Source: Verrucomicrobiota bacterium
Lineage (GTDB): Bacteria; Verrucomicrobiota; Kiritimatiellia; CAJWTS01
NCBI GenBank assembly: GCA_027623315.1
Contig: JAQBYD010000009.1
Coordinates: 1 to 64,000, forward strand
DNA: 64,000 nt
Direction: 5' to 3'
Part shown: piece after piece, positions 1 through 64,000 of the stretch
How the letters are laid out: the number at the start of each line of letters is the position of its first letter
Position numbering within the stretch: position 1 is the stretch's first letter
The notes under the pieces: model-generated
What the model saw: the letters and a program-made list of their open reading frames with translations, nothing else
Told to the model about the DNA's origin: nothing
The model's database searches: none
Made by a program: the position numbers and the translations under genes

Positions 1-217
1 CCAAGGTTATCCATGTCCGCATAGTGTTGCTGCTCCGGTGCATTGCTTCTCCTTAGTTTCCGCTGAGACCGTATCGACTCCCTTGCGGATGCGCAAGGTT
101 CTGGCACGCTCTTTCTTCTTCAAACCAGAAGGTGAACGGTCATCGAGGTCACGGGGACATGCTGATCGACTCCAAACTCGTCCGTGCAAACAGCCAGAGG
201 CCACGCACCGCCGAAGT

Positions 218-2040
218 TCAGACTTCCTGATCTCGACCGGAGATTGGCGCTATTTTCCGGAAAATGACTTGGCACCTATTGCGGCGTGACATGCGGAGCG
301 GCATGGCGGATTCTTTGGGCTCAATAAACGATTCCGCGAAGGATCGAAACCCAGAGAGGTTCCGCCATGCCACAGTTATTGTTACAGGGATTTCCTGACG
401 GCGCAATGCGAATAGGCGCGACGCTCAGCGTGCTGAAGAAGGAAGGTCGGGTGACCTATTTTGTGGGTCCGGACAACTTCTTTGCACATGCTGAGACGGA
501 TGTGGCCGGTCTGCGTTTTGCGATCGCCACACTCATTACCAATGGTCACGTCCGTGCCAGCGAAGTTGACATGGGCGGGGTGCTGGCAGGGCTACCCGCG
601 TTGTGCGGCAACGGCCTGTTGAGCGGACTGGGCCGACACCTCTCGCTGCCAAGCGGGTTCTATAGTGCCATGCACATTCTAACGCTCTTGGGATTCATGG
701 CGTTGGCGCGGATTCGCCGACCGGAAGGTCTTCGGCATGTTCCGCCAGGTGAACTGGGTAAAGTGGTTGGGCTGGACCGGCACGGGAGCCCTTTTGCCTC
801 GGCGTTACGTCTCACGCGAGAAGCTCTGTTTGCGGGGCACCACGGACTACTGGGTCAACGACGCGCTTGGCCGTCCGTTCTTCGTCGTCTCCAAGACGGT
901 CACCGACGGATTGGCCTCCACGCTGCTTGATGAGATCGTGCCCGAACTGCTAGAGAGCGTTCCTGGACAACCGTCGGAAGGCCAACTGGCCGACGATCCG
1001 CTCCTGCACCGTTTCGCCGTGATCTTCGACCGCGAAGGCTCCTCGCACAGCCTGCTTTCCAAACTCTGGGAACAGCGGATCGGAGCCATCACCTACCGCA
1101 AGGCCGTCAAAGACCTGTGGCTCGCCGACGAGTTTTCGGAAATCGAGGTGCCGATACCTGGCGGTGGTGCCACGCGCATGCAATTGGCGACTCGCCAAAC
1201 GGTGCTCACCGCCGGCAAGGCTTCGATCCCGGTTCTGGAGATCCGGCGTTTAACACAAACCGGGCATCAAACGGCGATTATCACCACCGCCCAACGTTTG
1301 CAAAGCCCCGTGCTGGCGGGGCGGATGTTCTCGCGATGGTGCCAGGAAAACTTTTTCGGCTACATGATGGAACACTATGATATTGATGGACTTGTGCAGT
1401 ATGGAAGCGACGAGATTCCTGGCACAACGCAGATCGTCAACCCACAGTGGCGCTTACTCGACAAGGCGGTAAGGGACAATCTGCGCCGTATCCGAAAACT
1501 GCACGCCGCACTGGGGGCGAGGACGCTGCGCAACGATGGCGGAGATATCGAAGTGTGGGCGGAACGGCTTCAGGACATCCAGCGACTGGAAACCGATACA
1601 GCCGATCTACGGGCCAAACGACGCGAGACGCCAAGAAAAGTGGCTATCGCCTCACTGCCTCAAGAAGAGCGCCCGCGCCAGCTCGTCCCCCTGGGCAAAA
1701 TGCTCGCCGACACGGTCAAGATGATTGCTTACCGTGCCGAAACGGCGCTTGTCGGGTTGCTGCGCCCGCACTTGGCCAAAGAAGAAGAGGCGCGCGCCCT
1801 GATTCGGGAACTCTTCGTTTCCTCTGCTGATCTCGACCCCGACGAGCAGAATCATACACTTACCGTCCGTATCCATCGCATGGCCTGCCCCGCCCATGAC
1901 AAAGCCATATCCGCCTTGCTGGACGACCTCACCGCCACCGAATTCCACCACCCTGAGACCGGCATGCGGATCATTTACGAACTCGCCTGATTTTACCGAA
2001 ATTGTGCCAACTCATTTTCCGGCGAGATCAGGAAGTCTGA
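218..2040. mobile_element. IS-like element remnant bounded by imperfect terminal inverted repeats
   Basis: Right end 2004-2040 reverse-complements to tcagacttcctgatctcgccggaaaatgagttggcac. Left end carries the same 37 nt with one mismatch, split by 21 extra nt (218-235 plus 257-275). Transposase-like ORFs lie between. Confidence 0.75.
367..1990 (+). pseudogene. Degenerate transposase, internally deleted and frameshifted
   Basis: Frame 367.. encodes ...RRPEGLRHVPPGELGKVVGLDR then loses similarity. Frame 737.. continues with LLPRRYVSREKLCLRGTTDYWVNDALGRPFFVVSKTV...DPLLHRFAVIFDREG. The two halves resemble one large transposase-like protein with the middle missing around nt 770-785. Confidence 0.65.
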
Positions 2041-2145
2041 GACTGGAGTTCGCTTTGAGTCGCGCCCTTGCGACTCGTGTCGCAAAGATGAAGGCGATTC
2101 TATGGCGGAACGGTCTTCTGGATCGCTAATCGCGCGGCATCGTGT

Positions 2146-2799
2146 TTGAATGCGGTGCCAATGCCGCTATCCTCCGCAAAGCTCTACATCGACATGGATG
2201 ACGTCCTCTGCGAGACCGCGCGGGCCCTGACGGCGTTGGCTGCACGTGAGTTCGGCAAGACGGTGGAACTAGAAGAGCTTACCACCTTTAATCTCGAGCG
2301 CGCGCTGGACCTGACGTCTGAGCAGACGGAGTTGCTGATGTACAAAGCGCATCAGCCGGAGATCCTTGGAAAGTTGAAACCACGCGATGGCGCTCTCGCG
2401 GCCCTGACCTCCTTCGTCGAGAGGTCCATAGAGATTGTGGTGGTGACGGGCCGGCCCCCGTCAAGCGGCGACGTCTCCATCGAATGGCTTCTAGAGCATC
2501 GCATGCCGCACGACGACTTTGTCCACATGGATAAGTATGGCCGGCTGGAGCCTGCGGATTCTACGGTGCGGGTGCTTCAGATGCACGAGGTCGTCGAACA
2601 GCGCTTTACCCTGGCGGTCGAGGATGCCGGCGAGGTGGCGGCGACGCTCGCAGGCCAGTACGGCCTGCCGGTTGCACTACTCGATCGGCCCTGGAATCGT
2701 CTGGAGGCGCTTCAGGATCTGGAAGCGGACGGCCTGGTCACCCGCTGCACCGGGTGGCCCGAGGTGGAGCAACTCGTGCACGGCATGCTGGAGTCGTAG
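2146..2799 (+). CDS. HAD-superfamily 5'(3')-deoxyribonucleotidase-like protein
   Basis: N-terminal LYIDMDDVLCETARAL (DxDxV motif), VVVTGRPPSS, and NT5C-like architecture. Confidence 0.6.
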   Translation: MNAVPMPLSSAKLYIDMDDVLCETARALTALAAREFGKTVELEELTTFNLERALDLTSEQTELLMYKAHQPEILGKLKPRDGALAALTSFVERSIEIVVVTGRPPSSGDVSIEWLLEHRMPHDDFVHMDKYGRLEPADSTVRVLQMHEVVEQRFTLAVEDAGEVAATLAGQYGLPVALLDRPWNRLEALQDLEADGLVTRCTGWPEVEQLVHGMLES

Positions 2800-2826
2800 C
2801 GGCGCGCATGGGGAGTGATCCGTGAA

Positions 2827-3076
2827 TCAACAGAACTTCAGTTTGACCAGCGAGATCTGATACATCGGCGTTGATTTTGCGATGTAGATCTTCTTGTCGA
2901 ACGTCTTGTTCTCTCCGGACTTGATGGCTCCCAGGTCCACGAACTCCGGACGCGATTCGCCCGGCTTGGCCTTGCTCGTGCTTCTTCTCGCCCAGTTTGT
3001 TGATCCCGAAAAAGATGCCGGCGATGACAGCCACGGGCACGACGAAAAACCAGAAGAGCGCCTTCAGTGCTTGCAC
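2827..3076 (-). pseudogene. Small single-TM protein with apparent frameshift
   Basis: MQALKALFWFFVVPVAVIAGIFFGINKLGEKK in one frame. About nt 2975-2985 the coding-like sequence moves to another frame: SKAKPGESRPEFVDLGAIKSGENKTFDKKIYIAKSTPMYQISLVKLKFC, stop at 2827-2829. Confidence 0.5.
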
Positions 3077-3095
3077 GTTGCCTCCTTATGTCCTT

Positions 3096-5237
3096 TCAGG
3101 CACTCCACTCCTCACTACTCACTTCCCCTTCCGTCCGACTCCTGACATAGCGATCGTAGACACTGCTGATCCCGTCCGCATTACCGATCACCGTGATCCA
3201 GTCGCCGTCCAGAAGCATTGCTTTGCCGTCGGGCACAAGTCGCTTGCCGTCACGCCGGATCACGGCTACGAGGCATCCTTCGGGCAGAGACACATCACGC
3301 AGCGGCTTGTCGATGAAGGAGGACGTGTCGTCGTCTTGGTCCAATTGAAGCGACACATAGCTCCTCTCGCGCAGCAGCATCTCGCGTAGCTCGCGTTCAC
3401 TGGCGGCGGACAGCCAGTTCTGGATGAAATCGTCTTCGTCGATGTGGTTGGCCAACTGGGCAAGGATGCGCAAGTGCTGCGACGGATCGGCTTCGGGGCT
3501 CAGCAGGTAGAACACCGCGTGAATGGGTTCATCGACGTCGTGCGCGTGCACGGAGGGATCATCGACTTCGATGTGTACCCCGGGCCCGGTTCGGACGATC
3601 ACCATGCGCGGACGCCGAATCTCGGTCAGCCTCAAGTGAGGAAGCGCGGCCCCATGCGAGACGGGTGTGGCGCCGACGCGGGTGCCGTCCAGAAAACCCT
3701 CGGCGATCTGGTCTGCGTGGATCCTGTCCTCGTCGGAGTAAAGCCGATCCGCGAGCAGGGCCGCGGCCTGCCTGGTGAGTTCCTCGAAGGTTGTCTTTGT
3801 AGAGCTATCCAGGAAGGATCCGCGAATCACGACTTCCTCGTAGGGATCCTGTTCGCGGAGTCCCTTCTCCTTCATGATGCCGCGCAGTTCGCGGTCGAGT
3901 CCTTCGTCGCGTCTGCGACCCAGGCGCTCAAAGACATGCATAATGGCGCCTTGGCGCTCCACGCGAGGCTTGCCGTAATAGTGATACCAGACGACACCCA
4001 GCGTCAGCAATCCGCCCGTGAAGAGCATCGATAGCGCGCCCATCGCTTCGATGAGCCATAGCGCCGACGCGATGCCCAGGATCTGCATCCAGGGATACAG
4101 CGGCGAGCGGAAGCCGGGGTCGTAGGAGTCCAGCCCGCTCTCACGCATCAGGATCACCGCAAGGCATAACATGGCGAAGAGCAGAAGTTGAAACGAACTT
4201 GCCAGCTTCGCGATCTTGATCGGGTCCACCGCCAGGATGATGACCAGAACGATTGCGAGCGTGGCGTAGATCGCATTGGCGGGCATCCTGCGCGCGTTCA
4301 GGTGCCGGAAGAACTTGGGTATAAGATGGTCACGGCTCATCGCCAGCGGATAGCGTGATGAACTGAGTATCCCGGCGTTCGCGACCGCAAAGAACGCACA
4401 CATCGCGGCGATGGTCGCCAGCGCCTTGCCCCATGATCCGGCCAGCACCGTCGCGCTGTCTGCGACCGGGTGCAGGTTTCCGGAAAGCTGCTCAGGGGAC
4501 AGGGTGCAGACCATCACAAACGTGCCCAGTCCGTAGATCACGACGGCAGTGATCATGGCAAGGCACACGCCCAGTGGAAGGTTGCGCTCCGGATCCTTGA
4601 TCTCCTCGGACACGCTGGCGACATTCGTAACACCGACGTAGCTGATGTAGACGAGTCCCGCCGTTGATGCGAGCGTGGACCAGCCGACGCCCCAGAAACC
4701 AGCGAGGTACTCCGTGTTGGTCTGCGTCAGTCCGTGAGAGATGAATCCGATCATGATGACCAGCAGGACGGCGACCAGGACGATCTGCAAAGAGCCCGCC
4801 TTCTTTGCTCCGACCAGGTTGGTCGCCGCAAACACCACCGCGAGCACCGCGGCGACCGGTTGGATGGGAAGTTGCGGGAGGTAGATCGTGATGTAGGCGC
4901 CCATGCCGATCAAGGCAAACGCGGTCTTGAGCATGAGTGCGATCCAGGTTCCCAGTCCGCCAATCGTTCCGACCATGGGGCCCATCGTGCGGTCGAGGAA
5001 GTAGTAGGCACCGCCCGCGCGAGGCATGGCGGACCCGAGTTCGACGATGCTGAACGTGGCCGGGATCAGGGGGATCGCGGCGAGCATGTAGCAGATGACG
5101 ATAGCGGGTCCGGCCTGCTCGTACGCCATGCCGGGCAATAGAAAGAAGCCGGCACTCAACGTCGCGCCCGTCGCGAGCGCATACACGCTGAGCAACCCCA
5201 GTTCCTTCTTCAACCCCGTCTTAGACGCCGCAGCCAT
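3096..5237 (-). CDS. APC-family amino acid permease with C-terminal PTS EIIA-like and TrkA-C (RCK-C)-like domains
   Basis: N-terminal APC pattern LSVYALATGATLSAGFFLLPGMAYEQAGPA; C-terminal VSHGAALPHLRL (EIIA His-site context); RDVSLPEGCLVAVIRRDGKRLVPDGKAMLLDGDWITVIG (RCK-C). Confidence 0.8.
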   Translation of the reverse strand: MAAASKTGLKKELGLLSVYALATGATLSAGFFLLPGMAYEQAGPAIVICYMLAAIPLIPATFSIVELGSAMPRAGGAYYFLDRTMGPMVGTIGGLGTWIALMLKTAFALIGMGAYITIYLPQLPIQPVAAVLAVVFAATNLVGAKKAGSLQIVLVAVLLVIMIGFISHGLTQTNTEYLAGFWGVGWSTLASTAGLVYISYVGVTNVASVSEEIKDPERNLPLGVCLAMITAVVIYGLGTFVMVCTLSPEQLSGNLHPVADSATVLAGSWGKALATIAAMCAFFAVANAGILSSSRYPLAMSRDHLIPKFFRHLNARRMPANAIYATLAIVLVIILAVDPIKIAKLASSFQLLLFAMLCLAVILMRESGLDSYDPGFRSPLYPWMQILGIASALWLIEAMGALSMLFTGGLLTLGVVWYHYYGKPRVERQGAIMHVFERLGRRRDEGLDRELRGIMKEKGLREQDPYEEVVIRGSFLDSSTKTTFEELTRQAAALLADRLYSDEDRIHADQIAEGFLDGTRVGATPVSHGAALPHLRLTEIRRPRMVIVRTGPGVHIEVDDPSVHAHDVDEPIHAVFYLLSPEADPSQHLRILAQLANHIDEDDFIQNWLSAASERELREMLLRERSYVSLQLDQDDDTSSFIDKPLRDVSLPEGCLVAVIRRDGKRLVPDGKAMLLDGDWITVIGNADGISSVYDRYVRSRTEGEVSSEEWSA

Positions 5238-5291
5238 TGCGGGGCATTATAGCGAAACGGAATGCCGTGAAAAGGAAAGAAATTTCTCCGC

Positions 5292-7742
5292 CTAGACGCC
5301 GTTGCGGCTGCGGCGCGAGAGCTCGCCGAGGGTCGGATTGGTGGTGAGCTGGTGGCCGGGTAAGGGGATGATTCGCTCGTGGATGGCGTCGAGGATCCAG
5401 TTGGCCTGCGGGAAGAAGGCGTCTTCCATCTCCGCCGCCGGCGTGATCCAGTTGCGCGACCCGACCACCACGGGCGGGGCGTCAAGGTGGTCGAAGGCAA
5501 GCTGTGCGAGGTTGGCTGCGATCGTGTGCAGTACCGAGCCACGGTCGCAGGCATCGGAGGCGAGCACGACGCGGCCGGTCTTCTTAATGGACTCCACGAT
5601 CGGGTCATAGTCGAGCGGATTGATCGTGCGGCAATCGAAGATGTCCGCGCTCATGCCATACTTCTCGGCAAGCGTGTCTGCCGCCTCGATGGCCCGGTAA
5701 AGCGTCGCACCGACCGTGACGAGGGTGATGTCGCTGCCCGTGCGCCTCTGGGCAGGCGGACCCATTGGGACTTCGTAGTAACCCTCCGGGACTTCGGGCT
5801 CAAAGAGTTCGCCGATGTCATACAGGCGCTGGCTCTCAAAGAACACAACCGGGTCACTGCCATTCAGCGCCGCGTTAAGCAGTCCCTTGGCATCGTAGGG
5901 CGTCGCCGGAAAGCAGACCTTGAGGCCCGGGATGTGATTGCAGATCGCGGTCCAATCCTGCGAATGCTGCGCGCCGTACTTGGACCCAACCGAGACGCGC
6001 AGAACAAGCGGCATTTCCAAGACGCCGGCGGACATGCTCTGCCACTTGGCCATCTGGTTGAAGATCTCATCACCCGCGCGGCCCATGAAGTCGCAGTACA
6101 TCAACTCCACCAGGGCCCGCCCGCCCTCGAGGGCATAGCCGACGCCGGTACCCACGATGGCGCCTTCGGAGATGGGCGAATTAAAGAGCCGGTGATAGGG
6201 CAGGGACTCGGTCAGCCCGCGATAGCACGCGAATGCGCCACCCCAGTCGCGGTTCTCCTCGCCGTACGCGACCAGCGTCGGGTCGGTGTAGAAACGATGC
6301 ATCACGGCCTCGAAGATCGCGTCACGATATTGGAAGACCTTGTTCTTGGAGACCGGTTTGCCGTCGACGATACCCGCGCGCGATTTCTTCGTGATCGCCA
6401 CGACGCGGGGGTTCTCGTTCATCGGAATCAGGACATCGGGCTCGCGTTCCGCGTAGCGCTCACGTGGCCGGTTGGAAAACATCACGTCGCCGATATGCTC
6501 TGCATCGACACGCGGCGAGATGTTGAGGTCGGAGGCCAAACGCGTGGCCTTGGTGACCGTCGCAACGACGCTCTCCTGAATCGATTGCCGCGCGTCATCG
6601 TCTAGAACGCCGGCACTCTTTAATGCTTCAGCGAAGGCGTCGATCGGATCCACTTCGCGCCACAGGTCGAGCTCTTCCTTGACGCGGTAGGATGACGCGT
6701 CGGAGGGGGAGTGCCCGGAGAATCGGTAGGTGATGGTCTCGAGCAGGACGGGACCAACACCTTCTTCGATCAGCCGTCGTTTGCGGTGGATCGCATCCAC
6801 GACGGCCAGCGGGTTATAGCCGTCGACCCGTTCGGCATGCATGGCGTCGGGATTCACCCCCGCGCCCACGCGCGCCAGCACATCAAAGGCCATGGTCTCG
6901 CCGGAGGTCTGCCCGCCCATGCCATAGAAATTATTCATGAAGTTAAAGATGATCGGCAGGCCGCCGCGATGCTCGGCATCCCACAGCGACGTGAATTGTC
7001 CCATCGCGGCGAAGTTCATCGCCTCCCACGTGGGGCCGCAGCCCATCGACGCATCGCCGATGTTGGCGATGACCAGTCCCTTGGCGCGATTAACTCGTTT
7101 GAAAAGGGCTGCACCGGTCGCGATGTCGGCGGATCCACCGACGATTGCGTTGTTGGGGTAGATCCCGAACGGGGTGAAGAATGCGTGCATGGAGCCGCCC
7201 AGGCCACGGTTCACGCCGGCGCGCCGCGCAAAGATCTCCGCCAGGGCGCCGTATACCAGGAAGTCAGTCGCCAACTCACGCACCGATCCACCGTGCTCCT
7301 TCTCCACGACCGCAAGCGGTTCACCGCCAAGGTAGGTCGTCATGATCTGCTGCAACGCATCGTCGTCTAGCTTGCGGATGGCGGACATGCCCTTGGCCAG
7401 GATCTCGCCATGCGAGCGATGCGATCCGAAGATGTGGTCATCGGTATCCAGTAGAAAAGCCTGGCCCACGGCCGCCGCCTCCTGGCCGATCGAGAGATGC
7501 GCGGGCCCCTTGTGGTCGTAGTCAATTCCCTGGTAGGAGCCCTCGGTCTTGATCGCCTGCAGCATGCTCTCGAATTCACGGATCAAAAGCATGTCGCTGT
7601 AGATCCCGATCAGCGCATCGGCGCCGTACGTTTCGATTTCCGTTTCGATCGGGCGGTCGTACTGATTCAACGGGATCGGCGGGGCCTCGATAGACCGGCG
7701 CGCCCGTTCCTTCTGCGGATCAACGATGATTGTCTTCGGCAT
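5292..7742 (-). CDS. 2-oxoacid dehydrogenase E1, fused alpha and beta subunits (TPP-dependent)
   Basis: E1-alpha half with [19 protein letters not shown] and SGHSPSD; E1-beta half with [11 protein letters not shown]...[32 protein letters not shown]. Confidence 0.85.
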
Positions 7743-7781
7743 GGTACGGGGTTGTCTCCAGCTTAGTAGTTCTTACTCCGA

Positions 7782-7862
7782 GATCCTGTCGATCCTGCTC
7801 ATCCAGTCCAAAATTTCCGAAGACATGACGCACAGCGGAACTGGACGGGATCTACAGGATCA
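7782..7862. repeat. Intergenic imperfect inverted repeat
   Basis: gatcctgtcgatcctgctcatccagtcc versus ggaactggacgggatctacaggatc, between the E1 and E3 genes. Confidence 0.5.
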
Positions 7863-7909
7863 AGAGGATGGCTTCACGGGATGGGCGCAAGTGCTGTGAA
7901 ATGGGCTCC

Positions 7910-9262
7910 TTAGTTCAACGTAAACATCGTATCGCGAATAATTTCCGACGTCGTGGGGTGGGGGAATACGAGATCCTTGATCTCGTTGACCCGGACCTCC
8001 GTCTCGATCATGGCGGCGGCGCCATAGATCATCTCCGAGCACGCTCCGCCGACCATGTGAACCCCCAGCAGGGCGCCCGTCCCGGCGTGCGTGACGACTT
8101 TGACCAGGCCGCGCTCGCCCGAATGTTCGGCGAGGAAACGGCCGTTGGCCGTCATCGGCATCTTGCCCGTCTTGACCGGGATGCCTCTCTCCTTCGCGGC
8201 CGCCTCAGTCAGGCCAACGGTTGCGACTTCCGGATTGGTGTAGATCACGCCGGCGATCGTGTCGAAGCGGACGCGATCGTCGCGGCCGGCAATGTTGTTG
8301 ACGACCACTTCGCCCATGCGCGATGCCGCATGGGCCAGCCAGACCTTGCCCGTGACGTCACCACCGGCCCACACACCGGGCACGTTCGTCGCGCACCGGT
8401 CATCAATCTTGATGCCGCCGCGGTCGAACTCGACCCGCGCATCCTCAAGGCCGAGGCCGTTGACATTGGATCTGCGCCCGGTGGCGACCAGCACGATGTC
8501 GCGATCGACGGACATCGTTTCGTCGCCGACGGCGAACTCGACCGACGACTCCTTGATCGTCTTGACGGCGGCCCCGGTGTGGAACGTGATGTTCTTCTTG
8601 CTCAGCTCCATACGCAGAGTCTTGGCAATGTCGGCATCCACGACCGGGCAGATCTCCGGGAGCATTTCAATCACGGTCGTCGGCACTCCGATGGACCCGA
8701 AGAAGCAGGCGAATTCACAGCCGATGACGCCGCCACCGATGATCACGGCGCTGGACGGGATGCGATCGAGGTTCAGGACGCCGGTCGAATCCAGGACGCC
8801 GTCGAGTTCGATGCCGGGGATGGGCGGCGCCGCGGGCGACGACCCGGTCGCGATAAAGATATTCGCGCCTTCGTAAGTGTCCCCCTTGACGGCGACCCTA
8901 CGATCGGCGGTCAGGCTTGCGAGACCGTTGACGACGTCCACCTTGGCGCGCTTCATGATTCCGGAAATGCCCTTGCGCAGCATGTCCTTTACGCCGGTCT
9001 TGTGGGCGTTCAGCTTTGAGATGTCGAATGAGACGTCATTGGCGATCACGCCGAACGGAGCGCCGTGTGCGGCCTGGTAGTAGATCTTTGCGGCGTTCAG
9101 CATGGCCTTCGAGGGAATGCAGCCTTCGTTCAGACAGACGCCTCCAAGATCCTTGTTTTCGATCAGCAGGACTTTCATGCCGTCTTGGCGGGCGCGCTCG
9201 GCGGCGATATATCCGGCGGGACCACCGCCGATCACGATCAAATCATAGGGTTTAGTCGACAT
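7910..9262 (-). CDS. lpdA: Dihydrolipoyl dehydrogenase (E3)
   Basis: YDLIVIGGGPAGYIAAERARQ...GGVCLNEGCIPSKAML redox motif; C-terminal dimerisation HPTTSE. Confidence 0.92.
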   Translation of the reverse strand: MSTKPYDLIVIGGGPAGYIAAERARQDGMKVLLIENKDLGGVCLNEGCIPSKAMLNAAKIYYQAAHGAPFGVIANDVSFDISKLNAHKTGVKDMLRKGISGIMKRAKVDVVNGLASLTADRRVAVKGDTYEGANIFIATGSSPAAPPIPGIELDGVLDSTGVLNLDRIPSSAVIIGGGVIGCEFACFFGSIGVPTTVIEMLPEICPVVDADIAKTLRMELSKKNITFHTGAAVKTIKESSVEFAVGDETMSVDRDIVLVATGRRSNVNGLGLEDARVEFDRGGIKIDDRCATNVPGVWAGGDVTGKVWLAHAASRMGEVVVNNIAGRDDRVRFDTIAGVIYTNPEVATVGLTEAAAKERGIPVKTGKMPMTANGRFLAEHSGERGLVKVVTHAGTGALLGVHMVGGACSEMIYGAAAMIETEVRVNEIKDLVFPHPTTSEIIRDTMFTLN

Positions 9263-9282
9263 AAGAACCTCGAGGAGTTGGA

Positions 9283-10602
9283 TTATCCGGACGTTGCGAA
9301 GTTTTCGAGTGACTCGGCCAGCGCGGTCAGGAACCGCGCGCCGGGAGCGCCGTCAACGGCCTGGTGGTCTATCGTGAGGCTAAGGTGCATGGCGTCGACG
9401 TATGCGACGGCATCGCCCACGCGGACCGGCTTTACGAAGAGCCCTCCAACGCCAAGGATGGCGACTTCGGGTGTATTCAACACCGGCGTAAAGGTCTCGA
9501 TACCCAGCGCGCCGAGTGTCGTGATCGTGAAGGTGCCGCCACCGAGATCATCCGAGCTGATTTTTCCGGCCTGCGCCGCTTCGGCCAGGCGCTTGATCTC
9601 GTTCGAGATCTCCGTCAACGACTTCTGGTTGGCGCCGCGTATAACCGGGACGATCAATCCACGCGGGGTATCGACCGCTACGCCCATGTTCACGTCGCCG
9701 TACTGGACGATCTTGTCCCCAAGAAAATGTGCGTTGAGATCCGCGTGTTGGGTCAACGTGCGCATGGTCGCGTAAACAATCATGTCGTTCAGCGTGATCT
9801 TCGGGCCGCCCTGCGCCTCGAGCGCTTTCATGGACTTCCTGAGGGCGAGCAGTTTCGTGGCGTCGAAACTGCGATTGAGGGTCAGTTGTGCCGTCGAGCT
9901 AAGGGACTCCTTCATGCGTTGCGCGATAATCTTGCGGATGCCCTTCACCGGGATTTCGGTGGTCGCACCGGATGCGACGGCCGGCGCGGCGGGGCCTGCC
10001 TTGAGGTCCGCGCTAAGGACCATGCCTCCCGGTCCACTGCCGGGGGTCTCCGCATGCGCCGATCCGGAGCGCACGGCTTCGCGTGCGGCAACACTTAGAT
10101 GCGGTTGCGCGGCGGCGGCAGCCAGTACGTCGCGCTCGACAACGCGTCCGCCCGGTCCCGTGCCGACGATGGTCGAGATATCGAGTCCGGCGCGTGCGGC
10201 AGCGGCCCGTGCGCGCGGGCTGGATGATCCGCCACCCGCTGTCTGCGCCTGGGGGGCGGTGGCCACGGCGGATTCTGCGGCCTGCGCTGCCGCGGCTTGC
10301 GCCGGAGCCGGGTCACTCGATGCAGCGCTTGCGCCGTCCGGCCGCAGGCTGGCGGCATCATCGCCGTCCGCGCCGAGCGCAGCGATATTGGTGAGCACGG
10401 GAATATCGTCGCCCGGCTCAAAGAAGAGCTCCAGTATCGTTCCGGCCTCGGGGGCCTCGACTTCAAAGGTCGCCTTATCGGTCTCGATATTCGCGATCGG
10501 TTGCCCCTCGCTGACGGCGTCGCCTTTCGCCACGAGCCATTCGACGAGGATGCAGCTTTCAACGGATTGCCCCTGGCGGGGCATTATGATTGCAGTAGCC
10601 AT
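9283..10602 (-). CDS. Dihydrolipoamide acyltransferase (E2), one lipoyl domain
   Basis: Lipoyl ETDKATFEVEAP; peripheral subunit-binding domain SPRARAAAARAGLDISTIVGTGPGGRVVERDV; catalytic DHQAVDGAPGARFL. Confidence 0.9.
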   Translation of the reverse strand: MATAIIMPRQGQSVESCILVEWLVAKGDAVSEGQPIANIETDKATFEVEAPEAGTILELFFEPGDDIPVLTNIAALGADGDDAASLRPDGASAASSDPAPAQAAAAQAAESAVATAPQAQTAGGGSSSPRARAAAARAGLDISTIVGTGPGGRVVERDVLAAAAAQPHLSVAAREAVRSGSAHAETPGSGPGGMVLSADLKAGPAAPAVASGATTEIPVKGIRKIIAQRMKESLSSTAQLTLNRSFDATKLLALRKSMKALEAQGGPKITLNDMIVYATMRTLTQHADLNAHFLGDKIVQYGDVNMGVAVDTPRGLIVPVIRGANQKSLTEISNEIKRLAEAAQAGKISSDDLGGGTFTITTLGALGIETFTPVLNTPEVAILGVGGLFVKPVRVGDAVAYVDAMHLSLTIDHQAVDGAPGARFLTALAESLENFATSG

Positions 10603-10735
10603 GGTTCTGTTTCGGGCCTCCGGTGTGTAGTCAGAATTGGTTAGCCAGAAGTAAGTAGTCGTTAGTAGGTAGTAATTAGTCAGAAGTGATTAGTGAGGAG
10701 TGATCGTTGGTTAGTAGATGGTTCCAAGCCATTGG

Positions 10736-11540
10736 TTAAACGCAATTCGTGTCACTTCTCACTGATGACTCCGCTTCGATCAGGTTCACGCACTTCCTCA
10801 GTTGCTTGCGCACCGTGGTGTCGATGCCGCGGTCGGTAATCAAGGTATCCAGTTCTTTAAGATCGCCGGCCCTGGCGAACGAAATCTTGCCGATCTTGGC
10901 GCTGTCGACGAGGAGTACGGTGCGATTCGAATGGGCCATGATGAGTTCCTTGGTATAGGCCTCGGCAGGGGAGGTGGTGGTCATTCCTTCTTGCAGGGTC
11001 AGACCGATCGTACCCATGAAGGCGATGTCGATGTGGAGTTCGTCGATAATCTTGCGGGTCAGCGCGCCGACAGTGGTCTGGCTGCGCTTACGCAACTCTC
11101 CGCCGACGAGGATCAGCGCTAAATCCGACGTGCTCAGTTCAGCTGCGGCGCGCAGTGAGTTCGTGACGACGGTGATGTCGTTCCGTGTTTTCAAAAGCAT
11201 GGCTAGTTCGAGCACGGTACTTCCTCCATCGAGATAGATCGTGTCATCGGTGTTGATCAGCTTGGCCGCCTCGACGGCGATGGCCCGCTTCTCGGTGGCG
11301 GCGATGGACGTCTTGTCGTCAAAGAGGGGCTCGGCCATGCGGCCCTGCACGCTGATAGCCCCGCCGTGGACGCGTCGCAGTTGTCCGGCATCCTCGAGCG
11401 CTTCCAGATCCCGGCGAATCGTTGCGGGAGACACGCCCAGCAGTTCCGTCAGCTCCTCCACACGCATGGCCCCGCGCTGCTGCACGATCTCTCCGAGGTG
11501 TGTTTGCCGCTCAGGAGCCAGATCTCGGTTAGCAATCATC
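10736..11540 (-). CDS. DeoR-family transcriptional regulator
   Basis: RQTHLGEIVQQRGAMRVEELTELLGVSPATIRRDLEALEDAGQLRRVHGGA; ATG at 11540 preferred to the TTG at 11557. Confidence 0.88.
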
Positions 11541-11545
11541 TGTGC

Positions 11546-11563
11546 ATTATTGAGCAATAATGA
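11546..11563. promoter_or_regulatory. Candidate DeoR operator palindrome CATTATTG-ag-CAATAATG
   Basis: Perfect 8-bp half-sites, 2-nt centre, immediately upstream of the DeoR ATG. Confidence 0.5.
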
Positions 11564-11762
11564 TTATAGTCAATCACAAATAAGCATAAAGAATCACTAG
11601 GAATTCCCGCGCACAGATTATGGAAAGAAGTGGCGCAGTCATCCTCGTCGAATCCCAAGATTCCCCCCTTCCCATGCCTACGTGCGGCAAGGCTCCGCCG
11701 CGCCCGTGCGGGGCGGGCAGGTTCGCGTGATTCGCGGGCCCAAAATCTGGGGAAGTTTCCGC

Positions 11763-12653
11763 TTAGTCCCCCCTCGAATGCCTCCCGGGTGCCTTGGCAT
11801 GGACCCGGACGCGCGGCCGCAGTGCCGTGCCGACGCACCCGACGAGGATCAAGATCACGCCCGCCAGCGTTCGCGCATCCAGGATCTCATCGAAGATCAC
11901 GATCCCCAGCACGACGCCGATGACTGGAGTCAACATGCCCATGACGGATCCCGTGGCCGCCGGTACGTACGTGTAGGAGTAGGTCATGATCAACTGCCCC
12001 GCCGCGGCGACCACGGCGGACACGAGCAGGATCCACACCAGGGGTTCTGTTAAGGTGGTGATCTCGACGCTGGCGGGCAGGGCAACGATGATCAAGCCGC
12101 CGATACATTGCGAAATGAAGATCGATGTGACCGAGTCCGTGCGCCGCAACGTCCGGATCATGACCACGATTGCGCCCGCCATGGCTCCCTGGGCGATCGC
12201 GAGCGATTCGTAGAGGCCGATCGAGAGTGTCGTAAGGTCACAACCGGACGCCAGCAGGATGCCGCAGAACGCGGTAGCGATCATAACCCACTGGCGGCAG
12301 TTCACTTTCTCGCCCAGGAACCACGCTCCGAACACGGCCGCGAAGACCGGGTAGGAGAAACTCAGCGCTGTCCCTTTGGCCAGTCCGATCTTCTGGATGC
12401 AGAGGTAGTAAACGACGACACCGACGCCGCCAAGGACACCGCGTGTGATCAGCATTCCCCTTCTACGAAAAGTGAACCGGTCGCGGCCCGTCAGGACCAG
12501 GACGGCACTTATGGCCAATCCCGTTAAGAAGCGGAACAACGACGCGCTGTAGACCCCGGTGTCTCCGGCGTACCGCAACAGTGCGCCCATGATCGCGAAC
12601 AGCACCGCGGCTGTCGCCATGCCGATCACGCCCTTTATGTCGTTCTCGTGCAC
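11763..12653 (-). CDS. DMT superfamily (EamA) transporter
   Basis: About 10 hydrophobic segments with an internal EamA duplication (GMATAAVLFAIMGALLRY...; ...GSVMGMLTPVIGVVLGIVIFDE). Confidence 0.8.
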   Translation of the reverse strand: MHENDIKGVIGMATAAVLFAIMGALLRYAGDTGVYSASLFRFLTGLAISAVLVLTGRDRFTFRRRGMLITRGVLGGVGVVVYYLCIQKIGLAKGTALSFSYPVFAAVFGAWFLGEKVNCRQWVMIATAFCGILLASGCDLTTLSIGLYESLAIAQGAMAGAIVVMIRTLRRTDSVTSIFISQCIGGLIIVALPASVEITTLTEPLVWILLVSAVVAAAGQLIMTYSYTYVPAATGSVMGMLTPVIGVVLGIVIFDEILDARTLAGVILILVGCVGTALRPRVRVHAKAPGRHSRGD

Positions 12654-12682
12654 CGTTTGATCGCTTTTCTGTGTAACAAGAA

Positions 12683-12708
12683 AACCCCGGGAAACGACTC
12701 CCGGGGTT
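12683..12708 (-). terminator. Intrinsic terminator-like hairpin
   Basis: Stem aaccccggga / tcccggggtt; followed on the minus strand by tttctt. Lies between acn and the DMT gene. Confidence 0.6.
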
Positions 12709-12738
12709 CGAGTAATCTCGTGGGGCGGGCGGGGAGGG

Positions 12739-14979
12739 TTATGCCTGCCCGGTCGCGATCAGGTTGAGTGCGCTACCCGCCTTGAACCACTCGATCTGGG
12801 CGGCGTTGTAGCTCTGATTAAGGACGCATGTCTCGGTTGAGCCGTCGGCGTGCTGAATCTCGAGTGCCAGGGGAGTGCCGGGCGCGAACGTTGTGAGTCC
12901 GCGGATACTCAAGCGGTCATCCTCCCGGACCTTGTCATAGTCGGCGGGGTCCGCAAACGTCAGTCCCAGCATGCCCTGCTTCTTCAGGTTGGTCTCGTGG
13001 ATACGCGCGAAGCTCTTGACGATGATTGCGCGTCCGCCCAGGTGGCGCGGTTCCATGGCGGCGTGTTCACGGCTGGAGCCTTCTCCGTAGTTCTCGTCGC
13101 CGACGACGATCCAGCCAAGTCCTCGTGCCTTGTAGTCACGGGCGACCTCATGCACCACCCCGGTTTCGCCGCTGAGTGTGTTTTTGACCTTGCCGGCCTC
13201 GCCAGAGAAGGCATTGATGGCTCCGAGGAATGCGTTCCCCGATATGTTGTCGAGATGCCCGCGAAAGCGAAGCCATGGCCCGGCCATGGAGATGTGGTCC
13301 GTCGTGCACTTGCCCTGGGCCTTGAGAAGAAGCGGGACGCCCTCGACATCCTTTCCGTCCCATGCCCCGAACGGTTCAAGCAGTTGTAGCCGCTCGCTGT
13401 CTGGTGCGACCGTGATCTCGATGGCGGAGTCGCCACCCGTTGCCTGGATGCACCCCTCTTCACCGGGGTCAAATCCTGAGGCGGGCAGTTCCCTGCCCAC
13501 GGGTGGTTCCAGCTTCACGCGTTCGCCGGCGTCGTTCTCGAGTTCATCGGTTGCCGGGTTGAAGCTCAGGCGCCCCGCGATCGCGAGCGCGGTCACCATC
13601 TCGGGGCTGGCCACGAAGGCCAGCGTGTCAGGGCTGCCGTCGTTACGCTTGGCGAAGTTACGGTTGAAAGAGGTTACGATGGAGTTGCGTTCGCCTTGCT
13701 TGACGTCCATGCGCTTCCACATTCCGATGCATGGCCCGCAGGCGTTGGCGAGCACGGTGCCACCGAACTCTTTGAGGATAGCCAGTTGGCCGTCGCGATC
13801 GATCGTCGCGCGGACCTGCTCGGAGCCGGGTGTGATCGTGAAATGGACCTTGGCCTTCAGCCCTTTTGCCATGGCCTGCTTCGCGATGTTTGCGGAGCGA
13901 TCGATGTCCTCGTAGCTGGAATTGGTACAACTTCCGATCAGGCAGACACGCAGGTCATCCGGATAGTTGTTCTCGGCCACCGCCTCCTTCATCCTGGAGA
14001 CGGGCCACGCAAGATCCGGTGTAAAGGGGCCGTTGATATGCGGCTCGAGTGTGTCGAGATTGATCTCGATGACTTCGTCATAGAAATCCCCGGGTGCCGC
14101 TGCGGTCTCGGGATCAGCCGTAAGCAGCGCTTCGTGGGCTGCGGCGGCATCCGCGAGGTCGCCGCGTCCTGTCGCGCGAAGGTAGTCGCCCATGCGCGCG
14201 TCAAAGGGGAAGATGGAGGTTGTGGCTCCGATCTCGGCGCCCATGTTGCAGATCGTGCCTTTGCCGGTGCAGGAGAGCGACGCGGTGCCGGGTCCGAAAT
14301 ACTCGACGATGGCGCCCGTGCCGCCCTTGACGGTCAGGATGCCGGCCAGTTTTAAGATGACATCTTTGGCGGATGCCCAGCCTGACAGCGATCCGGTCAG
14401 TTTGACGCCGATCAGCTTCGGCCACTTGAGCTCCCAGGGCATGCCGGCCATGACGTCAACGGCATCCGCGCCGCCGACGCCGATCGCTATCATGCCCAGG
14501 CCGCCGGCGTTGGGTGTGTGACTGTCGGTCCCGATCATCATCGTTCCGGGAGCGGCGTAGTTCTCCAGGACGATCTGGTGAATGATCCCGGCGCCGGGTT
14601 TCCAGAAATCGATACCGTACTTCCTGCAGACGCTCTCGAGGAAGCTGTAGACTTCGCTGTTCTCGCTCTTGGCGGCCTTCAGGTCGTCGAGGGCACCCGT
14701 GCGCGCCTGGATGAGATGGTCGCAATGCACGCTGCTGGGCACGGCCGTGGTCTTGCGCCCGGCTTGCATGAACTGCAGCAGCGCCATTTGCGCGGTTGCG
14801 TCCTGCATCGCCACGCGATCGGGAGCGAACTCGGCATAGTCTACGCCGCGCGTCAGCTTGCCGCTGCAGGGCTCCCAGAGGTGCGCGTAGAGTATCTTCT
14901 GGGTGAGCGTGAGGGGCTGGTCGATGATCGCCCGGACGTCGGTCAATTTGCTTTCGAGTTTTTCGTAGAATTCGTTCAT
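12739..14979 (-). CDS. acn: Aconitate hydratase
   Basis: [51 protein letters not shown]. Start set at [12 protein letters not shown]; the longer ORF N-terminus is non-homologous. Confidence 0.9.
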
Positions 14980-15078
14980 GGTGCCTTCCGTCTGGTTTCG
15001 TTGAAGATTGGGAAAGGCATAGGAGTATATGGCATCTGCCGGACGGGTCAAGTCGGGTGTCGGGAGCCGAGTGAACTG

Positions 15079-16332
15079 ATGGGCAAAGGACACCATAGTG
15101 ACGTCATCGTCATCGGGGGCGGCGTCATCGGCGTGGCCTGTGCGTACTACCTTTCGAAGGCGGGCCGGCACGTACGGATCCTGGAGCGAGAGACCATCGG
15201 GGCAGGCGCGTCGCATGCTAACTGCGGGCTCATTGTCCCGAGTCATGTGTTTCCGATGTGCCTCCCGGGTACGATGCAGAAAGCCCTCAAGTGGATGCTT
15301 CGCGGCGATTCGCCCCTGTACATTCGCCCGACGTTCAACCCTCGGCTAATTGGCTGGCTCTTGCGATTCGGGGCGCGATGCAACACGCAGGACATGCACA
15401 TCGCTGCGCGTGCGCGGATTGCCATGCTCGACCACTCGATGACGTTGTACCGGCGCCTGATCGAGGACGAGAAGCTGGACTGCGATTGGGAGGAAAAGGG
15501 GCTGCTGTTCGCGTGCCGCACCGAGAAGGCCATGGACGAATACGCGCTCACCGCCTCGCTCATGGAACCGTACGGCGTTGCTGCGAAGCGGCTCAACCAA
15601 GTTGAGCTGCAGGCCCTGGAGCCGGCCCTGAGGGATGACCTCGTCGGGGGATGGCATCATCAGGATGATGCTCATTTGCGGCCGGAGCGCCTGATGAGCG
15701 AGTGGCGTCGTGCACTCGATGGGGATGTGCAATTCGAGGAGCAATGTACGGTAACGCGGATGGATTTGAACCCCGACGGTGTACATGCCGTGGATACCCC
15801 GCGTGGCCCCTTCACCGCAGACGCGATCGTGCTGGCGACGGGGGCGTGGGCACCGCAGCTTGCCGGCCCGCTTGGGCTGAATCTTCCGGTCGAGCCCGGC
15901 AAAGGCTACAGCATCACGATGACGCGTCCGGCCGTGTGTCCTGCGATACCGGTACTGTTCTGCGAGCGGAAATCGGTAGCGACCCCGTGGGCGAGCGGCT
16001 ACCGGCTAGGCGGTACGATGGAATTCTCCGGATACCGCGAGGGGCTGAATCACGTCCGACTCGATGCGCTGCGCGCGGCCGGCCGAGCGTACCTCAAGGA
16101 TCCCTTGGGGGATGAGACGGTGGAGGAATGGTATGGATTCAGGCCCATGACCTACGACGGTATCCCGGTCATCAGCCGCGCGCCCCGCCATCCGAACGTC
16201 TACATCGCAGCGGGTCACAACATGATCGGCATATCAGCCGCACCCGCGTCCGGTCATCTGATCGCCGACCTGATCACCGAACGCGAGCCCATCATGGACC
16301 CCGCTCCCTTCTCCATCCAGCGGTTCCAGTGA
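15079..16332 (+). CDS. FAD-dependent oxidoreductase, D-amino acid dehydrogenase (DadA)-like
   Basis: [45 protein letters not shown]-terminal [40 protein letters not shown]. Confidence 0.82.
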
Positions 16333-16371
16333 ACAGAGCCGTGGTCGCCGCCACGGAATAAGATTTTAGAC

Positions 16372-16399
16372 CCACGAAATACACGAATGACACGAATGG
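16372..16399. repeat. Left arm of a 370-bp-span intergenic inverted repeat
   Basis: ccacgaaatacacgaatgacacgaatgg matches the reverse complement of 16716-16743 with 2 mismatches. Confidence 0.6.
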
Positions 16400-16563
16400 T
16401 TTACAGAGATCGAAATCGTATCCATTGAACGGGGGTCGAGGACTCTGAATCCCACGAGTGTTTTTGGGCCCGCGAATCACGCGCAGGATCCAGGCGTGGG
16501 AAACCACGAATGACTCGAATTAGGCGAATGTTGCAGAAGTAATGAGGTTCCACTTTGGTTAGG

Positions 16564-16609
16564 TTTGGTGTATTTCACGATCTGAATACAGATCGCGAAA
16601 TACACCAAA
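16564..16609. repeat. 21-bp stem hairpin, AATA loop
   Basis: tttggtgtatttcacgatctg-aata-cagatcgcgaaatacaccaaa, one mismatch. Confidence 0.75.
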
Positions 16610-16715
16610 GCGTTCGAAGGTAGAGTGCTGAGAGGAGTTGATATGACCGATATCGTCTATGCGGACGAGAGTTATGCGATCATGGGTGCGTGTTTCAATC
16701 GCAGCTATTCAATAG

Positions 16716-16819
16716 CCATTCGGATCATTCGTGTATTTCGTGGTTTCCGAATCCGGACACAGATGACGATTGAGCCACCGATATACGCAACCGCCATTCG
16801 GGCCATTCGTGGTTTCCGA
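16716..16819. repeat. Right arm plus second partial copy of the CATTCGTGTATTTCGTGGTTTCCGA repeat
   Basis: ccattcggatcattcgtgtatttcgtggtttccga (16716-16750) and ccattcgggccattcgtggtttccga (16794-16819). Confidence 0.6.
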
Positions 16820-16823
16820 GCTT

Positions 16824-18038
16824 ATGTCTACTGAACAAACTCTGATATCGGTACGTGACGCCGAGAGGCTGATTGCGGAGCACGGCGCGCCTTACGGCAC
16901 GCTGAGGCTGCATCTGAACGACTGCGTTGGGCGGGTGCTGCACGAAGATGTGGTGTCCGACCGTGACCAGCCGCCGTTTCATCGCGTCGCCATGGACGGC
17001 ATCGCCATTCGCTTTGCCGGCTGGGAAAGCGGCCGGCGGGAATTCCGGATCGAGGGAACCCATCACGCCGGAGAGCCGGCGCCCACGCTTCAAGATCCCG
17101 ACGGGTGCTACGAGGTCATGACCGGCTCCGTGCTGCCGCAGGGCTGCGATTGCGTTATTCGCGTGGAGGATATCCACGTGGCCAACGGCGCGGCAACGTT
17201 GAGCGAGCGCGCGACGGCCGGGCTGATGCAGAACGTGCATCAACACGGGAGCGACCGAAGCGCGGGGGATATTCTGATAGGCCGGGGTGCGCGCCTCACA
17301 TCGCCTCACATCGCCATTGCCGCGTCGGTCGGCATGGGCGAGTTGAGTGTCGACCGGGAGCCCGCCATCGCTCTCGTCTCCAACGGCGACGAGTTGGTTG
17401 ATGTGCATGAATCGGTGGCGCCGTACCAGATTCGTCGTTCAAACATCTACGCGGTGGAGAGCGGCCTGCGCAGTCGCGGATATTCCGACTTACATCGTTT
17501 TCATCTTCCCGATGAGCAGGCCGTGGTCGAGAGGGGCCTGGAGCAGATCCTGGAGGATCACGATGTGCTGCTGCTCAGTGGAGGCGTATCCGCCGGCCAG
17601 CACGACTTCATTCCCGGCGCGCTCCAGAAGTTGGGTGTGCGGCCGGTCTTTCACAAGGTCCTTCAGCGTCCGGGCCTGCCGTTCTGGTTTGGCGTTGCGG
17701 AGGGAAACAAGCAGGTCTTCGCGATGCCGGGCAATCCCGTCTCAACCTTGATCTGTTTCTATCGCTACGTGGTTCCCCAACTGGCGATCAACGCGGGGCT
17801 GCCGCGGGAGCCCGAGTTTGCCGTCCTGGGCGAGGACACGGTCTTCAAGAAGGATCTGACGCTCTTTCTGCCGGTGGGCCTGGTTCCTGGAGACGGCGGT
17901 TTGCGCGTAGCCGAGCCGAGGCCGACGCACGGCTCCGGAGATTTCTGTGGTCTTGCACCGACGGACGGTTTCGTAGAACTACCGGCGGGCGCCGATCGCT
18001 TCCCGAGTGGAACCATATGCCGCCTATACCGCTGGTAG
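16824..18038 (+). CDS. moeA: Molybdopterin molybdenumtransferase
   Basis: FHRVAMDGIAIRFAGWESG, EVMTGSVLPQGCDCVIRVED, LLLSGGVSAGQHDFIPGAL, FAMPGNPVSTLICFYRYVVP. Confidence 0.88.
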   Translation: MSTEQTLISVRDAERLIAEHGAPYGTLRLHLNDCVGRVLHEDVVSDRDQPPFHRVAMDGIAIRFAGWESGRREFRIEGTHHAGEPAPTLQDPDGCYEVMTGSVLPQGCDCVIRVEDIHVANGAATLSERATAGLMQNVHQHGSDRSAGDILIGRGARLTSPHIAIAASVGMGELSVDREPAIALVSNGDELVDVHESVAPYQIRRSNIYAVESGLRSRGYSDLHRFHLPDEQAVVERGLEQILEDHDVLLLSGGVSAGQHDFIPGALQKLGVRPVFHKVLQRPGLPFWFGVAEGNKQVFAMPGNPVSTLICFYRYVVPQLAINAGLPREPEFAVLGEDTVFKKDLTLFLPVGLVPGDGGLRVAEPRPTHGSGDFCGLAPTDGFVELPAGADRFPSGTICRLYRW

Positions 18039-18100
18039 GGGAGTCGATCGCCTCGGCCGCGAAGGCACCGCGTTGAGCATCGGCTTGCGCCATGCGCGCG

Positions 18101-18277
18101 TCAGCTCAGGTTGAAGCGCTTGTTCCCCTGGGAGCCCGAGCCCGATATGTTCTTGCTTGTGCTGCCGCGAGGCGAGGGCTTATCGCCACCACCTTTGAGT
18201 TCGTTGATCTCCATCTTGAGTATGATCACCCAAATCAGGAGGATCGCCAATACGGTGCATAGAATGGTCACTGTCAT
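18101..18277 (-). CDS. 58-aa single-TM small protein (not in the supplied ORF track)
   Basis: Translated by hand: MTVTILCTVLAILLIWVIILKMEINELKGGGDKPSPRGSTSKNISGSGSQGNKRFNLS; N-terminal TM and polar tail. Confidence 0.5.
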   Translation of the reverse strand: MTVTILCTVLAILLIWVIILKMEINELKGGGDKPSPRGSTSKNISGSGSQGNKRFNLS

Positions 18278-18602
18278 CTCATGATCTCCGTACGTCCGAT
18301 GGTCCAGAGCGAACTGTACACAACGCCGACTCTCGAAGGCAAGTGCATCATTGTCGCGGCCTGTTTTTGGAGGCCTCGGCGACGTCCGAAACGGGTATGC
18401 ATTGCTTGACTAAAGCGCCGCGGCAGACCACCGTAGAACGTTCATGACTCCGATCAAGATTGGACTCGCTTCATTAACGCCGTGCGATCGGGAGACCGGC
18501 CGCAGCCTGATATCGAGCGAGGTGCCGAGATTCAAGCCTGCCTGGATGCATGCATGCGCAGTGCAAATACTGATAAGTTCGTCAAAATAGGAGGAGTATG
18601 AG

Positions 18603-18977
18603 ATGATCGAAGTCGTGACAAATCCAAACGCCGCTAAGCCGGCGGGGGCTTACTCTCCCGCGCTGAAGTTCGGAGGCTTTGTGATGGTCTCGGGCCAGGG
18701 GCCGTTGTCGCCGGACGGCGAAATCCTTTCCGGGACAATTGAGGAGGAAACCCGCAAGACGCTCGAGAACGTGAAGGTATTGTTGGATGCTGCGGGAGCG
18801 CGCCTCGACCAGGTTGTCAAATGTAACTGCTACCTTGCGAAGATCGACGACTTCGCGGCATTCAACGGCGTCTATAAGGAGTTCTTCGGCGACGGACCGT
18901 ATCCATGCCGAACCACGGTTGAAGCCGGATTACTGGGCATCAAGGTCGAAATCGACGCCATGGCGTACGTCGCGTAA
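18603..18977 (+). CDS. ridA: RidA family deaminase
   Basis: AKPAGAYSPALKFGGFVMVSGQGPLSPDG...VVKCNCYLAKIDDFAAFN; aggagg SD upstream. Confidence 0.88.
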   Translation: MIEVVTNPNAAKPAGAYSPALKFGGFVMVSGQGPLSPDGEILSGTIEEETRKTLENVKVLLDAAGARLDQVVKCNCYLAKIDDFAAFNGVYKEFFGDGPYPCRTTVEAGLLGIKVEIDAMAYVA

Positions 18978-18993
18978 GGAGGAGATCATCAGC

Positions 18994-19788
18994 ATGCGCT
19001 CTGCTTCCGTTGTCGGTGTGGCCATGCTCATGTTGTGTGCGGGTTGCGGAAAGAAGGAAGTTCCGCCAGCAAGAACGACCGCCCAGAACCCCGTCGCGAC
19101 GACGTCGCGACCGGCTGCAAGCGGACCGAGGACCGGTACCGCACGCGTAACGGGCAAGGTCATTTTCAAGGGCCGTCCGAGGCCCGCGAAGAAGATTGAT
19201 ATGAGCGCGGACGCGCACTGCGTAGTCCTGTCGGATGCGGTCAGGGTTGATGAGAAATTCATTTATGCGGCAGGAGAAGCAGAAGGTACGCTGACGATCG
19301 GTAATGTCTTCGTGTGGATCAAGGAGGGTCTCCCAGCCGGGCCCTATGCGGTGCCGGAAGAGTCGGTCATCCTTGATCAGAGGGGTTGTCGCTACGTGCC
19401 GCGCGTGTTGGGGATCATGGTCGGGCAGAAACTGCAGATCGTGAACTCAGACCCGACGATGCACAATGTACACTCGCTCGCGAAGAACGGCCGACAGTTC
19501 AATAACGGAATGGCCAAAGGATCACCGCCGCTGGTCAAGACGTTCCAGAATCCGGAAGTACTGCTCAAGATCAAGTGCGATGCCCATCCGTGGATGAGTG
19601 GATACGCCGGCGTGGTGGAGCACCCGTTCTTCGCCGTGACCGGGGCCGATGGGGGCTTCGCGCTGGAGAATCTTCCGGCGGGAACCTACGAGGTCGCCGC
19701 CATGCACGAGTTGCTCAACGGTTCCGTGCGGACCGTGACGGTCGGGGACGGCGAGAGCGTCGAGATCGAAGTCGTGCTCACGAAGTAG
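18994..19788 (+). CDS. Lipoprotein with cupredoxin/carboxypeptidase-regulatory-like domains
   Basis: Lipobox-like LMLCAGC; GQKLQIVNSDPTMHNVHSLA; LLKIKCDAHPWMSGYAGVVEHPFFAVTGADGGFALENLPAGTYEV. Confidence 0.75.
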   Translation: MRSASVVGVAMLMLCAGCGKKEVPPARTTAQNPVATTSRPAASGPRTGTARVTGKVIFKGRPRPAKKIDMSADAHCVVLSDAVRVDEKFIYAAGEAEGTLTIGNVFVWIKEGLPAGPYAVPEESVILDQRGCRYVPRVLGIMVGQKLQIVNSDPTMHNVHSLAKNGRQFNNGMAKGSPPLVKTFQNPEVLLKIKCDAHPWMSGYAGVVEHPFFAVTGADGGFALENLPAGTYEVAAMHELLNGSVRTVTVGDGESVEIEVVLTK

Positions 19789-19932
19789 TGCGGCGTCCCT
19801 TCGGTTGTCAGGCCGTCGGCATTACGATGTCAGTCACTTGTGGCCGCGGCCGTCTTTTCGGCCGATCCATCTGTCCTCGCGATTGAGAATACGTCCACTC
19901 GAATCCCTGATTTCGGTCTCGTTGTGGTGGCT

Positions 19933-19948
19933 TGGCACGCCCAATGCT
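19933..19948 (+). promoter_or_regulatory. Sigma-54-type -24/-12 promoter candidate
   Basis: tTGGCACGcccaATGCTaaa; GG-N10-GC spacing exact. Confidence 0.5.
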
Positions 19949-20044
19949 AAACAACAATGTAGCCCTCGCTGCACACGGTAGTTTGTGGAGGATGGGTCGG
20001 AAGCATTGGAAGTTCGTAAACGCTGCAGGACAGGAAGGTAAACC

Positions 20045-20422
20045 GTGGAAAAGACAATATTACTCGTAGACGATGAACCCGCCATACTCAGTATCTTAAG
20101 CCGGATGCTTGAGCGCTTCGGATTCGACACGCTCTATACGTCGGATGGATCAGAGGCACTTCAAATCATGGAACGTGAGGAGATTCATGTTGTCATGGTT
20201 GATCTCAGAATGCCGGGGATGGACGGTGTTACACTATGCCGTGAGCTCAAGACGCAACATCCCGCGGTTTGTGTATTCGCGCTCAGTGCCTTCGTCGATG
20301 CCTACACCGAGGCTGAACTGTTGGAAGCAGGCTTCGCAGGCTGGCTCGGCAAGCCCTTCGACATGAACGCCATTGCCGCTATCTGTGGCCGGGCGTTCTC
20401 CATGCTCGAGTCCCCTGCTTAG
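20045..20422 (+). CDS. Single-domain response regulator receiver
   Basis: ILLVDDEPAILSIL...VVMVDLRMPGMDGVTL...GKPFDM. Confidence 0.85.
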   Translation: MEKTILLVDDEPAILSILSRMLERFGFDTLYTSDGSEALQIMEREEIHVVMVDLRMPGMDGVTLCRELKTQHPAVCVFALSAFVDAYTEAELLEAGFAGWLGKPFDMNAIAAICGRAFSMLESPA

Positions 20423-20504
20423 CCCGGACATCACACACTGTTTCGATCAAGCCTGACGGAGCTATCTGTGTTCGTAGTAGGAAAAGTGTGAGATATCCGG
20501 GTTA
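20420..20504. mobile_element. MITE-like palindromic element, short copy
   Basis: Ends tagcccggacatcacacact / agtgtgagatatccgggtta (3 mismatches in 20). 20439-20504 is nearly identical to the reverse complement of 51361-51426. Confidence 0.65.
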
Positions 20505-20585
20505 GGGCCACCGCGTCTTACGTCGAGATCGGCTGCTTTTCTGGCGACTTGATTTTTTGACAGGGACTCCGCATAGTCCGTTTCT

Positions 20586-21389
20586 GTGATCAGAAAGCGG
20601 TATCTAGTTCTGTGCGGTCGAATCCGGGTTCTGCGGATCGCGCTGACGGCGGCGGGCGTTCTCCTGTGCGTGACGACAGGCGCCAACGTCGCCTGGTCTG
20701 CCGACGAATCTGTACATGCTGAAGATACGGCTGAATTCGATGCTTTCGGAGACGAATTCGGTCGTGACGCCCATGACGGCGGGGGCAGGGCCCGCGATCC
20801 GTTGCAGGGCTACAATCGCCTTATGCACGGATTTAACCATACGACATATCGGTGGGTTTTCCGTCCCGTCGCGAGGGGATATCGGAAGGTTGTGCCCCGC
20901 CAGGCCCGCGTTGCGCTCGGCCGCGCATTCGGGAACCTCGGGTTTCCGGTTCGTTTCGTGAACTCTGTCCTCCAGTTCAAAATCAAGAAGTCCGGCATCG
21001 AGGCCGGGCGCTTCCTGATCAATACGACGGTGGGCGTGGTCGGGTTGTTTGATCCGGCGGACCAATGGTTCGATTGGCGGGCCAGCCCCGAAGACTTTGG
21101 GCAGACGCTGGGCTACTACGGGTTGGGCGGTGGCTTTCCGATCGTCTTGCCGCTGCTTGGCCACAATAATATGCGCGATACGGTCTCGCTCTTACCCGAT
21201 TGGATGCTCAACCCGGTACCGTATTTCGCCAATTCGGACGCCACGCTGGCGATCACGGTGGGGGACTCGGTGAACGCCTTCTCATTAACCGATGATATCT
21301 ATTTTAAGCTCCACGATGAGGCGCTCGACCCCTACATTTTCTTTCGCGATGCGTACAAACAGAATCGGAATAACCTGATTGCAGAATAG
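20586..21389 (+). CDS. mlaA: MlaA/VacJ family lipid asymmetry protein
   Basis: DPLQGYNRLMHGFNHTTYRWVFRPVARGYRKVVP; SPEDFGQTLGYYGLGGGFPIVLPLLGHNNMRDTV. Confidence 0.88.
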   Translation: MIRKRYLVLCGRIRVLRIALTAAGVLLCVTTGANVAWSADESVHAEDTAEFDAFGDEFGRDAHDGGGRARDPLQGYNRLMHGFNHTTYRWVFRPVARGYRKVVPRQARVALGRAFGNLGFPVRFVNSVLQFKIKKSGIEAGRFLINTTVGVVGLFDPADQWFDWRASPEDFGQTLGYYGLGGGFPIVLPLLGHNNMRDTVSLLPDWMLNPVPYFANSDATLAITVGDSVNAFSLTDDIYFKLHDEALDPYIFFRDAYKQNRNNLIAE

Positions 21390-21393
21390 GCTT

Positions 21394-22008
21394 ATGAAAA
21401 TAGATAGAATCATTGTTCTTGCAGCGCTGATGGCGATCTCCACCGCCGCGGCGGACGAGGCCACGAACGTGCAGGGCTTTGTCCGGGATGCGGTAGGGGG
21501 CGTGCTGACGGTGCTCAATGACCCGGAACTCGAACGAATCGAGAAAGAGAAGACGCTCACCGCGGCGGCGCGGAGCATGTTCGACATTCCCTTGATGTCC
21601 AAACTGATCCTGGGGCGGGAGCACTGGCCCAAGCTCTCGGAAGCGCAGCGCAAGGAGTATTCGTCCCTCCTCGAGGAACAGGTTCTCTCGACCTTCTACG
21701 ATAAGCTGGATCTCCTGGCCGGTACGCGGGCGATCTATGCGGATGCGGTGCAGGCGGAGAACGGGCGATACAGCGTCAGCTCCGAGGTCGTCTTCCAGGG
21801 GGAGCGTTACAAAATGTGCTATAAGGTCTATTCCAAAGCCGAGGCGCTGCGCATCTACGATATCGAGATCGAGGGGATTAGCCTGATCCGATCATACGGC
21901 ACCCAGTACAAAGACTTCCTTCGCCATGCGTCGATCGACGACCTGCTCTCGAAGCTGCGCGAAAAAGGCCTCGGTGAACCTGAGGATCTGCAAGCCGTAG
22001 AGCGGTGA
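21394..22008 (+). CDS. MlaC/Ttg2D (HpnM-like) periplasmic protein
   Basis: AARSMFDIPLMSKLILGREHWPKLSEAQRKEYSSLLEEQVLSTFYDKLD; DIEIEGISLIRSYGTQYKDFL. Confidence 0.78.
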   Translation: MKIDRIIVLAALMAISTAAADEATNVQGFVRDAVGGVLTVLNDPELERIEKEKTLTAAARSMFDIPLMSKLILGREHWPKLSEAQRKEYSSLLEEQVLSTFYDKLDLLAGTRAIYADAVQAENGRYSVSSEVVFQGERYKMCYKVYSKAEALRIYDIEIEGISLIRSYGTQYKDFLRHASIDDLLSKLREKGLGEPEDLQAVER

Positions 22009-24479
22009 ATCTTTACACCAGACTCATCCTGACGCGGCCGGCCTTCGCGCTCGCGGCGATCCTTGCCGTTCTGTGCATCTCCGGGCTTTGGATCAAGGAC
22101 TTCCGCCTCGACGCCTCGAGCGATTCCCTGATCCTCGAGCACGACGCTGACCTCCGCTACTTTCGAAGCGTTGCCGAGCGATACGCGTCGCGTGAGTTCG
22201 TCGTGGTGCTGTACCGTCCACACGAGTCGCTCTTTAGCGAGCATTCACTCGCCCGTTTGAAGCAATTGCGTGATGATCTGCGCAAGCTGCCGAACGTTGA
22301 GTCCGTGGTCTCGTTGCTGGATGTCCCCTTGCTCAAGAATCCCCCGGGGCCCCTGACCGATCTGGGCGTCAATATTAAGACGCTCGAATCTCCGCAGGCG
22401 GATCTGCAGATGGCCGTGGCCGAGTTCGGCGAGAGCCCGCTCTACCAGGACCTGCTCGTCAGCGCCGACCTGAAGTCGGCTGCCCTGCAGGTGAACTTTC
22501 CGTTCGACCCCGTGGGTACCGCACTGGTGACGCGGCGGGCGGACCTGATTGATCAACGGCGCGAGGCCGCGCTCACGGCTGAGGAGCAGGAGCAGTTGAA
22601 GCGTGTCGAGGCCGAATACCGGGTGCACAAGGACCGTTTGCACGCCGCGCAACACGCGATGATCCAGGCGATTCGCGGCGTCCTGGACGATTATCGCGGC
22701 GACGCGGGCGTGTTTCTTGGCGGCGTGCCCATGATCGCCGACGACATGATTTCGTTCGTGAAGTCCGATATTCGCGTATTCGGGATTGGGATGTTTTGCT
22801 TTCTGATTGTGACACTGGGGATCATTTTTCGTCGGGTGCGTTGGATTGTCCTGCCGATGCTCTGCTGCGCGGCCTCGGTCATCGCCATGATCGGGCTGCT
22901 CGGACTGCTTCAGTGGGACGTGACGGTTGTGTCGTCCAACTTCATCTCGCTTCAGCTCATCTTTACCATGGCACTCGCGATCCACATCGTGGTCCGCTAT
23001 CGCGAGTTGCATCGAGCTCGACCGGACGCGTTAAACCTGGACCTGGTTCGCGACGCGGTGCGTTTGACGTTTGTGCCGTGCCTCTATTCTGTACTCACGA
23101 CCATGGCGGGTTTCTGCTCGCTGGTCGTCTGCGATATCCTGCCGGTGGTAAACTTCGGGTGGATGATGATCCTGGGGCTGGGCGTGTCGCTGACCCTGAC
23201 CTTCCTCCTGCTGCCGGCGGTTCTCGCGCTGCTGCCCAAACTTCCGGCGTCGGACCGCTCCGATCCCGGGGCGCCGCTGACGGCGTTCTTTGCGCGCCTC
23301 ACCGAGCGTCGCGGGCCGCTGATCGTGGGGTTGGGCATTGCGGTGGTCGCCGCGACGGCCGCAGGAATCGCGCGCCTGGAGGTCGAGAACAGCTTCATCA
23401 ACTACTTCAAGCCCTCCACCGAGATCTATCGTGGGATGCGGTTCCTGGACGAGAATTTCGGAGGGACGACGCCGCTTGAGATCCTGATAGATTTTGAATC
23501 CGAAGACTCCCCGCCGCAGGTTGTCGTGTCTTCAGAGGATGCCGATTCGGAATTCGAGATGTTTGATGAATTTGAGGCCCAACCGGATGACGCAGGAGTC
23601 TACTGGTTCACGCAGACGCGCCTCGATCGGATTACGAAGGTGCACGACTATCTCGATGGTCTCCCCGCGTTGGGGAAAGTCCTGTCGCTGGCGACCCTCA
23701 TGAAGTCGGTGGAGGATCTGAACGGGGGGCAGCCGCTCGACAACTTCACGATGGCGGTCTTGTTCGGGGCTGTGCCCGGGGCTTTCCAGGAGGCGATCAT
23801 CGATCCGTACGTCTCGGTCGAGAACAACCAGGCAAGGATCACGACACGGATTAAGGACTCCATGGCGTCGTTGCGACGCAACGCGCTGCTCGAGCAGATT
23901 CGTAGCGATCTCGTGAACAAACTCGGGTTCCAACCCGGCGAGGCGCGCCTGTCCGGAGTGATGGTGCTCTACAATAACATGCTGCAGAGCCTTTTCCGCT
24001 CCCAGGTCGAAACGGTGGGGATCACGGCCGGGGCGTTGCTCGTGATGTTTTTGTTGCTGTTCCGATCGCTCAAAATCGCGCTGATTGCGATGCTGCCCAA
24101 CCTGGTTGCCGCTATGTCGGTGCTCGGCGTGATGGGCCTGGCCGGGCTTCCGCTGGACATGATGACCATCACCATCGTAGCGATCAGTCTCGGGATTGCC
24201 GTGGACAATACGATCCACTACCTGCATCGCTTCCGGCGGGAAGTGGCGCAGAGCGGAGATTACCTGGCGGCGATGCACCGCAGTCATGGGAGCATCGGGT
24301 ATGCCATGAGTTATACCTCGTTGACCATCACGGCGGGGTTCTCGATCTTCGCATTTTCGAACTTCATTCCCACCGTGCTCTTCGGTCTCCTGACCGCTCT
24401 GGCGATGCTGGTTGCACTCGCCGCCGCGCTCAGTCTCCTGCCGCGACTCCTCATCATTTTCAGGCCGTTCGGGTCCTGA
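22005..24479 (+). CDS. RND/MMPL superfamily transporter (HpnN-like)
   Basis: Two MMPL halves; GLPLDMMTITIVAISLGIAVDNTIHYLHRF; GTG start overlaps the upstream stop. Confidence 0.82.
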   Translation: MNLYTRLILTRPAFALAAILAVLCISGLWIKDFRLDASSDSLILEHDADLRYFRSVAERYASREFVVVLYRPHESLFSEHSLARLKQLRDDLRKLPNVESVVSLLDVPLLKNPPGPLTDLGVNIKTLESPQADLQMAVAEFGESPLYQDLLVSADLKSAALQVNFPFDPVGTALVTRRADLIDQRREAALTAEEQEQLKRVEAEYRVHKDRLHAAQHAMIQAIRGVLDDYRGDAGVFLGGVPMIADDMISFVKSDIRVFGIGMFCFLIVTLGIIFRRVRWIVLPMLCCAASVIAMIGLLGLLQWDVTVVSSNFISLQLIFTMALAIHIVVRYRELHRARPDALNLDLVRDAVRLTFVPCLYSVLTTMAGFCSLVVCDILPVVNFGWMMILGLGVSLTLTFLLLPAVLALLPKLPASDRSDPGAPLTAFFARLTERRGPLIVGLGIAVVAATAAGIARLEVENSFINYFKPSTEIYRGMRFLDENFGGTTPLEILIDFESEDSPPQVVVSSEDADSEFEMFDEFEAQPDDAGVYWFTQTRLDRITKVHDYLDGLPALGKVLSLATLMKSVEDLNGGQPLDNFTMAVLFGAVPGAFQEAIIDPYVSVENNQARITTRIKDSMASLRRNALLEQIRSDLVNKLGFQPGEARLSGVMVLYNNMLQSLFRSQVETVGITAGALLVMFLLLFRSLKIALIAMLPNLVAAMSVLGVMGLAGLPLDMMTITIVAISLGIAVDNTIHYLHRFRREVAQSGDYLAAMHRSHGSIGYAMSYTSLTITAGFSIFAFSNFIPTVLFGLLTALAMLVALAAALSLLPRLLIIFRPFGS

Positions 24480-24606
24480 AGGACGATCCGGCCGTGCGCA
24501 CGCCACTTGCGGACACATTGTAATTTGCTCGCGATCGCAGGGTAAAAAACATGTAACTGCAGCGCGGGATCGTGGTTACAATCTCCTTTGTTGGGGTGGC
24601 GGGGTC

Positions 24607-24622
24607 TGGTACACTTGTTGGA
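24607..24622 (+). promoter_or_regulatory. Weak sigma-54-like site upstream of the first pseudopilin
   Basis: TGGTACActtgTTGGA; the -12 GC is GG, so degenerate. Confidence 0.2.
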
Positions 24623-24644
24623 CTAGAAAAACAGAGAGGTGCCT

Positions 24645-25235
24645 ATGAACCCGCACGCACACACCCATAAGCATAAACACGCGAATAGACGAGGATTTAC
24701 CCTGATCGAGATCCTCGCAGTTTTATTCATTATTGCGATTATGGCTGCAGCGATCTTTGCGCTGGTGCCCTTCACCAAGAAAGCCGTTGAGCGACAGCGC
24801 TGCCGCAAAGAGGTCGAGATCATCCGCATGGCCATCGAGGAGTATCACTCCACCTTCGGCGTGTATCCCCCGGCGATTGGCACGAAATACGAACATCACG
24901 ATAACGATCCGTTAATTACGCCCGACGACTATCACTACAAATCCGGCCTGGTCTGGCATCTGAATGTAGGACCTCGCAAGGAGAATTGGGCTCGCTACAA
25001 CGAGCAGATCCCGTACTCAGGCGGCAGTGCGTCGTATGACGAGTTGAAGGCTCCGGATGATTTCTCTCCGCAGATCAATCTCTTGTGGACGAATAAGGTT
25101 GTGGAGATAAAAGATCCGTGGTTTCAGCCGTACGAATATGAAGTCGGACCGGATTTCCAGTCCTATCGCCTGTGGTCCAAGGGTCCGCCGGGTGACCCGG
25201 ATGGCACAATCGGGTACAAGGATTTCGTGCAGTAG
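24645..25235 (+). CDS. GspG-like pseudopilin
   Basis: NRRGFTLIEILAVLFIIAIMAAAIFALVPFTKKAVERQR. Confidence 0.82.
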   Translation: MNPHAHTHKHKHANRRGFTLIEILAVLFIIAIMAAAIFALVPFTKKAVERQRCRKEVEIIRMAIEEYHSTFGVYPPAIGTKYEHHDNDPLITPDDYHYKSGLVWHLNVGPRKENWARYNEQIPYSGGSASYDELKAPDDFSPQINLLWTNKVVEIKDPWFQPYEYEVGPDFQSYRLWSKGPPGDPDGTIGYKDFVQ

Positions 25236-25260
25236 ACTTGCAGATGGAGTAGACGACGAC

Positions 25261-25794
25261 ATGATCAACACACGATTCAGACCCTGGTTCCGCCGACAAC
25301 GCGCCTTCACGCTGGTGGAGATGCTGGTGGTGGCGGCGCTGATCCTGATTCTCGGCGCGCTGCTGTTCCCCGCCATCCAGAGAGCGATCCAGCAGGCACG
25401 CAGGCATAGGGCGCGCACGGAGGTCAACCAGATCGCGACGGCGTGGCGTCAATTCAAGAACGAGTACGCCACTTTTCCGTCCGGAATCACGGAGATGGAT
25501 GCGAACGCTCTAAGTATTCTGCGTGGCGTCAATGATGTCGGGGGACAGTATAAGCGCAAGCTGCTTCTCCTCGAGAACGCACCCGGCAGCGGCGAGTGGT
25601 TCGATCCGTGGGGACTGCACTACTTCGTGGAACTCGATCTGGACTATGACAATGTGATCGACCTCGATAAGGGGGACGGAAAGACCAACACCGTCTACGG
25701 CGGCGTGGCGGTTTGGTCGAAAGGGCGTGATAACGGTCTCGACGACACCACCGACGATCCCGCCGATGATATCAATAACTGGAAACAGAAATAG
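25261..25794 (+). CDS. GspG-like pseudopilin
   Basis: RQRAFTLVEMLVVAALILILGALLFPAIQRAIQQARRHRARTEVNQIATAWRQFKNEYATFP. Confidence 0.8.
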   Translation: MINTRFRPWFRRQRAFTLVEMLVVAALILILGALLFPAIQRAIQQARRHRARTEVNQIATAWRQFKNEYATFPSGITEMDANALSILRGVNDVGGQYKRKLLLLENAPGSGEWFDPWGLHYFVELDLDYDNVIDLDKGDGKTNTVYGGVAVWSKGRDNGLDDTTDDPADDINNWKQK

Positions 25795-25835
25795 TGCCAT
25801 TGACGAACCATGAATTGCGACAGCACGGTTCGGGC

Positions 25836-25917
25836 AAAGTAGAAGCGGCGTCCCGCCGCTTTGCCTTGCGGGACACCTGCGCTGTCGCAGAAAGCGGCGT
25901 CCCGCCGCTTCTACTTT
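25836..25917. repeat. Cruciform-capable repeat within the pseudopilin operon
   Basis: aaagtagaagcggcg ... cgccgcttctacttt; each half also contains gcggcg-tcc-cgccgc. Confidence 0.7.
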
Positions 25918-25946
25918 TGAAAGAGCCCCTGAGCCGAAGGCGCACC

Positions 25947-26357
25947 ATGGCCTTCACCCTGATCGAGTTGCTGGTGGTCATCGCGATAATCCTGCTTCTC
26001 ATCGGATTGGCTGTTCCCGCGGTGAACAGCATCAAGGAGGAGGCCAAGCGCAAGCATACCCGTGCGCTCGTGGCTACAGTGGCCACGACTTTTGAGACGT
26101 ATTATTCGGAATACGATCGCTGGCCGGGCCAGGCGGTCTCTGGAATTTTCTCGTTCTCAGATCCGATGTCCGGTCGCCAATGGACCAACAGTTCGCAGGT
26201 CTCCTGGGTCATGGGAAATCTGCTTCCAACCGCCCAGAAGAACTACAAGAAGGAAGCATACTGGGTAGACGACCGTCTGGTTACGGACGCATTCGGGGAC
26301 GTGATTCACATCACCATTACGAACGACAGGGTCTATGTCACATCCGTCAATCTATAA
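25947..26357 (+). CDS. GspG-like pseudopilin
   Basis: MAFTLIELLVVIAIILLLIGLAVPAVNSIKEEAKRKHTRALVATVATTFETYYSEYDRWP. An upstream GTG (25794) is possible but would read through the repeat. Confidence 0.72.
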   Translation: MAFTLIELLVVIAIILLLIGLAVPAVNSIKEEAKRKHTRALVATVATTFETYYSEYDRWPGQAVSGIFSFSDPMSGRQWTNSSQVSWVMGNLLPTAQKNYKKEAYWVDDRLVTDAFGDVIHITITNDRVYVTSVNL

Positions 26358-26361
26358 CATT

Positions 26362-26964
26362 ATGCGCAGCACCGATAGAAAAGATGGGCAGTCTTCGTCG
26401 CTGTCTTATTCGTTGTCTAATGTCGAAAGCAGACATCGACGAAGACTCCGACTAAGGCAACGACGAGGACTGGATTCTGACTGTCGCGGCTATACGCTTC
26501 TCGAGTTGATGGCGGTCATGCTGATCGTGGCGATCATGATGGGCACCGGGTTTGCCGGGTACTATTCCGCCAAGCAGGGCGTGGCGATGCGTTCCGCCGT
26601 GAACACCGTGCGCAACGGGATCGCTTCCGCGCGCGGCACGGCGATTGCGCGCTCGCGAACGATTACCGTCGTGATTACCAGTAACGCCGTGCACTCGTAC
26701 TATACGACCGGGTCCCTGACGACCAATGTCGAGCAGACCGACGGCAACTATCTTCCGCCGCACGTGTATCTCTATGAGCCGGGCGAGGGACCTCCCTCGG
26801 ATTCCCCGCTTGCGAACAAGAAGTTCCGCGTCTACCCGGATGGCAGTGCCGGAGCGTTCTCCAATGTCGTGGTTGATGTGCGTGAGATTGGGGGACCCAA
26901 GGGCTATCGATTGACCCTGCACGGACTGACCGGTAGCGTCCGGACAGAGGACATCACGTTGTGA
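26362..26964 (+). CDS. GspH-like pseudopilin with unusually long N-terminal leader
   Basis: GYTLLELMAVMLIVAIMMGTGFAGYYSAKQGVAMRSAVNTVRNGIASARGTAIARSRTITVVI. Confidence 0.72.
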   Translation: MRSTDRKDGQSSSLSYSLSNVESRHRRRLRLRQRRGLDSDCRGYTLLELMAVMLIVAIMMGTGFAGYYSAKQGVAMRSAVNTVRNGIASARGTAIARSRTITVVITSNAVHSYYTTGSLTTNVEQTDGNYLPPHVYLYEPGEGPPSDSPLANKKFRVYPDGSAGAFSNVVVDVREIGGPKGYRLTLHGLTGSVRTEDITL

Positions 26965-27464
26965 GCGCGCGGAGAAAAATGCAAGCGGGCACAGATGGAT
27001 TCAGCCTGATCGAGATTGCTCTTGCGATGCTGGTCTTCTCGCTCGGCGTTGTCGTGGTGTTCGGACTCTTTCCATTTGCCATGGAGGCGGGCCGGCAGTC
27101 GGTGCGCGATACGCACGTGTCGATGTTCGGTCGCTCCGTGATGGAGGGCTTGCGCGCCAATGCGGCGAAGATCGACAACTGGAACACGTGGAGTAACTTC
27201 GGGAGCTTTAGCTCGACAGTGTTCACGCCTGCCATCTACCCGAACGTTTCAGCGACCGGTTCGGGTGTAACCAATCTGGTTCCCTATCCGACGCAAGATC
27301 CGACGGCTGAAACCTGGGTGCGCTATACGCTCGTCGTATCGAATGACGTGAGCCGGCCCGATGTCCGATCCTTTCTGCTCAATGCCGCGGGCGGGCGGGC
27401 TGGAGAATTTCGTGGATACCGCTTCTATACCGAGGTCTACTATCAAGCCGATCCCACTCCATAA
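26961..27464 (+). CDS. Minor pseudopilin (PilV/GspI-like)
   Basis: GFSLIEIALAMLVFSLGVVVVFGLFPFAMEAGRQS. Confidence 0.75.
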   Translation: MSARRKMQAGTDGFSLIEIALAMLVFSLGVVVVFGLFPFAMEAGRQSVRDTHVSMFGRSVMEGLRANAAKIDNWNTWSNFGSFSSTVFTPAIYPNVSATGSGVTNLVPYPTQDPTAETWVRYTLVVSNDVSRPDVRSFLLNAAGGRAGEFRGYRFYTEVYYQADPTP

Positions 27465-27495
27465 GCCGACCGCGGCTACCCGCCGTGCGTGGCGT

Positions 27496-28128
27496 GTGCG
27501 CGACGTTGCGCGTTCCGGCTTTACGCTGCTCGAGTTGCTCGTCGCGATGCTGGTGATGGGGTTGATCGTTCTGGCCAGTGCGATGATGTACCAATCCGGC
27601 GCCAATGCGTACCACATCAGCATGCAGCGCGCCGAGGTCACGCTCGTCGGACGCTCGCTTGTGCAGATGATCGCAGCAGAGCTAAGTCACGCCGTCGCGG
27701 ATGACCCGCCTGCCGGAGTGCCTGACCAGGTGTTTGAGTTTCGCCTGCTGGCGGGTGATCGAATAGAGTTCGCCAAGTTCGCGCCCTCCGATACCGAGGA
27801 ACTGAATGCCATGCGCGGAATTATGAGGGTGGCCTATCAGAAATCGGGCGGTGCAGTCGGCACCGTGCAGCGTCGCGTGCGGTATTACTCGAGTGAAGAT
27901 TACGGCCTCGAAGAGGATTCGGGTTGGATCGATCTGGCGGACCGAATCTTGACTCTCGAGTTCCGGCCGGATGGGAACTGGACGAATACGGCAACCACAA
28001 ACCTGCCGCTGCACGTGGATGTTTTCGTCGATGCGTTGACGGAGGAGGACGCGCTGCGGAACAATACGCAGAATGCGCGGACCTATCATCGTCGCGTCTA
28101 TATGGCCAACCGCAAGAGGTACCTGTAA
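27496..28128 (+). CDS. Minor pseudopilin (PilW/GspJ-like)
   Basis: SGFTLLELLVAMLVMGLIVLASAMMYQSGANAYHISMQRAEV. Start uncertain; ORF opens at 27361. Confidence 0.7.
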   Translation: MRDVARSGFTLLELLVAMLVMGLIVLASAMMYQSGANAYHISMQRAEVTLVGRSLVQMIAAELSHAVADDPPAGVPDQVFEFRLLAGDRIEFAKFAPSDTEELNAMRGIMRVAYQKSGGAVGTVQRRVRYYSSEDYGLEEDSGWIDLADRILTLEFRPDGNWTNTATTNLPLHVDVFVDALTEEDALRNNTQNARTYHRRVYMANRKRYL

Positions 28129-28134
28129 GGGATC

Positions 28135-30408
28135 ATGAACCGGCAGCACCATAAAGGGAAACGCGGAATCGCCCTGATTCTAATGCTTGGGATCCTCGCG
28201 CTCATGGCGATGCTGGCCCTGACGTTTTCGGGCACGATGCGCATGGAGCGCGCTGCGTCCGGCAATTTCCGTGAAGCGGCGCAGGCGCGGGAGATCCTGT
28301 ACGCGTCGCTGACACGTGCGCTGGAGGCGCTGGACTCCGAGATCGGGACCAACGGGTATCCGGATTGGATTGACGATGTCTACGTCTCGGGCGGCGGCGG
28401 GTCGATTTCGCTCCTGAGCGGCGAGGCCACGAATTTCGTGCCCGGCGCTCTCTGGGGCGCGGCAACGAGCAACAGCCCCGGCTGGATTGACATCGACGAG
28501 GGCCGCGGTGCCTTCATGATCTTGAATTGCTCTGGATTGCTGGACGCAAATTATGTGGGTGGGAGCACGAACCGAACCTACGGGACGAATCTAAACGAAA
28601 TCGTCCTCGCCGGTCTGTCTGAGATGCAGGATGAAAGTGGGTTCTTCGACGACCGAACAAATGGACACTATCGATACGAGACGCTGCGCGAATTGAGCAA
28701 CTTGCAGAGCGCGAACCTGTCCGATTGGCCACAGAGCCTTTTTCACTACTCGCGTGCGCTGCTTGGCTACCTGGACCAGGCCGGTTCGCCGCAGACGAAT
28801 GTGGTCAATATCAGCGGATCCGCCTCGAATCTCGTGGCGGACCGGACGCGTATCGTCGCCGCCTTCACCGGGGCGGGGCTGAATGGGGCGGAAGCGGCTT
28901 TTGCGTTCGAAAATCTTATCGATTACGTGGACGCCGACTCCGTGCCGCGCGATATCGGATCGGGTACGACGGAAGCCGTGCCGATGATCAACGAGGTGCA
29001 GGTAATCCCGATTATCTTACCCACGCAGGCGTTTCCAGCGAGCGTGCTGCCGCCGGGCTACGGCGTGGGGGTTGAGGAAGCCTCGACATTGCTCCTCGTG
29101 CGCGTGGAGTTTTTCTATCCTTTCGTCAAGGCATCCCCCGACAACTTCACGCTGCACTATAGGATCGAGGTCGATCCGGGCGGCAGCACTCCCGCCGAAA
29201 TCGCCGAAGCGACGACGTTTATTGCTGCCGGCGGGGAGGGGACGGCTGACGTGGGATACAACAGTGAGGTCAAGCGGTACTACACCGTAGATATCATCAC
29301 GACGAACTTCAGCACCTCGACGGTTGTGCGGTCGACCTCCGAATCGATCGTGTACGATGTCGATATCTGGCTGGCGGTCTCCAATGCGACTGACCTGGTG
29401 GATGCGATGCCTTTCCCTGTCACGGCTGCGCCAATGGAGATCGAGACGACGGCGTTGAATATCCCAACGTCGATCACAGAGTTCGTGAGCAGCGTACCGA
29501 TCGTCTCGACGAACGGCACCGAGGCGGGAGATCCCCGTTTCAACTGGGATCCTGCGTTGGCGGCGGTTCAATGGTTTCCATACAGCCTGTGGGGCCCGGG
29601 ATACCAGGGCAGCATTTTTGACGGTCCGGCAAGCCTGCCGGTGGCCAACAAGATTACGCAGGAGATCCTCACGAATTCGATCACAGACGGTCACACCGAC
29701 ATGTATGTTGCCAACGAGCCGCTCCGCCAGCCAGGTGAGTTGAGCTATCTGCTTCGCGGCGCGAATATATCGGACCGTGCGTGGCGCACGATACGCCTGT
29801 TCGAGCTGTTCGGATCGGGCAGTAACTATCTTCCGCCTGATCGCATTCTCGATCGTTTTACAACCGTGTCGAATACGGTTGTCTTCCGTGGTCGCGTGAA
29901 CCCCAATACGCGCCAACGCGACGTGCTCGCGAGTTTGTTCTACGAGATGCCGCTCGATGAGTATCCTGGATTGGGAGACAATAGAATCTTACTGTTCTCC
30001 GATGCGCAGCGATTGGCGGATAGTTTTCTGTCGGCAAGAGGCAGCGATAGATTTCAGAATCTGTCGGAACTGGGGACGTTGAGCGACATCTTCACGGATC
30101 CCGCGCTGATGACGGCGACCCCTTTTGAGCGCGAGGCCTTCTTGCGTAACTCCTCGGAGCTTCTTTCGGTACGACAGAATCTCTTTACGATCCTGCTATC
30201 CGGGGAATCTGTTGTGCGGGCGCAGGACTCTCAGGTCTGGGTCGAGCGCGAGGCCGCAGCGCGTTACGGTGTGGCACCCGGGTGGTTTACCACCGTGGAG
30301 GCCGATCAACGCGCTGTCGCGATCGTCTGGCGTGATCCGTATCCCGACCCCAACCGGGGTAATCGCCACGGCTACCTGGTTCAAGAGCTCAAGCTTCTGA
30401 GCCGGTAG
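28135..30408 (+). CDS. Large GspK/PilX-like minor pseudopilin
   Basis: GIALILMLGILALMAMLALTFSGTMRMERAASGNFREAAQAREILYASLTRALEAL. Confidence 0.65.
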   Translation: MNRQHHKGKRGIALILMLGILALMAMLALTFSGTMRMERAASGNFREAAQAREILYASLTRALEALDSEIGTNGYPDWIDDVYVSGGGGSISLLSGEATNFVPGALWGAATSNSPGWIDIDEGRGAFMILNCSGLLDANYVGGSTNRTYGTNLNEIVLAGLSEMQDESGFFDDRTNGHYRYETLRELSNLQSANLSDWPQSLFHYSRALLGYLDQAGSPQTNVVNISGSASNLVADRTRIVAAFTGAGLNGAEAAFAFENLIDYVDADSVPRDIGSGTTEAVPMINEVQVIPIILPTQAFPASVLPPGYGVGVEEASTLLLVRVEFFYPFVKASPDNFTLHYRIEVDPGGSTPAEIAEATTFIAAGGEGTADVGYNSEVKRYYTVDIITTNFSTSTVVRSTSESIVYDVDIWLAVSNATDLVDAMPFPVTAAPMEIETTALNIPTSITEFVSSVPIVSTNGTEAGDPRFNWDPALAAVQWFPYSLWGPGYQGSIFDGPASLPVANKITQEILTNSITDGHTDMYVANEPLRQPGELSYLLRGANISDRAWRTIRLFELFGSGSNYLPPDRILDRFTTVSNTVVFRGRVNPNTRQRDVLASLFYEMPLDEYPGLGDNRILLFSDAQRLADSFLSARGSDRFQNLSELGTLSDIFTDPALMTATPFEREAFLRNSSELLSVRQNLFTILLSGESVVRAQDSQVWVEREAAARYGVAPGWFTTVEADQRAVAIVWRDPYPDPNRGNRHGYLVQELKLLSR

Positions 30409-30449
30409 ACAAAGAGAGAGCGCCGGTGTCAAAGGAGAAACTCCCTTGC

Positions 30450-30465
30450 CACGTGACGTCACGTG
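30450..30465. repeat. 16-bp perfect palindrome CACGTGACGTCACGTG
   Basis: Equals its own reverse complement; a further cacgtg occurs about 10 nt downstream. Confidence 0.7.
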
Positions 30466-30546
30466 CCAACGTGGCCACGTGATCGTAAGTCTTGGTCACA
30501 AGCTTCGTCGATCTCCGGCATAGCTGGGTGAATATCCCATGCCCAA

Positions 30547-30654
30547 AATCGTCCTGTCGAGTAATCGTCCTGTCTCTCCCTCTCGTCACCTATGAAGGTG
30601 ATCCGCACGCGGTCTAGAGATCCGCGACGACGCAGACTATTGGACAGGACGATT
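30547..30654. repeat. aatcgtcctgtc repeats: two direct copies and one inverted
   Basis: 30547-30558, 30563-30574 and inverted 30643-30654. Confidence 0.6.
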
Positions 30655-30681
30655 CTACGGCCGTGTGCGCCCAATTTGGGC

Positions 30682-31494
30682 CTAGCACTCCACGTCTTTG
30701 CCGTCACTGCCGTAGATGGCCGTCATGTCCTCCTGCGGAATCGACGGCGTGTCGAGCGGGCGATAGTGGTACTGCAGAGCGCGTCGGCGACTACCGCTGA
30801 AATTGTGGGGTGTCCCGTGCGGGAGGAGTCCGGCAAAAAGCAGGCATCCGCCTGGGGAGAGAGGGACCGCTACAACGGGGTGTTCGTCCGTGTGCAGGTG
30901 CTCGATCTCGGTATCGCATATCTGCCAGTCGCGTCGATGGAAATGGACTTGCGGCCCTTCGTGGTGACCGCCATGCAGCAGGTGCATGCATCCGTTCTCA
31001 GGACCGACCGGGTCGAGGGCAATCCAGACTCCCACCACGGGGGTTTCAGATGGAACGGCAAAGTAGGCGCAGTCCTGGTGCCACGGTTTCTCGCGGCCGA
31101 TTCGCGGCGGCTTCATCAATGCCATGTCCTGGAACATTTGGAGTTCATCGGATCCGGTCAATCGGAGCAGCACGTCGAGCAGGGCGGGGTGATCCGCCAG
31201 GGCCTTCAGCCGCGGGTCGAAGTTCACGAAGAACATCAACTTTCGAAGAGAATCCAGGCGTTCGTCTCCGGAGAGTTCCTCGAAATGATCGCGCGCGCGC
31301 GGCTCGATGTCGAAGCCGCTGTAGTCGGGGTTCTCGCCTAGCGCGAGATGGTTCAAATCAGGATCATGCAGCTCAAGTTCCATATTCATGCGGGAATGGT
31401 AGGCCGTTTCTGCGGCCCTGGCAACCCAGGCCAGAGATGCCAGGCCATGCATCTCTCGCAATTTGCACAGGCGTCTGCTATAGGGTGCCGTCAT
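30682..31494 (-). CDS. Phytanoyl-CoA dioxygenase (PhyH) family protein
   Basis: KPWHQDCAYFAVPSETPVVGVWIALDPVGPENGCMHLLHGGHHEGP (HxD) and GLLPHGTPHNFSGSRRRALQYHY (distal His/Arg). Confidence 0.82.
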   Translation of the reverse strand: MTAPYSRRLCKLREMHGLASLAWVARAAETAYHSRMNMELELHDPDLNHLALGENPDYSGFDIEPRARDHFEELSGDERLDSLRKLMFFVNFDPRLKALADHPALLDVLLRLTGSDELQMFQDMALMKPPRIGREKPWHQDCAYFAVPSETPVVGVWIALDPVGPENGCMHLLHGGHHEGPQVHFHRRDWQICDTEIEHLHTDEHPVVAVPLSPGGCLLFAGLLPHGTPHNFSGSRRRALQYHYRPLDTPSIPQEDMTAIYGSDGKDVEC

Positions 31495-31876
31495 GTGTGC
31501 CGCCAGCGGAAAGCCCGATCCAGACCGCCAGGCACAGCTCCGCGCTGAGCTGCGGCGCGACGTTCTTCAGCGCCGTGCGGGTTATCGTGAACGCGCGTTG
31601 AAGCTTTTTTCCCATATCTGCGGCAGCTGTGGCAGGGAGTTCTCGGGCAAACGACTTAAGGAGCTGACCGTCCACCACAAGGATCACGATCATACCAACA
31701 ACCCTCCCGACGGTAGCAATTGGGAGTTGCTGTGTATCTACTGCCACGACCACGAGCACGAGAAGGACCAGGTCCGCGGGAGCGCGTCGGGCTCCGACAT
31801 CACGCGTAAACAGGCCGCCTCCAAGATCGCCAATCCCTTCGATAACCTGGATCAGCTGCTGGGCGACGGCAGCTGA
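31493..31876 (+). CDS. HNH nuclease (YajD-like)
   Basis: CGSCGREFSGKRLKELTVHHKDHDHTNNPPDGSNWELLCIYCHDHEH. Confidence 0.82.
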   Translation: MCAASGKPDPDRQAQLRAELRRDVLQRRAGYRERALKLFSHICGSCGREFSGKRLKELTVHHKDHDHTNNPPDGSNWELLCIYCHDHEHEKDQVRGSASGSDITRKQAASKIANPFDNLDQLLGDGS

Positions 31877-31904
31877 TTCGATCCGGGTCTGACGGCGCCT
31901 CACG

Positions 31905-32636
31905 ATGATTGACCCCATCTATCTCGCCGGCGCTGCTGTCGCCGCCATGGTCGGGCTGGCCAAGTGCGGAATTCCGGGAGTCGCCATTCTGGCGGTACCG
32001 CTTATGGCGATCGTATTCCGCGACGCGCGTGCATCCGTTGGGATCCTGCTGCCGGTCCTGATCACGGCAGACTGCTTCGCGGTTGGCTACTATCGCAGCC
32101 ATGCCGACTGGCCCAAGCTGGCAAAAATATTTCCCTGGGTGGGTTGCGGGATACTGGCGGGATGGGGAGCCCTCAAGGTCGCGGATAGAGACCTCTTCGG
32201 GCCTGTCCTCGGAGCCCTGATTCTAGCACTTGTGGCGCTGGATCTGCTCCGGCAACGCGGGAACTGGACCAGGATGCCACATCACCCCGCATTCGCTGCG
32301 CTGATCGGGGTCTCCGCGGGTGTTGCCACGACAGTCGCCAACGCGGCCGGGCCACTGATGATACTCTACTGCCTGTGCCACGAGCTGGATAAGCAGAAGT
32401 TCATGGGAAGCCTGGCGTGGTACTTCCTCATCGTCAACCTGATCAAGGTGCCGATCTATATCGTGGAGGACATGATCACCGTCGAGTCCATTCAATTCAA
32501 TCTCGCGATGATTCCTGCGGTCGCGCTCGGTGCCGTTGGCGGGCGCTGGATTCTGCCACGCATACCCGGCGTCATGTTCACGCGTGTCGTACTGATCCTG
32601 ACCGTCCTCGCGGCAATCAGGCTGCTTGCGATGTGA
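31905..32636 (+). CDS. TSUP family (TauE/SafE) permease
   Basis: GLAKCGIPGVAILAVPLMAIVFRDARASVGILLPVLITADCFAVGYYR. Confidence 0.8.
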   Translation: MIDPIYLAGAAVAAMVGLAKCGIPGVAILAVPLMAIVFRDARASVGILLPVLITADCFAVGYYRSHADWPKLAKIFPWVGCGILAGWGALKVADRDLFGPVLGALILALVALDLLRQRGNWTRMPHHPAFAALIGVSAGVATTVANAAGPLMILYCLCHELDKQKFMGSLAWYFLIVNLIKVPIYIVEDMITVESIQFNLAMIPAVALGAVGGRWILPRIPGVMFTRVVLILTVLAAIRLLAM

Positions 32637-32645
32637 TGACCGATC

Positions 32646-32882
32646 TCAGTAGGAGAACAGGTCCGTTGTGGAATACGACCTGTGCGAGGACGCATTCAAC
32701 GCATTGCGGATCTTGGATTGGACATTCGGTGTTAACCGCCTGCCTTTGCACGCCCGGGATACCATCTTGTGCGTAATGTGCTCGGTCGAAGCGGTCACAA
32801 GATCCCGGGCCTTGAGCTCATGCTCGGCCATGATGCCTGCGATAGGCTGCTCGCCAAGGTTGCGCTCGAGTTCGCCGTTCAT
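32646..32882 (-). CDS. Small conserved protein, possible DNA-binding
   Basis: LGEQPIAGIMAEHELKARDLVTASTEHITHKMVSRACKGRRLTPNVQSKIRNALNASSHRSYSTTDLF; HTH-like composition. Confidence 0.6.
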   Translation of the reverse strand: MNGELERNLGEQPIAGIMAEHELKARDLVTASTEHITHKMVSRACKGRRLTPNVQSKIRNALNASSHRSYSTTDLFSY

Positions 32883-32958
32883 GTCATCGCGTGCTTCTCA
32901 ATGTGAAAGCGGGTTCGCGTTCACGTTGAGCTCCGTCTTCACTGTTGAGCAATGGTCG

Positions 32959-33063
32959 TTACTTCTTCTTGTCTCGCTTCTGTTTGCGCTTCTCCTTGGG
33001 CGTGAGTTTGGCCTTCTTCTGATCTTCCCGCCGGCCCTTGTCCTTTTTTCCCTGGTCACCCAT
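32959..33063 (-). CDS. 34-aa highly basic small protein (not in the supplied ORF track)
   Basis: Translated by hand: MGDQGKKDKGRREDQKKAKLTPKEKRKQKRDKKK; strong SD AAAGGAGG upstream of the ATG. Confidence 0.6.
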   Translation of the reverse strand: MGDQGKKDKGRREDQKKAKLTPKEKRKQKRDKKK

Positions 33064-33313
33064 AACGTGTCCTCCTTTGTTTTACCGAATCCAGTGGTTG
33101 GCTCAGACGATCCGACGGCGAGTCTCATGACGGATCCGTTCGCCCTTATGCTCGTAATAATACCCCCGCTCCAGGCTCCAGGACAAGCGCATTGAGTCCT
33201 TAATCTTGCCGCTCCCGGAATTATCTTTCTGATTTCCGTCCCGCAATCCATCTCCAGTTGACCCTCGGAAAGCGGATGGACATGGGTACGGCATCCCAGC
33301 AGGATGTCAGCCT

Positions 33314-33565
33314 GTGAAGAAGATACTTTTTGACACGGATATTGGTAGCGATATCGATGATGCGGTTTGCCTGGCTTACCTTTTGGCGCATCCGGAATGT
33401 GATCTGCTTGGGATCACCACGGTGAGCATGCGGGATGCTATGACCGTGCGGACGGCGGCGAGCTTGTCCCCGGGCGCCCGCACGACACCCTCATTCCGGA
33501 CTACCAGCCAGATCGCACCTACCCATTCCTATAGTCATCTCTGGATGATGATGTCTCGGTCGTAG
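33314..33565 (+). pseudogene. Truncated inosine-uridine nucleoside hydrolase fragment
   Basis: [38 protein letters not shown] matches the family N-terminus, then non-family sequence. Confidence 0.65.
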
Positions 33566-33619
33566 AGTTTTACTCGATGGCGAGGCGGATGGTTGTTTGG
33601 ACCGAATTCAGTTCGTGCT

Positions 33620-33635
33620 TGGCATTGGAAATGCT
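33620..33635 (+). promoter_or_regulatory. Sigma-54-type promoter candidate upstream of exeA
   Basis: TGGCATTggaaATGCT; GG-N10-GC spacing exact. Confidence 0.4.
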
Positions 33636-33688
33636 CACCTCTATCCTCGAGATATGTCCGGCGACACGCGTGACGAGGTGAATTGAGC

Positions 33689-34498
33689 ATGTACCTGGAA
33701 TTCTATGGATTGCGGGAATTCCCGTTCAATATTACTCCAGATCCGCGTTTCTTGTACTACACACCCGGTCACAAGGAGGCGTATATGCACATCATGTACG
33801 GCATCCAGCAACGCAAGGGTTTTATTGAACTGACAGGGGAAGTTGGCTGTGGGAAGACCACGCTCTGCCGTGCGGTCCTGGCGGAGCTTGGATCGAGTGT
33901 GGAGACGGCGTTGGTCTTGAACCCCCAGTTGACCGGGACGCAGCTCATCCGCGCGATTCTGCAGGATTTCGGTCTGACCGTGAAAGGACGCGACCGGCTT
34001 ACCTTTATCGATCAACTCAACCAGTTCCTGCTTTCGAAGTACCGTGACAATATCAACGTGGCCCTGATCATCGATGAAGCGCAGAACCTTTCGCCAGAAC
34101 TCATGGAGCAGGTGCGCCTGTTGTCAAACCTCGAGACCGACCAGCACAAGCTTCTCCAGATGGTCTTATGCGGTCAGCCGGAGCTCAAGAAACGGCTTGA
34201 ACGGCCGGATCTACGCCAGTTGCGTCAACGCATCACGGTGCGGTATCATATACATCCACTGACGGAAGAGGAGACCATGCTCTATATTCAGCACAGGCTG
34301 TGGGTCGCAGGCGCCAACGGTGGCCTGGTCTTCGACCCCAAGGCGGTGCGCGAGGTCTATAAGTACTCAAAGGGTACGCCGCGCGTGATCAACAATCTGT
34401 GTGATAACTCCTTGCTGGCCGGCTTCGTGAGAGACGTCCGCCTCGTAGACGTGAAGTGCGTTAGGCGCGCAGTTGCACAACTGGAGGGCAAGACATGA
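33689..34498 (+). CDS. ExeA/GspA-like AAA ATPase
   Basis: MYLEFYGLREFPFNITPDPRFLYYTPGHKEAYMHIMYGIQQRKGFIELTGEVGCGKTTLCRAVL; LIIDEAQNLS. Confidence 0.88.
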   Translation: MYLEFYGLREFPFNITPDPRFLYYTPGHKEAYMHIMYGIQQRKGFIELTGEVGCGKTTLCRAVLAELGSSVETALVLNPQLTGTQLIRAILQDFGLTVKGRDRLTFIDQLNQFLLSKYRDNINVALIIDEAQNLSPELMEQVRLLSNLETDQHKLLQMVLCGQPELKKRLERPDLRQLRQRITVRYHIHPLTEEETMLYIQHRLWVAGANGGLVFDPKAVREVYKYSKGTPRVINNLCDNSLLAGFVRDVRLVDVKCVRRAVAQLEGKT

Positions 34499-35469
34499 GC
34501 CTGATATCGGAAGCCCTGAAACGTCAACAGATGGAGCGGGACGGCAAGGCGCCGCCTGTCGAAGCCGAAGCGCCCGCCGTGACGGATTCAGCCGATCAGC
34601 CTACGGAGAACTCGGCCGATGTCGGCGCGGGGAGCACGTTGTCCCTCGCTGCAGCTGCGCTGGCCGGTCAGAATGCGCCTGTGGTCCCACCCGTCGCACC
34701 GGAAGGGCAGGGCGGTGCCATCGCCGACACAGCGGGAACCGGCTTGTCTCTCGCTGCCGCTGCAGCCGCCACCGCCGGGCCGGTCGCGCAGGCACCACCT
34801 ACGCCGCCACCCCCGCCGCCACCGCCACCCCCACCGATGCAGCCGACCTTCGACACGGCCGAGGAGCCCGCGATTGCCGAGACCGTCGTGCAGGAGGGAA
34901 AATCGGAGAATACCGGGGCACCCCCATGGGTTGTCTTGACCAGCGCAATCGCTGTGATCGTTCTGCTTGTCGGCGCAGCCGCGTGGGCGGGCATGTTTTT
35001 CTTCGAGCGAGTTTCCTCGGAGAGTCAGGAAGTGAGCAGCGCCTCACCTGCGACGGAGGCGCCGGCGACTCCGCCGCCGGCCGTTGAGCAGCATTCCGAG
35101 ACGGCGAGTCCGGCAGAGCTCGATCCACCGCCTGGTACGGCGATCGTCTCGACTCCAGATCAGCCGGCCGTAGAGCCGCCGGACGCTGCACGGCCGGATC
35201 CGCCGGATGCGCAGCCGGGTGTGGTTGCCGAGACGCCCGGGCCGCCAGCGCAACCCGTTGGGAGAAGGGCCGACATCATCTGGCCGCGACTATCGCTGTC
35301 GGGCCTGGTCGGCGGAAAACGGGGCGGGGCCGCGATTATCAATAATCAGGTGATCGGGATTGGGGAAGCCATCGAGGGTGCCGTGGTAACCGATCTGACG
35401 AAGAAGGGCGCGACTCTGGAGTACCAGGGAGAGAGCCTGTTCCTACACGTCGGCGGCGTGATTGAATGA
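34495..35469 (+). CDS. GspB-like proline-rich bitopic protein
   Basis: MSLISEALKRQQMERDG; PPPPPPPPPPPMQP; one TM; C-terminal RGGAAIINNQVIGIGEAIEGAVVTDLTKKGATLEYQGESLFLHV. Confidence 0.7.
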   Translation: MSLISEALKRQQMERDGKAPPVEAEAPAVTDSADQPTENSADVGAGSTLSLAAAALAGQNAPVVPPVAPEGQGGAIADTAGTGLSLAAAAAATAGPVAQAPPTPPPPPPPPPPPMQPTFDTAEEPAIAETVVQEGKSENTGAPPWVVLTSAIAVIVLLVGAAAWAGMFFFERVSSESQEVSSASPATEAPATPPPAVEQHSETASPAELDPPPGTAIVSTPDQPAVEPPDAARPDPPDAQPGVVAETPGPPAQPVGRRADIIWPRLSLSGLVGGKRGGAAIINNQVIGIGEAIEGAVVTDLTKKGATLEYQGESLFLHVGGVIE

Positions 35470-35476
35470 TCCGAGG

Positions 35477-36427
35477 CTAATCGTCATCACCGGGATCTCT
35501 CTCGAGCGTCTCCCTGATTTGGGTGAGTGCTTCGTCGAACTCGGCGGGTGCGACCAGGTAGAAGAAGCAGTCCAGTCCGATCGCCTGCTCGACATCCTTT
35601 CGTAATTGCTTGTCGAGTGGGTTCATGATCGCAACCAGAACGCGGTTGCCCATGACTTCGTAGGGTATGACTCCCCGCCGGATCATGAATTCCGTCGAGA
35701 GCAGCTGCGCGGTCTCGCGCGCAATCGCGAAACTGGATAGTGCGATGATTGGCGTTCCGTGTGCGGCGGCTGCCGTCGTCAGGGCCTTTTCGAGCTTTGG
35801 TGATTGACGATCGCCGAGGACATGGAACACGGAGATTGTGAGTTCGGTGTCGCCCCCGGAGAGGCGTGTCAGATCCTCGACGATATCGGAGTACTCCTCT
35901 TCGTCGAACACGTCGTCTTCATGGAGCGACCATGCGAGTGCTATTTCCTCCGTGAGATTCACCCCCGTTACCGGTGCCGTGCTCGCGGTTCGGATGCGGC
36001 GAGTCTTCGTGGATGACCGGCTCCGCGACGAAGCAGGTGCGGCGTCTTTCCCTGGCGCGGGCGAGTCGGCTACGATCTCGAGATCATGCAGCGGGACGCT
36101 TACGTCGTCTGCTTCGGCGAGCGCATCGGCAGGACTCAAGGCTCGAAGCGAGGCGATGAGTTCCAGTACGCTCTCGTCGCCGGAGAACTTCGTAAGACGC
36201 TTTTGGATGTCTACGGCGGCGGCCGCGTCTTGTTCAGCCAGAACGACCTCGGCGAGTCGAATCATATACTCCTGTGATTTGACCAGATCGCCGACCTGTT
36301 CGTAGGCGTTAGATAGCGTCCTGAGAGAGTGCCGGTCGGTCGGCATTGCTTCCACGATCTGCTCACAGGCGATGATCGCATTCCAGACCTCTTCTTCGGA
36401 TCCTCCAAGTTCTTCATCGTTGGCCAT
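35477..36427 (-). CDS. Stand-alone MshEN/T2SSE-N domain protein with helical N-terminal region
   Basis: C-terminal half IIALSSFAIARETAQLLSTEFMIRRGVIPYEVMGNRVLVAIMNPLDKQLRKDVEQAIGLDCFFYLVAPAEFDEAL; no Walker A. Confidence 0.65.
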   Translation of the reverse strand: MANDEELGGSEEEVWNAIIACEQIVEAMPTDRHSLRTLSNAYEQVGDLVKSQEYMIRLAEVVLAEQDAAAAVDIQKRLTKFSGDESVLELIASLRALSPADALAEADDVSVPLHDLEIVADSPAPGKDAAPASSRSRSSTKTRRIRTASTAPVTGVNLTEEIALAWSLHEDDVFDEEEYSDIVEDLTRLSGGDTELTISVFHVLGDRQSPKLEKALTTAAAAHGTPIIALSSFAIARETAQLLSTEFMIRRGVIPYEVMGNRVLVAIMNPLDKQLRKDVEQAIGLDCFFYLVAPAEFDEALTQIRETLERDPGDDD

Positions 36428-36750
36428 AGTTTCTCCTGATCAACTGTTTCGATACCGGTCGAAGCACGATACGGACCATCGTTCGCCGTCGCATCGAGCA
36501 GTGGCCCGAAGCGCGCAGCATCCGAAAAACCGGTCGCCGGCAGTCACCGTCTGAAAGACCACTTTGGGCAATCCGGAGCCCAATGTGGACGAAATTTGCG
36601 TTTTTGGGAATCGAAGATTTGTTCGTCCTCTCATTCTCACTGGCATTCGCGAAGCGCAGCATGTCCTCCCGGGCCGAGAGGGGATAAAACGCCCAAACCG
36701 CACCGAATCAAGCCCGAACGTCACGTTCTTGCGGACGAGCTACAATTCAG

Positions 36751-36766
36751 GGGCACGGAAACTGCT
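36751..36766 (+). promoter_or_regulatory. Sigma-54-type promoter candidate upstream of gspE
   Basis: gGGCACGgaaaCTGCTta; GG-N10-GC spacing exact. Confidence 0.5.
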
Positions 36767-36932
36767 TATCATAACTGCAACAATCGGGAATTGAAGCGAA
36801 TTCCCGCGACAAAGGATGTTATGCGCACGGTAAACAGAAATAATTGCGCCTATCAGCGCACCGGCAGGACGAGAGTTCCGACCGCATCAATCCGCCCGGA
36901 TCCAGGATCCAGGGCGAGGAGGGACTAGAGTT

Positions 36933-38648
36933 ATGGCCACAAAAACCGCCAATGGACGAATCACGGACATACTCCTCAATAGCGAGATCATCGGGGCCCG
37001 CGACCTTGAGGAAGCGCAGATCCATGCCAAGACGGAAAACGTGAGACTTGAGAAGCACCTCGTCGACAAGGGATTCGTCAAGCCTGACCAGATGACCCTG
37101 GTCCTCTCCGAGTACCTCAGCATTCCCCCCATCACGCTGGCGCACTTCACACCTGATCAGCAACTTTTGGACATGGTTCCCAAGTCGACACTGACCAAGC
37201 ACCTCATGGTCCCCATCGCGCGTACCGGAAGGAGCCTGACGGTGGCCATGGGGGATCCGTTCGACATCATTGCAATCGACGAGATTCAGACCCAGACAGG
37301 ACTGGATGTGGTCAGTCTCGTTGCCTCCGAGCACGACATCAGCGAGGCCCTGGGCCGCGTATTTGCGCAGGCAACCGAGGGTATCGACATGCAGGAAATC
37401 ATGGATCAGGAAAGCGACATCGAAGTCGGCGAGGAAGCGCGCGACGAGGAGAGCCTGGAGCAGATGCTCGAGAGCGCCGAGGAGGCCCCGGTAGTCCGCA
37501 TGGTTAACATGATGCTCGTGGAAGCCATTCGAACGGGCTCGAGCGATATTCACATCGAGCCGATGGAGCGCTCCGTACGCCTGCGCTATCGTATCGACGG
37601 GGTCTTGGTCGAGAGGCCGGGGCCGCCCAAGAACCTTCAGTCCGCCGTCATTTCGCGGGTCAAGATCATGAGCGATCTGGACATTGCGGAAAGACGCATC
37701 CCGCAGGACGGACGCTTCAAGATTCGCGCTTTGGGTAAGGAAATCGACCTGCGTGTCAGCATTCTGCCGACCGTACACGGTGAGAAGATCGTGATGAGAA
37801 CGTTGGACAAGACCAATCTCGCGCCGAACCTGAGTTCGCTTGGCCTGGATGAGGTCTCGTATAACGCGTTCGCGCATGCCATCGGTCAACCGCACGGGAT
37901 GGTTCTTGTGACCGGTCCCACGGGTAGCGGGAAGACGACCACGCTCTACTCGTGCCTGCAGCAGCTGAACAGCAAGGATGTAAACATTATCACTTGCGAA
38001 GACCCCGTGGAGTACCAGTTGGCCGGCGTCAACCAGGTTCAGATCAATAACGCCGTGGGGCTTTCATTCTCGACAGCGTTGCGATCGATTCTACGGCAGG
38101 ACCCCGATATCTGTCTCGTCGGCGAGATTCGTGACGGTGAGACAGCCGAGATCGCGGTGTCTGCCGCGCTGACGGGCCATCTTGTCTTGAGCACGTTGCA
38201 CACCAACGATGCCGCGAGCGTCACCACCCGCCTGATCGACATGGGAACCGAGCCGTTCCTGCTTTCATCCGCACTGCTGCTTGCGCAGGCGCAGCGCCTT
38301 TATCGAAAGCTCTGCCCCGTGTGCAAGAAAGAGGCCCCGGTGGATCCCGTCGTCCTGAAGAACAACGGTATCGACCTGAACTTCTTTGACGGCGCGACCC
38401 TTTACGAATCCGCCGGTTGCCCCAAGTGCAACAATCTTGGTTACAAGGGGCGTGGCGCGCTGATGGAAATCCTGGAGGTCACCGAAGATGTACGCAAGGC
38501 CATCATGCGCAACGCTACCGCCGAGGAGATTCGCACGACAGCCATGGAGACAAACGGCATGGTGACTCTAAAAATGGCGGGAATGGAAAGAGTTCGAGAC
38601 GGGTTGACCTCGCTGGCGCGCGCGCTCGAGGTTACAGGAAGCGACTAA
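36933..38648 (+). CDS. gspE: GspE/PilB secretion ATPase
   Basis: Walker A VTGPTGSGKTTTLYS; LVGEIRDGETAEIAVSAALTGHLVLSTLHTNDA; CPVCKKE...CPKCNNLGYKGR. Confidence 0.92.
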   Translation: MATKTANGRITDILLNSEIIGARDLEEAQIHAKTENVRLEKHLVDKGFVKPDQMTLVLSEYLSIPPITLAHFTPDQQLLDMVPKSTLTKHLMVPIARTGRSLTVAMGDPFDIIAIDEIQTQTGLDVVSLVASEHDISEALGRVFAQATEGIDMQEIMDQESDIEVGEEARDEESLEQMLESAEEAPVVRMVNMMLVEAIRTGSSDIHIEPMERSVRLRYRIDGVLVERPGPPKNLQSAVISRVKIMSDLDIAERRIPQDGRFKIRALGKEIDLRVSILPTVHGEKIVMRTLDKTNLAPNLSSLGLDEVSYNAFAHAIGQPHGMVLVTGPTGSGKTTTLYSCLQQLNSKDVNIITCEDPVEYQLAGVNQVQINNAVGLSFSTALRSILRQDPDICLVGEIRDGETAEIAVSAALTGHLVLSTLHTNDAASVTTRLIDMGTEPFLLSSALLLAQAQRLYRKLCPVCKKEAPVDPVVLKNNGIDLNFFDGATLYESAGCPKCNNLGYKGRGALMEILEVTEDVRKAIMRNATAEEIRTTAMETNGMVTLKMAGMERVRDGLTSLARALEVTGSD

Positions 38649-38665
38649 CAGTGGGAGCGTAAAGT

Positions 38666-39862
38666 ATGAGTCCGGTAATCAAAACGGCAACAGTAACAGG
38701 ATCCGTGGGAGCAGCGAGTGCTCCCAAGTCGTTCGCGAGAGAGAATCGCAAGCCCGCCACGGCCAAGGCCAAGCCCAAGAAGGGGGGCCGGATCGTGGCC
38801 GGGAAGAGTGTGCCGGGAGCGAAGAAGATCGCAAACCAGCTTCTACCGACCTTCTCGCGACAACTTTCGGCGATGCTTTCGGCAGGGATGCCGATTATCG
38901 GATGCCTGAACGCATTGTTGGAGCAGCAGGAGAACCCGAACTTCAAGACCGTCATCTCGCAGGTGAAAGCCAGCATCGAAAACGGATCGTCGTTGTCCGA
39001 GTCGCTTCGGCCCTACCCCTCGATCTTCGACACGCTTTATGTGAACATGGTTCGAGGTGGTGAAACGGGAGGGCAACTCGCAGAGACGATTGCTCGAGTC
39101 GCGACCTTCCTGGAGTCGAGTGCCAAGCTACGGCGCAAGGTGAAGTCGGCAATGACCTATCCGATCATCGTACTCTCCATCGCTCTCTTGATCGCGTTGG
39201 GCATGATCCTCTTCATCGTGCCGGTCTTCGCGGGCATGTTTGCCGACTTCGGCGCCGACCTGCCTGGCCCGACGCAGTTCTTGATCAATTTGAGTGACGG
39301 TCTGAGGACGACCGGTCCGTTCCTGCTCCCGGTGATGATCGCCGCGGTGGTCGCCTTCAAGAAATGGAAAGCCACGGAAAGCGGTGCCTACACACTCGAT
39401 AAGGTAAAGCTCAAGGTGCCGGTCTTTGGCGAGCTTGCGGTCAAGGTTGCCTCCGCGCGATTCGCGCGCACCTTCGCACAGCTAATCCACAGTGGCGTGC
39501 CCATTCTGACGGCCCTGGAAATCGGTGCCGGCGCGACGGGAAACCGGGTCGCCGGTCAGATCATTCTGGAAGCACGCGATGCGGTGGAACAAGGGGACTC
39601 GTTGTCCGCCTCGTTGGTGGGAAACAACGTCTTTCCGCCGATCATGGTGCGCATGCTCTCCGCCGGTGAGAAGACCGGCAAGATCGATGAGATGATGGAT
39701 AGCATCGCTGACTTCTACGATGATGAGATCGAAGCCATGCTGGCCAGTCTGACATCGCTGATCGAGCCGTTCCTGATGGTCTTTCTCGGCGTCGTCGTAG
39801 GCGGTATTCTGATCGGGATGTTTCTCCCGATCTTCAAGATGGGCGAGATCGTCAATATGTAG
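38666..39862 (+). CDS. gspF: GspF/PilC inner-membrane platform protein
   Basis: FSRQLSAMLSAGMPIIGCLNALLEQQ; FARTFAQLIHSGVPILTALEIGAGATGN; SLIEPFLMVFLGVVVGGILIGMFLPIFKMGEIV. Confidence 0.9.
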   Translation: MSPVIKTATVTGSVGAASAPKSFARENRKPATAKAKPKKGGRIVAGKSVPGAKKIANQLLPTFSRQLSAMLSAGMPIIGCLNALLEQQENPNFKTVISQVKASIENGSSLSESLRPYPSIFDTLYVNMVRGGETGGQLAETIARVATFLESSAKLRRKVKSAMTYPIIVLSIALLIALGMILFIVPVFAGMFADFGADLPGPTQFLINLSDGLRTTGPFLLPVMIAAVVAFKKWKATESGAYTLDKVKLKVPVFGELAVKVASARFARTFAQLIHSGVPILTALEIGAGATGNRVAGQIILEARDAVEQGDSLSASLVGNNVFPPIMVRMLSAGEKTGKIDEMMDSIADFYDDEIEAMLASLTSLIEPFLMVFLGVVVGGILIGMFLPIFKMGEIVNM

Positions 39863-39873
39863 CTGGATCGCAC

Positions 39874-39910
39874 CGGAGGGCCGAGATTGTCCCTTTACTT
39901 GGGCCCTCCG
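39874..39910 (+). terminator. Terminator-like hairpin after gspF
   Basis: cggagggcc ... ggccctccg then tttgatta. Confidence 0.5.
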
Positions 39911-39956
39911 TTTGATTATCCTGATCCGCTGTACGCTCGAAAGGGACCGATCCAAT

Positions 39957-41333
39957 ATGGCACGAATCCTACTGGTCGAAGACGACGTCACGACGCTCAA
40001 TATCCTGGGCACACTACTTCGCTCCGAGGGCTATGAGGCGGTCACCGCAGCGGGTGGAGTCGAGGCGAAGGAGTACCTGGCGGCCGAGAAATTCGACCTG
40101 ATGATCACCGACATCTCCATGACTCCCGTCAACGGGCGCGAGTTGTTGAAGCTGGCGCACGAGACATGCCCTGACATGGGGGTGATTATGCTCACCGCCC
40201 ATGGTTCGGTCGAGACGGCCGTTGAGGCGCTCAAGCTGGGAGCGTACGACTACGTCACGAAGCCGTTCAAGGTGGATGAATTACTCATCACGGTGCAGCG
40301 TGCGATCGACTTCCACCGGGCCATGAGCGAGAACGTCGATCTGCGTGCGCAGCTTGGATCGGCATACAAATTCTCCAACATGGTGGCTGTGAGCGCCCAG
40401 ATGAAGTTGGTGTGCGAAATGATCGAACGGATCGCGCCTACCGAGACGGCGGTCTTGATTTACGGAGAGAGCGGAACCGGCAAGGAACTCGTCGCGCGCG
40501 CGATCCATGACTACAGCCGCCGCAAGGAAAAGAAGATGCTCGCCGTCAACTGCGCAGCCCTTCCGGCCGATCTCCTCGAATCCGAAATGTTCGGACACGT
40601 AAAGGGGGCATTCACCGGCGCGACATCGAACAAAGAGGGACTATTCGAGGCGGCGTCCGGCGGAACGCTCTTTTTGGACGAAATCAGCTCCATGCCCATG
40701 GATCTCCAGAGCAAGCTCCTGCGTGCGCTGCAGGAGAAGGAAATTCGTCGCGTGGGCAGCAACGAGACCCGAAGTGTGGATGCGCGTATTTTGGCGGCGA
40801 CAAACGTGAAGCTCGAGGGGGCGATTGAAGATGGCACCTTCCGGCAGGATCTGTATTTCCGCTTGAGCGTGATCCCGCTATCGATAGCGCCTCTGCGTGA
40901 GCGGCGGGAGGATATCCTTCCGTTGGTCTCGCACTTCATGAAACGAGAGTTGGGAGATGCGAAGGAATTGCCGGCGCTGACACCGGAGACCTGCCGCGTG
41001 CTGACCCAGCACCCATGGCCCGGCAATGTGCGAGAGTTGGAGAACGCCATGAAGCACGCCTTGACGTTTACGAACGGCGACACCGTGACCCCCGACTGTT
41101 TGCCGCCGAAGATCGTCGAAGGCGCCGCGGCCGCGGCTGTGGCGATGCCGCGGTCGACGAAGGCAGATCAATTTCGTGGTGAGTCCCTGAAGAAGTTTCT
41201 CAAGGAGAAGGAAGAGGAATACCTGAAACAGGTGCTCGACGCGACCGGGGGCGACAAGCAGCGTGCCGCCGAAACGCTCAAGATCAGTCTGGCGACGCTC
41301 TACCGCAAGCTCCCCGGACACGACGACAAGTAG
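39957..41333 (+). CDS. NtrC-family sigma-54-dependent response regulator
   Basis: ILLVEDDVTTLNILG receiver; GESGTGKELVARAIH; GAFTGATSNKEG loop; C-terminal Fis-like HTH. Confidence 0.93.
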   Translation: MARILLVEDDVTTLNILGTLLRSEGYEAVTAAGGVEAKEYLAAEKFDLMITDISMTPVNGRELLKLAHETCPDMGVIMLTAHGSVETAVEALKLGAYDYVTKPFKVDELLITVQRAIDFHRAMSENVDLRAQLGSAYKFSNMVAVSAQMKLVCEMIERIAPTETAVLIYGESGTGKELVARAIHDYSRRKEKKMLAVNCAALPADLLESEMFGHVKGAFTGATSNKEGLFEAASGGTLFLDEISSMPMDLQSKLLRALQEKEIRRVGSNETRSVDARILAATNVKLEGAIEDGTFRQDLYFRLSVIPLSIAPLRERREDILPLVSHFMKRELGDAKELPALTPETCRVLTQHPWPGNVRELENAMKHALTFTNGDTVTPDCLPPKIVEGAAAAAVAMPRSTKADQFRGESLKKFLKEKEEEYLKQVLDATGGDKQRAAETLKISLATLYRKLPGHDDK

Positions 41334-41489
41334 CCAGCCTCTACGCCGCGATCCGTGGCGCCGAACGGGCAGCATGTCATGCGGCCGCAGCACCCGTACA
41401 TTTTCAGGTAGCGACGCGTTGCAGGCGACCCCTGGCACTCGAAGAGGCGCAGGGGTTGCTACAACTGTCGGAATTGAGAGTGGAGCGGG

Positions 41490-43646
41490 TTACGCGACCG
41501 GAGCGGCCTCTGCTTCCGCGCTCTTGTCGGATTCCTTCTTCTCCGCTTCCTCGTTGAGCTGCTTGTCCTTGAGGGCTTCGCGGCGACTGAGGCGCACGCG
41601 CCCGCGGTCGTCGATGCCGATGCACTTGACCCACATCTGGTCGCCCACGGTGCAAATGTCCTCCACGGTGTTGACGCGGAAGTCGGCCAGTTCACTGATA
41701 TGAACCAGCCCATCCTTGCCGGGGAGGATCTCGACGAACGCGCCAAAGTCCTTCACGCCCGTCACGACGCCGTCGTAGATGCTGCCGACGTCTGCTTCGG
41801 CGGTGATCGCATCGATCTCGCGGATCGCCATCTCGAGGGACTCGCCGTCGCTGCTGTAGACTTTGACGGTGCCGTCGTCTCCGATGTCGATCTGGGTGCC
41901 GGTGAGCTCGGTGATGCGGCGGATGTTCTTGCCACCTGGCCCGATCAGCTCGCCAATCTTCTCCGGATCGATGTGTACCTCGTGAATGCGAGGAGCGAAC
42001 GGCGAGAGTTCTGCTCTGGGCTCGCTGATGACCGTGGACATGAAGTCGAGGATATGAAGTCGCGCCTTCAGTGCCATGGCGAAGGCGGCTTCGACGAGTT
42101 CCCACTTCAGGCCGCGAATCTTCAGATCCGCCTGGAACCCGGTAATGCCCTCGGTCGTGCCGGCGACCTTGAAGTCCATGTCGCCGCAATGATCCTCGGC
42201 ACCCAGGATGTCGATCACCAGTTCGTCCTTGTCCTCTGAAGCGAAGAGGCCTACCGAGATTCCGGCGACCGGGCGCTTAAGTGGAACGCCCGCGTCGAGC
42301 AGGGCAAGGCTGCCGCTGCACACGCTGCCCATCGAGGTGGAGCCGTTGGACCCCATGACGTCGGACACGACGCGTACGGCGTAGGGGTAGTCATCGGGCA
42401 TCACTTCGGAAATGGACTTCTCCGCCAGGGCGCCGTGGCCGATTTCGCGACGTGAGACCCCGCCGACGCGCCCGCACTCGCCTACGCTGTAGGGCGGGAA
42501 GTTGTAGTGGAGGAGAAACGACTTCTGCCTCGGGCCGCCCGTAATCCCGTCGAGACCTTGCGAGTCCTTGGCAGATGCGAGGGTCACCGACGTTAACGCC
42601 TGCGTCTCGCCCCTCTGGAAGAGGGCCGAGCCGTGGGTACGCGGCAAGATTCCGGTATCTCCGGAGAGCGGGCGTACATCATCAGAGGCCCGGCCGTCAA
42701 TGCGCTTACCACGCTTGATGACGTTCTCGCGTACGAGTTCGATCTCGAGGTCGTCAAACGCGGAGCGATATTCCTCGTCGGTCATTTCTGGAAAGTCGAC
42801 CAGGAGGGCTTCCTTGAGACGTGCGCCGATGTCACTGACCTTGCCCTGGCGCTCCAGTTTACCGGGAATCAGCAAGACCGCGGCGAGTTCCTCGCCGACC
42901 TTGGCATGCGCCGCCTTTAAGATGGTATCATCCGACGCGGGCTCTTCGACGATCTTCTCGGGCAGGCCCAGCTTGCTGCGCAGTTCGAGCTGTGCGTCGA
43001 TCAGTTTGACGCATTCCGCTTGCGCCAGCCGCATGGCTGCCAGCAGGTCGGCTTCCTTGATTTCCTTGCCGCCGCCTTCGATCATCAATGGAAGCTCACG
43101 CGTGCATGCGTAAATCAGGTCGAGATCGCTGGTCTCACGTTCCTCGTTGGTGGGGTTCATGATGAACTGTCCGTCTACGCGACCGACACGCACAGCGGCG
43201 ATGGGACCCATGAAAGGGATCTCCGATAGGGTCAGGGAGGCGCTGGCTGCGAGGATACTGATTGCGTCCGAGTCGTTCTGGCCGTCCGCCGAGAGCAGCA
43301 TATTGATGATCTGCACTTCGTTGCGGTAGTACTTCGGAAAGAGCGGGCGAATCGGCCGGTCGGTAAAACGGGCCGTGACCGTCTCTTTTTCCGATGGACG
43401 CTGCTCGCGCTTGAAGAAGCCTCCCGGAAAGCGGCCCGCTGCGTAGAACTTCTCCCGGTACTCCACCTGGAGTGGGAAGTAGTCGATCCCTTCGCGCACA
43501 TGATCGGCGCGTGTGGAGGCGGAGAAAAGTACGGTTTCCCCAAGTTGAACGGTCACTGCGCCGCCCGCCTGCTTCGCGAGAAGGCCGGATTCGATCGTGA
43601 TTTGCTTGCCGCCGACATCGACGGATACGGATGTTGTGTTCCTCAT
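41490..43646 (-). CDS. pnp: Polyribonucleotide nucleotidyltransferase
   Basis: [51 protein letters not shown] (KH); S1 domain. Confidence 0.95.
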
Positions 43647-43787
43647 CTTTTTTCCTTCTGTTTCTTTCGCCCGGTCGTCCTCATACAAGACACGCCCCAA
43701 TGGCGTACTTTCGCGTTTGCGCGTGAGGAAGTAGTTGGCCTCGTCTCACCCCGAGAAGAAGCCGTAAGGAGGAGAATGCGCGCCGGA

Positions 43788-44051
43788 CTAACGCCGCAGT
43801 TTCAAACGCTTGATCAGATCTTGATAGCGTTTCTCGTCCCTACTCCTGATGTAATCGAGTAGTTTGCGTCGCCGGCTGACCATCTTGATCAGACCATGTC
43901 GTGAGCTGTGGTCCTTACGGTGCGCCTTGAGGTGCTCCGTAAGCTCTTCGATTCGGCGCGTCAAAAGTGCAACCTGAACGTCGGACGAGCCGCTGTCCTG
44001 GTCGTGGTGCTGATATTCCTTGGTGATGTTCTCTTTGGTAACCTTTTTCAT
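43788..44051 (-). CDS. rpsO: 30S ribosomal protein S15
   Basis: [68 protein letters not shown]. Confidence 0.95.
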
Positions 44052-44148
44052 TAGCCGCTCGCCTGCCTTCAGGCTGTGATGGTTTGACTCCCGTTGCTGA
44101 TCGGAGAAACGGAACGTATAGCAGCGCCTCGATCGCTGCAACCTATTT

Positions 44149-45093
44149 TTAAGGAGAATTTCGAGATTGTGCGAGCAGGACTCGGCGGGCGCACTCGACA
44201 TCCTTGGAAATCTGCGCTGCGAGCGCCTTACCGTCCGGAAATCCCCTCTCCGGGCGCAGATACTCGCGGAAGGTCACGTGCAGCTCCTGGCCGTACAGAT
44301 CGCCCCCAAAATCGAGGAGGTGGACCTCCAGGAGCGTTTCTTGTGACGCCTCGATGCTGGGGCGGCAGCCCAGGTTCAAGACGGCGGGGTGATCGGATCC
44401 GGCGGTCGACGCGGTTGCCGCATAGACGCCGTGCGGTGGCAGCACCTGCTGCTCGTGCTTCACGTTTGCCGTGGGGAAGCCGATTTCCCGACCGACCTGC
44501 CGCCCGTGTTCGACCACGCCGCTCACGGTGTAATGGCGCCCCAACATGGCCGCCGCCGCCGCGAGATCGCCGCCGTGAATCGCATGGCGGATGCGGGTGC
44601 TCGAGATGGGCGTGCCATCCCAGGATACCGGTTCGGCCACGCGGACTTCGATCCCGTGCGCGCCGAGGAGTTCTGAAAGCAGCGCAGGGCTTCCCGTGCG
44701 TTCATGTCCGAAATGAAAATTCTGTCCCACCGCGACGTGTGTCAACGTTGGGATCGAGCCACGCAGCAGATCGAGGAAGTCCGCCGGGGATTGCGACGCG
44801 AGATCGCGGTTGAAGGTCATGAGCACGCATCCGTCGACGCCTTGATCATCCAGAAGGTGCAACTTGCGACCCGACGGCGAAAGGAGTGGGGGAGCGGTCT
44901 CGGGTTGGAGGACGACGCGCGGGTGCGGATCAAAAGTCAGGACCCACGTCTCGCCGCCGCCATCGGTCGCCACGTCGCGTGCCTGCCGGATGACGGAGGC
45001 GTGGCCTAGATGAACGCCATCGAAGAAGCCAATGGCGAGGCTCACTGGCCGCGTAACCTCCTTGAGCGCGGCGATATTGCGGAGGGTCTTCAA
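44149..45093 (-). CDS. ribF: Bifunctional riboflavin kinase/FAD synthetase
   Basis: [46 protein letters not shown]. Confidence 0.92.
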
Positions 45094-45863
45094 GCGCCAG
45101 GGTCGTTTGCCTTGGTGACCTTGTGCACCGGGATGATGTGCTCGAGGAGCTGCGCCTTGTCCATCGCTTCGATCGCGGGGAGGGTCAGTGCGTCTTGAAT
45201 GGACCAGTTGCCGGCGCGTGTCCGCCGCAGCTCGTCGAGCACGGCCCCGCAGCCGAGTGTCTCACCAATGTCGTTGCAGATGGTTCGGACGTAGGTTCCC
45301 TTGCTGCAGTTGAGTCGAAAACTTGCGCGGGGCGGGTCGAACTCGATGAGCGTGAACTCGTAGATGTGGATCAGTCTCGGTTCGCGCTCGACCGTCTTCC
45401 CCTTGCGGGCGAGCTTATAGAGGGCGCGGCCTTGCATCTTGATCGCCGAAACCATCGGTGGCGTCTGCATGATGTCGCCGCTATACTTGCTGATTTCGCC
45501 TTCGAGCGCTTCGCGAGTAACGGCACTGGGGTCTCTTTCGGAGAGGACCGCACCGCTGGCGTCCTGGCTGTCGGTCGTGATTCCAAGGCGCAGGTAGCCC
45601 TCGTAGACCTTGTCGGAATTCATCACCGTACTCGACAGCTTCGTGCCGCGCCCGATCAGGATCACGAGCAGACCCGTGGCCTGCGGGTCCAGCGTTCCAC
45701 CGTGGCCGACCTTGTCGAACTGAAACTGTCGCCGGATATGCGCGACGATATCGTGCGAGGTCGGGCCGGCTGGTTTATCCACCAGCAGCAAGCCGTCGTA
45801 GATGTCGCGCGCCTGCAGGCGCGTGGCATCCGGACTACCGTATCGGCGAGGACTCTTCATCAC
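45090..45863 (-). CDS. truB: tRNA pseudouridine synthase B
   Basis: GLLLVDKPAGPTSHDIVAHIRRQ...VGHGGTLDPQATGLLVILIGRGTKL. Confidence 0.95.
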   Translation of the reverse strand: MMKSPRRYGSPDATRLQARDIYDGLLLVDKPAGPTSHDIVAHIRRQFQFDKVGHGGTLDPQATGLLVILIGRGTKLSSTVMNSDKVYEGYLRLGITTDSQDASGAVLSERDPSAVTREALEGEISKYSGDIMQTPPMVSAIKMQGRALYKLARKGKTVEREPRLIHIYEFTLIEFDPPRASFRLNCSKGTYVRTICNDIGETLGCGAVLDELRRTRAGNWSIQDALTLPAIEAMDKAQLLEHIIPVHKVTKANDPGA

Positions 45864-46203
45864 CCAGCTCCGTCAATATGCTCAGTACAGAATTGCCCTG
45901 CGCGATCGAGTCATCCAGGCAGAAATTCAAACGCGGGGTGTACTTCAGTGAAAGATCGCGATTGATACTCTCCTGGATCTCACGCCTGAACCGGCAGACC
46001 ATGGCCATGCCCTCGTGCTGCTGCTCGGGTTCTCCGAGGATCGAGATCCAGACTTTCGCCGAGCGCAGGTTACGGCTGGCGGAAACGCGCGAGACCATTA
46101 CCGACGCCGCGTCGCCGCCATGATCGGTGAGTAGACGCAGCACGCACTCGCTGATCTCTCTTCGGAGTAGCTCGTTGACACGGGTAATACGATCGCTTGG
46201 CAT
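45835..46203 (-). CDS. rbfA: Ribosome-binding factor A
   Basis: RITRVNELLRREISECVLRL...VSRVSASRNLRSAKVWISILG; RLNFCLDDSI. Confidence 0.88.
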   Translation of the reverse strand: MPSDRITRVNELLRREISECVLRLLTDHGGDAASVMVSRVSASRNLRSAKVWISILGEPEQQHEGMAMVCRFRREIQESINRDLSLKYTPRLNFCLDDSIAQGNSVLSILTELGDEESSPIR

Positions 46204-46240
46204 GGCACTGCATACGGTTCGGGCATTAGAACAGGAAGCG

Positions 46241-48415
46241 CTAGAGGGTCTGGGCTACTTCCGAGACGTCGAAGAATTCGATGGTGTCGCCCTCGGCGTA
46301 GCTACTGAAGTTCTCGAGGCGAATACCGCACTCCTGGCCTTCGCGGACTTCGCGGGCCTCGTCCTGGAAACGACGCAAGGAAGCGAGTCCACCGGTGAAG
46401 ATGATTTCGCCGTTGTGCCGAATACGCGTGCGTTTCCCGGTTCCAATCGTGCCGCTCGTCACCATGCAGCCGGCAATCCTCGAGCCCTTTGAAATCTGGA
46501 AGACCTGCTTGATCTCTGCTGCGCCCGTAACATGCTCTTGAATAAGCGGAGACAGCAACCCGAGCATCAGCCTGCGCACCTCGTCGATCAGCTCGTAGAT
46601 CACCGAGTGAAGATTAATCGTGACGTCGTGTTGCTTCGCGACCTTGTTGACCTCGGCTTCGATTCCAACGTTGAAGCCGATGATCAGGGCTCCCGACGCG
46701 CTGGCCAGCATCACGTCGTTGTTCGTGATATTGCCGGTACCCGTGAGGATGATGTTCAAGGTGATTTTGTCGCTCTTGATATCCGTGAGGGCCTGCTCAA
46801 TGGCCTCGAGCGTGCCCTGTACATCCGATTTTAGAACGACCTTCAGTGAGACTTTTTCGCCTTCCTTCAGGTTCTGGAAGAGATCTTCGGCGCTGGAGCC
46901 CCTAGCCGGACCCGTCAGGGAATCTCGCTTACGCTGCTCCTGTTCACGTTCCGCGGTCGACTTCGCCGCGCGTTCGTTCTCGTAGACCTGGAACACAGTG
47001 CCGGGCTCCGGTACGCCGCACAGCCCGAGGACTCTGACCGGGATCGAGGGGCCGACGCTCTTAACCTTGATGCCCTTGTCGTTGATCAGAGCCTTGGCGC
47101 GGCCCCAGAAAGGCGCGCAGTAAATCGCATCGCCGACAGCGAGTGTTCCGCCCGTGACGAGCATGTTCACGGTGGGCCCCATGCCCTTCTCGAGTTGGGC
47201 TTCGATGACGTATCCCTGTCCGCGACGACTTGGATTGGCCTTCAATTCGAGGACCTCCGCCTGCAGGGCAAGCATCTCGAGCAGATGGTCGATGCCATCG
47301 CCGGTCATGGCGCTGACTTCGCAGCAGATGGTCTCGCCACCCCACTCTTCCGGGGCCAGGTTCATCTGCTGAAGCTGCTGCCGAACTTTGTCGGGGTCGG
47401 CTGCGGGTAAATCCATTTTATTGATCGCAATGACTATGGCCACCTCGGCCGCCTGGGCGTGCTGAATGGCTTCGCGTGTCTGGGGCATGATGCCGTCGTC
47501 GGCGGCAACAACGATCACCGCGATATCGGTCAGGTTTGCCCCGCGCGCGCGCATTGCGGTAAAGGCCTCGTGGCCCGGCGTATCGAGAAACGTGATTTGG
47601 GTTCCGGGCAATTCGAGGGTCGATGCACCAATATGCTGCGTGATGCCACCGGCTTCACCAGTCGCCACGGCCGTGTCCCGGATCTTATCGAGCAGAGACG
47701 TCTTGCCGTGATCGACGTGACCGAGAAATGCGACGACGGGCGGACGCGGTTGCAGATCTTCCGGCCGGTCGTCGTCCTCCGTCTGCTCGACCAGCTTTTT
47801 CGTCGAGGGCGCATCGTGGTCGACCACTCGCCGGTGATACTCGAGCGTGAAGCCGTGTTTCTCGCAGATCGCCGTGGTGATCTTGATGTCCAGGCGTTCG
47901 TTGATTGAGGCGAGGATGTTCATGTTCATCAACTCCGTGATGAGCTGATTGGGTCGCAGTTTCAGTGCGAGCGCCAGGTCCTTCACAATGATAGGTCCGC
48001 GCGTGTGGACGGTCTTGCCTTCGACCGAGACGCCTTCTTCATGGCCCCCGTTCAGCGGCGCGATATCAGTGGGTATGACGACCTGTGGAGACGGTGCGGG
48101 TCGTGGAGCGGGTTTTGGTGCGGCAGGCTTTTTAGCGGCCGGCGCCGGTTTGGGATCGGGAGCGGGTTTCGGTGCAGCGGACTTCTTAGCGGCCGGCGCC
48201 GGTTGGGGATCGGGAGTCGCGGGCTCTTTCGCCGCAGTCGCTAGCGGGGCCGCTTCAGGTTTGATCCCTGGGGCCGCATTGCCCCTGAACCGTTCGGCAA
48301 CGTCGGAGTCGATACTGCTCATGTGGTTCTTGACCTCGATCCCGAGGTCATGCAGTTTGGCAATCAGCTCCTTGCTGCTGATCGCGAGTTCCTTGGCTAG
48401 TTCGTGTACCCTCAT
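46241..48415 (-). CDS. infB: Translation initiation factor IF-2
   Basis: [61 protein letters not shown]. Confidence 0.96.
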
Positions 48416-48425
48416 CGCCTGTTAC

Positions 48426-49682
48426 CTATTCATCTCCTGCCGGTGTTGCATTGGTTGCCGCCGCATGAACTGCCGCCGCCGTTTCAGCGTCCAGCCCAAC
48501 AAGTTCCTGCAGATCCTCCGACGTGGCCGCCAGAATTCCATCAATGCTCAGGAATCCGGCCTTGACCAGTTTTTCGGAGTTTTCCGCGTCGATTCCTTCA
48601 ATTGCGGCAAGACTCTTGATCGCCATCCCGACCTTGTCTTCGAAGCTGAGGGATGATTCGTCACGATGGACATCGATTTTCCACCCAAGCAGCTTGGCTG
48701 TGAGCCTCACGTTCTGACCGCGCTTACCGATCGCCAGGGATAGCTGATCGGAGTCGGCCACGACGTTGATCACATTGGGTCGTTCTTCATCGATATAGAC
48801 GTTCGTGAGTTTGGCTGGTGAGAGCGCGTTGGCGGCATACTGCCGCGGATCCTCGCTCCAGCGCACGATGTCGATCTTTTCACCGGACAGCTCGCGGACG
48901 ATATTCTTGACGCGACTTCCTCGCATTCCGACACACGCGCCGACAGGATCGACTTTGTCTTCGTTCGACTTCACGGCAATCTTGGTGCGATATCCCGGTT
49001 CACGCGCGAGCCCCATGATCTCGACGATTCCGTCAGAGATCTCAGCGACTTCCAGTTCAAATAGTCGGCGCACGAAGTTCGGATGACTACGCGAGAGGAT
49101 CAGATCCGGTCCGGCAACGGAGTTCTGGATCGTGACCACGTAGCAGCGAATTCGATCACCGATCTGGTACTCTTCGGTCGGGACGCGTTCCTTAGAAGGC
49201 ATGATTCCGTTAGCCCTGCCAAGGTCGATCACGACGTCGCTTCGATCGAAGGAGCGCACCGCGCCGCTTACGACGTCGCCCACACGGTCCTTGTACTCTT
49301 CGAAGATGATATCCTTCTCGACCTTTCTCATTTTCTGGAGAATGGCTTGCTTTGCAGTCTGCGCGGCAATGCGGCCGAAATTCGCAGGTGTGACTTCAAC
49401 GTCAACTTTGTCGCCGATCTTGACGTCGCTATTGATCTTCCTGGCATTGGACAGAGAGATTTCATCGTGGGGAGAACTTACTTTCTGGACGACCTCGACC
49501 GTCGCCAGCGCGCGGATATCGCAGGTGCTGCGATCGATCTCGACGCGAAGTTCCTTGGCGGGCCCTACACTCTTACGAGATGCGGAGAGAAGCGCGGATT
49601 CGAGCATTTCCAACAGGATCTCGCGCTCGATGCCCTTCTCTTTCTCAAGATAATTGACTACGGCTGTAAGTTCCGCATTCAT
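48426..49682 (-). CDS. nusA: Transcription termination/antitermination protein NusA
   Basis: S1 domain; YRTKIAVKSNEDKVDPVGACVGMRGSRVKNIVRELSGEKIDIVRWSED; KH domains. Confidence 0.95.
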   Translation of the reverse strand: MNAELTAVVNYLEKEKGIEREILLEMLESALLSASRKSVGPAKELRVEIDRSTCDIRALATVEVVQKVSSPHDEISLSNARKINSDVKIGDKVDVEVTPANFGRIAAQTAKQAILQKMRKVEKDIIFEEYKDRVGDVVSGAVRSFDRSDVVIDLGRANGIMPSKERVPTEEYQIGDRIRCYVVTIQNSVAGPDLILSRSHPNFVRRLFELEVAEISDGIVEIMGLAREPGYRTKIAVKSNEDKVDPVGACVGMRGSRVKNIVRELSGEKIDIVRWSEDPRQYAANALSPAKLTNVYIDEERPNVINVVADSDQLSLAIGKRGQNVRLTAKLLGWKIDVHRDESSLSFEDKVGMAIKSLAAIEGIDAENSEKLVKAGFLSIDGILAATSEDLQELVGLDAETAAAVHAAATNATPAGDE

Positions 49683-49730
49683 GCGTAATATCCTTTCTCT
49701 GCTGCTCGAACCGCATGCGATCAAAATAAA

Positions 49731-49751
49731 AGAGTGGGACAAGCCCACTCT
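49731..49751 (-). terminator. Intrinsic terminator-like hairpin in the nusA leader region
   Basis: Minus strand agagtggg-cttgt-cccactct followed by tttattttga, about 49 nt upstream of the nusA ATG. Confidence 0.65.
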
Positions 49752-49909
49752 CTCCTTGGCGCGGTCTCAGCGCAGCTATGTTTTAGGAGATGATCAGCAG
49801 CCAGTCTATGCGAGCGGCGTTTCGGTGGTCAAGCCGCAAAATCCCGATTCCGCAGAATTACCCGGATTTTGGTGGCTCTTCGCCGTTGCGCGGTGCTATT
49901 ACTCCCAGG

Positions 49910-50719
49910 ATGAACCTTGATCAATTCTGGAAAATCGTTCGTGAAAACCCGTCATATCGCACGCCGCAGGACCTCCCGCGCAGCGCACTGGACCGGGCAT
50001 TCGGGCGCTGGTCGGCGTGGTACTATCAGAAAATCGTGCGTATCGTGTGCGCGATGTCGATGCAGGCCAGAAAGGCGCCCATCACGCGCGAGATCTGGGC
50101 GGATCATCAAATCTCCATTCTGAATGCCGTCGAGGCCTGCGGGGGCCGATTCGATATCGACGGTTTCGAGCATATCCGGGGCGCAAAACCGCCGTACGTC
50201 ATCGTTTCCAACCATATGGCGATGCTCGAGACGGTTTTCATGCCGGTGCTCATGCAGCCGTTTACCGAGGTTACGTACGTCGTCAAAGAGTCCCTGATGT
50301 CCTATCCGTTCCTGGGAACGATTTTGCACGCCGTGGGGGCGATCCCTGTCTCCAGATCAAATCCACGCCACGATCTGAAGCAAGTCCTGTCCATGGGGCG
50401 GACAGTCCTGGATGGCGGCGGATCGGTGATCGTCTTCCCGCAGGCGACGCGTTCCGTCGAATTTTCACCTGAGCAGTTCAATTCGGTTGGTGTAAAGCTT
50501 GCGCAGCGTGCGGGCGTGCCGCTGATCCCGGCCGCGCTCAAGACCGATTTCCAGAGCATGGGACGATGCTTCAAGGATTTTGGGAAGATCTACGCTGACC
50601 GCACCCTTCACTTCCGTTTTGGAGAGCAGATTCCCGTCGGTGTCTCTACGAAAGACGCCCACGCGCGCACGGTCGAGCTGATCGAGACCTCACTCGCGGA
50701 GTGGAAGCGTGACGATTAG
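49910..50719 (+). CDS. 1-acyl-sn-glycerol-3-phosphate acyltransferase-like (PlsC)
   Basis: YVIVSNHMAMLETVFMPVLM (NHxxxxE, in place of NHxxxxD); GGSVIVFPQATRS. Confidence 0.72.
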   Translation: MNLDQFWKIVRENPSYRTPQDLPRSALDRAFGRWSAWYYQKIVRIVCAMSMQARKAPITREIWADHQISILNAVEACGGRFDIDGFEHIRGAKPPYVIVSNHMAMLETVFMPVLMQPFTEVTYVVKESLMSYPFLGTILHAVGAIPVSRSNPRHDLKQVLSMGRTVLDGGGSVIVFPQATRSVEFSPEQFNSVGVKLAQRAGVPLIPAALKTDFQSMGRCFKDFGKIYADRTLHFRFGEQIPVGVSTKDAHARTVELIETSLAEWKRDD

Positions 50720-50812
50720 GGATCCGAAGGCGGCCTCGCTATTCTGACGTAGAATCTCCAGCCGGATCTACTGGAGCGAGGGGACATCGTCGCGAACGCC
50801 GCGCTGCGGCTG

Positions 50813-50920
50813 GCAGAAGAGTTGGGGCAATCTGACCGGAGGGCTGGGACTTATGTCAGGGGAGTGGGGGAGGGGTGCCCAAGCGGTCTCCGGCCAGATT
50901 GCCACCAACTCTTCTTCTGC
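50813..50920. repeat. Intergenic imperfect inverted repeat
   Basis: gcagaagagttggggcaatctgaccgga (50813-50840) versus tccggccagattgccaccaactcttcttctgc (50889-50920). Confidence 0.65.
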
Positions 50921-50973
50921 TTTGATGTGCGTCGATCATCCCTTCGAAGTGTGAGGATTTGATGAGCATTGCA

Positions 50974-51279
50974 TCAGAAGGCGATTAATGTTTCCTCAGG
51001 GCTCTGGGCGTCGTTCAGGATACCGAGTTGAGGAAAGGCCAGGCGATGAACGACAGCGGGATCCCGGGGCCCTGGTGTCGCTGGCAGTGCTCTATTCGTC
51101 CTCGTCTTCTGGCCCTCAAAGGATACGACGTTGCCGCGAATTGTCGCCGCGCCCGCGAGCGAATTGCCGCCACCACCGGTGCATGCCGTAACGTAAAGGA
51201 GCACGCCGCAGGCTACGGGCAGCAGCGCGCAAAGACCGATCCTATGGCCCGTTTGAACTCGTCCAGACGTCGTCTTCAT
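50974..51279 (-). CDS. Small putative lipoprotein
   Basis: GLCALLPVACGVLLYVTACTGGGGNSL: signal peptide with possible lipobox; C-terminal part unconvincing. Confidence 0.4.
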   Translation of the reverse strand: MKTTSGRVQTGHRIGLCALLPVACGVLLYVTACTGGGGNSLAGAATIRGNVVSFEGQKTRTNRALPATPGPRDPAVVHRLAFPQLGILNDAQSPEETLIAF

Positions 51280-51360
51280 CGTGTCCAGCCTCCTTGAATG
51301 GGTCTGTTATCCATCACCATGATATGCGGTCGGCGCGCTTCGCGTCACGCTGCAAAGTCT

Positions 51361-51540
51361 TAACCCGGATATCCCACACTTTTCCTACTACGAACACGGA
51401 TAGCTCCGTCAGGCTTGATCGAAACAGGGCTTCGCCAATTCACAGTATGTCCATACAGTTTCATCGGCAAAGCCCTGTTTCGATCAAGCCCGACGGCTCT
51501 TCGCGCTCTCGCTACGAAAAAGTGTGAGATATCCGGGTTA
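51361..51540. mobile_element. MITE-like palindromic element, 180-bp copy
   Basis: Arms 51361-51436 and 51466-51540 are imperfect inverted repeats, ending taacccggatatc / gatatccgggtta; arm shared with 20439-20504. Confidence 0.75.
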
Positions 51541-51654
51541 AGTTTCTTTAAGACATAGCTTCGCCGTTTCGGTTAAAGGTTTTTAATGATAGCTTCATGT
51601 CTACTTAACGGTTGGGCGGCATGGTGCGGATCGAGAGTTTTAAGGAGATGTGGT

Positions 51655-52332
51655 ATGCGCGTCCTTGTTGTTGAAGATCATAGGCGAGTTGCAAATTTCA
51701 TCGTGAAGGGGCTTCGCGAGGAGTCCTATGCGGTCGACCTTGCCGATAACGGCCAGGACGGCTTCACGATGGCGAAGACGACCGAATACGATTGTGTCAT
51801 CCTGGACCTGATGTTGCCCGGCATGTCGGGCCTTGAGGTGCTCCGGCAACTTCGCGAGAAGGGCGTGCAGACTCCCGTCATCGTCTTGACCGCCAGGGAC
51901 GCGGTTGCGGACAAGATTGCGGGTCTCGATTCGGGTGCGGATGACTACCTGACGAAACCGTTCGCATTTGACGAACTGCTCGCGCGTATGCGTGCGTTGA
52001 TGCGTCGCCGAATGGCGGTCTTGGATGTCAAGTTGCAGATCGAGGATCTCTCGGTCGACATCGTGACGCGCGAGGTGCGTCGTGGGGACACTCTGATTGA
52101 TCTGACTCCCAAGGAGTTCGCTCTGCTGGAGTACCTGCTCCGAAACAAGGATCGAATTATGACCCGCACATCGATCATCGAGCATGTCTGGGACATGCAT
52201 TACGACTCCGAAACGAACGTGGTCGACGTGCTGATTCGGTACCTGAGGCGCAAGATTGACGATGACTTCTCCCCGAAGCTGATCCACACCGTTCGAGGAG
52301 TGGGGTACGTCCTGAAAGTGGCTGCGGGATGA
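51655..52332 (+). CDS. OmpR-family response regulator
   Basis: MRVLVVEDHRRVANFIVKGLREESYAVDLADNG; YLTKPFAFDELLARMRALMRR; C-terminal winged helix. Confidence 0.9.
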   Translation: MRVLVVEDHRRVANFIVKGLREESYAVDLADNGQDGFTMAKTTEYDCVILDLMLPGMSGLEVLRQLREKGVQTPVIVLTARDAVADKIAGLDSGADDYLTKPFAFDELLARMRALMRRRMAVLDVKLQIEDLSVDIVTREVRRGDTLIDLTPKEFALLEYLLRNKDRIMTRTSIIEHVWDMHYDSETNVVDVLIRYLRRKIDDDFSPKLIHTVRGVGYVLKVAAG

Positions 52333-53822
52333 AGTCCTTCTCCACGCGCGTGTCGCTGATCTTCTGCTCGTCGTTCGTGGCGCTCTCGTTTGCGCAGTTG
52401 GCCGCCGTGCTGGCGTTTTTCTATGTCGCTCTACTTCAGTCCGAAAAACGCGAACTCGACGAGTTGGCACATCGTATCGAAGCGGAGCTCCAGGGCCCCG
52501 GGGGGCATCACGGTCCGGGAGACAACATCGACGGCGTCGTATCCGCCATTAACGAGAAGATTGCATTTCTCTTCGATGAAGACGACCTGAACCTGGGATA
52601 CGCAATCTTCGGCAAAGACGGGAACAAGCGCTATGACTACTTCTCCCCGCACGCGCAGAATCCGTTCACGTCGGTCCGGCCCGGTTCCGGGCAGCTCTAT
52701 TTCCGCCGCTGGAGCGGCCACAACGCCTGTACGTTCTACCGGCGGCTGAGCGGACGCCGCTACGACCTGTTGGTTTCGTCCGCTCACCATTTCGAGTTGA
52801 TCGACACGATGTTGGCGGGACTTGCCGTGGTTCTGCCGGTCGGGATTCTGATCGCGATATTCCTGGGGCGGGCGCTGAGTCGGCGGGTTGTCGACCCTAT
52901 GAACAAGATTGCCGCCACGGCACGACGGGTCGAGCATGGCGATCTCGGTGCGCGAATCGAGAATCTTCCGACCGGTGACGAGGTGGAGTATGTCGTGAAC
53001 GTCCTCAACGCGACGCTGGAGAAGCTGCAAACTTCTTTTGAGCGCATCCAGCAGTTCAGTGCGGACGTCGCGCACGAGTTCAAGACGCCTCTCACGGCCA
53101 TGCGCGGTGATATGGAGGTCAGCCTTCGAAAGCCCCGGTCGGCCGAGGAATACCAGGCAACGCTGGCGCGTTGCATTGAGGAAATTGCGGACCTCAATCG
53201 GTTCATCGAGTCACTCCTGGTTCTGGCCACGCCGGATGAGGGGCGTGCCCGGCAGAGGTTCCGAACCGTGGATCTCGGGGAACTCCTCGGCGAAGTTCAA
53301 GAGCACCTTGAGGCCTTCGCCGAGACACAGAACGTTCGGTTAGAGACGACCGGCGATGGGGCCGCCACGGTGTTGGGAGACCGGGCACTCCTGCATCAAC
53401 TCCTCTATAACCTTGTGCACAATGCCATCAAGTTTTCCAGCCCGGGAGATATCGTGAAGGTGTCTTCCACGTGCCGGCAGGGCGACGTTCAGATCGAGGT
53501 CGTCGATTCGGGCTGCGGAATTCCAGAAGAGCATGTCGACAAGATATTCGACCGGCTTTACCAGGCGGATTCGAGCCGCAACGTCGGCCACGGGCTCGGC
53601 CTGGCGATAGTCAAGTGGATCGCCGAACTGCACCGCGGAGCGATCTCCGTTCAGAGCCTGCCCGGCGAGGGCAGTTCTTTCACGGTGCGGCTGCCGACGC
53701 AGTCTTCGGGCAAGCTGCTCGCCGTGGGTGCTTCCGGTTTCCCTGGGCGCGTGTCGTTCATGTCGCCTTGGTCTCCGCCTTCCTTTGGCCGTAGATGCGT
53801 GGCTGGGTCAGGTTGTCGATGA
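52329..53822 (+). CDS. Sensor histidine kinase (HAMP, HisKA, HATPase)
   Basis: FSADVAHEFKTPLTAMRGDMEVSL (H-box); LLYNLVHNAIKFSSPGD (N-box); VDSGCGIPEEHVDKIFDRLYQ. About the last 35 aa after LPTQSSG are antisense to rnf sequence. Confidence 0.88.
   Translation: MKSFSTRVSLIFCSSFVALSFAQLAAVLAFFYVALLQSEKRELDELAHRIEAELQGPGGHHGPGDNIDGVVSAINEKIAFLFDEDDLNLGYAIFGKDGNKRYDYFSPHAQNPFTSVRPGSGQLYFRRWSGHNACTFYRRLSGRRYDLLVSSAHHFELIDTMLAGLAVVLPVGILIAIFLGRALSRRVVDPMNKIAATARRVEHGDLGARIENLPTGDEVEYVVNVLNATLEKLQTSFERIQQFSADVAHEFKTPLTAMRGDMEVSLRKPRSAEEYQATLARCIEEIADLNRFIESLLVLATPDEGRARQRFRTVDLGELLGEVQEHLEAFAETQNVRLETTGDGAATVLGDRALLHQLLYNLVHNAIKFSSPGDIVKVSSTCRQGDVQIEVVDSGCGIPEEHVDKIFDRLYQADSSRNVGHGLGLAIVKWIAELHRGAISVQSLPGEGSSFTVRLPTQSSGKLLAVGASGFPGRVSFMSPWSPPSFGRRCVAGSGCR
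53711..53761 (-). pseudogene. Candidate 5' remnant of rnfG
   Basis: ATGA overlap of the rnfD stop with an ATG; reads MNDTRPGKPEAPTASSL, after which the sequence is the reverse complement of the kinase 3' end. Confidence 0.4.
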
Positions 53823-54810
53823 TCGGAGAGCAGGCGTTGCCGAGCAGGATGGCGTACATGACGCCCTCGGGGAGTCCGCCCTTGAGCCTTATGATAACCG
53901 TTACGGCGCCCATCAGGCCGCCATAGATCCAGACGCCGAGGGGCGTGACCGGCGATGCGACCATATCCGATGCCATGAAAATCGCGCCAAGCATCAGGCT
54001 TCCAGAGAACAGGATAAATACAGGCGAAGGATACGCTGATCGGTCCGACAGGTAGAAGATGCCTCCCACGATGAAGGCGCTCAGTAGCATCGCCGCCGGA
54101 ATTCGCCAGTTCATCATCCTTCGCGCCACCAGGTAGAGCCCGCAGACCAGGATCAGGAGCGCTGAAGTCTCTCCCACGGAACCGGCCGTGGTGCCGAAGA
54201 AGAGCGGGGCTGTCGCCGTGGTGATGTGGTCGAACTTCTGAAGGGAGAGAGGCGTGGCGCCCGTCCATCCATCGATCTGCAGCGAGGCCGTCCAGCCGGC
54301 AATCGACGCCGGTGCGGCGAACGGGAAGGTGAGTGACGACGGGATCATGCTCGAAAAGCGGCCCGGAGCCATGGACGGAGACCAGGTCGTTATCGCCACC
54401 GGAAAAGACGCCTGCAGAAATGCCCGCCCGACGAGCGCCGGATTGAAAACGTTATAGCCGATGCCTCCGAATACGGCCTTGCCCAGCGCGATGGCGATGA
54501 TTCCGCCGACAAACGCCATCCACAGCGGGAAGCCGGGCGGCAGCGTCAGACCGAGCAAGATGCCCGTAATCGTGGCGCTCCAATCGTTAACGGTCGTCTC
54601 GCCACCGGCCATGCGGCAGACGGCATGCTCGGTCAGCACGCAACTTGCCGTGCATGTCACCAGCAGCGCAATCGCACTGAGCCCAAATTGAAAGATGCCG
54701 AACGCGCAAATCGGGAACATCGCGTAGACGACGTTACGCATAATCGTCTCCACGCTCGACGCGTTGTGGATATGCGGCGAACTGCTTAGTTCCAGGATGT
54801 CGGCACTCAC
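53758..54810 (-). CDS. rnfD: Rnf complex subunit RnfD
   Basis: SSPHIHNASSVETIMRNVVYAMFPICAFGIFQFG; DGWTGATPLS (FMN-Thr context); GGLPEGVMYAILLGNACSPIIDNLTQPR. Confidence 0.9.
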   Translation of the reverse strand: MSADILELSSSPHIHNASSVETIMRNVVYAMFPICAFGIFQFGLSAIALLVTCTASCVLTEHAVCRMAGGETTVNDWSATITGILLGLTLPPGFPLWMAFVGGIIAIALGKAVFGGIGYNVFNPALVGRAFLQASFPVAITTWSPSMAPGRFSSMIPSSLTFPFAAPASIAGWTASLQIDGWTGATPLSLQKFDHITTATAPLFFGTTAGSVGETSALLILVCGLYLVARRMMNWRIPAAMLLSAFIVGGIFYLSDRSAYPSPVFILFSGSLMLGAIFMASDMVASPVTPLGVWIYGGLMGAVTVIIRLKGGLPEGVMYAILLGNACSPIIDNLTQPRIYGQRKAETKAT

Positions 54811-56153
54811 GAGGCGGCCATCCTTTCGCGGTTTCGCGCCTTGGCCATGCGGAACTGCTGAACCAGCGGAATATCGGAGGGGCAAACGAAACTGCAGCAT
54901 CCGCATTCGAAGCAGTCCTTGAGGTGGAACTTCTGATCCATGACCTCGTACGCGCCGGCCCGCGCCAGGATGCCGAGTCGGGAGGGGTTCAGATGCATCG
55001 GGCAGGCGTCCACGCACTCACCACACTTGATGCACGGAAAGGTCTTGCGGCCCCGTGTCGCCGCCTCCGCGTCCGTCAGCACCAGGACTCCGGTGATGCC
55101 TTTCGTGACGGGCAGGTCGAGGCAGGCAACGGCGGGTCCCATCATCGGCCCTCCTAGAATCACCTGTCGAGCGTCGCCTTCGAAACCAGCTTGCTCAAGC
55201 AGGAAGCGCAGCGGCGTGCCGAGAGCGGTGAGGTAGTTGCCCGGACGGGTTACGCCTGCTCCCGTAACCGTCACGACCCGCTCAATGAGTCCGCGGCGCT
55301 GGGGTAGAAGCTCACCGATCTGGGCCAGCGTAGCCACGTTGAAAACTCCCAGGCCAACGTCCGCCGGGAGTCCTCCAGAGGGGATCTCGCGGTTGAGCAG
55401 CGCCTTGGCGAGCATCTTCTCGGCCCCTTGTGGATACTTGGTTGGAAGCGCATGAATCGAGATGTTGTTGCTTCGTCCCTGGAGGGCGCTTTCGAAGGCC
55501 GCCACGGCATCCGGCTTGTTATCCTCGACGCCGATCATGATTCGTTCGGCCTTCATGGCCTTACACACGATCATGGCTCCAATCACGATTTCGTTGATCT
55601 GCTCGAGCATGACACGATGATCCGTCGTCAGGTAGGGTTCACACTCACAACCGTTTACAATGATCGTGTCCACGGTTTTTCCCTCGGGCACGGCCAACTT
55701 CACGTGCGTCGGAAATGCGGCGCCGCCGAGTCCAACGACCCCCGTTGCCTGCACGCGGAGCGTCAGTTCCTCGGGGGACATCGACTCGAGGTCCTGCGGT
55801 GCACCATAAAGAATCTCCTGTGCGGCACCCGGGTATAGTTTGATGTAGATGCCGAGGGTCACGCCGCCCTTTGGGGTCGGCACGGGCGCGATTCGCTCAA
55901 CCATGCCCGTGGCCGGCGAGTGCATTGGCACCGATACAAATCCGTCCGGTTGGGCGATCGGCTCACCGCGCACGACCTCCTGGCCCTCGCGCACCGTCGG
56001 CGTCGCCGGCGCGCCGGTATGTTGCGAGAGCGGAATGATCATTCTCGGCGCGAACGGCAGGCGACGGATGGCACAACCCGCCGTTCGGTCCTTGCGTTGC
56101 GGCGGATGGATCCCGTGCGAGAAAGAGTGCTTATGGAACCGTTGTGGCAGCAT
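54807..56153 (-). CDS. rnfC: Rnf complex subunit RnfC
   Basis: GIHPPQRKDRTAGCAIRRLP; GLGGAAFPTHVKL; CIKCGECVDACPMHLNPSRL; CFECGCCSFVCPSDIPLVQ. Confidence 0.9.
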   Translation of the reverse strand: MLPQRFHKHSFSHGIHPPQRKDRTAGCAIRRLPFAPRMIIPLSQHTGAPATPTVREGQEVVRGEPIAQPDGFVSVPMHSPATGMVERIAPVPTPKGGVTLGIYIKLYPGAAQEILYGAPQDLESMSPEELTLRVQATGVVGLGGAAFPTHVKLAVPEGKTVDTIIVNGCECEPYLTTDHRVMLEQINEIVIGAMIVCKAMKAERIMIGVEDNKPDAVAAFESALQGRSNNISIHALPTKYPQGAEKMLAKALLNREIPSGGLPADVGLGVFNVATLAQIGELLPQRRGLIERVVTVTGAGVTRPGNYLTALGTPLRFLLEQAGFEGDARQVILGGPMMGPAVACLDLPVTKGITGVLVLTDAEAATRGRKTFPCIKCGECVDACPMHLNPSRLGILARAGAYEVMDQKFHLKDCFECGCCSFVCPSDIPLVQQFRMAKARNRERMAAS

Positions 56154-56157
56154 CGTA

Positions 56158-59100
56158 TCAGCTGAACTTCTTGGCACGCTTGATCAACTTATCGACTCCC
56201 TTTTCGCTGGGATCCGCAGGGTAGCCAGGGTGAATGATTCCGCCCGTGCATTTCTCCGCGGCGCGGACGAGGTCCTTGTACGGGCCGCCCTTCGCGTCTT
56301 TGATATAGGCCAGCTTCTTCTCGTTGTAGGCGAATATCTTCGGGTTGATGTTGATGCATTCGTCGCAGGACGTGCACTCGCTGGTGTCGATCCACGGAGC
56401 CACGTATTCACCATCGCCGTTGGCGGGGGCCGGTGCCGCGCCGGCACCGCCTCCGGGAGCGGGGGTGGGAGATGGAGCCACGGCGGGGGCGGCGGCCAGC
56501 GAAGCCGCGAGGTCGGCCCCGCCGGCGCCGAGGCTGAGTTGAACCAGCCCGGCCGCGATCTTCTTTGCCATTTCGGTCCGCACCTGCGCGGCAATCGCGT
56601 CCGGGTCCACGACGTTGCCGACACCGGCAATGCCCTTGAGCATCGCCCAGAAGTCTCGCCGGTCTTCGCATGCCACGACGACGGGAGCGGCCGGGATCAC
56701 CCGTATCAGCTGCTGTTTCTTGTCCAGCGCCCAAATGTACGGGAAGAGGTCCTCCCTCTCTTGCGGGTCCATCTCGAGGTATTCCGCCAGGGGCACCATG
56801 TTCTCGTTCCACGTGTCGCGCGGGGCCACGCGGAACTGCTTCCGGAAGCGGCCTTCGGTGACGGCGAAGTCGGCAAACGTCATCGGCAGATCCATCGTGC
56901 CGGCGTTACCGTCTTCCTCTTTGTATTGGAGTGCGTAGCTTGGCCACGGATCGTCGAGCGCGGGGTTTCCTTCGAGATCGAAGCACTCCGCAGCGGTGAC
57001 CCCATGGTCCGGGTTATATCGGAAGAGCGGGAACGCCCGCGACTCTACGGCCAGTTTGCTCTGCTTGACCGCGGCGTCATCCGCGATGCCGTGTTCCGGC
57101 ATGCAGGGGCTGTAGATATTGAAGAGCGCCGGGCGCCGGGCGTTGATGCCCTCGATGTAGCCCTCGATCAGGTGCGTCACATTCGAGATCGACCCTTGCA
57201 TCACGAACGTCGTGCGGTGCCCCATCGCGATGAGCCCGATCTCCTTGCGGATCTCTTCCTTGCCCTTGAACGCCTTGCCGTATTGGGCCATGTCGGAGAC
57301 CTGACCGGTGAAACCCGAGGTGCAGGCCTGGCCGCCCGTATTCGAATACACCTGCGTGTCGAGGATCAACGCCTTGATGGGCTTGCCGGACATCATCATG
57401 CGCGACAGATTCTGGAACCCGATGTCGAACATGGCACCGTCACCACCGACGGATACGACGGGCGGGCAGAGGTGGAACTCATCATCGCTGAAAGAACGCC
57501 AGTTGAAGTACGTGAAGAACTCTTCGTGTTCACCTTCGCCGACCGTGCCGTCCAGTTCAATCTCGGCCATGCGGATGGCTTTAAAGCCGTCGGCCATCTT
57601 GGACATGTGCCCCTCGAAGATCCCCATCGCCATGGAGGGCGAGTCCTGGAAAAGATGGTTCGCCCACGGGAAGGGGTAGGGATTGAACGGGTACGTGGAA
57701 CCCCAGACCGACGTGCATCCAGTGGCGTTGATGATGCCCATGCTGGCTCGACCGTTCCCGGTCGTGCCCTGCGTGTATTGCCATCGCAGGTGACGCAGCT
57801 TGGCGAGCAACTGGTTCACGTGGTGCAGCCAGTCCGGGTCGACCGGCGAGGTGGCATCATCGCTCGCCAACGAGGCGGACAGGTCGGACAGCGTGAGATC
57901 CCGGTCCTTCGCGCTCGTGATCACGCTCTCTATCGCCTGGGGATCGCTGAGATCCATGCTTTCGGCGAGGCGGAGCCGGATATGTTTCTCCAGCCGTGCG
58001 ACCAGGTCGTCGAGCCGCTCAACCTGCGCCTTGACGCGCGGCTGCATCAACGCTTCAACCGTCGCGACGAAAAGCCGCATGGCGGTCTTTTCGCCACATC
58101 CCATGCATGCGCCGTCACCGCAGGACATCGAGAGGTGGTTGTTCTTGTCGAGCAGCAGGGTCTCCAATGCCCCGATGCGCTCATCGAGATCGTCGATCCG
58201 AATGTACTCGCTGGATGTGGTCGGCAGACTCATCCAGAAGTCCCAGTCCCTACGGAGGTGCTCGACGCTCTCCTGCGTCTGGGGAACCGGCCTGAGCGCA
58301 TCGTCGTTGCAGACTTCGACGCACTCCATGCAGCCCTTGCAGGTATAGGGGTTCACCGTGATCGAGAGCAGGCCCCCGCTTCCAGCAGCGTCCTTCTCTT
58401 TATTGGCGTAGTACGGCTTGGTGACTGAGAACTTGAAGCCGTTGATGCTCTCGCGGAACCATTCGAGTTCCTGTCTCAGCTCCGTCTTCTCATCCGCCTC
58501 CGCCGCACACTGCGTCAACGTATTGGCGACCGCCGTCGAGAGGAGTGCATCGATATCCGCGGCCCCCGGGCTCTCCGCCTCGCCGATCAGCGCCCGCAGG
58601 TTCTTCTCGACACTGCGCGTCGCCTTGCGCAGGTGCTTGACCGCGTGTCCGGACTTCTCGACTCTTGCGACGGCGGTGTCGAAGACCTCGCTCATGCTGT
58701 TGACCAGTCCGGGGATGGCACTGTCCGGGCAGGCCGCGTAGCATGCGCCGCAGGCGGTGCAGTTTTGCGGAATCCATTGCGGGTGATCAAAGCGGATCTG
58801 GGTCATATCCCGGTAAACACCCGTCGCGGCCGGAATGATACTCACGCCGATGAACGGGTCGGCCAGGTTGTCTCCACCCTTTCCGGAGATGTAGAAGTTC
58901 CCGGTCTGTTCCCAGAAGCGATGAATATCGGATGACGCATCCTCGCTGACCGGACGATCTCTGAGCATGATGGGTATGTCGGGCTCCTTGCGAAGCACCT
59001 CGGTCGTTTCCAGGAGCGAGGTGTCTGTGATCTCTGTGATCTCGTCGAAGCCGCGTCGTACCACGCGCAGGTTGTCTTCGACCACGCGTGCGCCCTTTCC

Positions 59101-61119
59101 CCCGAACTTGGCCTGAAGCTGATCGCGGATGGCCTTGAAGAGCGTTTCTTCGGTGAGCTTCGCGGTCTTCATCACGGGCGATGCCGCGAAGAACGCGCCC
59201 TGGAAGGCGATGCCCTGCATGCGGAATTGCAGTTCGGGATCGGTTGCTTCTTCGCGGGCGATCTTGAAGGCGTCGATGTAGTAGATGCGAACCGCGTTCT
59301 CGGCAATAATCTTGCGATACTTCAGAGGTATCGACGCCCACACCTCGGCGGGCGACTCGCGATCGCTTTGAATGATGAAAACGCCGCCCTTCTTCAGTCC
59401 GGCCACGGCGTTGGAGTGTTCGAAGACGTTCGGATCCGGAGATAGAACGACGTCGACAAAGAAGTACTCGCAGTTTATCCGGATTGGATCCGGCGCCGCG
59501 GAGAGGTAATAGGTCGTCGGCTGGCCCTTTTTCTCGGATCCGTATTTCGGATTCGCCTTGATGTGGAACCCGAGCAGATCGAAGAGCGTCATCGCGAGAT
59601 TCTTGCCGGTCGTAATGGCCCCCCATCCGCCAACCGAGTGCAGTCGCACGGTCACGCTATCGGATGGCATCAGGTTGGGGTTCTCACTCCCGTGTACGGC
59701 GAGGTCCTTGATGCCGGGGTAGCCGTCCAGGATCTTGCGCTGGTGAATCTCCTGCTTGGGCGTAAACGCTTCGTCCCGAACGAAGTCGATCGAAAGATAG
59801 AAGAAGCGGCGCTTCGGTCCGTCATCGACCATGTTCTCGACGGTGCCAACAATGCCTTCCGGTTGCAGATCACGGCTACCCATGCCGAAACAGCCCGAGT
59901 AGAGTGGGGGAGCGTCCGCGGCGCTCTTGTAGGTCGCGTGGTCGGGGTGGCGCGTGGGCTCAGCGCGGCCGGTCTGTCCGTTTTCGAGACACTTGCTGAT
60001 CGTGGCGCGGATCTCACGGATCAGGGGCAGATCTTCGGCCAACGGTTGGTCGGTGCGTTCGAGGACCGTGACGCCCTTGCGTCCGGCAAGGATCTCTCCG
60101 AGAAGATCGCCCGGGAACGGGCGGAACATGACGATGTCGACCACGCCAATCCGGATACCCCGCGTCTCGCGCAGATAGTCCGCGACCGCCTCGGCGGATG
60201 GGATCACGCTGCCCTGTCCGACGATCAGGTAGTCGGCATCATCGCATCGATACGTCTGAACCCGCTTGTAGTCTCGCCCGGTCAACGCGCCGAAAGCCTC
60301 CATGCACTGGTCGGTGATCTCGCGGATGTGATCGAAGAAATAGGGACGCTGCGCGGCCACGCTCTGCATGTAGGCGTCCTGGTTTTGAACCGAACCGGCC
60401 AGCATCGGATTGTCCACGTCCCACATCTGAGGAATGCGGCGGCGGGTCTCTCCGTAGATGATTCGCTGCGCCGGGGTCGGCGTGTCGATGATATCGTCCG
60501 GTCGCCCGAGGTACTGGGCGATCAACTCGCGTTCGGGGAGCTGCAGGGATTCGATCAGGTGCGTCGTCAGAAACCCGTCCTGCGCCACGATCCCGGGATT
60601 AAGGGCAAGTTCGGCGATTCTGTGCGCAATGATGTTCAGATCGCACACCGCCTGGGCGCTTTTGCCGAAGACCTGGAAGAAGCCGGTGTCGTCGACGGAG
60701 TGGTAGTCGTCGTGGCCGGCATGCACATTCAGCGACGACTTGGTGATGGCCCGGCACCCCACGTTGAGCACGTAGGTGAGGCGCTTGCCGACCGCGGCGT
60801 ACAGCGATTCGTGCATGTAGGCAATGCCCTGACCCGAGGAGAAGTTCGTGGCGCGCAGGCCGGTCATGGACAAGCCCGCGGTCACCGCGGCAGCGGCGTG
60901 TTCGCCTTCCGGTTCGATGAAGATCAGTGGCCGATCGGAGATGTTGATATGTCCCTTGGCCGTTTCCTCGGCCCAGTATTCCCCCATTTGGGTGGAGGGT
61001 GTAATCGGGTATGCTCCCGCGGCGTCGGTTGATTCGCGCTCGCACATGATGACGGCGGTGTTACCGTCCATGGCCTGTCGCACTCCGGGGTATTTCGGCT
61101 CCTCTACTTTCACTTTCAT
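56158..61119 (-). CDS. Pyruvate:ferredoxin (flavodoxin) oxidoreductase, extended, with C-terminal ferredoxin domain
   Basis: Domain I AGAYPITPSTQMGEYW; Fe-S CTACGACYAACP and CKGCMECVEVCN; TPP GGDGAMFDIGFQNLSRMMMSGKPIKALILDTQVYSNTGGQ; Ala/Pro linker then WIDTSECTSCDECININPKIFAYNEKKLAYIKDAKGGPYKDLVRAAEKCTGGIIHPGYP. Confidence 0.92.
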   Translation of the reverse strand: MKVKVEEPKYPGVRQAMDGNTAVIMCERESTDAAGAYPITPSTQMGEYWAEETAKGHINISDRPLIFIEPEGEHAAAAVTAGLSMTGLRATNFSSGQGIAYMHESLYAAVGKRLTYVLNVGCRAITKSSLNVHAGHDDYHSVDDTGFFQVFGKSAQAVCDLNIIAHRIAELALNPGIVAQDGFLTTHLIESLQLPERELIAQYLGRPDDIIDTPTPAQRIIYGETRRRIPQMWDVDNPMLAGSVQNQDAYMQSVAAQRPYFFDHIREITDQCMEAFGALTGRDYKRVQTYRCDDADYLIVGQGSVIPSAEAVADYLRETRGIRIGVVDIVMFRPFPGDLLGEILAGRKGVTVLERTDQPLAEDLPLIREIRATISKCLENGQTGRAEPTRHPDHATYKSAADAPPLYSGCFGMGSRDLQPEGIVGTVENMVDDGPKRRFFYLSIDFVRDEAFTPKQEIHQRKILDGYPGIKDLAVHGSENPNLMPSDSVTVRLHSVGGWGAITTGKNLAMTLFDLLGFHIKANPKYGSEKKGQPTTYYLSAAPDPIRINCEYFFVDVVLSPDPNVFEHSNAVAGLKKGGVFIIQSDRESPAEVWASIPLKYRKIIAENAVRIYYIDAFKIAREEATDPELQFRMQGIAFQGAFFAASPVMKTAKLTEETLFKAIRDQLQAKFGGKGARVVEDNLRVVRRGFDEITEITDTSLLETTEVLRKEPDIPIMLRDRPVSEDASSDIHRFWEQTGNFYISGKGGDNLADPFIGVSIIPAATGVYRDMTQIRFDHPQWIPQNCTACGACYAACPDSAIPGLVNSMSEVFDTAVARVEKSGHAVKHLRKATRSVEKNLRALIGEAESPGAADIDALLSTAVANTLTQCAAEADEKTELRQELEWFRESINGFKFSVTKPYYANKEKDAAGSGGLLSITVNPYTCKGCMECVEVCNDDALRPVPQTQESVEHLRRDWDFWMSLPTTSSEYIRIDDLDERIGALETLLLDKNNHLSMSCGDGACMGCGEKTAMRLFVATVEALMQPRVKAQVERLDDLVARLEKHIRLRLAESMDLSDPQAIESVITSAKDRDLTLSDLSASLASDDATSPVDPDWLHHVNQLLAKLRHLRWQYTQGTTGNGRASMGIINATGCTSVWGSTYPFNPYPFPWANHLFQDSPSMAMGIFEGHMSKMADGFKAIRMAEIELDGTVGEGEHEEFFTYFNWRSFSDDEFHLCPPVVSVGGDGAMFDIGFQNLSRMMMSGKPIKALILDTQVYSNTGGQACTSGFTGQVSDMAQYGKAFKGKEEIRKEIGLIAMGHRTTFVMQGSISNVTHLIEGYIEGINARRPALFNIYSPCMPEHGIADDAAVKQSKLAVESRAFPLFRYNPDHGVTAAECFDLEGNPALDDPWPSYALQYKEEDGNAGTMDLPMTFADFAVTEGRFRKQFRVAPRDTWNENMVPLAEYLEMDPQEREDLFPYIWALDKKQQLIRVIPAAPVVVACEDRRDFWAMLKGIAGVGNVVDPDAIAAQVRTEMAKKIAAGLVQLSLGAGGADLAASLAAAPAVAPSPTPAPGGGAGAAPAPANGDGEYVAPWIDTSECTSCDECININPKIFAYNEKKLAYIKDAKGGPYKDLVRAAEKCTGGIIHPGYPADPSEKGVDKLIKRAKKFS

Positions 61120-61173
61120 TTCATCGCCTCATTGGGTTTCGTTGTTGAGTATTGGATCCTGGTGTGACGATCC

Positions 61174-62076
61174 TCACACGGCTGCTGCTTCGGCGCCGAC
61201 CGGCAGCGGCGCCTTTCGAATGATCTTCTTGGCGGCGGCGCCGCGAATGGCGTCGCCATGGTCGGCGAGAAGGATGATCGCGCCGGTCGGGCAGCGTTCG
61301 ATCGGCGCGCGCAATTTGCCGGGGCGTCGGCTGTAGTCGATACGCGCCAGGTTGTTGATCATCTCGATCGTGCCGGGTGCGTCTGCCGCGCAGCGGCCGC
61401 ACGCGGTACAGGCAACTGCGCAGACCGCTTCGGCGAGATCACCCTCGGCTTCGCTCTTGCATGCGACCCAGAGCCGCTGGCTGACCGGCAGCAGGGAAAA
61501 GAGGTCCTTGGGGCACTCTTCGACGCATGCGTTGCAGGCCGTGCATCGATCTGGATTCACGACGGGTAGCCCGTGTAAGTCCATGTGAATCGCGCCGAAG
61601 TCACACACCGTCATACAGTCGCCGAAACCAAGGCATCCCCATGAGCACGCCTTGGGGCCGCCCGCGACCATGGCGGCGGCACGGCAGGTGGCAAGACCTG
61701 CGTAACTGGCCTGGTTACGCGCGACATGGCTGCCGCCGGCACAGGCGAGGCGGGCGACGCGTTTCTCCTCGGCACCGGCGGCGACACCGAGGAACCGCGC
61801 AATGGCCTCGATCATGTCGGGCGAGTTGACCGTGCATTTGGCGGGCGAAATCTTGCCGGCGACGGCGAGCTCAGCAAAGGCACGGCAACCGGGGGTGCCG
61901 CATGCGCCGCAGTTGCTGCTCGGGAGCATTTCCTCCACATCGTCGATGCGCGGGTCCTCGTACACATAGAGATACCGGTTGGCCACGGCCAATACCGTGG
62001 CGAGTCCCGCTCCGAGGACGACCATCAACAAGGCAACAATTAACGCTGTCGGCATCGGCAGTATGACTCCCTTCAT
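61174..62076 (-). CDS. rnfB: RnfB-like ferredoxin subunit
   Basis: N-terminal TM; EEMLPSSNCGACGTPGCRAFAELAVAG; CSWGCLGFGDCMTVCDFGAIHMD; CTACNACVEECP. Confidence 0.85.
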   Translation of the reverse strand: MKGVILPMPTALIVALLMVVLGAGLATVLAVANRYLYVYEDPRIDDVEEMLPSSNCGACGTPGCRAFAELAVAGKISPAKCTVNSPDMIEAIARFLGVAAGAEEKRVARLACAGGSHVARNQASYAGLATCRAAAMVAGGPKACSWGCLGFGDCMTVCDFGAIHMDLHGLPVVNPDRCTACNACVEECPKDLFSLLPVSQRLWVACKSEAEGDLAEAVCAVACTACGRCAADAPGTIEMINNLARIDYSRRPGKLRAPIERCPTGAIILLADHGDAIRGAAAKKIIRKAPLPVGAEAAAV

Positions 62077-62485
62077 CTGTGCCGTGAGCATTCAAAAATT
62101 CGTGATCCATGACTGCTGGATACTCGCAACCCTACATATGCACACGACGTGTAAACGTTTGATTAGGAATGCGTCACCGTAGGATGAAATGGATGTCCTA
62201 CGGCCTGGTCCCAGGCCTGCCCGCAATGTTTTTCACTTTGGTGCCAGGGCAAACGCTTGTCATAAAGAATTGAACTTTCAGGTCGGTCCCGCCCCCTCCT
62301 CGTGCTCGTGCTCGGCGCGAAACGACACAGGGAGAATGGCGTGAGTTTTGGGTCACGACGGTCGTATGCCTCTATCGCCTTGCCCGCGATATCGGAGGTC
62401 CTCCGCCGCCCGAAGAAATTCTATCGCGCTATCGCGCTCCGAGTACGAGTAGGAGCACGAGGACGAGTACGCTTGGATCTTGTGT

Positions 62486-62662
62486 TTACGAGCCGTCGTC
62501 GTCGCAACCGTGACAGCTTCCGCAGCCTATATGGCCACGCCAGGCCTCGCAGCTATCCCCTTCGGCGGAATTCTGTCGTCGGGACAGCGTCTGGATCAGG
62601 AACCAACCCAGCATCACGGCGGTGATCACGGCCGGAGCGGCAAGGATTTCAGAAAGCGTCAT
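62486..62662 (-). CDS. 58-aa membrane protein with Cys-rich tail, FeoB-associated-like (not in the supplied ORF track)
   Basis: Translated by hand: MTLSEILAAPAVITAVMLGWFLIQTLSRRQNSAEGDSCEAWRGHIGCGSCHGCDDDGS; begins 13 nt past the URO-D stop. Confidence 0.5.
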   Translation of the reverse strand: MTLSEILAAPAVITAVMLGWFLIQTLSRRQNSAEGDSCEAWRGHIGCGSCHGCDDDGS

Positions 62663-62675
62663 GCAACGTCACGGT

Positions 62676-63779
62676 TTAGTCGTACGCGCCGTATCGGTCG
62701 AGCAGGGCGATCAAGTGCTGATAGGTTTCCCAACTCACGGTCGGAGGTACGGAGTGGTCCGAGTGGTACGCGTAGTTCCGTGCCGCTTTTCCGGCCTCGA
62801 GCTTACTGCGGATCTCCTCTTCCAGTTCGTCCGGATCGTTGCGGCCCATAAGCATGACATCGATATTCCCGAAGCAGGCCATGCGGTCGCCGTACTCGGG
62901 GCATAGGTTGCGCACGTCCATCGTGGCCTTCGCTTCGAGGGGCTGCAGGCAGTCGAATCCCGCGTCGATATAATGTTCGATCATCGGGTTCACGTTGCCG
63001 TCGGTATGAAAGATAACCTTCATGCCGTGCGCGTGACCCCACTCGGCCAATCGATGATGATCGTGCCACAAGGTCTCGCGGTACATCGTCGGGCTGCAGA
63101 CGGGGGCGTGGTTGAACGCCATGTCGCCATAGATCCATAGCCCGTCCGGTTCGATGCCGGTCTTCATGATCGCGTCGAGCCCCTGGATCACGGTATCGGT
63201 GTATACCCGTGAGACATCGACGACCCATTCGGGATCCTCGGCGAGGGCGATCCACGTGATCTCATCACCCATCAGGCGGCGTGTGGACTCGAAACTTTCC
63301 AGCGCGGTGAGAAAACACCACTTTCCCAGCTTGCGCCCTTCGGCATAGCCGTTGCGGGTCGCCTCGGCATCGATCTTCCAGGCGTATTCCTCGTATGTCG
63401 GTCTGTAGGCGTTCTCCCAGCAATCCTTGTTGCGGCAGCCAAAGGCGACGTGTTGCGGTGTTCCGCTCTTGGCCTTCCAGTAGCGCACGGTGGCGCCCCA
63501 GTCGTCGATATAGACGTGCGTATCATCGGTCTCCTCAACGGTGACATGCTTGCCCGCGAAGGGAGCCGGCCACGCACCGCCGACGCAATAGAAGTCGTAA
63601 CCGAGGCGCTCCATAACGGTTTGCCCGTCGCCATCCAGGCCCTCCGACTGCCAGCGATCGATCGTCTCCGACCAGAAGGTGTCGTGTCGCGGAACGCGGT
63701 CGTGATCGCGCCGCTCGAACATACGTTCGACGCGCTCGCGACTCCCAAGGGCTGTGGTCGTGGAACTTGCCATGGTCAT
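62676..63779 (-). CDS. Uroporphyrinogen decarboxylase-superfamily protein (methyltransferase-like)
   Basis: ERVERMFERRDHDRVPRHDTFWSETIDRW; MKVIFHTDGNVNPMIEHYIDAGFDCLQPLEAKATMDV. Confidence 0.82.
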   Translation of the reverse strand: MTMASSTTTALGSRERVERMFERRDHDRVPRHDTFWSETIDRWQSEGLDGDGQTVMERLGYDFYCVGGAWPAPFAGKHVTVEETDDTHVYIDDWGATVRYWKAKSGTPQHVAFGCRNKDCWENAYRPTYEEYAWKIDAEATRNGYAEGRKLGKWCFLTALESFESTRRLMGDEITWIALAEDPEWVVDVSRVYTDTVIQGLDAIMKTGIEPDGLWIYGDMAFNHAPVCSPTMYRETLWHDHHRLAEWGHAHGMKVIFHTDGNVNPMIEHYIDAGFDCLQPLEAKATMDVRNLCPEYGDRMACFGNIDVMLMGRNDPDELEEEIRSKLEAGKAARNYAYHSDHSVPPTVSWETYQHLIALLDRYGAYD

Positions 63780-63788
63780 TGCGTGGGT

Positions 63789-64000
63789 TTAGAGGCCTTC
63801 GATCTTTTCCAGCACGGTCTCGAACTCATGGGCATCGAACGCGCGCATCGCTTCCGCGTGAACGTATCCGCCGCGGTCGAGATTGAGCAGAGCGGCGGCG
63901 GCGGACGCCTCGTCGGGCACGTCCATGGTCAGAATTCCGTCGTGGCGTCCGAGCGTCCAGTACACTTGGATCACGGTTCCGCCCACGGATTCGACATGGC
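63789..64000 (-). CDS. GYD-domain-like protein, 5' end outside window
   Basis: GGTVIQVYWTLGRHDGILTMDVPDEASAAAALLNLDRGGYVHAEAMRAFDAHEFETVLEKI; frame open to the window edge. Confidence 0.7.
   Translation of the reverse strand, partial: HVESVGGTVIQVYWTLGRHDGILTMDVPDEASAAAALLNLDRGGYVHAEAMRAFDAHEFETVLEKIEGL

Follow-up and report, generated by a model that had tools for sequence, protein, structure and literature searches.

A PFOR-like protein with a predicted leashed ferredoxin in Rnf operons, and its apparently shortened operon in a Verrucomicrobiota genome

Ferredoxin is usually seen as a diffusible carrier common to all low-potential enzymes; PFOR sends electrons through its own clusters to ferredoxin, and RnfB takes electrons from ferredoxin. 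In the stretch of Verrucomicrobiota DNA analysed here (the window, 64,000 nt of contig JAQBYD010000009.1), an oversized PFOR-like gene lies among rnf genes and appears to end in a ferredoxin of its own. A sequence-only reading had taken this tail for a swinging carrier that hands electrons to the adjacent Rnf and bypasses free ferredoxin. The question is whether such a tail is a genuine part of the protein and which partner it would serve.

Architecture of the PFOR-like protein

The frame at 56158-61119 on the minus strand is unbroken and encodes 1653 aa. The Pfam domains follow in the order POR_N, PFOR_II, POR gamma, two 4Fe-4S stretches, TPP_enzyme_C and Fer4_13, with the alpha, gamma, delta-like and beta (TPP) domains all on one chain. 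This is the domain order of the homomeric PFORs of Moorella thermoacetica (6cin) and Desulfovibrio africanus (1b0p/7plm), with which the protein also shares the TPP motif and, for substrate and cofactor, the YPITPS, Glu and Arg residues. Its three internal ligand sets (12 cysteines) align with those of ordinary PFORs and predict three [4Fe-4S] clusters; these sets and the TPP and substrate motifs are all intact. The phmmer comparison with 6cin gave an E value of 1.5e-84, while the identity to ordinary PFORs in alignments was only 25-27%, and the protein is about 450 aa longer than the homomeric enzymes, with two helical inserts and the tethered ferredoxin. The score against the NCBI pyruv_ox_red equivalog TIGR02176 was 401.7 bits, below the cut-off of 911.35. 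PFOR-like is therefore the safe name, and another 2-oxoacid is a possible substrate, although we infer pyruvate from the sequence. In addition, C1266 (window about 57322-57324) adjoins the TPP motif (SNTGGQ-A/S-C-TS) and is invariant in 85 of 85 relatives; ordinary PFORs have Ser at this position, as does a paralogue encoded in the same genome.

The two extra segments and the linker described by the sequence-only reading were all found. Insert 1 (residues about 809-892, 58444..58695, minus strand) consists of four helices and separates the two internal 4Fe-4S motifs, and the C797-C927 spacing that contains it is 129 residues compared to 45 in four ordinary PFORs from relatives. Insert 2 (residues about 1009-1116, 57772..58095, minus strand) lies between the proximal-cluster cysteines, where the spacing C1008-C1135, from GDGACMGCGEK up to the ATGC cysteine, is 126 residues compared to 24 in the four ordinary PFORs. 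Both inserts were helical in the AlphaFold model built with 49 aligned relatives. The best structural matches of the larger model, a monomer with domain I left out and with a domain placement that is not to be trusted, were the Moorella and Desulfovibrio PFORs, in a loose superposition (rmsd about 10 A, TM about 0.4).

The same genome encodes a paralogue of 1578 aa (G000:C39; L099:8464-13197, minus strand), which adjoins the pyruvate dehydrogenase genes aceE/aceF, not Rnf. It is 36-38% identical to the window protein and has all the internal cluster cysteines and both inserts, with spacings of 121 and 130 residues, but no ferredoxin tail. Other genomes of the phylum encode proteins 65-69% identical to this paralogue, and a genome of the same family (G001) holds a 478-aa piece of the paralogue only, beside aceE. 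Since the paralogue without ferredoxin has both inserts, these mark a broader PFOR subfamily, in which the ferredoxin goes with the Rnf-linked branch. The inserts are real, but they do not belong to the ferredoxin/Rnf design and are not specific to the Rnf arrangement, and a role for them as Rnf-docking modules is unsupported.

The Ala/Pro/Gly linker (APAVAP...PANG, residues 1544-1568) was placed at 56416..56490 on the minus strand, close to the 56407-56515 proposed earlier; its pLDDT is below 50 and it is predicted to be disordered. It leads to a putative single-[4Fe-4S] ferredoxin domain (residues about 1574-1640, 56200..56400, minus strand) with a Fer4_13 match of E = 1.9e-7 and the ligands C1582, C1585, C1588 and C1624, a CX2CX2C motif plus a distal Cys. 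In the model of the C-terminal fragment the pLDDT of this domain was about 95-98, and the top solved match of the fragment was D. africanus ferredoxin I (PDB 1fxr), at 0.8 A over 57 columns. The tail is predicted to share the fold, the single cluster and the ligand pattern of ferredoxin I, and differs from it in being covalently joined to PFOR and in the residue after the fourth Cys, which is Thr, Ala or Ser in most members instead of the usual Pro.

Spread of the fusion and its operon setting

The fusion was sought across 84,980 species, each represented by a single genome; 280 stretches encode relatives, and the best 80 were used. All 16 cluster cysteines, 12 internal and 4 in the tail, are invariant in 85 of 85 long members. 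The mean conservation was 0.77 in the ferredoxin, 0.54-0.62 in the inserts and 0.38 in the linker region (residues 1505-1570), the pattern expected if a functional domain hangs on a free tether. Because they are conserved in 85 relatives, the inserts, linker and ferredoxin are not due to chance, and a frameshift or assembly join at the ferredoxin was ruled out by the same fusion in these relatives. With four invariant cysteines, a predicted ferredoxin I fold and a predicted disordered linker, a leashed ferredoxin is well supported for this PFOR family, on sequence and model, and the earlier description of an oversized PFOR with a tethered ferredoxin holds. The tail domain has one copy in the genome of the window, and among 388 genomes of the phylum it was seen only within the PFOR fusion protein.

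The phylogenetic distribution, proposed earlier as a check, extends by record label over about ten phyla: Acidobacteriota, Bacteroidota, Pseudomonadota, Myxococcota, Hydrogenedentota, Calditrichota, Verrucomicrobiota, Planctomycetota, Binatota and KSB1, of which single labels may be wrong, many carriers being MAGs. Cultivated carriers include Cecembia rubra, Algoriphagus kandeliae, Polaribacter sp. Hel1_85 and Methylomicrobium sp. wino1, and we take the carrier genera Algoriphagus, Polaribacter, Marivirga, Hyunsoonleella and Methylomicrobium to be aerobic. Within the class of the window, a further ten genomes carry the ortholog, in some cases as contig-end fragments. In a quick tree the nearest neighbour of the window protein was an acidobacterial sequence (73% identity), and the own-class orthologs formed a separate clade; support for the branch of the window protein was 85-88, below the 95 mark. 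This position suggests horizontal transfer.

The gene neighbourhoods were determined by tblastn, with rnfC scored within 600 nt of PFOR and the downstream genes in the 64 named loci with at least 7 kb downstream. The rnfC gene directly followed PFOR in 73 of the 74 named loci with enough DNA. Moreover, rnfD, rnfE and rnfA were present in 62 of the 64 loci, rnfG in 61 and rnfB in 60, and across the family as a whole all six Rnf subunits are encoded with PFOR. Compared with Rnf operons of the order rnfBCDGEA, those of the relatives have PFOR between rnfB and rnfC or before rnfC, and add a ferredoxin-NADP-reductase-like gene (FNR-like, PetH/BoxA-type), which follows rnfA in 59 of 64 loci; the recurring orders are rnfB-PFOR-rnfCDGEA-FNR and PFOR-rnfCDGEA-FNR-rnfB. 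The korA and korB genes come next after the operon in several Bacteroidota (Cyclobacteriaceae, Marivirga, Fulvivirga). Two loci are exceptions: a Halobeggiatoa locus of 22 kb (L027) has PFOR and no Rnf genes, and a Myxococcales locus (L053), which also contains unreadable bases, has a shortened rnfC with nothing after it. Some loci (L035, L060, L071) keep Rnf and have no FNR-like gene near the ortholog. With nearly every relative carrying the gene within an Rnf operon, the sequences strongly support an Rnf link of the leashed-ferredoxin PFOR at the level of the family.

The FNR-like gene may serve as an NADP+ outlet. It is also weakly NqrF-like in the Rnf operons of relatives (e.g., L044:18436-19290). 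According to a 2025 review, NQR arose from an rnf operon that gained a reductase of the FNR family (PMC12174285), and a link between the FNR-like gene of the PFOR-Rnf operons and the origin of NQR is possible.

The apparently shortened Rnf operon of this genome

In the window, rnfB (61174..62091, minus strand; the start may be 62055) matches RnfB-type families and an FeS domain and lies 54 nt upstream of PFOR. On the other side, rnfC (54807..56153, minus strand) starts 4 nt past the PFOR stop and scored 491.6 bits against TIGR01945, and rnfD (53758..54810, minus strand) has a GTG start that overlaps the rnfC stop and scored 292 bits against TIGR01946, both above the cut-offs; in the alignment rnfD is full-length at the C-terminus. 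Nearly all relatives examined have a four-base overlap between the rnfD stop and the rnfG start, and the window keeps the same ATGA overlap. Its rnfG-like start, which reads MNDTRPGKPEAPTAS..., comprises the first codons only and then runs into the antisense of a histidine kinase gene, and we place the remnant and the junction with foreign sequence approximately at 53697..53761 (minus strand). The kinase profile match stops at residue 456 (nt 53696) and the frame continues to 53822, within rnfD. This heavy-metal-type sensor kinase (52329-53822, plus strand) is thus open for about 40 codons beyond its normal end, into the rnfD antisense, which marks the junction. When the kinase side of the junction was used as a DNA query, the matches in relatives were all short and showed no synteny.

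A PF02508 search for rnfA and rnfE across the 95%-complete assembly (129 contigs) found, elsewhere, only the NQR operon. A PF04205 search for rnfG found the NQR operon and one FMN-binding protein on contig C17, where tblastn gave no RnfG match. The genome thus encodes RnfB, RnfC and RnfD and a truncated RnfG, with no RnfA or RnfE found outside the NQR operon. Loss of rnfG, rnfE and rnfA as a trait of the class was ruled out, as seven class relatives (G056, G047, G042, G030, G018, G052 and G008) retain the genes. The absence here is due to a true deletion or to a false join made during assembly, and at 95% completeness in 129 contigs the two look the same.

In Rnf cryo-EM work a direct transfer from RnfB to RnfC, over more than 30 A, was judged unlikely, with electrons passing via A/E, G and D (PMC11889175). 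With no intact A, E or G in the assembly, this route is missing here. Provided that the assembly is correct, rnfD is the last gene of the operon, these genes do not suffice for the canonical pump, and the PFOR either uses other acceptors or is itself a remnant. A kor-type cluster for a 2-oxoacid oxidoreductase, together with a ferredoxin-like protein and an FAD protein, lies beyond the window, a few kb upstream (G000:C124, about 65.6-68.6 kb; L097). Elsewhere in the window, a repeat of about 43 bp at 51500-51543 has at least 13 more copies in the same genome (93-98% identity), and a gene run at 24639-30408 (plus strand) encodes starts that resemble type IV prepilins or pseudopilins (FTLIE/FSLIE motifs).

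Proposed electron route and competing explanations

We favour, with a probability of about 0.62, a homomeric PFOR whose leashed single-cluster ferredoxin, a type reduced by PFOR in Desulfovibrio, feeds the RnfB subunit of Rnf. Pyruvate would be oxidised at the TPP site, and the electrons would move through the three internal [4Fe-4S] clusters and on to the leashed ferredoxin, which would then swing to RnfB. In a complete Rnf they would continue via A/E, G, D and C to NAD+, and Na+ or H+ would be moved out. Alternatively, Rnf could run in reverse and pyruvate would be made; the direction may be oxidative or, with pyruvate dehydrogenase also in the organism, reductive. We infer both the hand-over and its direction from sequence. 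The complex of D. africanus PFOR with ferredoxin I is weak and transient (PMC10052474), and a leash therefore has an obvious use, as it would raise the local concentration. The swinging carrier of the sequence-only reading is thus partly supported: well as regards the leashed ferredoxin (cysteines, fold and linker), strongly as regards the Rnf context of the family, and with an incomplete partner in this genome, which has a truncated rnfG and no rnfE or rnfA in the operon.

The confinement of the tail domain to the fusion protein favours this leashed-ferredoxin reading, which is weakened because the FNR-like protein of the operon could be the real partner. The ferredoxin would then chiefly serve this flavoprotein, leading from pyruvate to NADPH, and the neighbouring Rnf would be expressed alongside it to keep NADH and low-potential electrons in balance. 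The regular presence of the gene after rnfA agrees with this, but PFOR adjoins rnfC or rnfB, not the FNR-like gene, and three loci keep Rnf without it nearby, and we consider such a role unlikely. We regard as quite improbable that the tail is an extra cluster relay, with soluble ferredoxin still the carrier to Rnf and other enzymes. That would be ordinary PFOR chemistry, and two-step relays exist in enzymes related to PFOR; however, a long disordered linker is hard to square with a fixed relay, and a dedicated gene order suggests that the partner is dedicated too. The PFOR of D. africanus has a protective C-terminal domain, and there are aerobes among the carriers of the fusion; nevertheless, an oxygen-protection domain in place of an electron carrier is very improbable here, given the four invariant cluster cysteines, the ferredoxin I fold and the disordered linker.

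The leashed-ferredoxin reading is also weakened by the Halobeggiatoa locus without Rnf genes and by the incomplete Rnf of this genome. That the cluster in this genome is a decaying or transferred remnant, with the PFOR frame intact and the Rnf part lacking rnfG, rnfE and rnfA, is a serious possibility, at somewhat less than even odds. The truncated rnfG start, the lack of rnfA and rnfE elsewhere, the kinase frame fused across the junction and the grouping of the window protein with Acidobacteriota, not its own class (support 85-88), all fit a remnant. On the other hand, PFOR, rnfB, rnfC and rnfD are all intact, unlike the outcome of a long decay, and an assembly join gives the same pattern, with 5% of the genome missing.

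No description of a PFOR-ferredoxin fusion or of PFOR inside Rnf operons was found in the open-licence literature searched, and a prior mention is possible in subscription papers; a term search of the 2025 Rnf/NQR review (PMC12174285) likewise showed neither. We tentatively propose, as a rather doubtful extension, that the PFOR with leashed ferredoxin is the substrate-input subunit of a widespread Rnf variant in many aerobic bacteria, a pyruvate-to-NAD+ ion pump or, in reverse, a gradient-driven pyruvate synthase, and that the truncated form here is a non-pumping PFOR-RnfBCD version. If the leashed-ferredoxin reading is true, the fusion of ferredoxin to PFOR in the Rnf operons of about ten phyla would tie a single substrate to a single ion pump. 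The fusion would also raise a testable question, namely the role of PFOR and Rnf in aerobic Bacteroidota and Gammaproteobacteria, and the cultivated carriers make the proposed PFOR-Rnf wiring directly testable.
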